From the NCBI GenBank assembly GCA_017516445.1, contig JAFXCZ010000012.1, positions 1-49,938 on the forward strand: a DNA stretch of 49,938 bases, written 5' to 3'. Shown one piece after another: positions 1 to 49,938 of the stretch (position 1 is the first letter of the stretch; every line of letters starts with the position of its first letter). Origin of the DNA: Clostridia bacterium. GTDB lineage: Bacteria > Bacillota > Clostridia > Oscillospirales > Acutalibacteraceae. A model generated the notes under the pieces. The model did no database searches and had not been told where the DNA came from. It saw only the letters and a list, made by a program, of their open reading frames with translations. Position numbers and translations under genes: made by a program.

Positions 1-299
1 ATAAGGACAAGTATACTGAAGCCATCGCCGACTGTTCCCAAAGGATAAAAGACCTTAGGGAAAGACGGGATATGCTTATGACGCATATAAAGTGTAATGA
101 AAAAGCCAGAGAAGAAATTGAACGAATTGAAAATTACACAAAACAGATGAAGCCGGTAATGACCGAGTTCGATGACGCGATTATTCACCGAATTGTGAAT
201 TCAATTCAGGTGACAAAAGATCTTAATTTAAGAATTTTTATAAAGGGTGGGGCAGAGATCATTGAGCCTTTGTTTCCCGATGAAGAAGAGTCGGCATAA
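1..299 (+). CDS. C-terminal end of a probable serine site-specific recombinase (partial)
   Basis: The frame is open from base 3 with no start, so the gene enters from outside the window and only about 98 residues are visible. The fragment is a charged helical stretch (KDLRERRDM, then KAREEIERIENYTKQM) followed by EFDDAIIHRIVNSIQV and a short strand-like tail with RIFIKGGAEIIEPLF. This arrangement, a coiled coil and then an 'FDD..hR.hV..I.V' segment with an FKGGAE-like end, is typical of the C-terminus of large serine recombinases in Clostridia. The catalytic resolvase domain lies outside the window, so activity cannot be judged. It sits directly upstream of a series of cassette-like modules. 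It could instead be another coiled-coil DNA-binding protein; the family call is a moderate-confidence inference. Confidence 0.6.
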   Translation, partial: KDKYTEAIADCSQRIKDLRERRDMLMTHIKCNEKAREEIERIENYTKQMKPVMTEFDDAIIHRIVNSIQVTKDLNLRIFIKGGAEIIEPLFPDEEESA

Positions 300-322
300 A
301 TTTCAAAAAAAATATAAATTGA

Positions 323-365
323 AATAACTTTCTGCAATTTTTTTGTTGCGGAAAGTTATTTTTTA
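323..365 (+). terminator. Intrinsic terminator after the recombinase gene
   Basis: A 15-bp stem (323-337 with 346-360, one G-U pair) closes an 8-nt T-rich loop and is followed by a T run. It lies 24 nt after the stop codon. Confidence 0.85.
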
Positions 366-382
366 TGGTATAATTAATTTGT

Positions 383-451
383 AAAGAAAAACTGGGCAAA
401 ACCCAGTAAAATTAAGGGTTTCTCACCAGTTCTTTTTCGAACAGGAGAGAC
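383..451 (+). repeat. Module 3'-end element, copy R1
   Basis: This is the first of five related elements (R1-R5) found after genes of the accessory island. It has AAAGAAAA (383-390), a small extra hairpin ACTGGG/CCCAGT (391-407) absent from the other copies, then AATTAAGG and a 35-nt block starting GTTTCTC. The block folds into a long hairpin: GTTTCTC-A-CC-A-GTTC pairs with GAAC-A-GG-A-GAGAC, leaving two symmetric A-A mismatches. R1 is closest to R4 (3896-3930), with about 26 of 35 positions the same by eye. A private terminator follows immediately. Confidence 0.6.
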
Positions 452-452
452 A

Positions 453-489
453 AAAATCGACAATCTTCGTTAAGAAGATTGTCGATTTT
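453..489 (+). terminator. Terminator-like hairpin following R1
   Basis: A perfect 15-bp stem (453-467 with 475-489) encloses a 7-nt loop. The expected T tail is interrupted by a heptamer-repeat block. A second copy of the 3' arm sequence (TGTCGATTTT) appears at 531-540 beyond that block. Confidence 0.7.
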
Positions 490-578
490 ACTTTTTACCT
501 CTTACTTCTTCACTCTTCACTTGTCCTTTGTGTCGATTTTTGGAAAGAAACAGGTAAAAAGTACGAGGTAATAAGTAT
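489..578. repeat. Heptamer-repeat inverted-repeat element, copy 1
   Basis: The left arm is pyrimidine-rich and built of diverged 7-mers (CTTACTT, CTTCACT, CTTCACT); the right arm is purine-rich (GAGGTAATAAGTA). TACTTTTTACCT (489-500) pairs perfectly with AGGTAAAAAGTA (552-563). The left arm lies between two copies of TGTCGATTTT (480-489 and 531-540), which looks like a duplicated target or a duplicated terminator arm. Related elements are at 3188-3274, 16878-16978, 36507-36620 and 49380-49415. Confidence 0.6.
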
Positions 579-595
579 TTTAGCAACGCTTTGCC

Positions 596-624
596 TTGCA
601 GTTTTTATTATAAAGCAGTATAAT
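596..624 (+). promoter_or_regulatory. Sigma-A-type promoter of the TIR gene
   Basis: TTGCAG (596-601) and TATAAT (619-624) are separated by 17 nt. About 85 nt of leader follows before the ATG at 709, with a GGGAGAG ribosome binding site. It shares the TTGC...TATAAT layout, but not the conserved flanks, of the other cassette promoters. The rest of the 300-708 gap is accounted for by the hairpins and repeats listed separately. Confidence 0.7.
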
Positions 625-708
625 TAATATAAAGGAAATTTCACAAAAATGTTTTGGAGTTATTAATATAACGCATTTTGAAAAAGGTATTTTAGGGAGA
701 GTTGTAAT

Positions 709-1815
709 ATGTTTTGTAAAAAGAATATTTTTATCTCACATTCTTCTGAAAATAGGGAGATTGCGGAACAACTTTGTGCTTTTATCACAAGGCTGGGTAT
801 AAAAGAAAGTAGGATATTCTGTTCATCTATTATTGGTCAGGGAGTGAATAACGGAGAGAAGTTAAACGACGCTATTTCAGTCTCAATAAATAAGGCGCAA
901 GTTATTGTATACATAATTTCAAGAGATTTTATCGAGAGTTCTTACTGTATGGAAGAACTTGGAATAGGTTGGTATTTGTCTCAATTTAAAAAAGCTTCTT
1001 GTTTTTATTTGATTCTTCCTGACATTGATTTGTCAGACTTAAAAGGATTTGTGAACTCGAAAATTGATAAGTTTTCTTTTGTTGATAAGTCTCATAGCGG
1101 AGATTTAGGTTTGTTCGCAGAAAATCTATGCGAAATTTTAAAGATTAGACTTCCTAAACATTCTGTTTTAGTGAATGCAGAAAACACCTTTATTAGTGCA
1201 ACAAAAGCTTCTATTGAATCAATTATGGAAAAAAGCGAGAATATAAAAAAAGAAAAAGAGAAAAAAGAAAAAGAAACTGAAACACTGCAAAAGGAAATTA
1301 AACACTTGAAAGAAAATTTAGATACCCTGAATAAGCGTATTCAAGATAGTCGCGAAGAAAGAAACAACGAACTTTTAAAACAGGAATTAAGGACAATATG
1401 TGAAAGATTTCGTTATTTGGGATTTAGAACGGGAATATCGCAAAAAGAGTTTGACTTGATATATAAAGAATTTTGGCTGAGTATGGTTAATCGATATCTT
1501 GAACTCCAAAAAATACTTGGAGGAGAGGATGGGGATATGGCAATGCTTTTGGCTACGATATATAGTGCTAATGGAGATTTTGACGAGGCATATGAACAGT
1601 TAAAGGTATATGTTCAACATCGAAACACTCAAGTTTATCCATCTTATTTTGAGAATATAAAAGTTGATGATTCAAACGATATGGAGGAAATAATTGAAAT
1701 ATTACAAGAGAAGATTAAGCACGAACCTAAAGGTGTTGTACAAGACTCATATAAAGAAACAGTAGAATATCTGCTTGAAAGAAAGAAAAAAATAGAAAGT
1801 AAAACTGATGAATAA
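709..1815 (+). CDS. TIR-domain protein with coiled coil and TPR-like C-terminus
   Basis: The first ~150 residues form a TIR fold: an opening strand NIFISHSSEN (6-15), a central strand QVIVYIISRDF (64-74), and the SxxCMEEL motif (77-84), whose Glu83 occupies the position of the catalytic glutamate of TIR NAD-cleaving enzymes. A strongly charged coiled coil rich in K and E follows (~170-225), then a helical region containing one TPR-like motif (MLLATIYSANGDFDEAYEQL). Bacterial TIR proteins with extra sensor domains commonly act in anti-phage defence by depleting or converting NAD; that role is inferred here. The gene has its own promoter and a methyltransferase gene 44 nt downstream, probably cotranscribed. 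The region is AT-rich and lies beside a recombinase tail, which suggests horizontal acquisition. No transmembrane segment is visible. Confidence 0.8.
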   Translation: MFCKKNIFISHSSENREIAEQLCAFITRLGIKESRIFCSSIIGQGVNNGEKLNDAISVSINKAQVIVYIISRDFIESSYCMEELGIGWYLSQFKKASCFYLILPDIDLSDLKGFVNSKIDKFSFVDKSHSGDLGLFAENLCEILKIRLPKHSVLVNAENTFISATKASIESIMEKSENIKKEKEKKEKETETLQKEIKHLKENLDTLNKRIQDSREERNNELLKQELRTICERFRYLGFRTGISQKEFDLIYKEFWLSMVNRYLELQKILGGEDGDMAMLLATIYSANGDFDEAYEQLKVYVQHRNTQVYPSYFENIKVDDSNDMEEIIEILQEKIKHEPKGVVQDSYKETVEYLLERKKKIESKTDE

Positions 1816-1859
1816 AGCGTTTGAAGACATTGTTTTAAAATTGTAAAGGAAAATGCAAA

Positions 1860-2450
1860 ATGAAAAATGTAATTTCACATTATGATAAATTAATTGATGA
1901 GGATAATGACCCTTTTCGTGATGATATTCCGTTACAAGAATATATGGATAAATGGGATGGACATGCTTTTATTGATTTATTGGAATTAACAGATAAAAAG
2001 AGTGTTCTTGAGATTGGTGTTGGTACTGGTAGATTAGCAATAAAGGTGTTGCCTTTTTGCAAAGACTTTACTGGTATAGATATTTCGCTCAAAACAATAA
2101 AAAGAGCAAAAGAAAACCTTGCTGATTATAATGTGAATTTAATTTGCAATGACTTTTTAAACTACGCTTTTGATAAAAAGTTTGATGTTGTTTATTCAAG
2201 TTTGACATTTATGCACATTAAAGAAAAGCAAGTTGCAATTCAAAAAGTTTATAATCTACTTAACAACAATGGATTATTTGTTCTTTCGATTGATAAAAAT
2301 CAATCTGAATTTATAGAAATGGGCAACAGAGAGATAAGGATATATCCCGATACGAAGGAATTAATTTCTAATCTTTTTAAGGAAATAGGATTTTTAAATA
2401 TAATACTTATTGAAACGGAATTTGCATATATAATCAAAGGAAAAAGATAA
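1860..2450 (+). CDS. Class I SAM-dependent methyltransferase
   Basis: A 196-residue Rossmann-type methyltransferase. Motif I is VLEIGVGTGRLA (~49-60), then FTGIDIS with the acidic ribose-binding Asp, a later CNDF motif, and the motif IV/post-I region FDVVYSSLTFMHI. The sequence resembles small-molecule or ubiE-type methyltransferases rather than DNA methyltransferases: there is no DPPY/NPPY motif. The substrate is unknown. An AAAGGAAA ribosome binding site precedes the ATG. It lies 44 nt after the TIR gene without an intervening terminator and is followed at once by the R2 element and a strong terminator, so the two genes form one module. Whether it serves the TIR system or is unrelated cargo cannot be decided from sequence. 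Confidence 0.8.
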   Translation: MKNVISHYDKLIDEDNDPFRDDIPLQEYMDKWDGHAFIDLLELTDKKSVLEIGVGTGRLAIKVLPFCKDFTGIDISLKTIKRAKENLADYNVNLICNDFLNYAFDKKFDVVYSSLTFMHIKEKQVAIQKVYNLLNNNGLFVLSIDKNQSEFIEMGNREIRIYPDTKELISNLFKEIGFLNIILIETEFAYIIKGKR

Positions 2451-2507
2451 GAAAATTCTTGGTTTTCAGGCACTTTTCATTCGTGTCATTAAGTTCAAAA
2501 CTCCCAG
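2449..2507 (+). repeat. Module 3'-end element, copy R2
   Basis: It starts at the stop codon of the methyltransferase with AAGAAAATT, then CTTG and a ~36-nt block GTTTTCAGGCAC...GTGTCATTAAGTTC. GGCAC pairs with GTGTC around a 9-nt loop, and outer GTTTT can pair with AAAAC. It is nearly identical to R3 (3101-3150); a short stretch (CATTCGTGTC) is the reverse complement of GACACGAATG in R4. Confidence 0.65.
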
Positions 2508-2541
2508 AAAAAAGTCCTGTTCGAAAGAACAGGACTTTTTT
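2508..2541 (+). terminator. Intrinsic terminator of the TIR-methyltransferase module
   Basis: A perfect 15-bp stem (2508-2522 with 2527-2541) is capped by a GAAA tetraloop; the T run forms the 3' arm. Confidence 0.9.
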
Positions 2542-2668
2542 CAATGATATCCACCTGCGGTGGATGATATATGCTTCGCATATGAAGGAACGGATATTAT
2601 ATCATATTTGCAGGGCAAATATATCATACGGCTTGCCGAATATCATATCGCACAGCGATATATCATTT
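2542..2668. repeat. Tandem mini-hairpin array 1
   Basis: Five short hairpins with different stems and mostly 3-nt loops are separated by ATGATAT/ATATCAT spacers: TCCACC-tgc-GGTGGA (2550-2564), ATATGC-ttc-GCATAT (2569-2583), ATATTTGC-agg-GCAAATAT (2604-2622), CGGC-tt-GCCG (2629-2638) and ATATCGC-aca-GCGATAT (2645-2661). Stems vary but stay self-complementary. No protein is supported here; an open frame through the array is chance. Confidence 0.7.
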
Positions 2669-2672
2669 AACC

Positions 2673-2701
2673 TTGCCCTTTCACCGCTTTTATGCTATAA
2701 T
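2673..2701 (+). promoter_or_regulatory. Conserved cassette promoter (DUF4275 module)
   Basis: TTGCCC (2673-2678), a 17-nt spacer and TATAAT (2696-2701) with an extended -10 (TGC before TATAAT). The block CTTTTATGCTATAATACAC recurs almost unchanged before the genes at 3326 and 4194. The RBS is the GGTGA stretch at 2713-2717. Confidence 0.8.
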
Positions 2702-2723
2702 ACACTTAAAGTTGGTGATTTTA

Positions 2724-3095
2724 ATGACAAAAGAAGAATTCTACAATAAGTGGATTGAAGTTTTTGCATCTAATATCCCTAAAAAAGATATACAAAAATA
2801 TGTTAAGTCTACGGGGAATTATATTTGGCATATCTTTTCGTGGGAATTGTTAAACGAAAACCAATATTTGATTGGAGAAAAAGCAAAAGAAGCTTATGAT
2901 AAAATTGATAAAAAAGGTGCTTTTTATATTGAGTGGTTTGAAGATAAGCATACCAAGGATATGATTTGTGATTTGAATACCGCCAAGGCTTTAGATGACT
3001 TTGTAGAAATATATGTTGTTGGCAGGGATTTTAAATGGACTTATATTAAAACACACGAAGGCATGTGCGGTCCATATTTTATGATAAATAAGTAA
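2724..3095 (+). CDS. DUF4275 family protein
   Basis: A 123-residue soluble protein. The start at 2724 follows a GGTGA ribosome binding site and the conserved cassette promoter; a longer frame from 2673 would run through the promoter and is rejected. It carries the features I associate with DUF4275: an aromatic YIWHIFSWELL segment (~30-40) and a C-terminal IYVVGRDFKWTYIKTHEG..GPYF signature (~95-120). The family's biochemical function is not established; it is a small protein often found in variable or polymorphic loci of Firmicutes. The gene stands alone between its own promoter and a private terminator, like a single-gene cassette. Function not assigned. Confidence 0.75.
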   Translation: MTKEEFYNKWIEVFASNIPKKDIQKYVKSTGNYIWHIFSWELLNENQYLIGEKAKEAYDKIDKKGAFYIEWFEDKHTKDMICDLNTAKALDDFVEIYVVGRDFKWTYIKTHEGMCGPYFMINK

Positions 3096-3100
3096 TTTCT

Positions 3101-3150
3101 AAAGAAAATTAAGTTTTCAGGCACATTTCATTCGTGTCATTAAGTTCAAA
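3101..3150 (+). repeat. Module 3'-end element, copy R3
   Basis: AAAGAAAATT (3101-3110), AA, then the GTTTTCAGGCAC block. It matches R2 with very few changes over about 45 nt and lies 5 nt after the DUF4275 stop codon. The same GGCAC/GTGTC inner stem and GTTTT/AAAAC outer stem can form. Confidence 0.65.
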
Positions 3151-3158
3151 ACACCCAA

Positions 3159-3187
3159 AGCCCCAAGGACGATAAGTTCTTGGGGCT
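3159..3187 (+). terminator. Terminator-like hairpin after DUF4275 gene
   Basis: A 12-bp stem (3159-3170 with 3176-3187, one G-U) encloses a 5-nt loop. The T tail is replaced by a heptamer-repeat block; a near copy of the 3' arm (GTCCTTGGGACTTT, 3231-3244) follows the block's left arm. Confidence 0.65.
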
Positions 3188-3274
3188 TACTTCTTACCTA
3201 TTACCTCTTCACTCTTACCTCAAAAAAGTCCTTGGGACTTTGGGAAGTAATAAGTAATAGTGAATAGTGAAGAA
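3188..3274. repeat. Heptamer-repeat inverted-repeat element, copy 2
   Basis: The left arm (TTACTTCTTACC, TATTACC, TCTTCACT...) and right arm (AAGTAAT AAGTAAT AGTGAAT AGTGAAG AAGTA) are imperfect reverse complements built from 7-nt units. A small hairpin AAAGTCC/GGACTTT sits between the arms. Confidence 0.65.
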
Positions 3275-3277
3275 GTA

Positions 3278-3306
3278 TTGCGGCTTCGCCGCTTTTATGC
3301 TATACT
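3278..3306 (+). promoter_or_regulatory. Conserved cassette promoter (membrane PH-like module)
   Basis: TTGCGG (3278-3283), 17 nt, TATACT (3301-3306) with extended -10 TGC, followed by ACAC and a GGCGGTGA ribosome binding site. It is the same block as at 2673 and 4144. Confidence 0.8.
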
Positions 3307-3325
3307 ACACATAGGCGGTGATGAG

Positions 3326-3877
3326 ATGCTTAAGTTATCCGAATCAAATGGTGACTTGATATTAAAACGCAATACTTATTTTTTGGGTGGAATTTTAATA
3401 GCCGGGATTATGGCTCTTGGAGGTTTGTTTGTAATTTTTGCGAGTTTGCCTTTCGATGAAGACTATGCTTTTGCAGAGATTTTCGGTTTAATTTTTGTTT
3501 GTCTCTGGGAAGTTGGAGTCATATATGCAGTCGTCTATTTTATGAGGGAATATAGTAAATATATTGTAATTTCAAAAGAGGGTATAAGTTGCCATACTTG
3601 TTTTAAAAAAGAATTTATTAAGTGGTCTAACATAAAAGATTGGGGATTGTCCTATTGCGGACAAACTCGATTTGAGGGTAATACGTATTACTTGTATTTC
3701 TCTGAGCACGAGTGTCCTGTAAAAAATGAGTGCAGAAAAAAACTAAAAGGCAGAATGATTAAAACTTTTGTTATAAGTGAGGATTATTATCTTGTAGTAG
3801 ACAATGTGATTCCTTTTTGTGAAGAAAAAACCGCTGTAATGCCTTTTATAGGTAAGGACAAATTTCATATTATTTAA
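3326..3877 (+). CDS. Two-helix membrane protein with PH-like region, unknown function
   Basis: 183 residues. The start at 3326 sits just after GGCGGTGA and is preferred over upstream codons that overlap the promoter. Residues ~20-42 (GGILIAGIMALGGLFVIFASL) and ~53-72 (IFGLIFVCLWEVGVIYAVVYF) are transmembrane helices. The rest is a cytoplasmic, strand-rich region opening YIVISKEGISCHTCFKKEFIKWSNIKDWGL, which resembles the bacterial PH domain found after two helices in many small membrane proteins (ligand unknown). Five cysteines lie in the soluble part. It is a single-gene module with its own promoter, R4 element and terminator. No catalytic motif seen; function not assigned. Confidence 0.65.
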   Translation: MLKLSESNGDLILKRNTYFLGGILIAGIMALGGLFVIFASLPFDEDYAFAEIFGLIFVCLWEVGVIYAVVYFMREYSKYIVISKEGISCHTCFKKEFIKWSNIKDWGLSYCGQTRFEGNTYYLYFSEHECPVKNECRKKLKGRMIKTFVISEDYYLVVDNVIPFCEEKTAVMPFIGKDKFHII

Positions 3878-3881
3878 AAAC

Positions 3882-3930
3882 AAAGAAAATCCTCGGTTTT
3901 TACTCAGTTCTTTTTCGGACACGAATGACA
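3882..3930 (+). repeat. Module 3'-end element, copy R4
   Basis: AAAGAAAATC (3882-3891) and a 35-nt block GTTTTTACTCAGTTC-TTTTTC-GGACACGAATGACA. GTTC pairs with GGAC around a T-rich loop. It is closest to R1; GACACGAATG is the reverse complement of CATTCGTGTC in R2/R3. Confidence 0.6.
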
Positions 3931-3931
3931 G

Positions 3932-3965
3932 AAAAAACTCCTTGAGATTTCTCAAGGAGTTTTTT
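3932..3965 (+). terminator. Intrinsic terminator of the PH-like module
   Basis: A perfect 15-bp stem (3932-3946 with 3951-3965), 4-nt loop ATTT, and a T run in the 3' arm. Confidence 0.9.
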
Positions 3966-4140
3966 CAATGATGTTTGCCTTGCGGCAAACGATGTTGGCT
4001 ACGCCAATGATGACGGCTTTGCCTAATGATGCGTGGCTTTGCCACATTTTTTGGTAAACATCGCATCATTGCGAGCGAAACGAGCAACATCATATTTGCG
4101 AAGCAAATGCATCATTTCACCGTAGGTGATGCCTCATTAC
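3966..4140. repeat. Tandem mini-hairpin array 2
   Basis: At least six short hairpins separated by AATGATG/GATGTT-type spacers: TTTGCC-ttg-CGGCAAA, GGC-tac-GCC, CGGC-tttGCC, TGGC-ttt-GCCA, ATTTGC-gaa-GCAAAT and TTCACC-gta-GGTGAT. The organisation matches array 1 but stem sequences differ. It fills most of the 316-base gap between 3878 and 4193; no gene is supported in it. Confidence 0.7.
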
Positions 4141-4143
4141 ATC

Positions 4144-4172
4144 TTGCGTCTCCACTGTTTTTATGCTATAAT
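4144..4172 (+). promoter_or_regulatory. Conserved cassette promoter (small membrane protein module)
   Basis: TTGCGT (4144-4149), 17 nt, TATAAT (4167-4172) with extended -10 TGC, then ACACCC and an AAGGCGGTGA ribosome binding site before the ATG at 4194. Confidence 0.85.
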
Positions 4173-4193
4173 ACACCCAAGGCGGTGACAATT

Positions 4194-4382
4194 ATGAAAA
4201 AAGTCAATGTTTTATGGTTGATAGCTTCAATTTGTTGGTTTTTTTGGACACTTATAAATGTTTTTGAGTTATTAACGGATGTTCCGTTTATAATAAGCGT
4301 TTGTGGTACAATTTTTATATTTGCTGCTGTTGTGGTACATCTAGTGATTGTAATTAAAAGCATAAAAGATAAGAAAAAATAG
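4194..4382 (+). CDS. Small two-helix membrane protein, unknown function
   Basis: A 62-residue protein. It has two hydrophobic helices, VNVLWLIASICWFFWTLINVF (~4-24) and FIISVCGTIFIFAAVVVHLVIVI (~32-54), joined by a short loop and ending in a basic KSIKDKKK tail, which suggests N- and C-termini on the cytoplasmic side. The start is fixed by the AAGGCGGTGA ribosome binding site; a longer frame from 4026 would translate the hairpin array and promoter and is rejected. Neither family nor function is recognised. It is the last of the serial single-gene modules, followed by R5 and a terminator. Confidence 0.65.
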   Translation: MKKVNVLWLIASICWFFWTLINVFELLTDVPFIISVCGTIFIFAAVVVHLVIVIKSIKDKKK

Positions 4383-4400
4383 CGATAAAAAGTTGAAATA

Positions 4401-4450
4401 AAAGAAAATTAGGTTTTTGAACCAGTTCCATTTTGAGTGTCGGTCCCAAA
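4401..4450 (+). repeat. Module 3'-end element, copy R5
   Basis: AAAGAAAATT (4401-4410), AG, then GTTTTTGAACCAGTTCCATTTTGA and a diverged remainder ending CCCAAAC. It shares ACCAGTTC with R1 and lies 18 nt after the stop codon; it is the most diverged copy. Confidence 0.5.
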
Positions 4451-4452
4451 CG

Positions 4453-4483
4453 AAAATCCGTTCTTTAAAGAGCGCGGATTTTT
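4453..4483 (+). terminator. Terminator of the last accessory module
   Basis: AAATCCG pairs with CGGATTT, with an inner TCTTT/AAAGA stem and a short internal mismatch, followed by a T run. Confidence 0.7.
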
Positions 4484-4558
4484 GTTTGTATTATTCACTA
4501 TTGAATTAGCTTGGTGATTGTGTTAAAATTATAAAATGAATATTTGGAGATGTTGGAA

Positions 4559-5365
4559 ATGCTTAAAGTGACAGTTGTACAGCCACCTTATTTTTGTGGT
4601 GAAAATCCCGATGCAAAGATTGCCGATTTTTTAATGTCACAAGTGAAAAAGGTGCAAAAGGATTCGCTTATTATTTTACCTGAATATTCTAACGCGGGCG
4701 GACTTTCAGACGCGGAAAGTGAACTGCGCGCATTACCACGCGCAGAAGAAATGCTTAAACAAGCGGCAATAACGGCGAAAAGCAATTCTGCTTATGTTGC
4801 TATAAATGTTTTGCAAGAGCGTGACGGTGAAATTAAAAATAGTACATATTTATTTAATAAAAAGGGCGAAGTTGCTTTTGTTTATGATAAAATTCATCTA
4901 CCACCGTCAGAGGTTGCGTTAGGTGTAGAACGGGGCAGGGGAGCTTGTGTTTGCGAGCTCGACGGTATTCGCTTTGGTTTTATGACCTGTTATGATGTAT
5001 ACTTTAATGAACAAATTGAATTTATTGCAAAGCATAAGCCTGATATAGTACTTATACCCGGTTATCAACGGGGCGAGCGCATCGATATTATTCACGCTCA
5101 GGCTAAGCTTACGGCTTTTCGCTGTAATGCTTTTGTGGCAAGGTCTTCGTATTCTATGAACGATTCTGAACATGGCGGTTGCTCAATGATAGTTGCGCCT
5201 GACGGTCAGATATTACAAAATCTTGGTAAAGAGGTTGGAAGTATCTCTGCAGAAATTGATGAAAAGTGGAAGTATATGCGTACAGCAGGCTTCGGTGGCG
5301 GAATTATACGTAATGATGATTTTATATCGGGCGGTCTTTGCCCAGAAGCATTTAACGGTCAATAG
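4559..5365 (+). CDS. Nitrilase-superfamily carbon-nitrogen hydrolase
   Basis: 268 residues, a full-length single-domain member of the carbon-nitrogen hydrolase family (amidases, omega-amidases, N-carbamoyl hydrolases). The catalytic triad is visible: Glu42 in LPEYSN, Lys111 in YDKIHLPP and nucleophile Cys144 in MTCYDVYF. The substrate cannot be read from sequence. ATG 4559 is chosen because GGAG at 4546-4549 lies 9 nt upstream; ATG 4550 in the same frame is possible. Adenine deaminase starts 77 nt downstream with no terminator between, so both may be cotranscribed in a purine or nitrogen salvage unit (inference). Base composition returns to that of the core genome here. Confidence 0.85.
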   Translation: MLKVTVVQPPYFCGENPDAKIADFLMSQVKKVQKDSLIILPEYSNAGGLSDAESELRALPRAEEMLKQAAITAKSNSAYVAINVLQERDGEIKNSTYLFNKKGEVAFVYDKIHLPPSEVALGVERGRGACVCELDGIRFGFMTCYDVYFNEQIEFIAKHKPDIVLIPGYQRGERIDIIHAQAKLTAFRCNAFVARSSYSMNDSEHGGCSMIVAPDGQILQNLGKEVGSISAEIDEKWKYMRTAGFGGGIIRNDDFISGGLCPEAFNGQ

Positions 5366-5442
5366 TATGCATAGTTGTATTTGCAATTTTTTAGAATTAT
5401 TGGATTTAAAGCTTTAAAAGTATAAATATGGGAGGTATAGAT

Positions 5443-7242
5443 ATGTATAACAAATTTTGCAAGAAGCAGCTTTGGGAATGCTCAGCGGATTTATCGGCAG
5501 TAGCGTTTGGTAAAATTCCTGCCGAGACAGTAATTAAAAACGCCAAGCTTATCAATGTATGCACAAAAGAAATAATGGAAAATACAGATGTTGCTATTCA
5601 CAGCGGAAGAATTGCCCTTGTGGGTGATGCATCGCATTGTATAGGTGAAAACACAAAGGTTATTGATGCTGAGGGTATGTATATAGCACCCGGTATGCTT
5701 GACGGTCATATTCATATCGAGTCTTCAATGCTAAGCGCCGGTGAATATGCGCGCTCGGTTATTCCTCACGGTACAACTGGTATTTATTATGACCCACACG
5801 AAATTTGTAATGTTTTAGGCTTTGACGGTGTTGAGCTTATGATTAAGGACGCTGAAAGAACACCGCTTAAAGCAATGCTGACACTTCCTTCCTGTGTACC
5901 GGCAGTACCCGGTTTTGAGGATAGCGGCGCTGTTATAACTTCGTCTGATATCAAAGAACAGATAAAATTAGACGAGGCAGTAGGCTTGGGTGAAATGATG
6001 AATTTTCCGGGCATACATATGAGTAACGCCGAAACCCACGCTATAACAGGTGAAACCCTTAAAGCAGATAAAATTGTTACAGGTCATTATTCTATACCTG
6101 ATACCGGTATGGGACTTAATGCGTACATAGCAGCAGGGGTAAGATGCTGCCACGAGTCTACAAGGGCAGAGGATGCGTTGCAAAAAATGCGTCTTGGTAT
6201 GTATGCAATGTTCAGGGAAGGTTCTGCTTGGCACGATTTAAAGGAGGTCAGCCGCGCAGTTACTGAGAATAAGGTTGATTCACGCTTTGCGGTGTTGATT
6301 TCTGATGACACCCATCCGCACACGCTACTTGAATACGGGCACCTTGACCATATTGTAAGACGTGCAATCGAGGAGGGTATTGACCCTGTTGAAGCAGTAC
6401 AAATGGTTACTATAAACTGTGCACAATGCTTTCATATGGATAATGAATTGGGCTCTATCACACCGGGCAAGTGTGCAGATATAATCTTTATAGATAATCT
6501 TCAAAGCTTTAATGTTAAAAAGGTTATTATCGACGGTGATTTGGTAGCCGAAAACGGCAGTATGTTAAGCAGTTTTGAAAATTACGAATATCCTGAATAT
6601 GCAATGAATACTATGCATATCGGTGAAGAAATTACGGCTGATACCTTTAAGATTAAAACAGATAAAAAAGATAGGGTAACAGTAAGAGCTATTGAAATTA
6701 TTCCTGCGAGGGTGGGCGACTATGAACGCCATATAACCCTTGAAGCTAAGGACGGCTTTATTGAGTCGGATGTGGAACAGGATGTTTTAAAAACCTTTGT
6801 TTTTGAACGTCATAACAATACAGGTAAGCATGGTGTAGGCTTTGTTAAGGGCTTTAATATTAAATGCGGTGCTATGGCTTCTACTGTGGCTCACGATGCA
6901 CACAATTTGCTTGTAATCGGCACTAATGATGAGGATATGGCACTTGCGGCAAATACTCTTATTAAATGTGGAGGAGGTATGTGTGCTGTAAGAGATGGCA
7001 AGGTGTTAGGCTGTGTTGAGCTGCCACTCGCAGGGCTTATGAATGTAAAATCAGCCGAAGAAATGAGCGAAAGCGTGGCAAACCTTGATAAAGCTTGGAA
7101 AGAAATAGGTTGTGACATTGTGTCGCCCTTTATGACAATGGCGTTAATACCGCTTGCTTGTCTGCCTGAGCTTAGGCTTACCGATAGAGGTTTAGTAGAC
7201 TGTATAAACTTTAAATTTGCTGACTTAGAGGTGGAAGAATAA
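5443..7242 (+). CDS. ade: Adenine deaminase
   Basis: 599 residues, the usual length for bacterial Ade (EC 3.5.4.2), which converts adenine to hypoxanthine and ammonia with a bound metal centre. The amidohydrolase signature GMLDGHIHIESSML is at about 87-100; other family motifs are PHGTTGIYYDPHE, TGHYSIPDTG and LISDDTHPHTLLEYGHLD. The Ade-specific C-terminal domain (VKGFNIKCGAMASTVAHDAHN and PLAGLM) is complete and ends LTDRGLVDC. The start at 5443 follows GGGAGGT. A second, diverged copy of the last ~33 codons is fused to a nadE fragment at 8847-8948. The gene ends at a bidirectional terminator. Confidence 0.95.
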   Translation: MYNKFCKKQLWECSADLSAVAFGKIPAETVIKNAKLINVCTKEIMENTDVAIHSGRIALVGDASHCIGENTKVIDAEGMYIAPGMLDGHIHIESSMLSAGEYARSVIPHGTTGIYYDPHEICNVLGFDGVELMIKDAERTPLKAMLTLPSCVPAVPGFEDSGAVITSSDIKEQIKLDEAVGLGEMMNFPGIHMSNAETHAITGETLKADKIVTGHYSIPDTGMGLNAYIAAGVRCCHESTRAEDALQKMRLGMYAMFREGSAWHDLKEVSRAVTENKVDSRFAVLISDDTHPHTLLEYGHLDHIVRRAIEEGIDPVEAVQMVTINCAQCFHMDNELGSITPGKCADIIFIDNLQSFNVKKVIIDGDLVAENGSMLSSFENYEYPEYAMNTMHIGEEITADTFKIKTDKKDRVTVRAIEIIPARVGDYERHITLEAKDGFIESDVEQDVLKTFVFERHNNTGKHGVGFVKGFNIKCGAMASTVAHDAHNLLVIGTNDEDMALAANTLIKCGGGMCAVRDGKVLGCVELPLAGLMNVKSAEEMSESVANLDKAWKEIGCDIVSPFMTMALIPLACLPELRLTDRGLVDCINFKFADLEVEE

Positions 7243-7248
7243 AAAACG

Positions 7249-7280
7249 AACTCTCTATACACTCCAGTGTATAGAGAGTT
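7249..7280. terminator. Bidirectional terminator between ade and the hydrolase gene
   Basis: A perfect 14-bp stem (7249-7262 with 7267-7280) and 4-nt loop, with an A run before and a T run after, serving the convergent genes on both sides. Confidence 0.9.
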
Positions 7281-7285
7281 TTTTA

Positions 7286-8476
7286 CTAAATATTAAAGCA
7301 TTCTTTTAAAAACTTGATAGAAGGTTCTGCTCTGAAAGAGTGGTCAGGACTATCTATGTAGTGGATGGTGTCAAAGGTTTCCATAGAAAGACCAAAATCA
7401 GGTGGAGGTTCGTGGAAATTACGGGTTTTTGCATCGGCATATCTAGGATATTGCGAAACCAGTAAATTATCACCTGCGCCCATAATGTCATAAGCGTTTT
7501 GAATTTTATTTATCCAGAACTCTGCACCGCCTTCGGTAAGCGCTAAGTGCTTTGGTGCAAGTGCTGCGCATAAATCTGGGAAGTCAAACCAACTGATAAC
7601 ACCGGGGAAAATATGTTGCCAGCCTATATTATTTTTCATTTTATGACCGCTTTCGGCTTCAGTAAGGCAGACGTAGTTGTGCTTTTGGTCGCGTATGGCA
7701 TTGTTAAAGACAATTGCCTTAAAATCGTCGCATATAAGGGAAAGATATATGGCAGTTTCTGTACCTAAAGAGTGAGCGGCAATACCCAATCTTTCGCTGT
7801 CTACGTATTCACGGCTTTTTATAAAATCCATAATGCAAAGCTTGTGGAAAACCGAGAGTGCTACATAGGATTCGCCGTATTGCAACAAACCGTAACAAAG
7901 ATGGTCGCGGGTGCGGCCTAAAAGGTCCCAACCACCCTCTATATCAAGTGCGGTTTCACCTGTTTCGGGGTTATCAAACGCAAAGGCAACCATTCCGTTT
8001 TTAACCATATAGTAGGCAATGCGGTCGCGCTCGGGTTCGGGATTCCAGTCGCACATAGGCCTGTCAAGCATAGGTTCACCTGCCATAGATTCTTTATTCT
8101 CGCAAGAACCAGGCAGGCACATAACGGCAGGTGAGGGGTTTTCTTTGGTTGCAGTATCGGGTATAAGGATTAAAAAAGGAATTGCAGTATACTCATCGGG
8201 GTAAAATTCCCATTTTTCGAGAGTGTATGTATCTCTTTTTTCACTGCTTAGTTTTTTAGGTTTGGGTTGGCTTGTAAACTCGGGCATAATTAGAATTTCT
8301 TTTAATTTTGCCTTGACATCATTTTGCCATTGCAAAAAATCAGCTTTGTTAATGTTAGGGCAAAAAGCGAGTTTCGGTGTGGTGTTGCGCATTCTCTCTA
8401 AATGTGCAGCAAAAACCGAATTAACTCTGCCGTCAGGTCGGTTAGATTTAAAATGTTTTTCATAATTGATATTCAT
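7286..8476 (-). CDS. Alpha/beta hydrolase (acetyl-xylan-esterase-like)
   Basis: 396 residues, cytoplasmic (no signal peptide). Nucleophile elbow GIAAHSLGTE has Ser236; the usual first Gly of GxSxG is replaced by Ala (A-H-S-L-G). A PAVMCLPGSCENKE segment forms the oxyanion region, and SPDHSF near the C-terminus supplies the probable catalytic His. The overall layout, with a long N-terminal extension and GWDLLGRTRDHLCYG, resembles the large dienelactone-hydrolase/acetyl-xylan-esterase-like group. The substrate is probably an ester or acylated sugar, but this is inference. A strong AGGGGGATG ribosome binding site lies upstream and the gene appears monocistronic. Confidence 0.75.
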   Translation of the reverse strand: MNINYEKHFKSNRPDGRVNSVFAAHLERMRNTTPKLAFCPNINKADFLQWQNDVKAKLKEILIMPEFTSQPKPKKLSSEKRDTYTLEKWEFYPDEYTAIPFLILIPDTATKENPSPAVMCLPGSCENKESMAGEPMLDRPMCDWNPEPERDRIAYYMVKNGMVAFAFDNPETGETALDIEGGWDLLGRTRDHLCYGLLQYGESYVALSVFHKLCIMDFIKSREYVDSERLGIAAHSLGTETAIYLSLICDDFKAIVFNNAIRDQKHNYVCLTEAESGHKMKNNIGWQHIFPGVISWFDFPDLCAALAPKHLALTEGGAEFWINKIQNAYDIMGAGDNLLVSQYPRYADAKTRNFHEPPPDFGLSMETFDTIHYIDSPDHSFRAEPSIKFLKECFNI

Positions 8477-8498
8477 ATATTACATCCCCCTTGCTTGA

Positions 8499-8527
8499 AT
8501 TTTAGCATATACATTTTGAAAAAGCAA
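8499..8527 (-). promoter_or_regulatory. Promoter of the alpha/beta hydrolase gene
   Basis: On the minus strand TTGCTT (8522-8527) and TAAAAT (8499-8504) are spaced by 17 nt with an extended -10 TGC. Confidence 0.75.
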
Positions 8528-8583
8528 TAAATATATTGTTTGGTTTTTTATTTGTATTGCTTAAAATCTAATTCATATTATTG

Positions 8584-8612
8584 TTGTGAAAGTTAAAACA
8601 ATATGTTATAAT
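8584..8612 (+). promoter_or_regulatory. Promoter of the truncated nadE
   Basis: TTGTGA (8584-8589), 17 nt, TATAAT (8607-8612), followed by an AGGGGG ribosome binding site. It looks intact although the gene behind it is truncated. Confidence 0.8.
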
Positions 8613-8642
8613 AAACTTGTCATTTAATAGGGGGAATTTTTG

Positions 8643-8948
8643 GTGTTTAATGCAGAAAAAGTGAAAATTGATTGTGTTAATTGGATAAGAGATTTTTTTG
8701 AAAAGAATGGAAAAGGTTGCAATGCTGTTGTCGGTATTTCGGGTGGTAAGGATAGCTCGGTAGCGGCGGCGCTTTGCGTTGAGGCTTTGGGTAAAGACCG
8801 CGTTATAGGTGTGCTTATGCCGCAAGGCGAACAACACGATATTGATATGGCGTTAATACCGCTTGCTTGTCTTCCTGAGCTTCGACTTACAGACAGAGGT
8901 CTTGTTGACTGTACAAAATTTATCTTCACAGAGCTTGAAGTGGAATAA
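8643..8948 (+). pseudogene. nadE: NAD synthetase N-terminus fused in frame to an adenine deaminase tail
   Basis: The first ~68 codons (FNAEKVKIDCVNWIRDFFEK, GISGGKDSSVAAALCVEALGK, VIGVLMPQGEQ) are the N-terminus of NH3-type NAD synthetase, including the SGGKDS ATP-pyrophosphatase loop. After GEQHDID the frame switches to MALIPLACLPELRLTDRGLVDC, the C-terminal tail of adenine deaminase; its DNA shares 26 identical bases with ade (8847-8872 against 7138-7163) before diverging. Most of NadE, including the rest of the NAD-adenylate site, is missing, so NAD synthesis by this product is not expected. GTG 8643 is preferred (8 nt after AGGGGG); TTG 8640 is also possible. Likely a deletion fusion of nadE with a former ade paralogue; promoter and terminator remain intact. 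Confidence 0.8.
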
Positions 8949-8954
8949 TAAAAT

Positions 8955-9000
8955 AAACACCTCCTATAGTAGTTTTTTAATTCTACCATAGGAGGTGTTT
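8955..9000. terminator. Bidirectional terminator after the nadE-ade fusion
   Basis: An 18-bp stem with one A-C mismatch (8955-8972 with 8983-9000) and a 10-nt T-rich loop, then a T run. It lies between convergent genes. Confidence 0.85.
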
Positions 9001-9033
9001 TTTACTATTGTCAGTTTTTCTTGGACTTGTACA

Positions 9034-9807
9034 TTAAGGCTGTTTTGTTTTTTTTAATGGGAATTCAAGTCCCAGCATATTATATTTTGCGCCTGCCATA
9101 GTGTTTTCGGGAAGTTTTTCCCATTTGCTGTCGTCAATGATTTTTTGTATTGCATCAAGATTTTCTTTGGTGTCGGTAATGCCTGAAATCAGCGGTGTGC
9201 GAATGATATAGGGTTTTCCGCTTGCCCTTAAAATCTCATAATTTTCAAGTATTTGCCCGTTACCTACACCTGTGTATTTTTGGTGTAGGCCGTTGTCGGC
9301 AAGCTTTATGTCCATTATTATAAAATCAAGCTTCTCTATAACCTTTTTAAAGGTATTGCTGTCACAAAAACCGCAGGTTTCTATGCATAGGTGGTAATTC
9401 TTTAATTCGTTTATAAGCTCAAGCAAAAAATCACTTTGCATAAGCGGTTCACCGCCCGAAAAGGTAAAACCGCCAAAGCCGTCACCCAAAATCTGCGCTG
9501 TGGGTATGATTTCTTTTGCTAAACCCTTAGCCGAAATCTCTCTGCCCGAAATACTAAGACAGTTTTCGGGGCAGATGTGTATGCAACGCCCAAACGGCTC
9601 ACATTCGGGATGCTCGCATTTAATACGGCACTTACCACAATTTGTGCAGTTTTTAGATTTGTACATAAGCTGCGGCTTTATAGAAAGCCCCTCGGGGTTA
9701 TGGCACCACACACAGCCAAGCGGACAGCCCTTAAAAAACACAGTAGTGCGTATTCCCGGGCCGTCGTGCACCGCCATTTCTTTAATATCAAAAATTGTTC
9801 CGTTCAT
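9034..9807 (-). CDS. Glycyl radical enzyme activase (radical SAM)
   Basis: 257 residues. The radical SAM cluster motif is C28-PLG-C32-VW-C35 in VFFKGCPLGCVWCHNPEG. It is followed by a ferredoxin-like insertion with two sets of cysteines (CTNCGKCRIKC and CIHICPENC), typical of activases of non-PFL glycyl radical enzymes. GGFTFSGGEPLMQ is the SAM-binding glycine region. Such proteins abstract a hydrogen from a glycine of the partner enzyme. The partner is encoded directly upstream; its stop codon overlaps this start in TAATG, indicating translational coupling. The name pflA would be misleading because the partner is not a classic pyruvate formate-lyase. Confidence 0.9.
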   Translation of the reverse strand: MNGTIFDIKEMAVHDGPGIRTTVFFKGCPLGCVWCHNPEGLSIKPQLMYKSKNCTNCGKCRIKCEHPECEPFGRCIHICPENCLSISGREISAKGLAKEIIPTAQILGDGFGGFTFSGGEPLMQSDFLLELINELKNYHLCIETCGFCDSNTFKKVIEKLDFIIMDIKLADNGLHQKYTGVGNGQILENYEILRASGKPYIIRTPLISGITDTKENLDAIQKIIDDSKWEKLPENTMAGAKYNMLGLEFPLKKTKQP

Positions 9808-11792
9808 TATACTGTGTAAGCCTGACGGGCAATAACGTGGTCTTGGTATTCTTTATCAAGCTCAACAAAGTAAGCACTCCAACCCCAAATACGAACAACT
9901 AATTGCTTGTAGTTTTCGGGGTGCTGCTGAGCGTCAAGTAACTGCTCGGTATTAACGGTGTTAAGCTGTAGCTGATGGCCGCCAAGCTCAATATAACGCT
10001 TAACTAATGAGCCCACCTTTTCAATGCCGTCCTCATCTGCGAATACACTTTGGTGGAATTCAAGTGTAAGCGGTCCGCCGTTTATAGCATTTTCAAAATG
10101 CTGTTTTGTCATAGAAGAAATTACCGAAACAGGCCCCTTAACCTTTGCAAAAAGGCTTACCGAATAGTTGGTGCCAAAAGGCTCTTTAGCGCGTCTGCCG
10201 TCAGCCGAAGCGCCTATTTCGTTAGCGTGCCATAAGTAGAACATAGCACTGCCTGTACCTGCACGGAAAATACCGCCGCGGCAGTTTGTTCTGCCTTGTA
10301 AAGCTTGGCTGAAGCTGTCTAAAAGCTCGGTAGCAATACTGTCAACAAAATCATCGTTGTTGCCAAGCTTTGGTGCTTCAAAACGTAAAATCGGCAAAAT
10401 TTCACTGTGCTTTTCATAGTTAGAGTCAATAGCCTCTAAAAGTGTGGCTTTATCAATAGTCTTTTCCTCAAACACATATTTCTTTATAGCAGCTAATGAG
10501 TCAGCAGCGGTAGCAATACCTGTACCGTGAATACCGAAGTTATTGTATTTTGAGCCCTCTGCAACATTACAGCCCATAAGCACATTCATAAAGGGTGAGG
10601 GAACAAACCAAAGGTTTTTAATGCCATCACAAATACGGTCACACTCGTTACCGATTTCTTGTTTAACCTTAGCAAAAAATTCATCGTAGGTTTCACATTC
10701 TAAAAGACTGCTATGCAATACGGTATCAACCGCTTTTGAGTAGGACATAGCGCCGATATTGGCAACATCCGCCCCAACACTTGGTATAATAAATTCCCAA
10801 CAAGCCGCAACAGCATAGTTTACAGCATCGTTATGCTCATAGCCTAATTTTTCAAGCGCAGGGATAACGATATCGTCATTTGAATACTGCGGGAAACCAA
10901 GACCTGCTTTGGTAAGGTGTGTTGCTTTTGTGAAAATTTCTTTAGGAGTGTTTTTGTTTACGCGAAGGTTAATTTTGGGGTCAATAAGCTTGTTATTGCA
11001 AGAAGCCTCTAAACAAAGTTCGGTTAAAAGATTGAAAACATATTCGCCGTTTTCATCCAAGCCGCCAAGCATCATACTCTGACCGTTGTCGCCTTGTTGA
11101 ACACCTACGTAAATATCGCTGTCCTTATTGAAAGAAAGGAAAAAGTCTTCAAGTAAAGCGAGAGCGGATTCCCTTGTATAAACTCCCTTGTCCATATCGG
11201 CTTTAAGGTAGGGGTAAATGCTTTTATCAAAACGGCCTACGGTATTGTGGTAGTTACCCTCAAGCCATAAAGCATAGTGAAGTATGCGGAAAAACTGAAG
11301 TGCTTCGCGGAAGTTTCTTGCGCCATAGCGAGGAACCTGAGTCAAAACTTCTACTAAATCCTCTCTGCCCTGGGCTTTAGCCTCTTCCAAATATTTATCC
11401 GAAAGCTTTATGATATTATCAATAGAACGCTTGCTGTATTCGTCGGCATCCTCACGCATTTTAAGCAAGCCTGACGCGATAGTATCATAATAGTTGGGCG
11501 AAAGGTTGGAAAGGTAGCCAAGCTCGTGAATGTAGTATTTAGATTTAATTTCTTCCCATTCCTTTTCGGTAAAGCAATCGGGAAGGTTTGCTACTGTGCG
11601 TAAGAAAACAATTTGCTCGTTTGGAAAAATAACTGCTTTTTCCTCGTTGGTCATACGCTCAAAACGGTCTGCCATACGCTCAATGGGGGACAAACCTTTT
11701 TGAGAATACTCTTCACCCAAATTCCAGTCAACTGTGTGACGGTAGGCGTGGTGCTGTTTATTTATAATAAAATTATATAAATCGGTATGCAT
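9807..11792 (-). CDS. Glycyl radical enzyme of unassigned subclass (PFL-like)
   Basis: 661 residues from the ATG at 11792, which follows AGGAGG; upstream codons would overlap the regulatory region. The C-terminal glycyl radical motif is RIWGWSAYFVEL with the radical Gly637, followed by YQDHVIAR. The probable thiyl Cys331 lies in VAACWEFIIPSV, with Glu333 two residues later. The C-x-E pattern is that of dehydratase or lyase type glycyl radical enzymes rather than the CC of pyruvate formate-lyase, but Trp at the middle position differs from the usual GCVE. The C-terminal fingerprint and activase pairing are clear; the substrate is unknown. A divergently transcribed cupin-AraC regulator suggests control by a small molecule, perhaps a sugar or sugar-derived compound. 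Confidence 0.85.
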   Translation of the reverse strand: MHTDLYNFIINKQHHAYRHTVDWNLGEEYSQKGLSPIERMADRFERMTNEEKAVIFPNEQIVFLRTVANLPDCFTEKEWEEIKSKYYIHELGYLSNLSPNYYDTIASGLLKMREDADEYSKRSIDNIIKLSDKYLEEAKAQGREDLVEVLTQVPRYGARNFREALQFFRILHYALWLEGNYHNTVGRFDKSIYPYLKADMDKGVYTRESALALLEDFFLSFNKDSDIYVGVQQGDNGQSMMLGGLDENGEYVFNLLTELCLEASCNNKLIDPKINLRVNKNTPKEIFTKATHLTKAGLGFPQYSNDDIVIPALEKLGYEHNDAVNYAVAACWEFIIPSVGADVANIGAMSYSKAVDTVLHSSLLECETYDEFFAKVKQEIGNECDRICDGIKNLWFVPSPFMNVLMGCNVAEGSKYNNFGIHGTGIATAADSLAAIKKYVFEEKTIDKATLLEAIDSNYEKHSEILPILRFEAPKLGNNDDFVDSIATELLDSFSQALQGRTNCRGGIFRAGTGSAMFYLWHANEIGASADGRRAKEPFGTNYSVSLFAKVKGPVSVISSMTKQHFENAINGGPLTLEFHQSVFADEDGIEKVGSLVKRYIELGGHQLQLNTVNTEQLLDAQQHPENYKQLVVRIWGWSAYFVELDKEYQDHVIARQAYTV

Positions 11793-11822
11793 AAAACTTC
11801 CTCCTATTATATTTATATTTTC

Positions 11823-11868
11823 AGTATAAAGCAAAATCTTGACTTTTTCACGCTGAATTTAGTATAAT
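11823..11868. promoter_or_regulatory. Overlapping divergent promoters of araC-type gene and the glycyl radical enzyme operon
   Basis: Plus strand: TTGACT (11839-11844), 18 nt, TATAAT (11863-11868), serving the regulator. Minus strand: -10 TATACT (11823-11828) with only a poor -35 (GTGAAA, 11846-11851) 17 nt away, as expected for an activator-dependent promoter. The two -35 regions overlap, so the AraC protein could control both. Confidence 0.65.
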
Positions 11869-11901
11869 ATAAGCAGGAATTTATCTTTTAGGGGGTTTGC
11901 T

Positions 11902-12684
11902 ATGCTGTTTCATCAGTCTATTAATTCATCGTCTAACTTTAATTATAATATCGAGGTGTATGAAAATGATATTTGGGAGCATCATTTTCATAAAAATTTA
12001 GAATTGATTTATGTGCTAAACGGAATGGTTGAATGCACGGTTAATGATAAGGCGTATAAGCTTTGTGAGGGCGAGTTTGGGTTGTGTTTGCCGTATGATA
12101 TACACAGTTACATACCAAATGAGAATACAAAATATTGGGTGCTTGTTTTTTCTGAAGATTTTGTGCGTTATTTTTCTAAAAAGATACTTAATAAAACGGC
12201 AAACGGTTATTCCTTTTGTTTGAAAGGTGAGGTTAAGGATTATATTATTGCTAGGCTTATAAATAACGATAATCCTACTGTTTTTACCTTAAAATCCTGC
12301 CTATATGCCATTTGTGAGGAGTATCTTCATACTGTTACGTTAGAGGATAAAAACCGCAATCATTTGGAATCGGTATCCAAAATAGTAGACTATATTGCCG
12401 AAAATCATACCCAAAAAATAACACTCTCAGATGTTGCAAGACAGCTCGGGTACGATTACAACTATATGTCAAGACATTTTAAAAACATTTTTAATATAAG
12501 CTTTACCGATTTTATAAATATGTATCGCTTAGAAACGGCAACAAAGCTTTTGGATGAAACAGATAATAATATAACAGAAATTGCTTTAGAGAGCGGTTTT
12601 CAAAGTGTGCGAAGCTTTCACAGCTTTTTCAAAAAAACTATGGGTATAAGCCCTACAGAATACAAAAAAGCATCTCGTAAATGA
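11902..12684 (+). CDS. AraC-family transcriptional regulator with cupin sensor domain
   Basis: 260 residues. The N-terminal ~100 residues form an AraC-type cupin (WEHHFHKNLELIYVLNGMVECTVNDKAYKLCEGEFGLCLPYDIHSY), the usual small-ligand pocket. The C-terminal ~100 residues carry two helix-turn-helix motifs: KITLSDVARQLGYDYNYMSRHFKN and NITEIALESGFQSVRSFHSFFKKTMGISPTEYK, the standard AraC signature. It is transcribed divergently from the glycyl radical enzyme and its activase with shared promoter DNA, so it probably activates that operon in response to the substrate. The start is supported by the GGGGG ribosome binding site at 11891-11895. A terminator overlaps its stop codon. Confidence 0.9.
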   Translation: MLFHQSINSSSNFNYNIEVYENDIWEHHFHKNLELIYVLNGMVECTVNDKAYKLCEGEFGLCLPYDIHSYIPNENTKYWVLVFSEDFVRYFSKKILNKTANGYSFCLKGEVKDYIIARLINNDNPTVFTLKSCLYAICEEYLHTVTLEDKNRNHLESVSKIVDYIAENHTQKITLSDVARQLGYDYNYMSRHFKNIFNISFTDFINMYRLETATKLLDETDNNITEIALESGFQSVRSFHSFFKKTMGISPTEYKKASRK

Positions 12685-12695
12685 GATGCTTTTTG
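12669..12695. terminator. Terminator overlapping the end of the araC-type gene
   Basis: AGCATCTC (12669-12676) pairs with GAGATGCT (12683-12690), with A and T runs outside. The stem includes the last codons and stop. It can act in both directions for the convergent capA-like gene. Confidence 0.8.
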
Positions 12696-12697
12696 CA

Positions 12698-14008
12698 TTA
12701 TTCAAATGTTATTTCACAGTTTAAGCTCTGCTGGCATTCGGTAAGGCCGTCCTTTACAATGGCTTTGGTGCGAGCATAGGATTCCTTGAGCTTGGATGCT
12801 ACTTTTGGATATTTTGAGGAAATATTATCTATGTCATCAATGGGGTAGATGGTGTATTTATAGCCACCGCTTGAGTATTTATGCACCCAAGTGGGTATCA
12901 AATTCACCTTTTCGAGTGTCACTTCACCGCCCGATTTTTTAAGCGTGTAGCTGAACATAACGCCGTCCTCGGTGTGTCCTTTGCGCGCACTGCTTATAAG
13001 CTCACGACGTTGGTTGGAAACTGCATTGCCTAACGAATAAATACAAACAGCGGTGTTTTGGCTGTCCTCTGAATGTATAAGCTCTACAGGCTGTACCACG
13101 TGGGGATGACCGCCGATTATCATATTAACCCCCATATCACAAAGCTTTTGGGCAATTGATTTTTGCCATGTGTTAGCGCTTAATTGATATTCCTCGCCCC
13201 AGTGCATATAAAAGCTTATAAACTCGGCACCGTCCTGTTTCATAGCGTTTATCACTTCTTCGGCTTCGGTATAAAAGCTTTCTATACGCTGGTATGAAAA
13301 TGTATTAATATATCGGTTGGCGTCCTTACTTATAGCACCGCCGTTTAGGTATTTTCTCTCGGGGTCGGAGCCTTTTGTTTCGTAGGTGAAATTAACAATA
13401 CCTATTTTAATTCCGTTTACTGTCTTTACAATGTATGATGGGTCGGCTTCGGTTTCCTTGGTGCCTGTATACTCAATATTCTTTTCTCTTAAAACCTGTG
13501 CAGTGCGCTTAAGCCCAAAAAAGCCTGTATCATAAGAGTGGTTGTTAGCCGTCATAAGAAGATTTATTCCGCTGTCTTTAATATTGTCAGCTAATTCGTC
13601 AGGGGTGTTAAAGGCAGGATAACCGCGGTATTTTCCCGATTCCTTACCGCCAAAGGTAAGCTCTAAATTGCCTACTGTAAGGTCGGCGTCTTTAAAGTAG
13701 GGTGAAACCTCTTTGAAAAATGCCGAAAAATCATATCCGTCACTTGTTTTTGCACCCTCAAGCTGAGGCTGATGCACCATAATGTCACCAATGCTTAAAA
13801 CCGTAGCAAAGGTATCGGGTATAACCTCTGGCTTAGATTCGTTGCTTTCGGGTTTTGATGAATTACTGGGCTTGTCTGAGGCTGATTTTACAACCGAAGA
13901 TATAATAAAGCCTGTAAGTGTGATTATACCAACCAGAATTAAGGCGCAAAGGCTTAAAAATATGTTTCTTCTAAGAATTGCTTTTTGACGTCTTGTTCTT
14001 TTTTTCAT
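12698..14008 (-). CDS. CapA/PgsA-like metallophosphatase-fold protein
   Basis: 436 residues. A basic N-terminus and one transmembrane helix (~15-37, IFLSLCALILVGIITLTGFII) anchor it, followed by a Ser/Pro/Lys-rich linker (~42-62). The outward-facing domain has the bacterial capsule-synthesis CapA signature: LSIGDIMVHQP, LTVGNLELTFGG, MTANNHSYDTGFFGL, HWGEEY and IIGGHPHVVQPVE, which supply the metal-binding Asp, Asn and His residues of the calcineurin-like fold. CapA homologues take part in poly-gamma-glutamate capsule assembly, but standalone copies are common and their role is unclear. No capB/capC genes are nearby. The DUF554 gene starts immediately upstream (9-nt gap), so both share a promoter. 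Confidence 0.85.
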   Translation of the reverse strand: MKKRTRRQKAILRRNIFLSLCALILVGIITLTGFIISSVVKSASDKPSNSSKPESNESKPEVIPDTFATVLSIGDIMVHQPQLEGAKTSDGYDFSAFFKEVSPYFKDADLTVGNLELTFGGKESGKYRGYPAFNTPDELADNIKDSGINLLMTANNHSYDTGFFGLKRTAQVLREKNIEYTGTKETEADPSYIVKTVNGIKIGIVNFTYETKGSDPERKYLNGGAISKDANRYINTFSYQRIESFYTEAEEVINAMKQDGAEFISFYMHWGEEYQLSANTWQKSIAQKLCDMGVNMIIGGHPHVVQPVELIHSEDSQNTAVCIYSLGNAVSNQRRELISSARKGHTEDGVMFSYTLKKSGGEVTLEKVNLIPTWVHKYSSGGYKYTIYPIDDIDNISSKYPKVASKLKESYARTKAIVKDGLTECQQSLNCEITFE

Positions 14009-14017
14009 AACATTCTC

Positions 14018-14746
14018 CTAAAAAATATAAAGTAAAAGCGGAAGTAAAATTGCAGGCACAAAGTTCATAACCTTGATTTTGGTGATTTTAAGCATATTAA
14101 GTGCCAACGCTATTATAAGAAGTGAGCCTATAACCGACATCTGCGCAATAATATAGTCGGTTAAAATGGGGGATATAACGTCTGCTAACAGAGTTAGGCC
14201 GCCCTCAATAACAAGGGTTGAAGCTGCGGCAAAGATAACACCTATACCCATACTCGAGGTTAATGCTACAGCGGCAACACAGTCTATAATAGATTTGGAG
14301 TAAAGGGTGGAGTTATCACCGTTTATACCGCTGTCTATGGAGCCTACAATAGTCATAGCACCAACGCAGAACAGCAGGGTTGCTGCCACAAAGCCTTCGG
14401 CAATTTTGCCGTGCTTTCCGCTTTTATTAACCTTTTTTTCAATTAAAGCGCCAAGAGTGTTTATGCGCTTGTCAAGGTCAATAAGCTCGCCCAAAAGTGA
14501 GCCTAAAGCAAAACAGGCTATTATAATAAGTATATTTGCGCCATCTTCAAAAAGTCCCGTAACACCTATGTAAAGTACGCAAAACGCCATACCTGTCATT
14601 AGGGTTTGCTGTATTCTTTCGGGTATTCCTTTTTTAAACAAAAGCCCTAAAACTGAGCCTAAAATTACAAGAAAAAAGTTAACAACCGCACCGCTTGAAA
14701 GTATTTTTCCAAAGGCGGTTTGAGATAATTCATTTACAATTTCCAT
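14018..14746 (-). CDS. DUF554 membrane protein (YdfK/YqgA type)
   Basis: 242 residues from the ATG at 14746 (RBS AGAGGTG); longer frames run into the promoter. Six to seven hydrophobic segments are visible, starting with AVVNFFLVILGSVLGLLF, MTGMAFCVLYIGVTGLF and ANILIIIACFALGSLLGELIDLDKRI. The glycine-rich GELIDL segment and the GFVAATLLFCVGAMTIVGSIDSGI motif mark the DUF554 family, a conserved integral membrane group with a two-fold repeat and suspected transport role. The substrate is unknown. The gene is first in a two-gene minus-strand operon with the CapA-like protein. Confidence 0.85.
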   Translation of the reverse strand: MEIVNELSQTAFGKILSSGAVVNFFLVILGSVLGLLFKKGIPERIQQTLMTGMAFCVLYIGVTGLFEDGANILIIIACFALGSLLGELIDLDKRINTLGALIEKKVNKSGKHGKIAEGFVAATLLFCVGAMTIVGSIDSGINGDNSTLYSKSIIDCVAAVALTSSMGIGVIFAAASTLVIEGGLTLLADVISPILTDYIIAQMSVIGSLLIIALALNMLKITKIKVMNFVPAILLPLLLYIF

Positions 14747-14767
14747 TAAAGACACCTCTAAAAATAT

Positions 14768-14796
14768 ATAATATACTAAAAGTCGGTAAAAATCAA
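14768..14796 (-). promoter_or_regulatory. Promoter of the DUF554-capA-like operon
   Basis: On the minus strand TTGATT (14791-14796) and TATTAT (14768-14773) are 17 nt apart, with the RBS about 15 nt further on. Confidence 0.6.
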
Positions 14797-14816
14797 TAGA
14801 TATTTGTGGTTTTTGC

Positions 14817-14846
14817 TTGACGAAAACACTAAATATAGTATATAAT
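14817..14846 (+). promoter_or_regulatory. Promoter of the topoisomerase gene pair
   Basis: TTGACG (14817-14822), 18-nt spacer, TATAAT (14841-14846); RBS AAGGAG at 14867-14872. Confidence 0.8.
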
Positions 14847-14880
14847 ATATGAGTATATTTATGTTTAAGGAGCTTGTGTA

Positions 14881-16863
14881 ATGGCAAAAACCAAGGTGGA
14901 ATATGGCAACGACAGTATTAAGCAGCTAAAGGGACCTGATCAGGTGCGTCTTCGCCCTGCAGTTATCTTTGGCTCTGACGGTCTTGATGGATGTCAGCAT
15001 TCCGTGTTTGAAATTATTTCCAACTCAATAGACGAAGCGCGAGAGGGACACGGTAATAAGATTATCATTACCAAGTATTCTGACGGCTCTATAGAAGTGC
15101 AGGACTTTGGACGCGGCGCCCCTGTTGATTATAACGCTAAGGAAGAGCAGTATAACTATGTGCTGTTGTTAGAAAGCTTGTATGCAGGCGGTAAGTATGA
15201 TACTAACAGCGGCGGCGATTATGAATATTCAATCGGTCTTAATGGCTTGGGTTTGGCTTCAACTCAGTTTTCTTCGGAATATATGGATGTTGAAATTAAG
15301 CGTGATGGCTTTAAGTATAATTTGCATTTTGAAAAGGGCTTTAATATAGGCGGTCTTAAAAAGGAAGAGTACTCGGGCAGGGATACCGGTACAAAAATTC
15401 GTTGGAAGCCTGACTTAGATGTTTTTACCGATATAGATATTCCTGTGGAATATTTTGTCGATACCTTGAAAAGACAGGCAATTGTAAACGACGGGCTTGT
15501 GTTTGTTTTCCGTGAACAGCAGGGAAGCCGTTTTATTCAGCAAGAAATTTCCTATAAAAACGGTATCACCGACTATGTAAACGAAATTGTCGGTGAAGAT
15601 AAAATGGCGGGCGTGCAGTTCTGGCAGACTGAGCGTAAAGGCCGCGACCGTGAGGACAAGCCCGAATATAAAGTGAAAATTAATGTTGCTATGAGCTTTA
15701 GCAACAAAAATCCTTTAAAGGAGTATTATCACAACTCAAGTTGGCTTGAGCATGGCGGTGTTCCCGAAAAGGCAACAAGAAGTGCTTTTCTTGCTATGGT
15801 TGATAATTATATTAAGCAATCGGGCAAGTATAAGAGTAATGAAAGTAAAATTACTTTTTCGGATATTGAAGAGTGCCTTGTTATTGTAATATCCTCTTTC
15901 TCTACAATGACTTCCTACGAAAACCAGACTAAAAAGTCGATTACAAATAAGTTTATTTATGAGGCTATGGTTGACTTTTTGCGCCATCAGTTAGAGGTTT
16001 ATTTTATTGAAAACAAGGCAGAGGCGGATAAAATTGCCGACCAGATACTTGTCAATAAGCGCAGCCGTGAGCGTAGCGAAAAGGAAAGAATAAACCTTAA
16101 AAAGACTTTAGCTACCAATAATTCTATGGTGGACAGGGTGCAGAAGTTTGTTGACTGCCGTAGCCGTGATGTGACCGAACGCGAGCTTTATATAGTTGAG
16201 GGTGACTCGGCTTTAGGCTCCTGTAAATTGGCGCGTGATGCAGCATTTCAGGCAATTATGCCTGTTCGCGGTAAAATACTCAACTGTCTTAAAGCTGAGT
16301 ATGAGAAGATTTTCAAAAGCGATATTATTACCGACCTTTTGAAAGTGCTCGGCTGCGGTGTTGAGGTTAAGTCCAAGGCTAATAAGGGGCTTTCTACCTT
16401 TGACCTTAATAATCTTCGTTGGAATAAGATTATAATCTGTACCGATGCCGACGTTGACGGCTTCCATATAAGAACTCTTATTTTGACTATGATTTATCGT
16501 CTTATGCCTACACTTATAAGCGAGGGTAAGGTCTTTATAGCTGAAACTCCGCTTTATGAAATCGGCACTAAGAAAATGACCTATTTTGCTTATGATGAAA
16601 GTGAAAAACGTGAGATATTAGAGCAAATAGGGGACGAAAAGTACGATTTACAGCGTTCTAAGGGACTTGGTGAAAACCAACCCGATATGATGAACCTTAC
16701 AACTATGAATCCCGAAACCCGCCGTCTTATAAAGGTGTTACCTGAGGATGCCGAGCGCACAAGCGAAATGTTTGATTTGCTTTTGGGTGATAATCTGCAG
16801 GGAAGAAAGGATTATATTTCCGAAAACGGACACCTGTATTTAGATGAAGCGGACATAAGTTAA
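14881..16863 (+). CDS. parE: Type IIA topoisomerase, ATPase/TOPRIM (B) subunit, divergent ParE-like
   Basis: 660 residues with the full GyrB/ParE layout. The GHKL ATPase has NSIDEA (~48-53), DFGRGAPVD and the glycine-rich GLNGLG loop. The transducer domain follows, then TOPRIM with EGDSALGS (Glu440) and TDADVDGFHIRTLILT (Asp522/Asp524), and RSKGLGENQPDMM near the end. Compared with canonical gyrase (EGDSAGG, DADVDGSH, YKGLGEMN) several signature positions differ, so this belongs to a divergent second type IIA enzyme, most like topoisomerase IV. The A subunit follows 130 nt downstream, across a repeat element. The symbol is tentative; the enzyme would decatenate or relax DNA using ATP. Confidence 0.8.
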   Translation: MAKTKVEYGNDSIKQLKGPDQVRLRPAVIFGSDGLDGCQHSVFEIISNSIDEAREGHGNKIIITKYSDGSIEVQDFGRGAPVDYNAKEEQYNYVLLLESLYAGGKYDTNSGGDYEYSIGLNGLGLASTQFSSEYMDVEIKRDGFKYNLHFEKGFNIGGLKKEEYSGRDTGTKIRWKPDLDVFTDIDIPVEYFVDTLKRQAIVNDGLVFVFREQQGSRFIQQEISYKNGITDYVNEIVGEDKMAGVQFWQTERKGRDREDKPEYKVKINVAMSFSNKNPLKEYYHNSSWLEHGGVPEKATRSAFLAMVDNYIKQSGKYKSNESKITFSDIEECLVIVISSFSTMTSYENQTKKSITNKFIYEAMVDFLRHQLEVYFIENKAEADKIADQILVNKRSRERSEKERINLKKTLATNNSMVDRVQKFVDCRSRDVTERELYIVEGDSALGSCKLARDAAFQAIMPVRGKILNCLKAEYEKIFKSDIITDLLKVLGCGVEVKSKANKGLSTFDLNNLRWNKIIICTDADVDGFHIRTLILTMIYRLMPTLISEGKVFIAETPLYEIGTKKMTYFAYDESEKREILEQIGDEKYDLQRSKGLGENQPDMMNLTTMNPETRRLIKVLPEDAERTSEMFDLLLGDNLQGRKDYISENGHLYLDEADIS

Positions 16864-16978
16864 TGCGGAGCATTAACAGTGAATAGTGAAAAGTGAATAG
16901 TGAAGAGTTAATGTGTCGGCATAGCCGACAATATATAAAGTTTCGCAAGGCGAAACACATTACTTATTACTTTAAATT
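16864..16978. repeat. Heptamer-repeat element with mini-hairpins, copy 3
   Basis: The hairpin TAATGC/GCATTA at the parE stop is followed by AGTGAATAGTGAA heptamers, then hairpins GTCGGC-at-AGCCGAC-like and TTTCGC-aag-GCGAAA, then a pyrimidine arm ACACATTACTTATTAC that is the imperfect complement of the purine arm. It sits between two genes that must be made together, yet has no terminator-like T run. Confidence 0.6.
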
Positions 16979-16993
16979 ATAGGAGATAATTTA

Positions 16994-19234
16994 ATGGCAC
17001 CGAGAAAGAAAAATGAAGCGGCACCAAAACGTAAAAATAACGCTAACGCTTTTATAGCGGGTGCGGGTACAGTGGTTGAAAGCCCTGTTACTGAAACCTT
17101 AAAGACAAACTTTATGCCCTATGCTATGAGCGTTATCGTATCCCGTGCAATACCCGAAATTGACGGCTTTAAGCCATCGCATAGAAAACTGCTTTATACT
17201 ATGTATAATATGGGACTTTTAAACGGTAAGACAATTAAGTCTGCTAATATAGTGGGTAGAACAATGCAGTTAAACCCTCACGGCGATGCGGCGATTTATG
17301 AAACAATGGTACGTCTCTCAGAAGGACACGAGGCACTTTTGCATCCGTTTGTTATGTCAAAAGGCTCGTTTGGTAAGGCGTATTCGCGCGATATGGCTTA
17401 TGCGGCTTCCCGTTATACCGAGGCAAAATTAGCGCCTATTGCGGCTGAGCTTTTCTGTGATATTGATAAGGATACAGTTGATTTTGTAGATAACTATGAC
17501 GCTACAATGAAAGAGCCCGTGCTTTTTCCTGTAACATTCCCCACAGTTCTTGTAAATGCTAATATGGGTATTGCAGCAGGTATGGCAAGCTCGATTTGTC
17601 CGTTTAACCTAAAGGAAGTTTGCGAAACCACAATTGCGTATATAAAGGACGAAGAAATTAACGTTGCAGACACCCTTTTAGCACCCGATTTTCCGATAGG
17701 CGGTCAGCTTTTATACAGCCGTGCCGATATGGAAAAGATTTACGAATCGGGCAGAGGCAGCTTTAAGGTAAGAGGTGTTTATAATTACGATAAATCGGCT
17801 AACTGTATTGATATTACCGAAATTCCGCCTACTACCACCTGTGAGCAGATTATTGAAAAGGTTGTAGAGCTTGTAAAGGCGAAAAAGCTTACCGAGATTA
17901 ACGATATCCGCGACGAAACCGACCTTGAGGGTCTTAAAATTACAATCGATTTAAAACGTGGTGTTGACCCCGAAAAGCTGATGAAGAAAATCATTAAAAT
18001 GACACCCTTTGAGGATAGCTTTGCTTGTAACTTTAATATTCTCATAGCAGGCTCTCCGCGTGTTATGGGTGTTAAGGAAATTATCAGCGAATGGGTAGCC
18101 TACCGCGAAGAGTGCGTAAGGCGCAGGGTTTTCTTTAAGCTTTCAAAGGCTAAGGATAAGTTACACCTTTTAAAAGGTCTTGAAAAAATACTTTTGGATA
18201 TTGATAAGGCTATTAAGATTGTCCGCGAAACCGAGCAAGAGTCAGAAGTTATTCCAAACTTGATGATTGGCTTCGGTATTGATGAAATTCAGGCTGAGTA
18301 TGTAGCGGAAATTAAACTTCGCCATTTAAACCGCGAGTACATTTTAAAGCGCACTGCTGAGATTGAAAACCTTATTAAAGAAATTGAAGAAATGGAAAGC
18401 GTTTTAAATTCTCGCACAAAGGTTAAAAAGATTATTATAAAAGAGCTTGAAGAGGTTGTCAAGAAATACGGTCGTGACCGTAAAACCAAGATTATAAGCG
18501 CCGAAACCGAGGCGGTTGAGAATGTTGAAATTGAGGTTGATAATTCGCCCGTAACTCTTTTCTTTACTAAGGACGGATATTTCAAGAAAATTACTCCGCA
18601 GTCACTGCGTATGAGCGGTGAGCAAAAGCTTAAAGAGGGCGACGAAATAACACAGGTTATAGAGTCTACAAATGCGGTTGATTTATTATTCTTCTCTAAC
18701 AGGGGACAGGTTTACAAATCTAAAACGGCAGAGTTTGCAGATTCTAAGGCGAGCGTTCTTGGTGATTATGTACCCTCAAAACTACAGTTTGACGAAAACG
18801 AAAATGCCATTTATATGGTCGAAACTACCGATTATACAGGCTATATGGTATTTATTTTTGATAACGGTAGAATTTCGCGTGTTCCGCTTTCTTCCTACGT
18901 TACAAAGACCAACCGTAAAAAGCTTATAAAGGCTTACTGCGAAAAGTATACTCTTCATACAGTAATGTATGTAAAGGAAGATACCGACCTGCTTTTGAAA
19001 TCAAGCAACAGCAGAATGCTTATTGTTAATACTGCTATGATTCCTGCCAAACCTACTAAGGATAACGGCGGTATCGCGGTTATGACTCAGAAAAAAGGTC
19101 AGCGCGTGAGCGAGATATCACTTTATACCAAAGGCACGCTTGAAAGCGAGCACCGTTACCGCACTAAAAACCTGCCCGCTGCAGGAAGTAAACAGCCTGT
19201 AGGTACAGCAAGTCAAGAAAAACTTGAATTATAG
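16994..19234 (+). CDS. parC: Type IIA topoisomerase, DNA cleavage (A) subunit, divergent ParC-like
   Basis: 746 residues. A lysine-rich tail (1-20) precedes the winged-helix cleavage core. The DNA-linking Tyr141 is in AASRYTEAKLAPIA. Family blocks are RAIPEIDGFKPSHRKLLYTMY, NPHGDAAIYETMVRL and NANMGIAAGMASSICPFN. The coiled-coil gate spans about 370-510, and a beta-pinwheel C-terminal domain with repeated 'FFTKDGYFKKI / FFSNRGQVYKS / FIFDNGRISRV' blades follows. No gyrase GyrA-box (QRGGKG) is seen, which favours topoisomerase IV-type activity over gyrase. The protein is shorter than typical GyrA. The RBS is AGGAGAT at 16981-16987. It is expressed with the B subunit upstream. Confidence 0.8.
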   Translation: MAPRKKNEAAPKRKNNANAFIAGAGTVVESPVTETLKTNFMPYAMSVIVSRAIPEIDGFKPSHRKLLYTMYNMGLLNGKTIKSANIVGRTMQLNPHGDAAIYETMVRLSEGHEALLHPFVMSKGSFGKAYSRDMAYAASRYTEAKLAPIAAELFCDIDKDTVDFVDNYDATMKEPVLFPVTFPTVLVNANMGIAAGMASSICPFNLKEVCETTIAYIKDEEINVADTLLAPDFPIGGQLLYSRADMEKIYESGRGSFKVRGVYNYDKSANCIDITEIPPTTTCEQIIEKVVELVKAKKLTEINDIRDETDLEGLKITIDLKRGVDPEKLMKKIIKMTPFEDSFACNFNILIAGSPRVMGVKEIISEWVAYREECVRRRVFFKLSKAKDKLHLLKGLEKILLDIDKAIKIVRETEQESEVIPNLMIGFGIDEIQAEYVAEIKLRHLNREYILKRTAEIENLIKEIEEMESVLNSRTKVKKIIIKELEEVVKKYGRDRKTKIISAETEAVENVEIEVDNSPVTLFFTKDGYFKKITPQSLRMSGEQKLKEGDEITQVIESTNAVDLLFFSNRGQVYKSKTAEFADSKASVLGDYVPSKLQFDENENAIYMVETTDYTGYMVFIFDNGRISRVPLSSYVTKTNRKKLIKAYCEKYTLHTVMYVKEDTDLLLKSSNSRMLIVNTAMIPAKPTKDNGGIAVMTQKKGQRVSEISLYTKGTLESEHRYRTKNLPAAGSKQPVGTASQEKLEL

Positions 19235-19257
19235 TATATAATATGGTAAAATAAAAA

Positions 19258-19328
19258 ACCGCCCAACATTTAACATTTGGGCGGTGTCGGTACAATTGAT
19301 TTATTTATGCAAACGCTTTTTACCGACA
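19258..19328 (+). terminator. Hairpins between parC and valS (terminator or leader structure)
   Basis: ACCGCCCAA (19258-19266) pairs with TTGGGCGGT (19277-19285). A second, wider inverted repeat TGTCGGTA (19285-19292) / TACCGACA (19321-19328) follows. No T run follows the first stem, so termination is uncertain. The T-box core (GGGTGGNACCGCG) is absent, so this is not a recognisable T-box leader for valS. Confidence 0.35.
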
Positions 19329-19394
19329 GTTATATATTGCGTAATTTTTTAAAAAATATTAAAAGAATAATTTTCCAATAGGATGTGTCAGAAA

Positions 19395-22025
19395 ATGGCA
19401 AAAGAATTAGCCAAACAGTATAACCCAAAGGACGTTGAGGACCGCATTTACAAGCAATGGCTCGACGGCAAATATTTCCATGCAAAATGTGAAGAGGGTA
19501 AGGATACTTATACAATAGTTATTCCGCCACCGAACATTACAGGTCAGCTTCATATGGGACACGCTCTTGATAATACTTTGCAGGATATTCTTATCCGCTT
19601 TAAGCGTATGCAAGGGTTTGATACCTTGTGGCTTCCCGGTACTGACCACGCTTCAATAGCAACTGAAGCTAAGATAGTTGAAAAAATGCGTGAAGAGGGC
19701 ATCACTAAAGAGGATATCGGACGTGAGGGCTTTTTAGAGCGCGCTTGGGACTGGAAAAAGCAGTACGGCGGCAGAATTATTGAACAGCTTAAGAAGTTAG
19801 GCTCTTCTTGTGACTGGGACCGCGAGCGTTTTACTCTTGACGAGGGCTGTAATAAGGCTGTAAATGAAGTTTTTGTAAGACTTTACGAAAAAGGACTTAT
19901 TTACAGAGGCGAAAGAATAATCAACTGGTGTCCGCATTGTAAGACCTCGATTTCGGACGCGGAGGTTGAATATGAAGAGCAGGCAGGCCATTTTTGGCAT
20001 TTGCGCTATCCGTTCAAGGACGGCAGCGGTTATTTAGAGCTTGCAACCACCCGTCCCGAAACCTTGCTTGGCGATACTGCTGTTGCAGTTAACCCCAACG
20101 ATGAAAGATATAAGGATATTATCGGTAAAACCTTGATTTTACCGCTTGTTCACCGCGAAATCCCTGTTGTAGCAGATGATTATGTTGAAATTGAGTTTGG
20201 TACAGGTGTTGTTAAAATTACCCCTGCACATGACCCTAATGACTTTGAAGTAGGTCTTCGCCATAATCTTCCTGTTATCAATGTTATGACAGACGATGCT
20301 AAAATTACTGAGGATTATCCTAAGTATGCGGGTATGGACCGCTATGAAGCGCGTAAAGCCATTGTTGCCGATTTAGAGGCAGAGGGTGCGCTTGTTCGTA
20401 TTGAGGATTATACTCATAATGTTGGTACCTGTTATCGTTGCTCATCTACTGTAGAGCCTCGCGTTTCTAAGCAGTGGTTTGTTAAAATGAAGCCTTTGGC
20501 TACACCCGCTATTGATGCCGTTAAAAATGGTGAAACCAAGTTTATCCCACAGCGTTTTGAAAAGGTTTACTTCCACTGGCTTGAAAATATCCGTGACTGG
20601 TGTATTTCCCGTCAGCTTTGGTGGGGACACCGTATTCCTGCCTGGTACTGCGCAGATTGCGGAGAGATTACCGTTTCTAAAACTGCAGCACACGAATGTA
20701 AGCATTGCGGCAGTAAGAATATAACTCAAGACCCTGATACACTTGATACTTGGTTTTCTTCTGCTTTGTGGCCTTTCTCAACTCTCGGCTGGCCCGAAGA
20801 AACTGAAGACTTAAAGCATTATTATCCCACAAACACCCTTGTTACAGGCTATGATATTATTCCGTTCTGGGTAATGAGAATGATGTTCTCAGGTATTGAG
20901 CAAACAGGTGAGGTTCCCTTTAATACTGTGCTTATTCACGGCCTTGTACGTGACAGTCAGGGTAGAAAAATGTCAAAGTCCTTGGGTAACGGTGTTGACC
21001 CATTGGAAGTTATTGATACCTTTGGTGCAGACGCGCTTCGTTTCTCACTCGCTACCGGTAACAGCCCGGGAAATGATATGCGTTATATCCCTGAGCGTGT
21101 AGAAGCCAGCCGTAACTTTGCCAATAAAATCTGGAACGCGGCAAGGTTTATTTTGATGAATCTTGAAAGTGATAACGAGTTGCCGCTTGATATAAATTCA
21201 TTGGCACTTGAGGATAAGTGGATTTTATCAAAATATAACACCTTGGTAGCAGAGGTTACCGATAATCTTGACAAGTTTGAATTAGGTTTGGCAGTTCAGA
21301 AGTTGTACGACTTTATCTGGGATATTTTCTGCGATTGGTATATCGAAATCTGCAAATCGCGCTTAAACGGTGACGACCAAAAGGCAAAGGATACTGCAAG
21401 AAGTGTGCTTATATATGTATTTACAAATACACTAAAGCTTTTGCATCCGTTTATGCCCTTCATTACCGAAGAAGTATGGCAGAGTATGCCACATTCTGGC
21501 GAAAGCATTATGGTTTGTGATTGGCCTAAGTTCAGTGAAGATTTGGCTTTCGCCAAGGAAGAAACCGACTTTGAAAAGATTATGACGGTTATCCGCGCAA
21601 TCCGTAACCGCAGAGCAGAAATGAACGTTCCGCCCTCTAAAAAGGCTAAGGTGTTTATTGTATCAAACGATAGTAAAACTTTCTTAAGCGGTAGCGCTTA
21701 TATTTGCCGTTTAGGCTTTGCTTCAAGCGTAGAAACACCCGATAGCTTTGAGGCTGAGGGTAGTGTTCGCGTTATTACTGATGATGCAACCGTTTATATG
21801 CCTATGAAGGAATTGGTTGACGTTTCGGCTGAAATTGAACGTCTTAAAAAGGACCTTAAAAAAGCCGAACAGGACAAGATTTTCTTTGAGAAAAAGCTTA
21901 ACAACCCCGGCTTTATGGCAAAGGCACCTGCACAGTTAGTTGAACAACAAAAGGCAGGTTTATCTAAGGCACTTGATAAAATAGCACTTATTGTAGATAG
22001 CATCAAGGACCTCGAAAATATGTAA
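19395..22025 (+). CDS. valS: Valyl-tRNA synthetase
   Basis: 876 residues, the usual length. It charges tRNA-Val (EC 6.1.1.9). The class I signature HMGH (53-56) is in [18 protein letters not shown] and KMSKS is at 525-529. The editing (CP1) domain lies between, with [18 protein letters not shown] and [20 protein letters not shown]-terminal coiled coil (from about 820, [22 protein letters not shown]) is diagnostic for ValS over IleS/LeuS. ATG 19395 is preferred because the AGGA at 19380-19383 overlaps the alternative ATG 19383. The gene appears monocistronic and ends at a strong terminator. Confidence 0.97.
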
Positions 22026-22037
22026 TTTAACCCAAAG

Positions 22038-22067
22038 GGAGCGATAATAATTTTATCGCTCCTTTTT
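22038..22067 (+). terminator. Intrinsic terminator of valS
   Basis: A 10-bp stem (22038-22047 with 22053-22062), 5-nt loop and TTTTT. Confidence 0.9.
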
Positions 22068-22186
22068 AGAAAACAAACACATTATCAGTACCCCGCGTGA
22101 AAACAGGCACTGTTTTTTACGGTTATGTTTTCGTAAATATATTGTGTACTTTATATTTAAAAATTCTTGTAAATTTTTGGTGAAAA

Positions 22187-23398
22187 ATGAATTATAACGA
22201 AACGCTAGAGTATATACACTCTTTAGGTAATTTTTCTCTGCCGCCCACACTTGACAGAATAAAAGCGGTTTTAAAAATTTTCCGTAATCCGCAAAATGAT
22301 TTTAAAGCAATACACATAGCAGGTACTAACGGCAAGGGCTCGGTATCGGCTATGCTTCATTCTGTCTTTAAAGAGGCGGGCTATAAAACAGGGCTTTTTA
22401 TTTCACCCTTTATTATCAATTTTCGCGAAAGAATACAGATTTGCGGTGAATTTATAAGCGAAGAAGACTTGTGCCGTTTATCGCAAAAGGTTATAGATAC
22501 TAAAGTACAACTTACGGAATTTGAATTTATAACTGCGGTAGCGTTTTTGTATTTTAGTGAGCAGAAATGTGATATTGCAATAGTAGAAACAGGACTCGGC
22601 GGCAGACTTGATGCTACTAATTCCCTTACAAACGTGTTAGCAAATGTTATAACTAAAATAGGACTTGACCATACCGCCATTTTGGGTGATACAGTTGAAA
22701 GGATTGCCTATGAAAAATGCGGTATTATAAAGGATTGCCCTGTAATTACAAGTTTTAACCAACCCAAAGGTGCATTAAATGTTTTGCGGGAATATAAGCC
22801 AATTATACCCGCTAAAGCTGCTTTGAAAATTTTGAAAAGTGATGTTTCGGGAAACGAGTTTATATACAAAAGCGAGCATTTTAAAACAAGCCTTTCGGGT
22901 GAATATCAGATTGAAAATGCTTTATTGGTGATTGAAACCGCCTTAATTTGCAAAGTGGACATTAAGACCATTAAAAAAGGTTTAAATAATACTTTTTTTC
23001 CAGCAAGGCTTGAGGTTATTTCCGCAAAGCCGTTGGTTATACTTGACGGTGCCCATAATCCTGACGGTGCGTTTGTTTTAGCAAAAGCTATGGAAAGGTA
23101 TAACGGTAAAATTACGGCAATAATCGGTATGTGTAAGGACAAGGAATGTGATACGGTTTTAAAACAAACCTTACCGTATTGCAAACGGGCGATTGCAGTA
23201 GGGATAAAAGACTTTGCTCGTTCGCTGTCGGCAGATGAATTAAAGGTATTGGCGCAAAAATATTGCCCGACCAAAATTGCAGCAACCTACGATGAAGCCA
23301 TACAAAAAGTAGCAGAAGATGAAGTGATTTTTGTATTTGGCTCTTTGTATTTAGCATCGGCAATAAGACCCGAATTAAAAAATTTTTTTAAAACTTAA
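22187..23398 (+). CDS. folC: Bifunctional folylpolyglutamate synthase / dihydrofolate synthase
   Basis: 403 residues. It adds glutamate to folates (and possibly to dihydropteroate). FolC signatures are LGNFSLPPTLDRIKAVL, the Mur-ligase P-loop HIAGTNGKGSVSAML (~44-58), LFISPFIINFRERI, VETGLGGRLDATN and VILDGAHNPDGA. The C-terminal ligase domain is complete. In many Clostridia folC follows valS, which agrees with this order. A ribosome binding site is weak (only GGTGAAAA just before the ATG); the start is fixed by homology to the N-terminal 'YNETLEYIHSLG'. No other folate genes are in the window. Confidence 0.93.
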   Translation: MNYNETLEYIHSLGNFSLPPTLDRIKAVLKIFRNPQNDFKAIHIAGTNGKGSVSAMLHSVFKEAGYKTGLFISPFIINFRERIQICGEFISEEDLCRLSQKVIDTKVQLTEFEFITAVAFLYFSEQKCDIAIVETGLGGRLDATNSLTNVLANVITKIGLDHTAILGDTVERIAYEKCGIIKDCPVITSFNQPKGALNVLREYKPIIPAKAALKILKSDVSGNEFIYKSEHFKTSLSGEYQIENALLVIETALICKVDIKTIKKGLNNTFFPARLEVISAKPLVILDGAHNPDGAFVLAKAMERYNGKITAIIGMCKDKECDTVLKQTLPYCKRAIAVGIKDFARSLSADELKVLAQKYCPTKIAATYDEAIQKVAEDEVIFVFGSLYLASAIRPELKNFFKT

Positions 23399-23416
23399 AA
23401 TGTGACAAATTTTTCA

Positions 23417-23457
23417 AGGACAAACCCTTAATATATATAAGGGCTTGTCCTATTTTA
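23417..23457 (+). terminator. Hairpin between folC and spoIIAA
   Basis: AGGACAA pairs with TTGTCCT (23417-23451) with an inner CCCTTA/TAAGGG stem, followed by T-rich DNA. It lies only ~11 nt upstream of the spoIIAA ribosome binding site. No clear sigma-H promoter was found between it and the gene. Confidence 0.55.
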
Positions 23458-23476
23458 TTTTTTGGAGGGTGAAAGA

Positions 23477-23800
23477 ATGTCAGCAGAGATTAATGTAACA
23501 GGTGAGGTTGTAACCGCTTATTTATCGGGGGAATTAGACCATCACACAGCCAAGCAGATGAGGGAAACTATTGATAGCGCGGTAGAGCTTAATATGCCGT
23601 CGCTTTTGGTGTTGGATTTCTCACGGGTGTCTTTTATGGATAGCTCGGGTATAGGGTTGGTAATGGGCAGATACCGTAATTTGCAAAAAACAGGTGCCGC
23701 GCTTCACATAAGCGGTACTTCACCGAATATATACAAGGTTATGAAGTTGGCAGGAATTGAAAGATTAGCAAAATTGGAGAGAGGTAATGAAAATGATTAA
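23477..23800 (+). CDS. spoIIAA: Anti-sigma F factor antagonist SpoIIAA
   Basis: 107-residue STAS-domain protein. The phosphorylation motif MDSSGIGL (Ser56/Ser57) is the site phosphorylated by SpoIIAB, and the following VMGRYRNLQKTGAAL helix is typical. When dephosphorylated it binds SpoIIAB and frees sigma F in the forespore. The start at 23477 follows GGAGGGTGA; TTG 23462 overlaps that site. It is the first gene of a tightly overlapping three-gene operon (AA-AB-sigF), matching the conserved sporulation locus. Confidence 0.95.
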   Translation: MSAEINVTGEVVTAYLSGELDHHTAKQMRETIDSAVELNMPSLLVLDFSRVSFMDSSGIGLVMGRYRNLQKTGAALHISGTSPNIYKVMKLAGIERLAKLERGNEND

Positions 23801-24233
23801 AAACAGCTTTAATATGTCACTTATGTCACGCTCATCAAATGAAAGCTTTGCAAGGGCGACAGTGGCGGCGTTTGCAACCCAGTTAGACCCTACAATTGAG
23901 GAAATAAGCGACATTAAAACCGCTGTTTCTGAAGCGGTAACAAATTGCATTGTTCACGCTTATGATAATACGTTGGGTAAAATCTACATATCAGCAGAAA
24001 TACTTGATAATAACACAATAAAAATAAAAATTCGCGATAAAGGAAAGGGAATAGAGAATGTAGAAAAGGCTATGGAGCCCTTGTTTACTACAGTAGGCGG
24101 TGAGCGTGCAGGTCTTGGCTTTGCGGTTATGATGTCCTTTATGGACAGCGTTAAGGTGCGTTCTGCCTTAGGCAAGGGTACTAGCATTATAATGACAAAA
24201 AAAATCAGCCGCCGTTACAGTGTAAATGGTTGA
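23793..24233 (+). CDS. spoIIAB: Anti-sigma F factor / serine kinase SpoIIAB
   Basis: 146 residues from ATG 23793, 8 nt after GAGAGG (ATG 23787 is an alternative). A GHKL-type kinase: N-box EAVTNCIVHAY, G1 box IKIRDKGKGIENVEKAMEPLFTT, and G2 region ERAGLGFAVMMSFMD. It holds sigma F inactive and phosphorylates SpoIIAA. Its start overlaps the spoIIAA end and its end overlaps the sigF start by 8 nt, which indicates translational coupling and matched expression. Confidence 0.95.
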   Translation: MIKNSFNMSLMSRSSNESFARATVAAFATQLDPTIEEISDIKTAVSEAVTNCIVHAYDNTLGKIYISAEILDNNTIKIKIRDKGKGIENVEKAMEPLFTTVGGERAGLGFAVMMSFMDSVKVRSALGKGTSIIMTKKISRRYSVNG

Positions 24234-24891
24234 GGCTAAAATCCAACGCGAAGAATTTATAGAAAGTAATCTTCCGCTTGTACATTCAATCTGCAAACGC
24301 TTTATAGGGCGGGGTATTGAGTATGACGATTTGTATCAGGCGGGGTGTATAGGACTTATAAAAGCTACCGATGCCTTTGATGAAAATAAAGGATTCGCCT
24401 TTTCAACCTACGCAGTACCTGTTATTATGGGTGAAGTGCGACGGCTTTTCCGTGACGGCGGTGCAGTAAAGGTTTCAAGAGGTATTAAGGAGCTTTATTT
24501 AAAGGTTATAAGGCAAAAACAGGTTTTAGAGCAGACCTTAAACCGCGAGCCAACTGTTAATGAGATTGCTAAAGCTTTAGATGTTTCGGCAGAAGAGGTA
24601 ACAGAGGCTATATGTGCGGGACAGGCTCCGGTTTCTTTGACTGCATATACGGACGACGGCGTAAACGAAACTGACTTGCCTGTAGCCTCGCCCGAGGACC
24701 AGATTTTCAACCGTGTGTTGCTTGATAGCGCTTTTAAATATTTGGACGAAATCGAAATAAAAATAGTAAGATACAGATATTATAATGCTTTTACACAAAG
24801 TAAGACGGCAAAGCTTCTTAATATGAGTCAGGTGCAGGTATCCCGCGCTGAAAAGAAAATACTTACAAAGCTTAAAAATCAGCTTAAATAG
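24226..24891 (+). CDS. sigF: Forespore RNA polymerase sigma factor SigF
   Basis: 221 residues. Sigma-70 region 2 is LPLVHSICKRFIGRGIEYDDLYQAGCIGLIKATDAFDENKGFAFSTYAVPVIMGEVRRLFRD. Region 3 contains REPTVNEIAKALDVSAEEV, and region 4 has FTQSKTAKLLNMSQVQVSRAEKKIL. The closest family is SigF/SigG/SigB; position after spoIIAA-spoIIAB assigns it to SigF, the first forespore-specific factor. It has no independent ribosome binding site and relies on coupling to spoIIAB. Confidence 0.95.
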   Translation: MVEAKIQREEFIESNLPLVHSICKRFIGRGIEYDDLYQAGCIGLIKATDAFDENKGFAFSTYAVPVIMGEVRRLFRDGGAVKVSRGIKELYLKVIRQKQVLEQTLNREPTVNEIAKALDVSAEEVTEAICAGQAPVSLTAYTDDGVNETDLPVASPEDQIFNRVLLDSAFKYLDEIEIKIVRYRYYNAFTQSKTAKLLNMSQVQVSRAEKKILTKLKNQLK

Positions 24892-24893
24892 AG

Positions 24894-24925
24894 GCACCCT
24901 TGGCTAATTAAGTTCAAGGGTGCTT
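24894..24925 (+). terminator. Terminator of the spoIIA operon
   Basis: GCACCCTTG (24894-24902) pairs with CAAGGGTGC (24915-24923), 12-nt loop. Only two Ts follow, so its strength is uncertain. Confidence 0.65.
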
Positions 24926-24947
24926 AAAAAAGTTACAATAGTGTTTC

Positions 24948-24976
24948 TTGTTTATGTTGTTTGAATATGATAAAAT
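24948..24976 (+). promoter_or_regulatory. Promoter of the secreted repeat protein
   Basis: TTGTTT (24948-24953), 17 nt, TAAAAT (24971-24976); RBS AAGGGGG at 25008-25014. Confidence 0.6.
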
Positions 24977-25020
24977 AAAAATCAAGGTAATAATACCTTA
25001 TATGTAAAAGGGGGCTTATT

Positions 25021-27507
25021 ATGAAACTGAAGGGTTTTAAGGTTTTGAGTGTTTTTACGGTTGTTATGTTGACGGTTTTTATTATTGCAACAAGCCTATT
25101 GCCTGCGTTTGCCGTAACGAACCAAAAAATTGATGAAGTAAATGTTACAGTTACGCTGCCTATGGTTGGTGCAACTGATTCGGCAGTTAATTTCACTGTG
25201 AGTGATGATAGATATACCGTAACTGCTAAAAATGGTGTATGGCGTGAAGCTGATGATATCACCACCGCGACACAATTTGTAAGCGGGAACATTTACCGTA
25301 CGGTTTTTGACGTTGTTGCCAACACAGGCTATGAATTAACGGCAGATACTATTGTTAAGGTTAATGGCTCACAGGAGAATATTGACCTTTTAGGTGATGA
25401 AAGTTCACCTGCAGGTATATTTGAAATAAAGGTTGAACCTATTGCTTTAGGTACGGTTGCGACTGTTGAATTGACAGATGTACCTAAGGGAAGTATAGGT
25501 GATACAGCGGATAAATACAGCTATGACGGTGGCGATTATTCTGTAGAGGGAATTTGGCAAAAATATAATTTTACAACTAAAGCATTTGATGTTATGGAGA
25601 ATACAGCTAAGTTTGAAAAAAGCGGAATATACCGCCTTGCATTATCCGTAAAAGCTGATTTGGGTTATGAAATATCCTATGATACTTTATTTACTATCAA
25701 TGGTGAGCACTATAACTTCGAGTCTATAGGTAATGAGGCAACAGCTTATTTAAATATAAATCACGCTGATGAAATAGACTATATCGAAATTGACGATAAA
25801 GAGTTTCTTTCCGTAAATATCGGTGATAAGTTTAAGGATAATGATATAAAAACTATTGATGCTGGAAGTGGGCTTATCGCTTCGGGATATTGGCATTATT
25901 TTGACGAGGAAGGTATTGAGCATACAAGCGGAACCTTCGAAAAGGGAAAAGCGTACGAATTTGTATTACAAATTTCACCTAAAAAAGGATATGCGATATC
26001 AGAAAATGTATATATAAAAGTTGATGGTAAAGAATATTGGACTGATGTACGTAACCATGCATTAGTAGAATTTGAGATTAGAAAATCCTTTGCTACGGTT
26101 ATAAAAGAGGTTGAGCTTCTTAAATTGCCCAAGGCGGTTGTGGGTGAAAAGGCTAAAAAGGATGTTTTTAGTGTAAAGGTTCCTGACGGCGCAAAATATA
26201 CCGCACAAGCAAATTGGTATTTATTGGATAAGGGAATGTTTGAACCTATACAAACTGATACCTTTGAAAAAGGTAAAATGTATGTGATTTCTGTAGATAT
26301 TTCACCTAAAAAGGGTTATGAATTATCAGAGGACGTAATTGTAAAAGCGTACGGCGTTAAGCATAAATTATATGGTTCAACATATGATTTGGCTGTATTC
26401 ACAAGAGAATTTTCATTCCTTAAGGTTATAGATAAGGTTGAAATAAACGGAGTGATTAATCCGAAAGACGGCAAAAAAGCTACTCTTGACGGACTTAAAG
26501 TGCCGAGCGGTGCAAAATATACTATCGAATTTTCGGGTTGGATGGATATAGAAACCCAGAAGATTGCTGATGTGTTTGAAAACGGCAAGGATTATGTGTT
26601 GCAAGTGGGTGTTCGTGCAAAAGACGGATATGAGTTTAGTGATGATGCAATCCTTTTGTTAGACGGTAAAGAGTTGTATTTACAAGTGTACAGAGACGAA
26701 GGTTATTTTGAGGAACGCTTTTCGCTTAAAAAAGTGATAGAAAAAATTGAAATTTCTGATATACCCGAAATGAAGATTGGAAAAACCGCTAAGACAGAGG
26801 TTAAAATTCCTGACGGCGCAAATTATTCTGCAAACGTTATTTGGAACGTTTGGAATGAAAAAATAAAATGTTATGAGCCGTTTGAAGGTACGTTCGAGGA
26901 TGGTAAGATATATAATTTGAATATTATCATACAACCCAAGGAAGGTTACCGTGTTTTAGAGGACAAAACAACATTCTTGGTTGACGGTAAAAAAAGTGAT
27001 AATGCTATTGTACGGTTTGATATGGCGAGCTATTCAAAAAATTTCGTAACTAATAATAAGCTTATCAAGAAGGTGGAGCTAAAGGTTGAGAAATATGTAA
27101 TTGGTGACCATGCAAGTATAAAACCGCAGGTTTCAATTGTTGGCGGAAAAGGATTTACTTTAAATATAACAGAAAACGGTTTTGACTGGCTCAAGGGCGA
27201 TATTGATGATTACAAGTATTTTGAAGATTATTTTGAAAAGGGAGCTAAATATGGTGTAAATTTCAATATTTTAGCTGATGAGGGATATGTCTTCGCTGAT
27301 GATTTGGTTGTTGTGGTTAATGGAATAACACTTCCCGATAAAGCAATTGGTAAGAGTGCTAAATTAAAGAATATTAATTACTTCTTTGATATGAAAAATG
27401 TTGTTTATTCACCAAGTACACAGCATACCCCGATTTTTGAAATCTTATTTATTGTTACTATTTTAAGCCTTATAGCTTACACCGTTTTAAATAAGAAAAC
27501 AGCATAA
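25021..27507 (+). CDS. Secreted, membrane-anchored protein with seven tandem ~105-residue repeats
   Basis: 828 residues. A signal peptide (1-31, hydrophobic VLSVFTVVMLTVFIIATSLL then PAFA) leads into seven repeats starting near residues 37, 146, 253, 362, 471, 574 and 683. Each runs: I-x-x-V/I-E-(hydrophobic) strand, IGD/VGE turn, 'VPDGAKY', a Trp-containing strand, 'TFEKGKMY', 'V.I.PKKGYELSED', and 'VKVDGKE'. They probably form all-beta, Ig-like modules. A C-terminal hydrophobic helix (~800-822) with a KK tail anchors it; there is no LPXTG sortase motif. I do not recognise a named family for the repeat. The surface location suggests adhesion or carbohydrate/matrix contact, but this is inference. 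Monocistronic with its own promoter. Confidence 0.8.
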   Translation: MKLKGFKVLSVFTVVMLTVFIIATSLLPAFAVTNQKIDEVNVTVTLPMVGATDSAVNFTVSDDRYTVTAKNGVWREADDITTATQFVSGNIYRTVFDVVANTGYELTADTIVKVNGSQENIDLLGDESSPAGIFEIKVEPIALGTVATVELTDVPKGSIGDTADKYSYDGGDYSVEGIWQKYNFTTKAFDVMENTAKFEKSGIYRLALSVKADLGYEISYDTLFTINGEHYNFESIGNEATAYLNINHADEIDYIEIDDKEFLSVNIGDKFKDNDIKTIDAGSGLIASGYWHYFDEEGIEHTSGTFEKGKAYEFVLQISPKKGYAISENVYIKVDGKEYWTDVRNHALVEFEIRKSFATVIKEVELLKLPKAVVGEKAKKDVFSVKVPDGAKYTAQANWYLLDKGMFEPIQTDTFEKGKMYVISVDISPKKGYELSEDVIVKAYGVKHKLYGSTYDLAVFTREFSFLKVIDKVEINGVINPKDGKKATLDGLKVPSGAKYTIEFSGWMDIETQKIADVFENGKDYVLQVGVRAKDGYEFSDDAILLLDGKELYLQVYRDEGYFEERFSLKKVIEKIEISDIPEMKIGKTAKTEVKIPDGANYSANVIWNVWNEKIKCYEPFEGTFEDGKIYNLNIIIQPKEGYRVLEDKTTFLVDGKKSDNAIVRFDMASYSKNFVTNNKLIKKVELKVEKYVIGDHASIKPQVSIVGGKGFTLNITENGFDWLKGDIDDYKYFEDYFEKGAKYGVNFNILADEGYVFADDLVVVVNGITLPDKAIGKSAKLKNINYFFDMKNVVYSPSTQHTPIFEILFIVTILSLIAYTVLNKKTA

Positions 27508-27524
27508 ATTTTATTAACATTAAA

Positions 27525-27559
27525 AAACACCTGTCAAGGCATTGCCTTGACAGGTGTTT
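27525..27559. terminator. Bidirectional terminator between repeat protein and PFOR
   Basis: A perfect 16-bp stem (27525-27540 with 27544-27559), 3-nt loop ATT, A run before it and short T run within the 3' arm. Confidence 0.9.
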
Positions 27560-27578
27560 CATATATATTGGTTAAATA

Positions 27579-30500
27579 TTATTTACCGTAAAGTTCAACC
27601 AATTTTTCAAGATGAGCACGGCGCTCTTTTGCAGCTTCGGCTGCCTTGTCGAACAATTCTTCAGCGCGTTCGGGGAATGAACGTGTGAGTGAAGAGTAAC
27701 GAGCTTCGCCCATAATGAATTCCTTATAGTCTGCAGTAGCAGGCTTGCAGTCAACTGAGAACGGATTCTTGCCTTCAGCCTTGAGTGCGGGGTTGTAACG
27801 GAATAAATCCCAGTAACCGCAGTCAACAGCCTTCTTCATTTCGTTCTGGCAGTTAACCATACCACCCTTAATAGAGTGCATTTCGCAAGGTGAGTAAGCA
27901 ATGATGATTGAAGGACCGTCATAAGCTTCTGCTTCCTTGATAGCCTTTAAGGTTTGGTTCATATCAGCACCCATAGCGATTTGTGCTACGTATACATAAC
28001 CGTAAGACATAGCAATTTCAGCAAGGCTCTTCTTAGCGATAGCTTTACCTGCAGCAGCAAATTGTGCTACCTGACCGATGTTAGAAGCCTTAGAAGCCTG
28101 TCCGCCTGTGTTAGAGTAAACCTCGGTATCGAATACCATAATGTTTACGTTCTTACCAGCAGCGAGTACATGGTCAACACCGCCGAAGCCGATATCGTAT
28201 GCCCAACCGTCACCACCGAATATCCAGATAGACTTCTTAGCGAGGTATTCAGCATTGTCAATAACATCCTTGCAGATTTCGCAATCAGCATTCTGTGTTT
28301 TAAGAGCAGCAACAAGAGCTTCGCTTGCAGCGCCGTTCTTAGCACCGTCGTTAACAGTGTCAAGGTAAGCCTTAGCAGCAGCCTTAACGTCATCAGCAGC
28401 CTTGTCAGACTCAGCAATAAGCTCAACCTTACCGATAAGTCTGTTGCGGATAGCTTCCTGACCTAAATACATACCGTAGCCGTGTTCAGCGTTGTCTTCA
28501 AAGAGTGAGTTAGCCCAAGCAGGACCCTGACCCTTAGCGTTAACGGTGTAAGGTGATGTAGCAGCAGGACCGCCCCAAATTGACGAACAGCCTGTAGCGT
28601 TAGAAATGTACATTCTGTCGCCGAAGAGCTGAGTAATAAGACGAGCGTAAGCAGTTTCAGCACAACCTGCGCAAGAACCTGAGAACTCAAGTAAAGGCTT
28701 CTTGAACTGAGAAGTGATAACGTTAGCATCGGTAGCTACGCCAGCCTTTTCAGATACATTTGCAACACAGTAATTGAAGGATTCCTGTTCTTTGAGCTGT
28801 GAAGCCTGAGGAACCATCTTAAGTGAGTTTGTAGGACAAACGCCGATACAAACGCCGCAACCCATACAGTCAAGCGGAGAAATAGCAAGAGTATAGGTGT
28901 ATTCGGTTTTGAGGAAAGGCTTCGGAGCCTTCTTCATATCAGCAGGAGCCTTAGCTACTTCGTCTGCATCTAAAGCGAAAGGACGGATTGTAGCGTGAGG
29001 ACATACAAATGCGCACTTGTTACATTTAGCGCAGGTGTCAGGATTCCATTCAGGAACCATAACTGCAACGCCGCGTTTTTCGTAAGCAGCAGCGCCCTGT
29101 TCGAATGTACCGTCAGCGTGGTCAATGAATGCAGAAACGGGGAGAGAGTCACCGTTCATAAGAGCTACCGGCTTCATAATGCCGTCAACCATCTTAACGA
29201 GCTTGTCCTTGCCTTCAGACTTAACAGCTGCTGCATCGTCAGTAGCGTTAGCCCAGTCAGCAGGTACGTCAATCTTAACGTAAGCGGTAGCGCCTGCGTC
29301 GATGGCTTTCTCGTTCATTTCAACGATTTCTTTACCCTTCTTCATAAACTTCTGAGCTTTTTCCTTCATATAGCCGATAGCATCTTCAGCGGGAAGAACC
29401 TTAGAAAGTGAGAAGAAAGCAGACTGTAATACAGTGTTGGTACGCTTGCCAAGACCGATTTCGGCAGCCAAGTCAATAGCGTTAACTGTATAAAGCTGAA
29501 TGTTGTTATTAGCGATGTAACGCTTAGCTTCAGCAGGCATATACTTATTAAGCTCTTCTGCGTTCCACTGGCAGTTGATAAGGAATACACCGCCGGGCTT
29601 AACGTCGTTAACCATCTTGTAACCCTTGATTACATAAGAGGGGTTGTGACAAGCAACAAAGTCAGCCTTGTTAATATAGTAAGGACTCTTAATGGGCTTA
29701 TCACCAAAACGTAAGTGGCTTATAGTGATACCGCCTGTTTTCTTAGAGTCATACTGGAAGTAAGCCTGAACATACTTATCAGTGTGGTCACCGATAATCT
29801 TGATAGAGTCTTTATTAGCACCAACAGTACCGTCACCGCCGAGACCCCAGAACTTACATTCAATAGTACCTTCAGCTGCGGTGTTGGGAGCTTCTTCTTC
29901 GGGAAGTGAAAGCTCGGTAACATCGTCTACGATACCGATTGTGAAGTTGTGCTTAGGAGCATCCTTTTCGAGCTCTTTGTAAATAGCAAAGATGCTTGAA
30001 GGAGGTGTATCCTTAGAGCCAAGACCGTATCTGCCGCCTACAACAGCGTCAATCTTGCGGCCTTGTCCTGCAAGAGCAGCAACAACATCCAAATAGAGAG
30101 GCTCGCCCAAAGCGCCGGGCTCCTTAGTTCTGTCAAGAACAGCAATCTTCTTAACAGTCTGTGGGATAGCTTCTACTAATTTTGCAGCAGAGAAAGGACG
30201 GTAAAGACGAACTTTTACAAGACCAACCTTTTCGCCTGCAGCGGTTAAATAATCGATAACCTCTTCTGCAACGTCGCAGATAGAGCCCATAGCGATGATG
30301 ATTTTTTCAGCATCGGGTGCGCCGTAGTAGTTGAAGAGCTTATAATCAGTGCCAAGCTTAGCATTAACCTTGTCCATATACTTCTCAACAATAGCGGGGC
30401 AAGCATCATAGTACTTGTTGCAAGCCTCACGGTGCTGGAAGAAGATGTCGCCGTTTTCGTGTGAACCGCGCATAACGGGACGTTCAGGGTTAAGAGCGCG

Positions 30501-31115
30501 CTTGCGGAAAGCTTCTACAGCATCCATATCGCACATTTCTTTTAAGTCTTCATAATCCCAAGCAGCAACCTTCTGGATTTCGTGTGAAGTACGGAAACCG
30601 TCGAAGAAGTTGATGAAAGGAACACGGCTTTCAATAGAAGCTAGGTGTGCAACAGCACCGAGGTCCATAACTTCCTGTGTATTTGTTTCAGCGAGCATTG
30701 CGAAGCCTGTTTGACGGCAAGCATAAACGTCGGAATGGTCACCGAAGATGTTAAGAGCATGGGAAGCTACACAACGAGCCGATACGTGGAAAACGCAGGG
30801 AAGTAATTCGCCGGCGATTTTGTACATATTCGGAATCATGAGCAAGAGACCTTGAGAAGCGGTGTAGGTGGTGGTTAAAGCACCGGCAGCGAGTGAGCCG
30901 TGAACTGTACCTGCAGCACCTGCTTCGGATTGCATTTCGGCAACGTTTACAGTTGTGCCGAAAATGTTTTTAACGCCTTGAGCGGACCATTGGTCAACAT
31001 AGTCTGCCATAGGGCTGGACGGGGTAATCGGGTAGATACCTGCAACTTCTGTAAACGCGTATGACACGTAAGCAGCAGCGTTGTTACCGTCCATGGTTTT
31101 GAATTTTCTGGACAC
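27579..31115 (-). CDS. nifJ: Pyruvate:ferredoxin (flavodoxin) oxidoreductase
   Basis: 1178 residues, the usual single-chain form. It oxidises pyruvate to acetyl-CoA and CO2, reducing ferredoxin, the central energy step of anaerobes. Visible domains: N-terminal pyrimidine-binding (GIYPITPSSPMADYVDQW), the transketolase C-like domain, the gamma-type insert (FWGLGGDGTVGANKDS), two 4Fe-4S motifs (CAKCNKCAFVCP and CMGCGVCIGVCP), and the TPP-binding region with CAGCAETAY and GGDGWAYDIGFGG. The start is GTG at 31115, placed 7 nt after AGGAGG; downstream ATG 31094 lacks a site. Strongly codon-biased and well expressed by appearance. Also called porA/pfor. Confidence 0.97.
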   Translation of the reverse strand: MSRKFKTMDGNNAAAYVSYAFTEVAGIYPITPSSPMADYVDQWSAQGVKNIFGTTVNVAEMQSEAGAAGTVHGSLAAGALTTTYTASQGLLLMIPNMYKIAGELLPCVFHVSARCVASHALNIFGDHSDVYACRQTGFAMLAETNTQEVMDLGAVAHLASIESRVPFINFFDGFRTSHEIQKVAAWDYEDLKEMCDMDAVEAFRKRALNPERPVMRGSHENGDIFFQHREACNKYYDACPAIVEKYMDKVNAKLGTDYKLFNYYGAPDAEKIIIAMGSICDVAEEVIDYLTAAGEKVGLVKVRLYRPFSAAKLVEAIPQTVKKIAVLDRTKEPGALGEPLYLDVVAALAGQGRKIDAVVGGRYGLGSKDTPPSSIFAIYKELEKDAPKHNFTIGIVDDVTELSLPEEEAPNTAAEGTIECKFWGLGGDGTVGANKDSIKIIGDHTDKYVQAYFQYDSKKTGGITISHLRFGDKPIKSPYYINKADFVACHNPSYVIKGYKMVNDVKPGGVFLINCQWNAEELNKYMPAEAKRYIANNNIQLYTVNAIDLAAEIGLGKRTNTVLQSAFFSLSKVLPAEDAIGYMKEKAQKFMKKGKEIVEMNEKAIDAGATAYVKIDVPADWANATDDAAAVKSEGKDKLVKMVDGIMKPVALMNGDSLPVSAFIDHADGTFEQGAAAYEKRGVAVMVPEWNPDTCAKCNKCAFVCPHATIRPFALDADEVAKAPADMKKAPKPFLKTEYTYTLAISPLDCMGCGVCIGVCPTNSLKMVPQASQLKEQESFNYCVANVSEKAGVATDANVITSQFKKPLLEFSGSCAGCAETAYARLITQLFGDRMYISNATGCSSIWGGPAATSPYTVNAKGQGPAWANSLFEDNAEHGYGMYLGQEAIRNRLIGKVELIAESDKAADDVKAAAKAYLDTVNDGAKNGAASEALVAALKTQNADCEICKDVIDNAEYLAKKSIWIFGGDGWAYDIGFGGVDHVLAAGKNVNIMVFDTEVYSNTGGQASKASNIGQVAQFAAAGKAIAKKSLAEIAMSYGYVYVAQIAMGADMNQTLKAIKEAEAYDGPSIIIAYSPCEMHSIKGGMVNCQNEMKKAVDCGYWDLFRYNPALKAEGKNPFSVDCKPATADYKEFIMGEARYSSLTRSFPERAEELFDKAAEAAKERRAHLEKLVELYGK

Positions 31116-31168
31116 TAAAATTCCTCCTAAAGATAATTTAATGAGTTAAAAACGCTCATACATTATAT

Positions 31169-31197
31169 ATAATAACACTTTTCGTTTCCTTTGTAAA
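31169..31197 (-). promoter_or_regulatory. Promoter of the PFOR gene
   Basis: On the minus strand TTTACA (31192-31197) and TATTAT (31169-31174) are spaced by 17 nt, with about 53 nt of leader to the GTG start. Confidence 0.65.
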
Positions 31198-31251
31198 TAC
31201 ATATTTTTAAAAATTTCGTCAAATTTTTTTAAAAAATTTCAAAAATAATAC

Positions 31252-31280
31252 TTGACAAATGAAAATTAGTGTGGTAATAT
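31252..31280 (+). promoter_or_regulatory. Promoter of the 5S rRNA gene
   Basis: Consensus TTGACA (31252-31257), 17 nt, TAATAT (31275-31280), about 32 nt before the mature 5S end. Confidence 0.8.
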
Positions 31281-31311
31281 ATCAAAGTCGCCTACGGGAG
31301 ACAGCAAAAAA

Positions 31312-31428
31312 GTTGGTGTTGATTGCGGCGAGGGTCCACCCGTTCCCATACCGAACACGGAAGTTAAGCTCGCTTGCGCCGAAGATACTTGGCGGGAAGC
31401 TGCCTGGGAAAATAGGTAGATGCCAACA
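31312..31428 (+). rRNA. rrf: 5S ribosomal RNA
   Basis: About 117 nt. The conserved loop region CCCGTTCCCATACCGAACA (31348 onward) followed by CGGAAGTTAAGC is diagnostic. The ends GTTGGTGT and ATGCCAAC form helix I; the CTTGGCGGG...CTGCCTGGGAA helix IV/V segment is present. Ends are estimated from helix I and may be off by a few bases. It is not linked to 16S or 23S genes within this window: it has its own promoter and terminator. Confidence 0.95.
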
Positions 31429-31431
31429 CGA

Positions 31432-31462
31432 AGAGATGTAACTTTAGGTTGCATCTCTTTTT
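31432..31462 (+). terminator. Intrinsic terminator of the 5S rRNA gene
   Basis: An 11-bp stem with one G-U (31432-31442 with 31448-31458), loop TTTAG, T run. Confidence 0.9.
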
Positions 31463-31469
31463 GTTTTTA

Positions 31470-31498
31470 TTGAAATACTTTCTATGTTGTGTTAAAAT
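31470..31498 (+). promoter_or_regulatory. Promoter of mnmE
   Basis: TTGAAA (31470-31475), 17 nt, TAAAAT (31493-31498), 21 nt before the ATG. Confidence 0.65.
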
Positions 31499-31519
31499 GT
31501 GTGAAAAGGAAGTGAAGTA

Positions 31520-32881
31520 ATGAGCGAACGCACAATTGCCGCTATTGCAACGCCTTTGGGTGAAGGCTCGCTTGGTGTTATAAGAATTTCGGGGGAAAAG
31601 GCTTTATCGGTTGCTGATAAGGTTTTTCGTAGCTTTTCGGGTAAAAGGTTAGCGGAGCTTTCGGGTTATAGTGCCGCTTACGGTGAGATTGTTGACGGCG
31701 AAAGGGTAATAGATGACGGTGTAGCACTCGTTTTTAAAGCGCCTAAAAGCTATACGGGTGAAGATGTTGTTGAAATTTCTATCCACGGCGGACGCTTGAT
31801 TTTAAAGGAAGCTTTGCGCCTTATTCTGCAAAATGGTGCTTTTTTAGCAGAAGCCGGTGAATTTACCAAGCGTGCATTTTTAAACGGCAAGCTTGATTTA
31901 ACAAAGGCTGAAAGTATTATGGGACTTATCAGTGCCAACAGCCAAGCAGAGCTCAGGCTTTCACGTGCGGCGCATATTGGCGGTGTTTCAAAAAAGATTG
32001 ATAAAATTGAAGCGGATTTAGTTTCGGCTGATGCTTCTATAGCGGCATATTCGGATTATCCCGATGAAGATATCGAAGGTCTAGATTATCACAATTTCCT
32101 TACAATGCTCGAAAGCGCAAAAAATGAAATTGAAAAAATGCTTTCTACTTACGATGCGGGCAGAGTTTTGCGTGAGGGTATAGAAACTGTTATTGTGGGC
32201 AAGCCAAACGTTGGTAAATCTACACTTATGAATATGCTAAGCGGTGCAGAACGCTCTATAGTGACCGATGTTGCGGGTACCACTCGTGACGTTATTGAGG
32301 ATACTGTAACGGTGGGGGATATAACTCTTCGTCTTGCTGATACGGCGGGTATTCATAATACCAGCGATACTGTTGAAAGTATTGGTGTAAAGCGCGCTAA
32401 GGACAGAATAGATATTGCTGAATTGGTTTTAGCTGTTTTTGATTGTACCGCACCGCTTGACAGTAACGATATTTCCTTACTTGAAAGCGTAAGGGATAAG
32501 AATACTATTGTAATAGTAAATAAAACTGATTTGGAAAATATGCTTGATATGTCGGCGTTTGACGGCTTGCGGGTTGTTACCATTTCGGCAAAAAATAATA
32601 GCGGTTATGATGAACTGTGCCGTGAGATTGCTGAAATATCCGGAACGGCAAATCTGAATCCCGATACCGCGGTGCTTATTGGTGAACGTCAACGCACTTG
32701 TGCAGATAGAGCGCTTGAGGCTGTAAATGAAGCGATCAGCGCACTTACGGGCGGTCAGACTATGGACGCGGTAGGCGTTTGTGTTGACGATGCGCTTGCG
32801 GCTTTGTTTGAACTCACGGGCAAACGTGTTACTAATGAAGTGACCGACGAAATCTTCCGCAAGTTCTGTGTAGGAAAATGA
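31520..32881 (+). CDS. mnmE: tRNA uridine-5-carboxymethylaminomethyl GTPase MnmE
   Basis: 453 residues. With MnmG it modifies U34 of several tRNAs. The N-terminal tetrahydrofolate-binding domain opens with TIAAIATPLGEGSLGVIRISG and carries GYSAAYGEIVDG. The central G domain has GKPNVGKST (227-235), DVAGTTRD, DTAGI and NKTDL. The C-terminus ends FCVGK, the conserved C(V/I)GK box whose Cys is characteristic. RBS AAGGAAGTGA lies just upstream. In many Firmicutes mnmE and mnmG are adjacent; here mnmG is not in the window and mnmE has its own promoter and terminator. Confidence 0.96.
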   Translation: MSERTIAAIATPLGEGSLGVIRISGEKALSVADKVFRSFSGKRLAELSGYSAAYGEIVDGERVIDDGVALVFKAPKSYTGEDVVEISIHGGRLILKEALRLILQNGAFLAEAGEFTKRAFLNGKLDLTKAESIMGLISANSQAELRLSRAAHIGGVSKKIDKIEADLVSADASIAAYSDYPDEDIEGLDYHNFLTMLESAKNEIEKMLSTYDAGRVLREGIETVIVGKPNVGKSTLMNMLSGAERSIVTDVAGTTRDVIEDTVTVGDITLRLADTAGIHNTSDTVESIGVKRAKDRIDIAELVLAVFDCTAPLDSNDISLLESVRDKNTIVIVNKTDLENMLDMSAFDGLRVVTISAKNNSGYDELCREIAEISGTANLNPDTAVLIGERQRTCADRALEAVNEAISALTGGQTMDAVGVCVDDALAALFELTGKRVTNEVTDEIFRKFCVGK

Positions 32882-32930
32882 TTTCTAATTCGTAATGCGG
32901 AATTATTGATTAGAATTTTAAAAACATTAA

Positions 32931-32970
32931 AAGGGCTGTCTCGCTTTTCTTAGCGAGATAGCCTTTTTTT
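32931..32970 (+). terminator. Intrinsic terminator of mnmE
   Basis: GGCTGTCTCGCT (32934-32945) pairs with AGCGAGATAGCC (32952-32963), one G-U, followed by seven Ts. Confidence 0.9.
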
Positions 32971-33031
32971 AATAAATTATGAAATATTTGTTAATAGTCA
33001 GAGAAAGTCAAACTTTTTTCGTAAAAACTCT

Positions 33032-33059
33032 TGACAAATGAAAAAAATGGCATATAATA
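33032..33059 (+). promoter_or_regulatory. Promoter of the hrcA-grpE-dnaK-dnaJ operon
   Basis: TTGACA (33032-33037), 16 nt, TATAAT (33054-33059), 7 nt upstream of the CIRCE operator. Confidence 0.88.
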
Positions 33060-33066
33060 ATAATCG

Positions 33067-33093
33067 TTAGCACTCGCAAGCAAAGAGTGCTAA
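33067..33093 (+). promoter_or_regulatory. CIRCE operator
   Basis: Perfect TTAGCACTC-N9-GAGTGCTAA inverted repeat, the HrcA binding site. It overlaps the transcription start region, so HrcA would autorepress the heat-shock operon. Confidence 0.97.
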
Positions 33094-33105
33094 AAACGAA
33101 ACGGG

Positions 33106-34140
33106 GTGACAAAAATAGAGTTAACTCCTAGAAAACAAGCCGTTTTAAAGGCTATTGTCAAGGCTTATATCGAAACGGGTGAGCCTATCGGCTCCAAAAT
33201 TCTGACAAGCCTTATTGAGAATGCTCCGTCGTCTGCAACGCTTAGGAATGAGATGAGCGAGCTTGTAAGTATGGGGCTTTTGGAACAGCCGCACACTTCG
33301 GCAGGACGTATTCCCACAAGTGACGGACTTAAGCTTTATATTAACGACTTGATGCCAAAAACCGAAATTTTGGCTGAACATAAGGAATATATTGACGGGC
33401 GGTTTGATGCAATAACCGAAATGCCTGAAAAAATACCTGCAAGGGCAGGGGAAATTCTTTCAGACCTTACGCATTTGCCTGTTATTGCCTGTCTGCTTAC
33501 TCCCGATACGGCAGTGATTAAGAAGCTTGAGCTTATGAATATAAGCCGCAACACCGTAATGCTTTTGCTGGTTACCAGTGATTCGAGAACGCGAAACCGT
33601 ATTTTCCGCTTGGGTGACGGTTTGACTGAGCAAATGCTTGAACGCTTTAAGGAGATTGCGGCAACCAAAATAAAGGGCAAGCCCTTAGAGTCGCTGACTA
33701 TTGGTTATATGCAAAGCCTAGTGGCGTCTATGGGAATTGACGCATTCGGTCTTATGCCGTTGTTTACGGCTGTGTTTGAAACCGTCAACGAAATTGATAA
33801 TATGACGGTGGATTTAAGCGGTGTGTCCCGTCTTTACAATGTTTGTGGTAATGAAGAGTCTGCAAAACGGATAATCTCACTTGTAGAAAGCCGCGACCCG
33901 ATAATCTCTCTTTTTGAGCGTGTTGGCGGCGGTGTGGTTTTCGGTAAAGATACAGGATACAGCGAGCTGCAGCGTGATACGCTTATAGCGGCACCCTTTA
34001 CCAGTAATAAATATAAAGGATATATTGCGGTGATAGGACCTAACAGGCTTTCCTATGAGCAAATTATTCCAATTATTGAATATACGGCGGAAAAACTGTC
34101 AAAGGTAATAACTGCCGCACAAAAGGATATGGAGGACTGA
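33106..34140 (+). CDS. hrcA: Heat-shock repressor HrcA
   Basis: 344 residues. The N-terminal winged helix (ELTPRKQAVLKAIVKAYIETGEPIGSKIL, then SSATLRNEMSELVSMGLLEQPHTSAGRIPTSDGLKLYI) binds CIRCE; the C-terminal domain (KDTGYSELQRDTLIAAPF) mediates dimerisation and GroE response. The start is unusual: GTG 33106 lies inside the only purine-rich stretch (GGGGTGA), so no separate ribosome binding site precedes it; an ATA codon at 33115 is correctly spaced from it but is a rare start. First gene of the operon; CIRCE lies just upstream. It is followed by grpE after 4 nt. Confidence 0.95.
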   Translation: MTKIELTPRKQAVLKAIVKAYIETGEPIGSKILTSLIENAPSSATLRNEMSELVSMGLLEQPHTSAGRIPTSDGLKLYINDLMPKTEILAEHKEYIDGRFDAITEMPEKIPARAGEILSDLTHLPVIACLLTPDTAVIKKLELMNISRNTVMLLLVTSDSRTRNRIFRLGDGLTEQMLERFKEIAATKIKGKPLESLTIGYMQSLVASMGIDAFGLMPLFTAVFETVNEIDNMTVDLSGVSRLYNVCGNEESAKRIISLVESRDPIISLFERVGGGVVFGKDTGYSELQRDTLIAAPFTSNKYKGYIAVIGPNRLSYEQIIPIIEYTAEKLSKVITAAQKDMED

Positions 34141-34144
34141 TTTC

Positions 34145-34654
34145 GTGGCTGAAGAAAATAAAGTACCCGAAACTCAAGAAAAGGTTAAACCTGAGAAAAA
34201 GAAAAACAAAAAGGATTTGGAAATTGAAGCCTTAAAGGCTGAGCTTGCAGAAAAGAGCGATTTGCTTTTACGCACAGCGGCAGAATTTGATAACTTTAAA
34301 AAGCGTACAGAACGCGAAAAAATGATGGTTGCTGAATTTGCAAAAGCAGGTCTTATAAAACAGCTATTACCGATACTTGATAATATAGACCGCGCGGCGT
34401 TAGTAGAAAAGGATACGCCCGATTATATTAAAGGTATTGAAATGATAGTAAAGCAGTTTGAGGGTATTGCGGGTAATTTAGGTATTACCGAGGTTGCCGC
34501 AGTGGGTGATACATTTAATCCCGAACTGCACGAGGCAGTAATGCACATTGAAGACGAAGCCTTAGGTGAAAATGTTATTGCCGAGGTTTTGCAAAAGGGT
34601 TATAAAATAGGGGATACGGTTATCCGTGCCGCTATGGTTAAAGTTGCTAATTAA
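34145..34654 (+). CDS. grpE: Nucleotide exchange factor GrpE
   Basis: 169 residues. A charged, lysine/glutamate-rich N-terminus (1-30) leads into the long helix (LEIEALKAELAEKSDLLLRTAAEFDNFKKRTEREK), the GrpE dimerisation coiled coil. The C-terminal beta domain has GDTFNPELHEAV, EVLQKGYKIGDTVIRAAMVKVAN, the conserved GrpE ending. It releases ADP from DnaK. The start is GTG at 34145, 8 nt after GGAGGA that overlaps the hrcA end. Second gene of the heat-shock operon. Confidence 0.97.
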   Translation: MAEENKVPETQEKVKPEKKKNKKDLEIEALKAELAEKSDLLLRTAAEFDNFKKRTEREKMMVAEFAKAGLIKQLLPILDNIDRAALVEKDTPDYIKGIEMIVKQFEGIAGNLGITEVAAVGDTFNPELHEAVMHIEDEALGENVIAEVLQKGYKIGDTVIRAAMVKVAN

Positions 34655-34672
34655 AAACATTTATTATATTAA

Positions 34673-36505
<1,833 letters not shown>

Positions 36506-36506
36506 A

Positions 36507-36638
36507 AGATAAGAGATAATAGATAAAAGAGAAGAGAAAAGGTGTCCGCTTGCGGACTAAATATATATCGTTTTGCTTGCAAAACACCTTATCTCTTCAC
36601 TTTTCACTCTTCACTATTCACTGCAAGGCAAAAGCCTT
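36507..36638. repeat. Heptamer-repeat inverted-repeat element between dnaK and dnaJ, copy 4
   Basis: The purine arm AAGATAAGAGATAATAGATA...GGTGT and the pyrimidine arm ACACCTTATCTCTTCACTTTTCACT... are imperfect reverse complements of about 38 nt. Two mini-hairpins (GTCCGC-tt-GCGGAC, TTTTGC-tt-GCAAAA) lie between them, and GCAAGGC/GCCTTGC follows. This folds into a large mRNA hairpin inside the operon, possibly modulating dnaJ relative to dnaK. Confidence 0.65.
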
Positions 36639-36656
36639 GCTTTTAGGAGAATTGTT

Positions 36657-37814
36657 TTGGCTGATAAAAGAGATTATTATGAGGTCTTAGGTGTAGATAA
36701 GTCTGTTTCTGACGATGACCTTAAAAAAGCATACAGAAAAGCGGCGAAAAAATATCACCCAGACTTAAATCCGGGTGACGAGGCAGCCGAAAAATCTTTC
36801 AAAGAAGTAAATGAAGCCTATGAGGTGCTTTCCGACAAAGAAAAGCGTGCCCGTTATGACCAGTTTGGACACGCGGGTGTTGACCCCAATTTTGGCGCTG
36901 GCGGCGGCTACGGCGGTGGCGGCTTTGGCGGCGGTTTCGGTGGTTTTGACGATTTAGGTGATATTTTCAGTTCTTTCTTTGGTGGCGGCTTTGGTGGTGG
37001 CGGCAGACGCTCTAACCCCAACGCTCCAAGAAGAGGTAACGATACTGCGGCTTCGGTTATAATTTCCTTTGAAGAGGCAGCAAAAGGCTGTAAAAAGACA
37101 ATTAAGGTAACTAAGATTGATACCTGTAAGGACTGCGGCGGTACAGGTGCCGAAAAGGGCACTACTGTCAAGACCTGCCCCGTTTGTCACGGCAGCGGTC
37201 AGGTTGCGGCTACACAGCGCACACCCTTTGGTGTTATACAAACCCAACAGGTTTGTAACCATTGTCACGGTAGCGGCAAAATTGTTGAAAAGCCCTGTAA
37301 TACCTGTAACGGCAAGGGCAGAATAAGACATACTGTTGAACAGACTGTTGAAATACCTGCAGGTATTGATGACGGTCAGGTTATTAACATACGCGGCGGA
37401 GGTGACAGCGGTGTAAACGGCGGTCCTTCGGGTGACCTTCGCATAAATGTAAATGTCCGTCCTCACCCGATTTTTGAGCGTGACGGATATGATATTTACT
37501 GTGAAATACCCATAACCTTTACACAGGCGGCTTTGGGAGCGGAAATTACCGTGCCCACCCTTGACGGCAAGGTTAAATTCACTATCCATGAGGGCACCCA
37601 GCCCGGCGACGAGTTTAAGCTTAAGGGCAAGGGTGTTCAAAGGCTTAACTATTCGGGCAAAGGCGACCAGTATGTAAAGATTATCGTAGAAGTGCCAAAA
37701 GACCTCACTAAGACGCAGAAAGAAAAGCTTAAAGAGTTTGATGCGGCTACTGACGAGAAAAACTATAAAAGCCGTAAAAGCTTTATGGACAAAATTAAAG
37801 ATTTTTTTGATTAA
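36657..37814 (+). CDS. dnaJ: Chaperone DnaJ (Hsp40)
   Basis: 385 residues. J domain ([38 protein letters not shown], with HPD), a glycine/phenylalanine-rich linker (~75-120), four CxxCxGxG zinc-binding repeats ([32 protein letters not shown]), and the C-terminal substrate-binding domain. It stimulates DnaK ATPase. The start is TTG at 36657 (6 nt after AGGAGA); no in-frame ATG is placed to replace it, and longer frames would translate the repeat element. Last gene of the heat-shock operon. Confidence 0.96.
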
Positions 37815-37821
37815 AAAAGAA

Positions 37822-37851
37822 AGCATAATGCAGAAATTTCTGCATTATGCT
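37822..37851. terminator. Bidirectional terminator between dnaJ and ktrA
   Basis: A perfect 30-nt palindrome (15 bp per arm, at least four bases unpaired at the tip) with A and T runs outside. Confidence 0.9.
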
Positions 37852-37856
37852 TTTTA

Positions 37857-38501
37857 CTATTTTATTATTTTCTCTATTGCCTTTGCACTGCCCAATACAA
37901 GCAAATGCTCGTTTTCTTTGAAAACATAATTAGCATCAAAGAAGGGAATGACTGTGCCGTCTTGTTTGTACGCTATAATGTTAAGATTATATTTATTACG
38001 GAAATTTAATTCCATAGCAGTTTTACCTAACCATTTTTTTGAAGGTTCAATTTCAAAAATAGAATAATCGTCAGCCACGTTTATATAATCAAAAATATGT
38101 TGAGCACATTCGATTCTTGCAATTCTTCGGCATATATCTCTTTCTGGGTAGATAATTCGGTCGGCACCGCTTCTAAGAAGGAATTTTTCTTCAATTTGGC
38201 GGTTTGCGGTGCTGTAAACCTTCTTTGCACCTAATTCTTTAAGAAGGTCAGTTACTTCAAGGCAAACTTGAAAATAATCCTCAATACAAACAAAGCAAGC
38301 ATCAAAATCTTCTATACCAAGACTTTCTAATACGCTTTTGTTGGTACAGTCGCAAACCCTTGCAGAGATTACCTGGGTATTGAGATTTTCAATCTTGATA
38401 GGGTTTGAATCGGCTACCATAATTTCACAGTTATTTTTGCTGAGTTCTTCGCAAAGATGGTTTCCAAGAGAACCTAAACCTATGATTAAAAAAGATTTCA
38501 T
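37857..38501 (-). CDS. ktrA: Potassium uptake regulatory subunit, KtrA type
   Basis: 214 residues. RCK N-terminal Rossmann domain with FLIIGLGSLGNHLCEEL (GxGxxG) and the acidic VADSN, then a C-terminal RCK/TrkA-C domain (MELNFRNKYNLNIIAYKQDG). A single RCK unit of this size is KtrA rather than the double-unit TrkA. It gates the partner channel in response to ATP/ADP or NAD(H). The start at 38501 follows AAAAGGAG; the longer frame from 38531 overlaps the ktrB end. The KtrB gene lies 22 nt upstream in the same operon. Confidence 0.88.
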   Translation of the reverse strand: MKSFLIIGLGSLGNHLCEELSKNNCEIMVADSNPIKIENLNTQVISARVCDCTNKSVLESLGIEDFDACFVCIEDYFQVCLEVTDLLKELGAKKVYSTANRQIEEKFLLRSGADRIIYPERDICRRIARIECAQHIFDYINVADDYSIFEIEPSKKWLGKTAMELNFRNKYNLNIIAYKQDGTVIPFFDANYVFKENEHLLVLGSAKAIEKIIK

Positions 38502-38523
38502 ATTAAAACTCCTTTTAAATATT

Positions 38524-39858
38524 TCAGCCAACTGTTATAGCTTCAGTGGGATAGGAAACTGGCGCTTTTGTTCGTTTTTCAAATAAAGCAGTTGCAAAGG
38601 ATACACTTCCGACTCTGCCACAAAACATAAGCAACATTAAAATGATACGTGAGAACATACCTAAGCCTGATGTGAGTCCTGCCGAAAGACCAACTGTGCT
38701 TATGGCGGAAAAGGTTTCTATCAAGGAATTTGATAGTGAAACAGGCTCAGTCGCGCAAATGATAAAAGCACCGGTAAGTGCTAAGCACAGATTAATAAGG
38801 GTTATTACAAGTGCCTTGTTCAAGATTTCATTAGTGATTTTTTTGTTGAAGGCTGTTATGCTGTCTTTACCTCTTATATTAGAAATTGTAAAGGCAATCA
38901 TTACAAAAAGAGAAGTGGTTTTAATACCGCCTGCTGTTGAACCTGAACTTCCTCCTATGAACATAAGTATAACGGTCAATAGCTTTGAAGACTCTGAAAG
39001 GGAAGCAATATCTACACTGTTGAAGCCTGCCGTTCGCGGTGTCACCGAACTGAAAAAGCTATTTAACAGCTTTGTGCCGATGGGCATGTTGCTAAAGAGC
39101 TCATTGTGTTCAAAAATAAAGAACAGAAAAGCTCCAAGCAGTAGAAGCGTGGTGGTTAAGGTTATAACTATTTTACTGTGTAAATTAAGCTTTTTAAAGC
39201 GAAAATGCTTTATTAATAGGTCGTCCCAAACCAAAAAACCTAAACCGCCTACGATAATAAGTGCCGAAATAACAAATATAACTAAAGGGTCATTGTTAAA
39301 GCTTACGAGAGAGTTGAAAGGGGTGGGAGTACCCAAAAGGTCAAAGCCTGCATTGCAAAAAGCAGAAATCGAATGGAAAACGCTGTAATAAATACCTTTC
39401 AGGACTCCAAAAAGCGGAACAAACCGAATGGCAAGCAGTGCGGCACCCGATACTTCGATAATAACCGTGCCCCAAAAGATTTTTTTGATAGGGGCTGAAA
39501 AATCATTCAAACGTGTAGTGTTTATACTTTCTGCCATAATAATTTTTTCTTTAAGCCCGCGTTTTCTTATTATGAGTCTATAAAAGAAAGTTGCTATGGT
39601 CATATATCCCAGTCCGCCGATTTGGATAAGAATTAAAATTACTATCTGACCGAATAAAGACCAGTACGTGACGGTATTCTCTACTATGAGACCTGTAACG
39701 CATGAGGCAGATACCGAAGTAAACATAGCGGTGCTCAACGGAGCAGCTTGTCCGCTTCTGGTTGCCAGAGGTAAAGTTAGCAATAATGTGCCGAGGATAA
39801 CTATACAAAAATACCCTAAAGCAATAATTTGTATATGGGATAACCCTCTACGTTTCAT
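38524..39858 (-). CDS. ktrB: Potassium transporter membrane subunit, KtrB type
   Basis: 444 residues, multi-spanning. The family has four membrane-pore-membrane units; visible filter-like segments are SVSASCVTGLIV, SISAFCNAGFDLLG, SVTPRTAGFNSVD and SAISTVGLSAGLTSG. GGSSGSTAGGIKTTSL is the conserved intramembrane gate loop. It has no long N-terminal extension, as in KtrB. It imports K+ (with Na+ in some family members) and works with KtrA downstream. First gene of the minus-strand operon; RBS AAGGTGAT. Confidence 0.92.
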   Translation of the reverse strand: MKRRGLSHIQIIALGYFCIVILGTLLLTLPLATRSGQAAPLSTAMFTSVSASCVTGLIVENTVTYWSLFGQIVILILIQIGGLGYMTIATFFYRLIIRKRGLKEKIIMAESINTTRLNDFSAPIKKIFWGTVIIEVSGAALLAIRFVPLFGVLKGIYYSVFHSISAFCNAGFDLLGTPTPFNSLVSFNNDPLVIFVISALIIVGGLGFLVWDDLLIKHFRFKKLNLHSKIVITLTTTLLLLGAFLFFIFEHNELFSNMPIGTKLLNSFFSSVTPRTAGFNSVDIASLSESSKLLTVILMFIGGSSGSTAGGIKTTSLFVMIAFTISNIRGKDSITAFNKKITNEILNKALVITLINLCLALTGAFIICATEPVSLSNSLIETFSAISTVGLSAGLTSGLGMFSRIILMLLMFCGRVGSVSFATALFEKRTKAPVSYPTEAITVG

Positions 39859-39893
39859 TTGATCACCTTAAACTAATTTGTTTAAATAAGTAT

Positions 39894-39973
39894 ACTATAA
39901 ATTTCGCATAAATTCAATGACAAATTCAATTATATAAAAAGATATTGTAATATTTGGCAGGAAGTGTTAAAAT
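39894..39973. promoter_or_regulatory. Divergent promoters of the two potassium uptake operons
   Basis: Minus strand (ktrB): TTGTCA (39918-39923), 18 nt, TATAGT (39894-39899). Plus strand (trkA): TTGTAA (39945-39950), 17 nt, TAAAAT (39968-39973). The two do not overlap. No c-di-AMP (ydaO/kdp-type) riboswitch core was recognised in either leader. Confidence 0.65.
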
Positions 39974-40014
39974 AAATTATATATCAATTATTTTAAATTT
40001 AAAGGAAGCCCTAT

Positions 40015-41376
40015 ATGAAAATAATTATTAACGGTTGCGGTAAAATAGGTAAAACTATTTTGGCAAGTCTTGTTGCTGAGGGTCACGATGTGGTGGCTAT
40101 TGATAACAACCCACAGGTTTTGACTGAAATTACAAATATTTATGATGTTATGGGTGTTTGCGGTAACGGAACTGATAGCGATGTATTGCTTGAAGCCGGC
40201 GTGGATAAGGTAGAACTTGTGGTTTCTATGACCGGCTCTGACGAGCTTAATATGCTTAGCTGTTACCTTGCAAAGAAGCTGGGCGCAAAGTATACAATAG
40301 CGCGTATACGTAACCCTGAATATAACGATAAAAGCCTTTCCTTCATGCGCGAGCAGTTGGATATTTCATTGACGCTCAATCCCGAACTTATTACCTCTGG
40401 AGAGCTTTTTAATTTGCTAAAGCTTCCGTCTGCAGCAAAGGTTGAAACCTTTAGTGTAAGAAATTTTGAAATAGTTGAAATCAAGCTTAAGCCTGATTCA
40501 CCTTTTGACGGACTTAAGATAATGGATTTGCGTAACAAATTTAAAGCTAAGTTCTTGATATCGGCAGTTCGTCGCGGTGAAGATGCATATATTCCTGACG
40601 GTAATTTTGTGCTTGAAAGCGGTGACAGAATTTGTATAAGCGCAACCACGATTGAAATTATCCGCCTTATGAAAGAAATCGGTATACAGCAGAACCCTGC
40701 CAAAAAAATTATGATTTTTGGCGGCGGCAAGCTTGCTTTTTACCTTGCCAAAAAGCTTTCAGAGGGTAATAATACCGTAACAATAATTGAAAAGCAAATT
40801 GATGTTTGCGAAAGGCTTTGCGAAGCACTTCCAAAAGTGACCGTTGTTAATGCTGACGGTACCGACCAAGAGGTCTTACTTGAAGAGGGACTTTTGTCGG
40901 TAGATGCTTTTGTTTCGCTTACGGGTATGGATGAACAGAATATACTTATGTCAGCCTATGCTCAGACTAAGGGTGTGCCTAAGGTTATTACCAAAATCAA
41001 TCGCGAAGCCTTAATGCCAATGGCGGAAAGTTGGGGACTTGATACAGTTGTTTCACCTAAAATGACGGTTTCTAATATACTTGTTCAGTATGCACGTGCG
41101 CTTGAAAATTCTCAGGGCAGCAGCGTGGAAACTCTTTATAAGCTTATGGATGATAAGGTTGAGGTTTTGGAATTTATAGTTAAAGAAGATTTTCAAAACA
41201 ATAATATTCGGTTTAAAGATTTATCATTAAAGCCTAATACACTTGTTGCAGGTATTATTCGCAACCGTAAGACCATAATTCCTACAGGTGACGATATGTT
41301 CTTACCCTTGGACAAGGTTATAATTTTAGCGGCAAACCAGCGTATAAATAAGCTGTCCGATATATTAAGGGGATAA
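40015..41376 (+). CDS. trkA: Potassium uptake regulatory subunit, TrkA type (double RCK)
   Basis: 453 residues, made of two RCK units. First nucleotide-binding motif: KIIINGCGKIGKTILASL (residues 2-19); second: MIFGGGKLAFYLAKKL (~232-247). Each is followed by an RCK_C domain (VRNFEIVEIKLKPDSPFDG and LEFIVKEDFQNNNIRFKD). The length and duplication are those of TrkA rather than KtrA. It binds NAD(H)/ATP and controls the TrkH channel. trkH starts 3 nt after its stop, so the two are cotranscribed. RBS AAAGGAAG. Confidence 0.93.
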   Translation: MKIIINGCGKIGKTILASLVAEGHDVVAIDNNPQVLTEITNIYDVMGVCGNGTDSDVLLEAGVDKVELVVSMTGSDELNMLSCYLAKKLGAKYTIARIRNPEYNDKSLSFMREQLDISLTLNPELITSGELFNLLKLPSAAKVETFSVRNFEIVEIKLKPDSPFDGLKIMDLRNKFKAKFLISAVRRGEDAYIPDGNFVLESGDRICISATTIEIIRLMKEIGIQQNPAKKIMIFGGGKLAFYLAKKLSEGNNTVTIIEKQIDVCERLCEALPKVTVVNADGTDQEVLLEEGLLSVDAFVSLTGMDEQNILMSAYAQTKGVPKVITKINREALMPMAESWGLDTVVSPKMTVSNILVQYARALENSQGSSVETLYKLMDDKVEVLEFIVKEDFQNNNIRFKDLSLKPNTLVAGIIRNRKTIIPTGDDMFLPLDKVIILAANQRINKLSDILRG

Positions 41377-41379
41377 GCT

Positions 41380-42846
41380 ATGAATCGTAAAATTGTTTTT
41401 TATCTTTTGGGTAAAATTTTGTGCATAGAAGCGGTACTTATGCTGTTGCCTATGGCATATTCAATTGTTTATGCCGAAAAAAGTGTTATAGCATTTGCCA
41501 TAACAATTATTTTTTCTTTAGGGCTTGGCTTTTTGTTAACGGTTATCAATAAACCTAAGGATAAAACTTTTTTTGCAAAAGAGGGTTTTGTAATAGTAGC
41601 GCTGTCTTGGATAACCTTGTCTGTAGTAGGGGCGCTTCCCTTTGTTATAAGCGGCGCAATACCAAATTTTATCGATGCGTTTTTTGAAACCGTAAGCGGT
41701 TTTACCACAACGGGTGCTACTATTCTTAGCGGCGAACAAATTGAAGCAATGGGAAAAGGACTTCTATTTTGGCGAAGTTTTACCCACTGGGTAGGCGGTA
41801 TGGGTATTCTGGTGCTTGTTATGGCTATCGTTCCTACCGAGTCGGGACGTTCTATTCACATAGTCCGTGCCGAAATGCCGGGGCCTATTGTCGGTAAGCT
41901 TGTACCTAAGCTTAAAAGTACTGCCAAAATACTTTATTTGATATATATTTTCCTTACAGTATTAGAGGTTGTTTTATTACTCGCAGGCGGTATGAATTTA
42001 TATGAATCTCTGGTACACTCATTCGGTACCGCAGGTACAGGCGGTTTTGGCGTTAGGGCAGACAGTATAGGCTCATATTCACCCTATATTCAATGGGTCA
42101 TTGCAATATTTATGCTCATTTTCGGCGTGAATTTCAATATTTATTATCTTATTCTTGTAAGAAAAATCCGTACTGCTTTCAAAAGTGAAGAGCTTTGGTG
42201 CTATCTAGGAATAGTTGTTGTAGCGGTTTCTTTAATAACATATAATATTTATCATTTATTCGGTAGCTTTTGGGAGGCAGTACGCCAGTCTGCCTTTCAG
42301 GTGGCTTCTATTATTTCTACAACAGGATACTCGACAGCAGACTTTAATTTATGGCCGGGACTCTCAAAAGGAATACTGTTTATTCTTATGTTTATAGGTG
42401 CGTGTGCAGGTTCTACGGCAGGCGGTATTAAGATTTCGCGTATAGTTCTTTTATTTAAGCGTATTCGCGCTAATTTAAAGCATATGCTTCATCCGCGCGG
42501 AGCAGAGGCGGTAAGGTTTGAGGGCAAAGGTGTCGAAGCGGAAACCTTAAACGGTGTTATGGTTTATTTTGCGCTTTACTTTTTCTGCTTTGTTATAATA
42601 TTTTTTATACTTCTTTTTGAACCCTTTGGTTTTGAAACCAATATTTCTGCGGTTGCCGCTTGTTTTAACAACGTAGGACCGGGTCTTTCTAAGGTTGGCC
42701 CAATAGGAAATTATGATATTTATTCGCCCTTTGCAAAGCTTGTATTGTCCTTTGCAATGCTTTTAGGCCGTCTTGAGATTTATCCGTTAATTTTGCTCTT
42801 TTCGCCTACAAGCTGGCTAAAGCGTAGAAAAATCAAATCCAGATAA
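41380..42846 (+). CDS. trkH: Potassium transporter membrane subunit, TrkH type
   Basis: 488 residues, about ten transmembrane helices. Filter-like segments are TVSGFTTTGATIL, SFGTAGTGGFGVRAD, IISTTGYSTADFNLW and CFNNVGPGLSKVGP; the gate loop is GACAGSTAGGIKISRI. The two extra N-terminal helices (FYLLGKILCIEAVLMLLPM, FAITIIFSLGLGFLL) distinguish TrkH from KtrB. Works with TrkA encoded just upstream. Together with the adjacent Ktr operon the cell has two separate K+ uptake systems in one 5-kb block. Confidence 0.93.
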   Translation: MNRKIVFYLLGKILCIEAVLMLLPMAYSIVYAEKSVIAFAITIIFSLGLGFLLTVINKPKDKTFFAKEGFVIVALSWITLSVVGALPFVISGAIPNFIDAFFETVSGFTTTGATILSGEQIEAMGKGLLFWRSFTHWVGGMGILVLVMAIVPTESGRSIHIVRAEMPGPIVGKLVPKLKSTAKILYLIYIFLTVLEVVLLLAGGMNLYESLVHSFGTAGTGGFGVRADSIGSYSPYIQWVIAIFMLIFGVNFNIYYLILVRKIRTAFKSEELWCYLGIVVVAVSLITYNIYHLFGSFWEAVRQSAFQVASIISTTGYSTADFNLWPGLSKGILFILMFIGACAGSTAGGIKISRIVLLFKRIRANLKHMLHPRGAEAVRFEGKGVEAETLNGVMVYFALYFFCFVIIFFILLFEPFGFETNISAVAACFNNVGPGLSKVGPIGNYDIYSPFAKLVLSFAMLLGRLEIYPLILLFSPTSWLKRRKIKSR

Positions 42847-42869
42847 AACGGTGCTACGGCACCGTTTTT
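42845..42869 (+). terminator. Intrinsic terminator of the trkA-trkH operon
   Basis: AAAACGGTGC (42845-42854) pairs with GCACCGTTTT (42859-42868), 4-nt loop, overlapping the trkH stop codon. Confidence 0.88.
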
Positions 42870-42878
42870 CTTTTTCTC

Positions 42879-42926
42879 TTGCAATATCTTTAAAATGATG
42901 TTATACTAAAAACGAATAAATGTTCG
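42879..42926 (+). promoter_or_regulatory. lexA promoter with LexA (SOS) box
   Basis: TTGCAA (42879-42884), 17 nt, TATACT (42902-42907). CGAAT-AAAT-GTTCG (42913-42926) matches the Gram-positive LexA box CGAAC-N4-GTTCG with one mismatch and lies at the likely transcription start, suiting autorepression. Confidence 0.85.
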
Positions 42927-42941
42927 ATAGGAGTTTTTATA

Positions 42942-43529
42942 ATGTCAAAAAGACCGCTTACTGAAAAACAGCAGAGCGTTTATAGTTTTATAGTAAAGCA
43001 AATGTCCGGCGGCTTTCCGCCAACTGTTAGAGAAATTTGTAATAACACAGGTATTAAGTCCACCTCCACTGTTCACGCAATTTTAGGCGTTTTGGAGGAA
43101 GAGGGATATATTGTGCGCGATGCTAAGTATTCACGTGCAATAAAAATTGATACACCTACATCTGCTTCAATGGTGCCGCTTGTTGGAAAAATTACCGCGG
43201 GCAAACCTATTTTAGCGGTTGAAGAAATTGAGGATTATATACCGTATCCGTCTAAGGATGCTGACGGCCTTTTCGCCTTAAAGGTGGTAGGCTACAGTAT
43301 GAAAGATATTGGTATAATGGACGGCGATATAATCGTAGCGGATAAAAATTCCGCCTGCCGTAACGGTGACATCGTTGTTGGTATGGACGGGGAAGAGGCT
43401 ACAGTAAAGCGCCTTGTAATAAAGGATAAAACTGTTATCTTTATGCCCGAAAATGAGGATTTTGAGCCTATTTATCCCGAAAACCCAACCGTGCTGGGCA
43501 AGGTTGTGGGAAGCTACAGGAAGTATTGA
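42942..43529 (+). CDS. lexA: SOS repressor LexA
   Basis: 195 residues. The N-terminal winged helix is [43 protein letters not shown]. The autocleavage site Ala86-Gly87 is in KITAGKP, with catalytic Ser119 ([13 protein letters not shown]) and Lys156 (ATVKRL). It represses DNA-damage genes and is cleaved when RecA is activated. Its own promoter contains a LexA box. RBS AGGAG at 42929-42933. It is followed at once by rnhA, and all three genes lexA-rnhA-mtaB appear cotranscribed. Confidence 0.95.
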
Positions 43530-43531
43530 TT

Positions 43532-43978
43532 ATGAAGTATATTGAACTGTTTACCGATGGTGCCTGTTCGGGCAACCCAGGTCCTGGCGGTTGGGGAGCA
43601 GTGCTCAGGTATAATGGGCACGAAAAAGAGCTTTCGGGCGGTGAAAAAAACACAACTAACAACCGTATGGAGCTTACTGCCGCTATTATGGGGCTTGCCG
43701 CACTTAAGGAGCCTTGTAAGGTAAGGCTTGTGACTGACTCTAAATATGTCGCAGACGGTATTACAAAGGGCTGGGCAGAGTCTTGGCGTAAGAATAATTG
43801 GCGCAAGGCAGATAAAAAGCCCGCCTTAAACCCTGATTTGTGGGAACAGCTTTTAGAATTGATAAAAGAGCACGATGTTACTATAGAATGGGTTAAAGGT
43901 CACGCGGGGCACCCCGAAAATGAGCGTTGCGACCGTTTGGCAGTGGCATATTATTTAAAATTACAGGAGAATTTATGA
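43532..43978 (+). CDS. rnhA: Ribonuclease HI
   Basis: 148 residues, full-length. It degrades RNA in RNA-DNA hybrids. The catalytic acidic residues are Asp9 ([17 protein letters not shown]), Glu in NNRMELTAA, Asp in VTDSKYV, and the C-terminal Asp in NERCDRLA; the basic protrusion ([17 protein letters not shown]) typical of E. coli-type RNase HI is present. The ATG lies 2 nt after the lexA stop. Its stop overlaps the mtaB start (ATGA). Confidence 0.95.
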
Positions 43979-45249
43979 ACATAGCATTTTACACCTTGGG
44001 TTGTAAGGTTAATCAGTACGAAACACAGGTAATGCGTGAAGCCTTTGAAAGCAAAGGTCACAAAACGGTGCCCACAACGGCACCGTTTGATGCGCTAATT
44101 ATAAATTCCTGCACAGTTACGGCTGAAAGTGACCGCAAAACCCGACAGGCTTTGCACCGCTTCCGTAAAAACAACCCCAATGCCGTTATTGCGCTTACAG
44201 GCTGTATGGTTCAGGCTTTTTCGGAAAAATCAAGGCAATTACAGGATGCCGATATTATAATGGGTAACACCGATGTTTTAAAGGTTGTAGAGAGAGTTGA
44301 ACAGTTTTTGCTTGACGGCAAAACTGTTTTTGAGGTTTGTGAGCACCCTAAGGCAGAGCATTTTAATACCCCGTCTATTACCGAGTTTGCTGAGCGCACA
44401 CGCGCTTATATGAAAATTGAGGACGGCTGTGACAGATTTTGCACCTACTGTATAATTCCTACTGCGCGCGGTTGGGTGCGTTCAAAACCTGTAGCAGAGA
44501 TTAAAAAGGAAGCCGAGGCTTTGGCACAAAACGGCTTTGTAGAGATTGTGCTTGTGGGTATAAACCTTACTTCTTACGGTAAGGGTGAAGATATGAATTT
44601 ATGCGATGCGGTTGATGCGGTTTGTTCGGTTGAAGGCATTAAGCGTGTAAGATTAGGCTCACTCGAGCCCGACCATATTACTGATGAAATGCTGTCGCGC
44701 TTTAAAAATCAGGATAAATTCTGTCCACAGTTCCATTTGTCTTTGCAGTCGGGCTGTGACAAAACCCTTGCACGTATGAACAGGCATTATGATACTGCAT
44801 TTTACCGTGATTTAGTAAATCGGATAAGGGATATATTCCCCGATAGCGCTATAACCACCGATATTATGGTGGGCTTTGCCGGGGAAACCGAGCAGGAGTT
44901 TTTGGAAAGTCTTGCGTTCGCTCGTGAAATTGGCTTTGCCAAGGCACATATTTTTGCTTATTCACGACGCGAGGGAACAGTGGCTTTCGGTCTTCCTAAT
45001 CAAGTGAGCAATGCACAAAAGTCCGAACGCTCAAAACGTATGATAGAAGCAACCCTTAAAACCGAAGAACAGTTTTTAGATAGGTTTATCGGTACTACCA
45101 AGAAGGTGCTTTTCGAAACCGAAACAGAGGGCTATACCGATAATTATTGCCGTGTTAAATTGAAAAATTTTGGTAGTTGCGGTGAAATTAATACGGTTAA
45201 AATTCTTAGTCGCGAGGGCGATATACTTATAGGTGAAATAATTGATTAA
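43975..45249 (+). CDS. mtaB: tRNA t6A37 methylthiotransferase MtaB
   Basis: 424 residues. The UPF0004 N-terminal domain has cysteines at [20 protein letters not shown] and ALTGCMVQ for one 4Fe-4S cluster; the radical SAM motif [16 protein letters not shown] binds the second. A TRAM-like C-terminal segment ends the protein. The 'GCKVNQYE' start identifies MtaB (ms2t6A formation) rather than MiaB or RimO. ATG 43975 overlaps the rnhA stop in ATGA and follows AGGAG; the longer frame from 43927 lies inside rnhA. Confidence 0.93.
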
Positions 45250-45255
45250 AAATTT

Positions 45256-45297
45256 TACACGTCTGTAAAGAAAAAAACTTGACAGGCGTGTATTTTT
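45256..45297 (+). terminator. Terminator of mtaB overlapping the next promoter
   Basis: TACACGTCTGT (45256-45266) pairs with ACAGGCGTGTA (45282-45292), one G-U, followed by TTTTT. Its 3' arm contains the end of the TTGACA of the following promoter. Confidence 0.75.
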
Positions 45298-45307
45298 ATG
45301 TTATACT
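45279..45307 (+). promoter_or_regulatory. Promoter of the ylxM-ffh operon
   Basis: TTGACA (45279-45284), 17 nt, TATACT (45302-45307). The -35 box lies inside the mtaB terminator hairpin. Confidence 0.8.
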
Positions 45308-45337
45308 CTCATAGGTTAAAGAAAGGTAGGGGGAATT

Positions 45338-45646
45338 ATGACTAAAAATTTGTATATTTCATCCCTGCTTGATGTCTATGGTGACTTTTTGGGTGAAAAA
45401 CCCCGCAAGCTTACAGAATGCTATTATAACGAGGATTTATCCCTCTCGGAGATAGCTGAAAATGAGGGGATAACCCGTCAGGGTGTGCGTGACCAGATAA
45501 AGCGTGCAGAGGCTCAGCTTTTAAGCCTTGAAGAAAAGTGCGGTTACTGTAAAAAGTTTCAGTCACTTAAAGAATTATCGGTAAAATACACTGATGGTGA
45601 TAAGGACGCTTTAACCGAGATTTTAAATATTATTAATGATTTATAA
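45338..45646 (+). CDS. ylxM: YlxM-like SRP-associated helix-turn-helix protein
   Basis: 102 residues. It resembles sigma region 4: RKLTECYYNEDLSLSEIAENEGITRQGVRDQIKRAEAQLLSLEEK. YlxM (UPF0122) genes almost always precede ffh in Firmicutes and their products modulate the signal recognition particle; the gene order here agrees. Two cysteines in KCGYCKKF are not obviously metal-binding. RBS AGGTAGGGGG. ffh follows after a 14-nt gap. Confidence 0.9.
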   Translation: MTKNLYISSLLDVYGDFLGEKPRKLTECYYNEDLSLSEIAENEGITRQGVRDQIKRAEAQLLSLEEKCGYCKKFQSLKELSVKYTDGDKDALTEILNIINDL

Positions 45647-45660
45647 GGAGTGTGGATTTT

Positions 45661-47013
45661 TTGGCGTTTGACAGTTTATCAGACAAATTAGCAGGCGTTT
45701 TTAAAAAATTGCGCTCTCGCGGAAAGCTTTCCGAGGCTGACGTAAAAACCGCCATGCGTGAGGTGCGTTTAGCACTTTTAGAGGCTGACGTTAACTATAA
45801 GGTTGCTAAGGATTTTACTAACTCTGTTACCGAAAAATGCATCGGTGCAAATGTTATGGAAAGCCTTACCGCTGCACAGATGGTTATTAAAATCGTTCGT
45901 GATGAGTTAACTGCTCTTATGGGTAGTGAGCAAGCGCGACTTAAGATTTCTAATAAAATCCCTACCGTTATTATGATGTGCGGTTTGCAAGGCTCGGGTA
46001 AAACTACCCATTCGGCAAAATTGGCAAAGCATTTAAAGGCTAAAGGCCATAGACCAATGCTTGTTGCTTGCGATATTTACCGTCCTGCCGCTATTGAACA
46101 GTTAAAGGTTGTAGGTAAAGCGGTAGAGGCTCCCGTTTTTGAAATGGGCACCGAAAAACCTGAGATTATTGCCAAAAAGGCTATTGCTCACGCACGCGAT
46201 TACGGTCACGATTTTGTGATTCTTGATACCGCAGGTCGTCTTCATATTGATACCGAGCTTATGGATGAGCTCAAACGCATAACCGAGGCGGTTGAGGTTA
46301 ACAACATTTTATTGGTGCTTGACTCAATGGTAGGTCAGGATGCGGTTAATATTGCAAAATCGTTTAACGATATTTTGGAGATTGACGGCGTTATTTTAAC
46401 CAAGCTTGACGGTGATACACGCGGCGGTGCGGCGTTATCTGTTAAGGCTGTAACGGGCAAACCGATTATGTTTGCCGGTGTTGGCGAAAAGCTTGACCAA
46501 TTGGATGAATTCCACCCTGACCGTATGGCTTCAAGAATTCTCGGTATGGGGGACGTGCTCTCACTTATCGAAAAGGTTGAAACCGAGATTGACGAAAAGA
46601 AAGCTGAAAAAACCGCTCAAAGACTTGCTGAAAATAAATTTGATATGAACGATTTGCTTGAACAGTTCAGGCAAATTAAGAAAATGGGCTCATTAAAAAG
46701 CATACTCTCTATGATGCCGGGTATGGAAAGACAGATTAGAGATGTTGATATTGATGACCGCGCACTTTTGAGAATAGAAGCAATAATAACTTCTATGACT
46801 AAAAAGGAACGCGCAAAGCCTGATATTTTAAATGGCTCTCGCCGTAAGCGTATTGCCGCAGGCGCAGGCGTTACTGTGGAAGAGGTTAATAGACTTATGA
46901 AGCAGTATGAGCAGATGAAAAAGATGTTCAAGCAGATGAATTCTAAGGGCGGTAAGCGCAATATGATGCGCAAAATGGGTGGTATGAATATGCCCGGTGG
47001 TTTTGGTTTTTAA
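45661..47013 (+). CDS. ffh: Signal recognition particle GTPase Ffh
   Basis: 450 residues from TTG 45661 (10 nt after AAGGAG), giving AFDSLSDKLAGVFKKLRSRGKLSEADVKTAMREVRLALLEADVNYKV, which matches the family N-terminus; GTG 45652 in the same frame lies too close to the ribosome binding site. The G domain has GLQGSGKTTHSAKLAKHL, VACDIYRPAAIEQL, DTAGR and TKLDGDTRGG. The M domain, rich in Met, ends MRKMGGMNMPGGFGF and binds signal peptides and SRP RNA. It delivers membrane proteins to FtsY. Confidence 0.97.
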   Translation: MAFDSLSDKLAGVFKKLRSRGKLSEADVKTAMREVRLALLEADVNYKVAKDFTNSVTEKCIGANVMESLTAAQMVIKIVRDELTALMGSEQARLKISNKIPTVIMMCGLQGSGKTTHSAKLAKHLKAKGHRPMLVACDIYRPAAIEQLKVVGKAVEAPVFEMGTEKPEIIAKKAIAHARDYGHDFVILDTAGRLHIDTELMDELKRITEAVEVNNILLVLDSMVGQDAVNIAKSFNDILEIDGVILTKLDGDTRGGAALSVKAVTGKPIMFAGVGEKLDQLDEFHPDRMASRILGMGDVLSLIEKVETEIDEKKAEKTAQRLAENKFDMNDLLEQFRQIKKMGSLKSILSMMPGMERQIRDVDIDDRALLRIEAIITSMTKKERAKPDILNGSRRKRIAAGAGVTVEEVNRLMKQYEQMKKMFKQMNSKGGKRNMMRKMGGMNMPGGFGF

Positions 47014-47058
47014 GATAGCAAATCTTTAAACATATATTTTATTCTGGAGGTGTAATAA

Positions 47059-47301
47059 ATGGCAGTTAAAATCAGACTTCGTCGTATGGGTGCTAAGCGT
47101 GCTCCTTTCTACCGTGTAGTTGTTGCTGATTCAAGATTCCCACGTGACGGTCGTTTTATCGAAGAAATCGGTACTTATGACCCCACTAAAGACCCCGCAG
47201 CAGTAAACATTGACAGCGAAAAGGCTAAGAAATGGATTGCTAACGGTGCACAACCTACCGATACAGTTAAGGCTTTACTTAAAAAGAACGGCGTTCTTTA
47301 A
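47059..47301 (+). CDS. rpsP: 30S ribosomal protein S16
   Basis: 80 residues, complete. [41 protein letters not shown] is the S16 signature. RBS CTGGAGGTG at 47044-47052. It follows ffh by 45 nt with no terminator, in the common ffh-rpsP-khpA-rimM-trmD order, and probably belongs to the same transcript. Confidence 0.98.
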
Positions 47302-47327
47302 TTAAGTTAAACTTTGTGAGGTAAACA

Positions 47328-47561
47328 ATGAAAGATTTATTGGTTTCTATCGCTTCGGGACTTGTTGAAAATCCCAGCGAAGTAAAAGTAACAGTTGATG
47401 AACCCAATGAAGCAGGTATTACTATTTATCATTTACAGGTAGCAAGTAATGATGTTGGCCGTGTAATCGGCAAACAGGGTAGAATTGCTAAGGCTATCCG
47501 TACTGTAATGCGTGCCGCTGCTAACAAAGCAGGGGATTCAATTGCGGTTGAAATCGACTAA
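47328..47561 (+). CDS. khpA: KH-domain RNA-binding protein KhpA
   Basis: 77 residues (YlqC family). A single KH domain with the GxxG loop in VGRVIGKQGRIAKAIRTVMRAAA. Its partners in Gram-positives are KhpB/EloR, and it binds many RNAs. Located between rpsP and rimM, its usual position. RBS GTGAGGT. A hairpin that could attenuate downstream genes lies just after its stop codon. Confidence 0.93.
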   Translation: MKDLLVSIASGLVENPSEVKVTVDEPNEAGITIYHLQVASNDVGRVIGKQGRIAKAIRTVMRAAANKAGDSIAVEID

Positions 47562-47566
47562 GACTA

Positions 47567-47604
47567 ATGTAAGCATACCCCCACAGCGCTGGGGGTATTT
47601 ACAT
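47567..47604 (+). terminator. Attenuator-like hairpin between khpA and rimM
   Basis: ATACCCCCA (47575-47583) pairs with TGGGGGTAT (47590-47598), extended by ATGTAA/TTACAT with a 2-nt bulge. Only a short T run follows, so partial termination or RNA processing is more likely than full stop. Confidence 0.55.
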
Positions 47605-47614
47605 AGGAGTAATT

Positions 47615-48130
47615 ATGAAGAAAAGATATCTTGAAGTAGGAAAAATTGTGGGCACTCACGGTGTTAAGGGTATGACACGTGTTCAGGTTTGGGCAGACAG
47701 CCCCGATTTTCTTAAACAGTTTAAATATTTATATACTGACAGCGAGGGTAACAATAAGCTTAATGTTTTAAAGGTACAGCCCCACGGTAATATTTCGCTG
47801 GTGGCTTTTAAGGGTGTTGAGAGTATTGAACACGCCGAAAGCTTTCGTAATACAGTGCTTTATATTGACCGTAAGGATGTCAAATTGCCCGAGGGCAGAT
47901 ATTTTATTACCGATTTAATCGGCATTACTGTTACCGACGCCGAAAGCGGTGCTGTGTTGGGTGAAATAAGCGATGTTTCACAAACAGGTGCTAATGACGT
48001 ATGGCATATAAAAAAGGACGGTAAGGAGTATCTTATTCCCGCTATTGATGAGGTTATAGTTGAAGTCGATATTGATAACCAAACCGCTGTTATAAAGCCG
48101 CTTAAGGGGATTTTTGATGATGAGGATTGA
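47615..48130 (+). CDS. rimM: 16S rRNA processing protein RimM
   Basis: 171 residues. The N-terminal RimM beta-barrel opens LEVGKIVGTHGVKGMTRVQVWADSP; the C-terminal PRC-barrel domain has RYFITDLIGITVTDAESGAVLGEISDVSQTGANDVWHIKKDGKEYLIPAIDEVI. It helps mature the 30S head together with S19. Its end overlaps the trmD start by 11 nt, indicating coupling. RBS TAGGAG. Confidence 0.96.
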   Translation: MKKRYLEVGKIVGTHGVKGMTRVQVWADSPDFLKQFKYLYTDSEGNNKLNVLKVQPHGNISLVAFKGVESIEHAESFRNTVLYIDRKDVKLPEGRYFITDLIGITVTDAESGAVLGEISDVSQTGANDVWHIKKDGKEYLIPAIDEVIVEVDIDNQTAVIKPLKGIFDDED

Positions 48131-48854
48131 TATTTTAACCCTTTTTCCCGAAATGTGTGAAACAGTAATGAATGAAAGCATTATCGGCAGAGCACAGAAA
48201 TCGGGCAAGGTGGAAATTGTCTGCACAAATATTCGCGATTATGCCAATAATAAGCATAATAAGGTGGACGATACACCGTATGGCGGCGGTATGGGTATGG
48301 TTATGGCGGCTGAGCCGATTTATAATGCATACAAAAGCCTTTATAATGAGGGTGAAGAAAAACCGCATCTTGTGTATCTCTCGCCAAAGGGTAAAACCTT
48401 TAATCAGCAAAAGGCGGTTGAACTTTCAAAGCTGCCCCGATTAGTGCTGTTGTGCGGTCATTACGAGGGCATTGATGAACGAGTTATTGAAGAAATTGTT
48501 GATGAGGAAATTTCAATCGGCGATTTTGTACTCACAGGCGGTGAGCTTCCTGCTTTAGCGGTTGCAGATGCGGTTTGCAGAATGCTTCCAGGTGTTTTAT
48601 CGGATGAGCTTTGCTTTAGTGAGGAAAGCCATTTTGACGGTCTTTTAGAGTATCCGCAGTACACCCGTCCTGCTGTTTGGATGGATAGGCAGGTGCCTGA
48701 GGTTTTGCTTTCGGGCAATCACGCTAATATTGAAAAGTGGCGTAGGTGTAAGTCGCTTAAAATTACAATGGAAAAGCGTCCGGATATGTTAAAACAAGAG
48801 AATTTGGACGAAAAAGATAAAAAGCTTTTGAAAAAATTCGAAGATTGTTTATGA
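48120..48854 (+). CDS. trmD: tRNA (guanine37-N1)-methyltransferase TrmD
   Basis: 244 residues, SPOUT fold. MRIDILTLFPEMCE at the N-terminus, YGGGMGMVM, LLCGHYEGIDERV and SIGDFVLTGGELPA form the trefoil-knot SAM site. It methylates G37 of tRNAs including tRNA-Pro, preventing frameshifts. ATG 48120 gives the family start; ATG 48117 is also in frame. Both overlap rimM. The rplS gene that normally follows trmD is not present; an HPr gene with its own promoter comes next. Confidence 0.96.
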   Translation: MRIDILTLFPEMCETVMNESIIGRAQKSGKVEIVCTNIRDYANNKHNKVDDTPYGGGMGMVMAAEPIYNAYKSLYNEGEEKPHLVYLSPKGKTFNQQKAVELSKLPRLVLLCGHYEGIDERVIEEIVDEEISIGDFVLTGGELPALAVADAVCRMLPGVLSDELCFSEESHFDGLLEYPQYTRPAVWMDRQVPEVLLSGNHANIEKWRRCKSLKITMEKRPDMLKQENLDEKDKKLLKKFEDCL

Positions 48855-48933
48855 TTTTGTGATAAAATTGCACAAATCAGAGATATTAAAAAACGTAATT
48901 GTTGGATAAATATTAGAACTTTTTCACAAATAA

Positions 48934-48961
48934 TTGACTATCGCATTAAATGTGGTATAAT
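48934..48961 (+). promoter_or_regulatory. Promoter of the HPr gene
   Basis: TTGACT (48934-48939), 16 nt, TATAAT (48956-48961); RBS AAGGAG at 48991-48996. Confidence 0.85.
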
Positions 48962-49005
48962 AACATTGTAGTTAAAAACACCATTACCGATAAGGAGATT
49001 TTATA

Positions 49006-49269
49006 ATGTGCGTTAAAGATGTTGTTATTCACAATCAGGTAGGTTTACATGCTCGTCCCGCTACTTTTTTCATCCAAAAGGCTAATGAATTTAAGTCTTC
49101 AATCTGGGTAGAAAAGGATGAAAGAAAGGTTAATGCAAAAAGCCTTTTAGGTGTTCTTTCTCTTGGTATTGTAGGTGGTACTACTATTAAGATTATTGTT
49201 GACGGTTCTGACGAAAAGGAAGCGCTTGACGGTCTTGTAGCATTAGTAGAATCAGGTTTTGCAGATTAA
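49006..49269 (+). CDS. ptsH: Phosphocarrier protein HPr
   Basis: 87 residues. His15 in NQVGLHARPATFF is the PEP-dependent phosphorylation site, and Ser46 in KVNAKSLLGVLSLG is the HPr-kinase site used for catabolite control with CcpA. Both are present, so this is HPr rather than the His15-lacking paralogue Crh. It donates phosphate to PTS sugar transporters. It is not next to ptsI here and has its own promoter and terminator, so it is expressed alone. Confidence 0.95.
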   Translation: MCVKDVVIHNQVGLHARPATFFIQKANEFKSSIWVEKDERKVNAKSLLGVLSLGIVGGTTIKIIVDGSDEKEALDGLVALVESGFAD

Positions 49270-49285
49270 TTTTTAAAAAATGAAG

Positions 49286-49322
49286 GGTTGCCTTATTTTT
49301 TTAAAAAAGGCAACCTTTTTTC
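49286..49322 (+). terminator. Intrinsic terminator of the HPr gene
   Basis: GGTTGCCTT (49286-49294) pairs with AAGGCAACC (49307-49315), T run after. Confidence 0.88.
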
Positions 49323-49324
49323 TA

Positions 49325-49352
49325 TTGACAAATTAAAATTTCGTGGTATAAT
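49325..49352 (+). promoter_or_regulatory. Promoter of the tRNA-Pro gene
   Basis: Consensus TTGACA (49325-49330), 16 nt, TATAAT (49347-49352), about 70 nt before the tRNA. Confidence 0.85.
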
Positions 49353-49379
49353 ACTACTTGCGTGTGTGAGAAAGTATTA

Positions 49380-49415
49380 TTCACTTCTTCACTATTCACT
49401 ATTACTTATTACTTT
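49380..49415. repeat. Heptamer-repeat block inside the tRNA-Pro leader, copy 5
   Basis: Five diverged 7-mers (TTCACTT CTTCACT ATTCACT ATTACTT ATTACTT) form one pyrimidine arm only; the matching purine arm is absent. It lies between the tRNA promoter and the tRNA. Confidence 0.6.
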
Positions 49416-49422
49416 AAGTTAT

Positions 49423-49498
49423 CCGGGTGTGGCGCAGCTGGTAGCGCGCTTGACTGGGGGTCAAGAGGCCGCAGGTTCAAGTCCTGTCACTCGGACCA
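49423..49498 (+). tRNA. tRNA-Pro (anticodon GGG)
   Basis: 76 nt with encoded CCA. Acceptor CCGGGTG/CACTCGG, D arm GCGC...GCGC, anticodon stem CTTGA/TCAAG with loop CTGGGGG (anticodon GGG at 49456-49458), T arm GCAGG-TTCAAGT-CCTGT. It reads CCC and CCU. It is a substrate of TrmD encoded ~0.6 kb upstream (G37 follows the anticodon). Confidence 0.96.
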
Positions 49499-49504
49499 AG
49501 CCTG

Positions 49505-49544
49505 GAACCTCGACACGCAAATGCGTAGTTGAGGTTCTTTTTTT
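49505..49544 (+). terminator. Intrinsic terminator of the tRNA-Pro gene
   Basis: GAACCTCGAC pairs with GTTGAGGTTC, continued by ACGC/GCGT with one bulged A and loop AAAT; seven Ts follow. Confidence 0.9.
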
Positions 49545-49565
49545 ATACATTTTTTAGACTTATTA

Positions 49566-49593
49566 TTGAAAATTTTACAAATATTGATATAAT
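49566..49593 (+). promoter_or_regulatory. Promoter of the window-edge gene
   Basis: TTGAAA (49566-49571), 16 nt, TATAAT (49588-49593), followed by an AAGGAGG ribosome binding site at 49604-49610. Confidence 0.7.
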
Positions 49594-49617
49594 TAACCTA
49601 TCAAAGGAGGGATGTAT

Positions 49618-49938
49618 ATGAATGATAAAATAGAAAATTATTCATTTAAATATTCGGGTGTGATGGATGATGCAACGAAATCATTACCACTTGGTAACGG
49701 AGATATAGGTATAAACGTTTGGCTATCCACTGATGGCAACATTCATCTGCTTATTTCGAAAACTGATTCATGGAGCGAGTTATACCGTTTACTTAAACCG
49801 GCTCACGTTGTACTTAAAATGGAACCAAATTTATTTGTTAATGGCGCAGATTTTGATTTAAGTATTGCAAACGGAACTCTTGATATTTCCAGTGGGAAAA
49901 ACTTCATACGTATATACGTTGATGCGTACGCACCGTGC
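49618..49938 (+). CDS. DUF5703-type carbohydrate-active protein, N-terminal part
   Basis: 107 codons are visible and the frame runs off the window. ATG 49618 is 7 nt after AAGGAGG (ATG 49612 is in frame but too close). The segment ATKSLPLGNGDIGINVWLSTDGNIHLLISKTDSWSE, then LLKPAHVVLKMEPNLF and FIRIYVDAYAPC, matches the N-terminal beta-sandwich of DUF5703/GH95-like proteins ('PLGNGDIGxNVW', 'ISKTDxW'). The catalytic part is beyond the edge. No signal peptide is present, so it would be cytoplasmic. The likely role is glycoside degradation, an inference. Confidence 0.75.
   Translation, partial: MNDKIENYSFKYSGVMDDATKSLPLGNGDIGINVWLSTDGNIHLLISKTDSWSELYRLLKPAHVVLKMEPNLFVNGADFDLSIANGTLDISSGKNFIRIYVDAYAPC

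Follow-up and report, generated by a model that had tools for sequence, protein, structure and literature searches.

Integrons keep gene cassettes in arrays, with one recombination site per cassette; the cassettes are mostly promoterless, and the core motifs of their attC sites are RYYYAAC and GTTRRRY. At the ssrA islands of Dehalococcoides, according to passages of two reports, cis-mobilizable elements (CIMEs) accrete in tandem at the 3' ends of tRNA and tmRNA genes with a serine recombinase as integrase, and the RNA 3' end is directly repeated there (PMC3146451, PMC5704250). For the minimal mobile element of Neisseria, part of one paper describes strains that carry different whole-gene cassettes at a single location, with conserved genes as flanks (PMC3898611). 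Streptococcal ICEs carry triplets of serine integrases, and the targets named in excerpts of a further study are hsdM, traG and mutT (PMC4701971).

Here we describe an array of single-gene modules with shared flanks, found in the window (the whole 49.9-kb stretch of DNA analysed, which is the start of contig C15 from a MAG 57% complete), together with related arrays in other genomes. As in integrons, gene cassettes stand in arrays with one site each, here called R, and some loci have a recombinase beside the first site. At the same time, the modules differ from integron cassettes in having their own promoters and terminators, the candidate enzyme is a serine recombinase, and a platform of recombinase and first site (R1) recurs in several genera, yet many of the arrays start at a tRNA gene. 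With the CIMEs, as far as the passages cited go, the arrays share tandem units behind an RNA gene, units without an integrase and a serine recombinase in the system; they differ in that the units are mostly single genes of ~0.5–1.5 kb, many with their own promoter, with a standard R and behind many tRNA genes, and exact tRNA copies occur for 2 of 42 tRNAs and at one further locus (L014), with R in their place otherwise (PMC3146451, PMC5704250). The gene replacement that we see between tRNA-Thr and Spo0A recalls the minimal mobile element as that part of the Neisseria paper presents it, except that here short non-coding repeats form the flanks and the junction is nearly exact (PMC3898611). We recognised no description of this cassette system in the open-access literature, and found no report there of a serine recombinase as the integrase of single-gene cassettes.

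Results

Sequence reading and a repeat search confirmed the shared-flank single-gene modules in the window: R occurs five times, a near-identical promoter block three times, and the genes are unrelated, all on the + strand. The contig start cuts the gene of a large serine recombinase, of which the C-terminal 98 aa remain (3–299). It is followed by a terminator-like hairpin that is conserved in platform loci (322–361), by a leader with a promoter-like TTTTATGGTATAAT and a hairpin ACTGGGCAAAACCCAGT but without a visible ORF (360–407), and by R1 (414–452), where the array starts. Linker 1, a terminator and then a spacer (453–708), leads to a TIR-domain protein of 368 aa (709–1815; Pfam TIR_2, 2.8e-9) and a class I methyltransferase of 196 aa (1860–2450; Pfam Methyltransf_11, 6.9e-17), with R2 3' of the latter (2448–2506). 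Linker 2 (2507–2705), made of a terminator, a palindromic spacer and a promoter block at 2688–2705, precedes a DUF4275 protein of 123 aa (2724–3095; a copy in L013 is 99.2% nt identical) and R3 (3101–3157). Linker 3 (3158–3310, promoter block at 3293–3310) precedes a 183-aa protein whose N-terminal part is hydrophobic by eye and whose weak DUF5381 match is below the Pfam cut-off (3326–3877), and R4 stands 3' of it (3882–3930). Linker 4 (3931–4176, promoter block at 4159–4176) precedes a 62-aa protein without a Pfam match (4194–4382; a copy in L046 is 98.5% nt identical), R5 (4401–4448) and a terminator with which the array ends (4449–4495). The general layout of a unit is therefore a linker (terminator, spacer and usually promoter and RBS), one or a few genes, and an R element. 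The nitrilase flank of the window, a possible anchor for the empty site, has relatives in 9 of 70 genomes.

The promoter block TTTTATGCTATAATACAC, which the initial annotation had placed in near-identical form at the head of three modules, was found at 2688, 3293 (1 mismatch) and 4159, with no further copy in the window at up to 3 mismatches. In the whole MAG it has 7 matches at 2 or fewer mismatches, 7/7 of them within arrays; at exactly 3 mismatches there are 5 matches, one of them within the C16 array, and the reversed pattern gives 6 matches at 3 or fewer mismatches. A near-identical promoter stands ahead of most modules read and is missing in some, for example in the L200 copy of the 62-aa gene. 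The RBS said to be common to the three modules is shared by two (GGCGGTGA), while the DUF4275 module has GTTGGTGA. Private terminators, also proposed earlier, are well attested: across loci, 79 of 147 R elements have a perfect stem of at least 7 bp directly 3' of them, whereas shuffled stretches have none (0 of 147). One linker set pairs freely with R-A, R-B, R-C and several tRNAs.

The 3' element proposed for all modules is real in its five copies, R1–R5, but falls into three sequence types (A, B and C) and is not one element. R3 and R5 contain AAAGAAAATT without change, while R2 (TAAGAAAATT) and R4 (AAAGAAAATC) each differ from it by one base; R2 and R3 are type A (96% identical across 45 nt), R4 is type C, R5 is type B, and R1 is C-like with 4 mismatches. 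Rather than following core genes genome-wide, R is rare: type A was found in 30 of 70 genomes of the genus and type C in 33 of 300 genomes of the family, with at most 5 matches of one R type per genome. Mismatch limits differ among the counts given here of stop-codon distance, same-gene pairs, junctions, tRNA likeness, chain starts, and stems and attC cores, and weaker R copies were removed ahead of each of these counts.

We considered several known identities for R and rejected them. Dyad symmetry was not above that of shuffles (fractions of 0.54, 0.82 and 0.89 for the A, B and C consensus, 0.22 for R1 and 0.14 for the R1 of G298), and stems that seem convincing in one copy fail to co-vary across copies (for example, GGCAC becomes AGCCC while GTGTC is unchanged), with hardly any fold, so R is not a hairpin or dyad site. 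Nor is it an attC site, since the core pair occurs in 0 of 147 R elements and there is hardly any consensus fold, in line with the earlier view that these modules are unlike integron cassettes. An IntI-type tyrosine recombinase (TIGR02249) exceeded the cut-off in 0 of 6 R-bearing genomes, some of them incomplete; matches below the cut-off occurred in 6/6 of these and in 14/14 controls. The array system is not an integron. A scan for known RNAs in the window, L013, L015 and L016 returned only tRNA and 5S matches. As to viral carriage, one pattern each of R-A, R-B and R-C had 0 exact matches in the viral collection, and an array piece had no phage match.

The 98-aa recombinase fragment has no Pfam match over cut-off by itself. 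It is 94% identical to a longer piece, L201:1-972, with Pfam matches to Recombinase and Zn_ribbon_recom, and through this piece the recombinase-like gene noted upstream of the array is identified as a genuine large serine recombinase. It is not a core gene of the genus, as in 60 relatives the 98-aa piece matches its own genome and four others (28–43% identity); G212, of the same genus and outside those 60, has a close copy. The block of recombinase, leader and R1 recurs in other genera with an array next to it. Among R elements far from an ORF, no type-A platform was found; the recombinase piece (E<=1e-40) and its leader had no plasmid match; and the contigs stop inside the recombinase or leader, so that the left end of the recombinase-bearing element was not found. 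In G298, three serine recombinases stand in a row, the middle one without a Resolvase domain; the upstream ORFs scanned match PRiA4_ORF3, DUF4313, N6_Mtase and Transglut_core, with four lacking a Pfam match. Among NCBIfam models, CcrB and CcrC, of the SCCmec CcrA/B/C group, are among those that the G298 recombinase matches best, though far below the cut-off (CcrB, 102.6 bits vs 900), and it is not a member of these families.

Arrays stand behind many different tRNA genes, in several families. Among 62 array chains, 25 start at a tRNA gene, with units directly behind it as in CIMEs, 15 are cut by a contig end, 11 start at a recombinase platform (loci that were fetched deliberately) and 11 start elsewhere, four of these being continuations and one probably false, which leaves six. 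More arrays thus start at tRNA genes than at a recombinase, and no recombinase was seen among the genes scanned beside tRNA arrays. R-B and R-C, but not R-A, resemble tRNA 3' ends in CCA-aligned register: the mean identity is reached by 0.002 of shuffles for R-B and by 0.004 to 0.012 for R-C, while R-A fails (0.08 to 0.15). The likeness of R-B and R-C is reached by 0.3% and 1.5%, respectively, of 1548 genomic CCA|AAA sites from which R was not purged; for R-C, the closest individual tRNA falls short of significance (0.06 to 0.07). At three loci displaced tRNA 3' ends occupy the usual place of R, namely tRNA-Asn ends (exact 22-mers, for 2 of 42 tRNAs tested vs 0 of 840 shuffled controls) and, found by reading, a tRNA-Cys copy of 20 nt in L014; in each case a linker and a cassette come next.

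Terminator-led linkers begin at one place, ...CA|AAAA, after R-A, R-B, R-C or a tRNA. From 147 R and 33 tRNA ends we took 528 pairs with unlike upstream types and a common linker (at least 80% over 40 nt); the junction offset was 0 in 370 of these and at most ±1 in 476, with the upstream 25-nt identity at background (0.44 vs 0.43) and the downstream identity at 0.89. The point at which the next linker joins R, or the CCA end of a tRNA, is thus fixed to within about a base.

The orthologous interval between tRNA-Thr and Spo0A holds different genes in three relatives and not a conserved gene order, which, together with the rarity of R, supports the cassette-like system with module turnover that the initial annotation had suggested. 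In G162 and G152 the genes replacing the cassettes at this locus are without R. The same gene recurs at 98–99% nt identity in different neighbourhoods; among 17 same-gene pairs, which share members, the R type matches in 12 and differs in 5, and L050/L057 is the sole pair sharing linker, gene and R (cut in L057) with unlike left contexts. ORFs ending just ahead of R number 121, in 98 families; the cargo includes a TIR protein, an ATPase, an acetyltransferase, a regulator and many membrane or unknown types, and family scans of 113 cassette ORFs showed no recombinase among the 25 most frequent families.

Discussion

On balance, though only just, we favour the view that minimal mobile cassettes have been stacked into this array at the 3' ends of tRNAs or at sites resembling them. 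R would then imitate the 3' end of a tRNA and serve for attachment, restoring the point of insertion; units would be stacked and lost through site-specific recombination at CA|AAAA, with ordinary homologous shuffling afterwards where promoter and R flanks are shared. The leading candidate for the enzyme is the large serine recombinase beside R1, itself probably on a mobile element; it would act in trans and may move the cassettes. We hold this view less firmly, and give homologous recombination more weight, because the genes replacing cassettes at the tRNA-Thr locus are without R and because R-C fails the best-tRNA measure.

Exchange in the manner of the minimal mobile element, by homologous recombination through repeated flanks (linker and promoter on the left, R and the next linker on the right) and with no site-specific enzyme, would fit linkers that are often 70–90% alike between genomes across at least 150 bp, as well as identity between shared genes that has its left limit in the promoter or RBS and its right limit at the stop codon or R edges. 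It would also fit the fact that the upstream linker differs in at least 5 same-gene pairs, so that the gene did not bring its linker, unlike a clean site-specific circle, and that the R type can differ beside a gene 99.4% identical (A in L147, C in L181). However, no sequence is shared by R-A, R-B, R-C and tRNA ends that could guide such exchange, yet the CA|AAAA junction is nearly exact, and the location at tRNA genes and the displaced tRNA 3' ends would go unexplained; we consider this explanation rather unlikely. The modules could be ordinary chromosomal genes whose shared flanks are conserved transcription start and 3'-end signals, regulatory and not mobile, given their sigma-70-like promoters and terminators, an R core that in 101 of 112 cases starts 10–59 nt 3' of a stop codon (the search for ORF ends reached 170 nt), and four R elements that stand 3' of larger, ordinary-looking genes. 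Against this, R is rare, DUF4275 is patchy (21 of 398 genomes, a count that takes in distant homologues, as low as 29% identity, which may not be cassettes), the tRNA-Thr locus shows turnover, the opposite of conserved gene order, and near-identical genes have different neighbours in different genomes, all of which makes a purely regulatory role very improbable.

A further proposal concerns the recombinase only, and can be compatible with stacked cassettes: the enzyme would be part of a mobile element that targets R-like sites, with R having another role, such as a transcript 3'-end element, and no relation of the recombinase to the cassettes. The G298 recombinase is the last of three, which recalls the integrase triplets of streptococcal ICEs as excerpted, although hsdM, traG and mutT are the targets there, in place of tRNA-like sites beside cassette arrays (PMC4701971). 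Moreover, only 4 of 33 R-C genomes are among the recombinase matches at E<=1e-40, a search that can miss cut copies in incomplete MAGs. On the other hand, insertion into an R would leave a hybrid site often showing CGGACACGAATGACA, the common R-C right half, whereas 7 of 10 C-like platform loci have CGAACAGGAGAGACA as the right half of their R1. The platform block is conserved across the whole of R1 (it ends 3 to 14 nt 3' of R1 in 36 of 45 pairs of C-like loci, while the remaining nine have the next linker in common as well or, for G457/G338, the first cassette too), G094 has the leader and R1 without a recombinase, and at least one further R lies downstream in 11 of 12 R1 loci (the exception is L205). 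The scanned ORFs upstream of the G298 triplet (~5.6 kb) include no relaxase, T4SS or other conjugation gene. We find this proposal doubtful.

The stacked-cassette view could be carried further, to a system of gut Clostridia that parallels the integron but is built on a serine recombinase, in which an element-borne recombinase with R1 would collect and express single-gene cassettes with tRNA-mimic sites, tRNA genes would serve as dispersed platforms, and recombinase clades would be matched to R types (C-like R1 for the clade of the window, B for that of G298). This extension is speculative, and we think it unlikely as a whole. If cassettes do stack through tRNA-like sites, uncultured gut Clostridia would have a widespread route of gene exchange outside integrons, with many small accessory genes as its cargo. 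Cassette stacking may also explain assembly breaks at the arrays, and stacking at tRNA-like sites would make the movement of small orphan genes between genera testable.

R elements and the genes in front of them

The shared flank repeats that the initial annotation had described for the window modules proved real on sequence reading and in repeat searches. The single 3' element it had proposed does recur, but not as one type: the short element behind cassette genes, here called R, falls into types A (GGTTTTCAGGCACATTTCATTCGTGTCATTAAGTTCAAA(AC/CT)ACCCA), B (GGTTTTTAGACCGGTTCCATTTTGAGTGTCGGTCCCA) and C (CGGTTTTTGACCAGTTCTTTTTCGGACACGAATGACA). An initial extraction yielded 112 different R elements (53 of type A, 15 of B and 44 of C), and a wider one 161; considering ORFs that end within 170 nt, the typed R core begins 10–59 nt past the stop codon in 101 of the 112.

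Of 70 genomes from the genus, 30 had R-A at up to three mismatches, against 3 matches for the control. R-C was found in 33 of 300 family genomes and 24 of 135 genera (control, 0). Among 79 genomes from the order it had four carriers, the window's own and three from other families, against 1 match for the control. One named R carrier is Clostridia bacterium RGIG5299 from sheep colon (locus L013). At up to one mismatch, the promoter block seen before three window modules matched in 27 of 150 genomes from the family, against 5 matches for the reversed control; several of the block's matches stand before ordinary genes without R. At L151, L155, L158 and L186, R lies 76–126 nt past larger genes that resemble, by eye, carbohydrate-active enzymes or SGNH hydrolase; these R elements are possibly array starts, or leftovers once cassettes were lost.

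The 121 ORFs adjoining R (at least 60 codons, ending within 80 nt of the R core; median 163 aa) formed 98 blastp families, and a hydrophobic 19-mer was present in 67 of 113 non-redundant ones. Their Pfam matches were scattered: among the 25 of 80 families listed, HTH was commonest (four members), GNAT, GDSL, GATase and YcxB had two each, and PTH2, ADP-ribosylglycohydrolase, bPH_1, MFS and others had one. Defence models, for example spbK and AAA ATPases, were matched once each, the predicted roles resting on model names. Elsewhere in the window, the ORF at 8640–8948, whose start resembles NAD synthetase, carries a short duplicated tail, its end resembling that of the adenine-deaminase-like ORF at 5428–7242 (MALIPLACLPELRLTDRGLVDC).

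Array starts and tRNA junctions

The window is contig C15 (1–49938) of a 959-kb, 57%-complete MAG, and because the array sits at the very start of this contig, its recombinase gene is cut. The same MAG holds two more arrays with promoter block and R, L015 at the end of contig C14 behind 5S and tRNA-Asn, and L016 on C16 behind tRNA-Thr. Counting as tRNA-started any cassette chain with a tRNA within 600 nt of its first promoter or 2000 nt of its first R, 25 of 62 chains start at a tRNA, 15 at a contig end, 11 at a recombinase platform (too high a share, since eight platform loci were chosen for their R1, the C-like R behind the recombinase gene) and 11 elsewhere, four of these being continuations and one (L061) probably a chance match.

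Each linker, the stretch leading to the next gene, opens with a terminator that directly abuts R or the tRNA CCA. When linker starts are grouped by single linkage, the largest cluster (57) has members behind R types A, B and C and behind tRNA-Asn, -Thr, -Cys and -Leu, and those of a small one stand behind R-C, tRNA-Cys and tRNA-Arg. By mean identity, B and C resemble tRNA 3' ends and A does not. A second tRNA-Asn 3' end (an exact 22-mer) lies 288 nt past the first in L048 and 221 nt past it in L080, and L014 has a copy of 20 nt of tRNA-Cys; in all three a terminator, linker and cassette come next. Integration into tRNA 3' ends leaves this pattern, whose position makes R the equivalent of a tRNA end.

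Linker spacers (window 2560–2660, 3960–4130 and many others) consist of short palindromic repeats (ATGATAT..., CAATGCTCCGCATTGATTT) or of AGTGAATAGTGAAGAAGTA-like repeats, the repeat families being common to different genera. In four loci a roughly 200-nt non-coding element separates the tRNA or R from the unit that follows (L048:225–470; L202:680–925; L080:5938–6120 and L015:9680–9900, both minus strand), with a mean column identity of 63%. Its motif, ACCGACTGAGCGGGCGAAGG...GGGCACCGC...GTGTCGG in L048 and L202, is similar in L015 and more distant in L080. It may be a structured RNA; the L015 copy had no Rfam match.

Exchange of genes between neighbourhoods

Of 398 family genomes, 21 encode DUF4275 (window 2724–3095), in 18 of 135 genera and mostly as distant homologues. 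The L013 CDS is 99.2% identical to the window copy, with a different R and 5' flank, and a relative in L014 (Oscillospiraceae bacterium SIG509) sits behind tRNA-Cys without R. Across 17 same-gene pairs, some sharing members, R type was the same in 12 and different in 5. In ten pairs inspected, wherever flank sequence is present, identity drops on the left at the RBS or promoter, and on the right at the stop codon, the R 5' edge or the R 3' end. The interval between DUF4364 and Spo0A, in which just 2 of 20 relatives compared (G162 and G152) also have tRNA-Thr, holds two cassette genes in G000, two other genes in G162 and one 53-aa ORF in G152, with no R there in either relative.

A large serine recombinase at the array start

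The recombinase-like gene noted upstream of the modules is indeed a fragment of a large serine recombinase. Over the parts present, identity to the 324-aa piece of G338 is 94% in G000, 98% in G010 and G372, and 91% in G414; further copies were recognised by sequence in G457 and G212. We compared eleven R1 loci; a twelfth, L246 (G212), emerged from the chain-start survey. Their order is recombinase, terminator, promoter-like leader with hairpin, R1 and cassettes; G230, G372b and G342 have 60–102 nt upstream of R1, and are therefore too short to show the recombinase, while G094 has leader and R1 and lacks the recombinase. G372 has the leader with R1 in two copies. Contigs from different genomes break within the same recombinase gene or leader (window 1; L198–L204, L246), as though the gene existed in several copies or varied upstream.

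In G298 three recombinases stand one after another; the final one is 57% identical and followed by a type B R, with a leader hairpin of the same form and other sequence. The scanned ORFs upstream of this triplet gave matches to PRiA4_ORF3, DUF4313, N6_Mtase and Transglut_core and included no conjugation gene, which makes an ICE there conjectural. Among 29 recombinase loci scanned (besides the window's own, 30 of 60 matches, one at 51%, fell outside the scan), R followed the gene in 5 of 5 at 57% identity or more and in 0 of 24 at 41% or less.

Site-specific stacking of cassettes is the reading that the junction, the tRNA locations and the displaced tRNA 3' ends favour; judging by the mosaic flanks, homologous shuffling probably occurs as well. 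Because its clade-specific association misses most arrays, the large serine recombinase is a candidate rather than a demonstrated part, and it is as a candidate enzyme for cassette movement that we put it forward.
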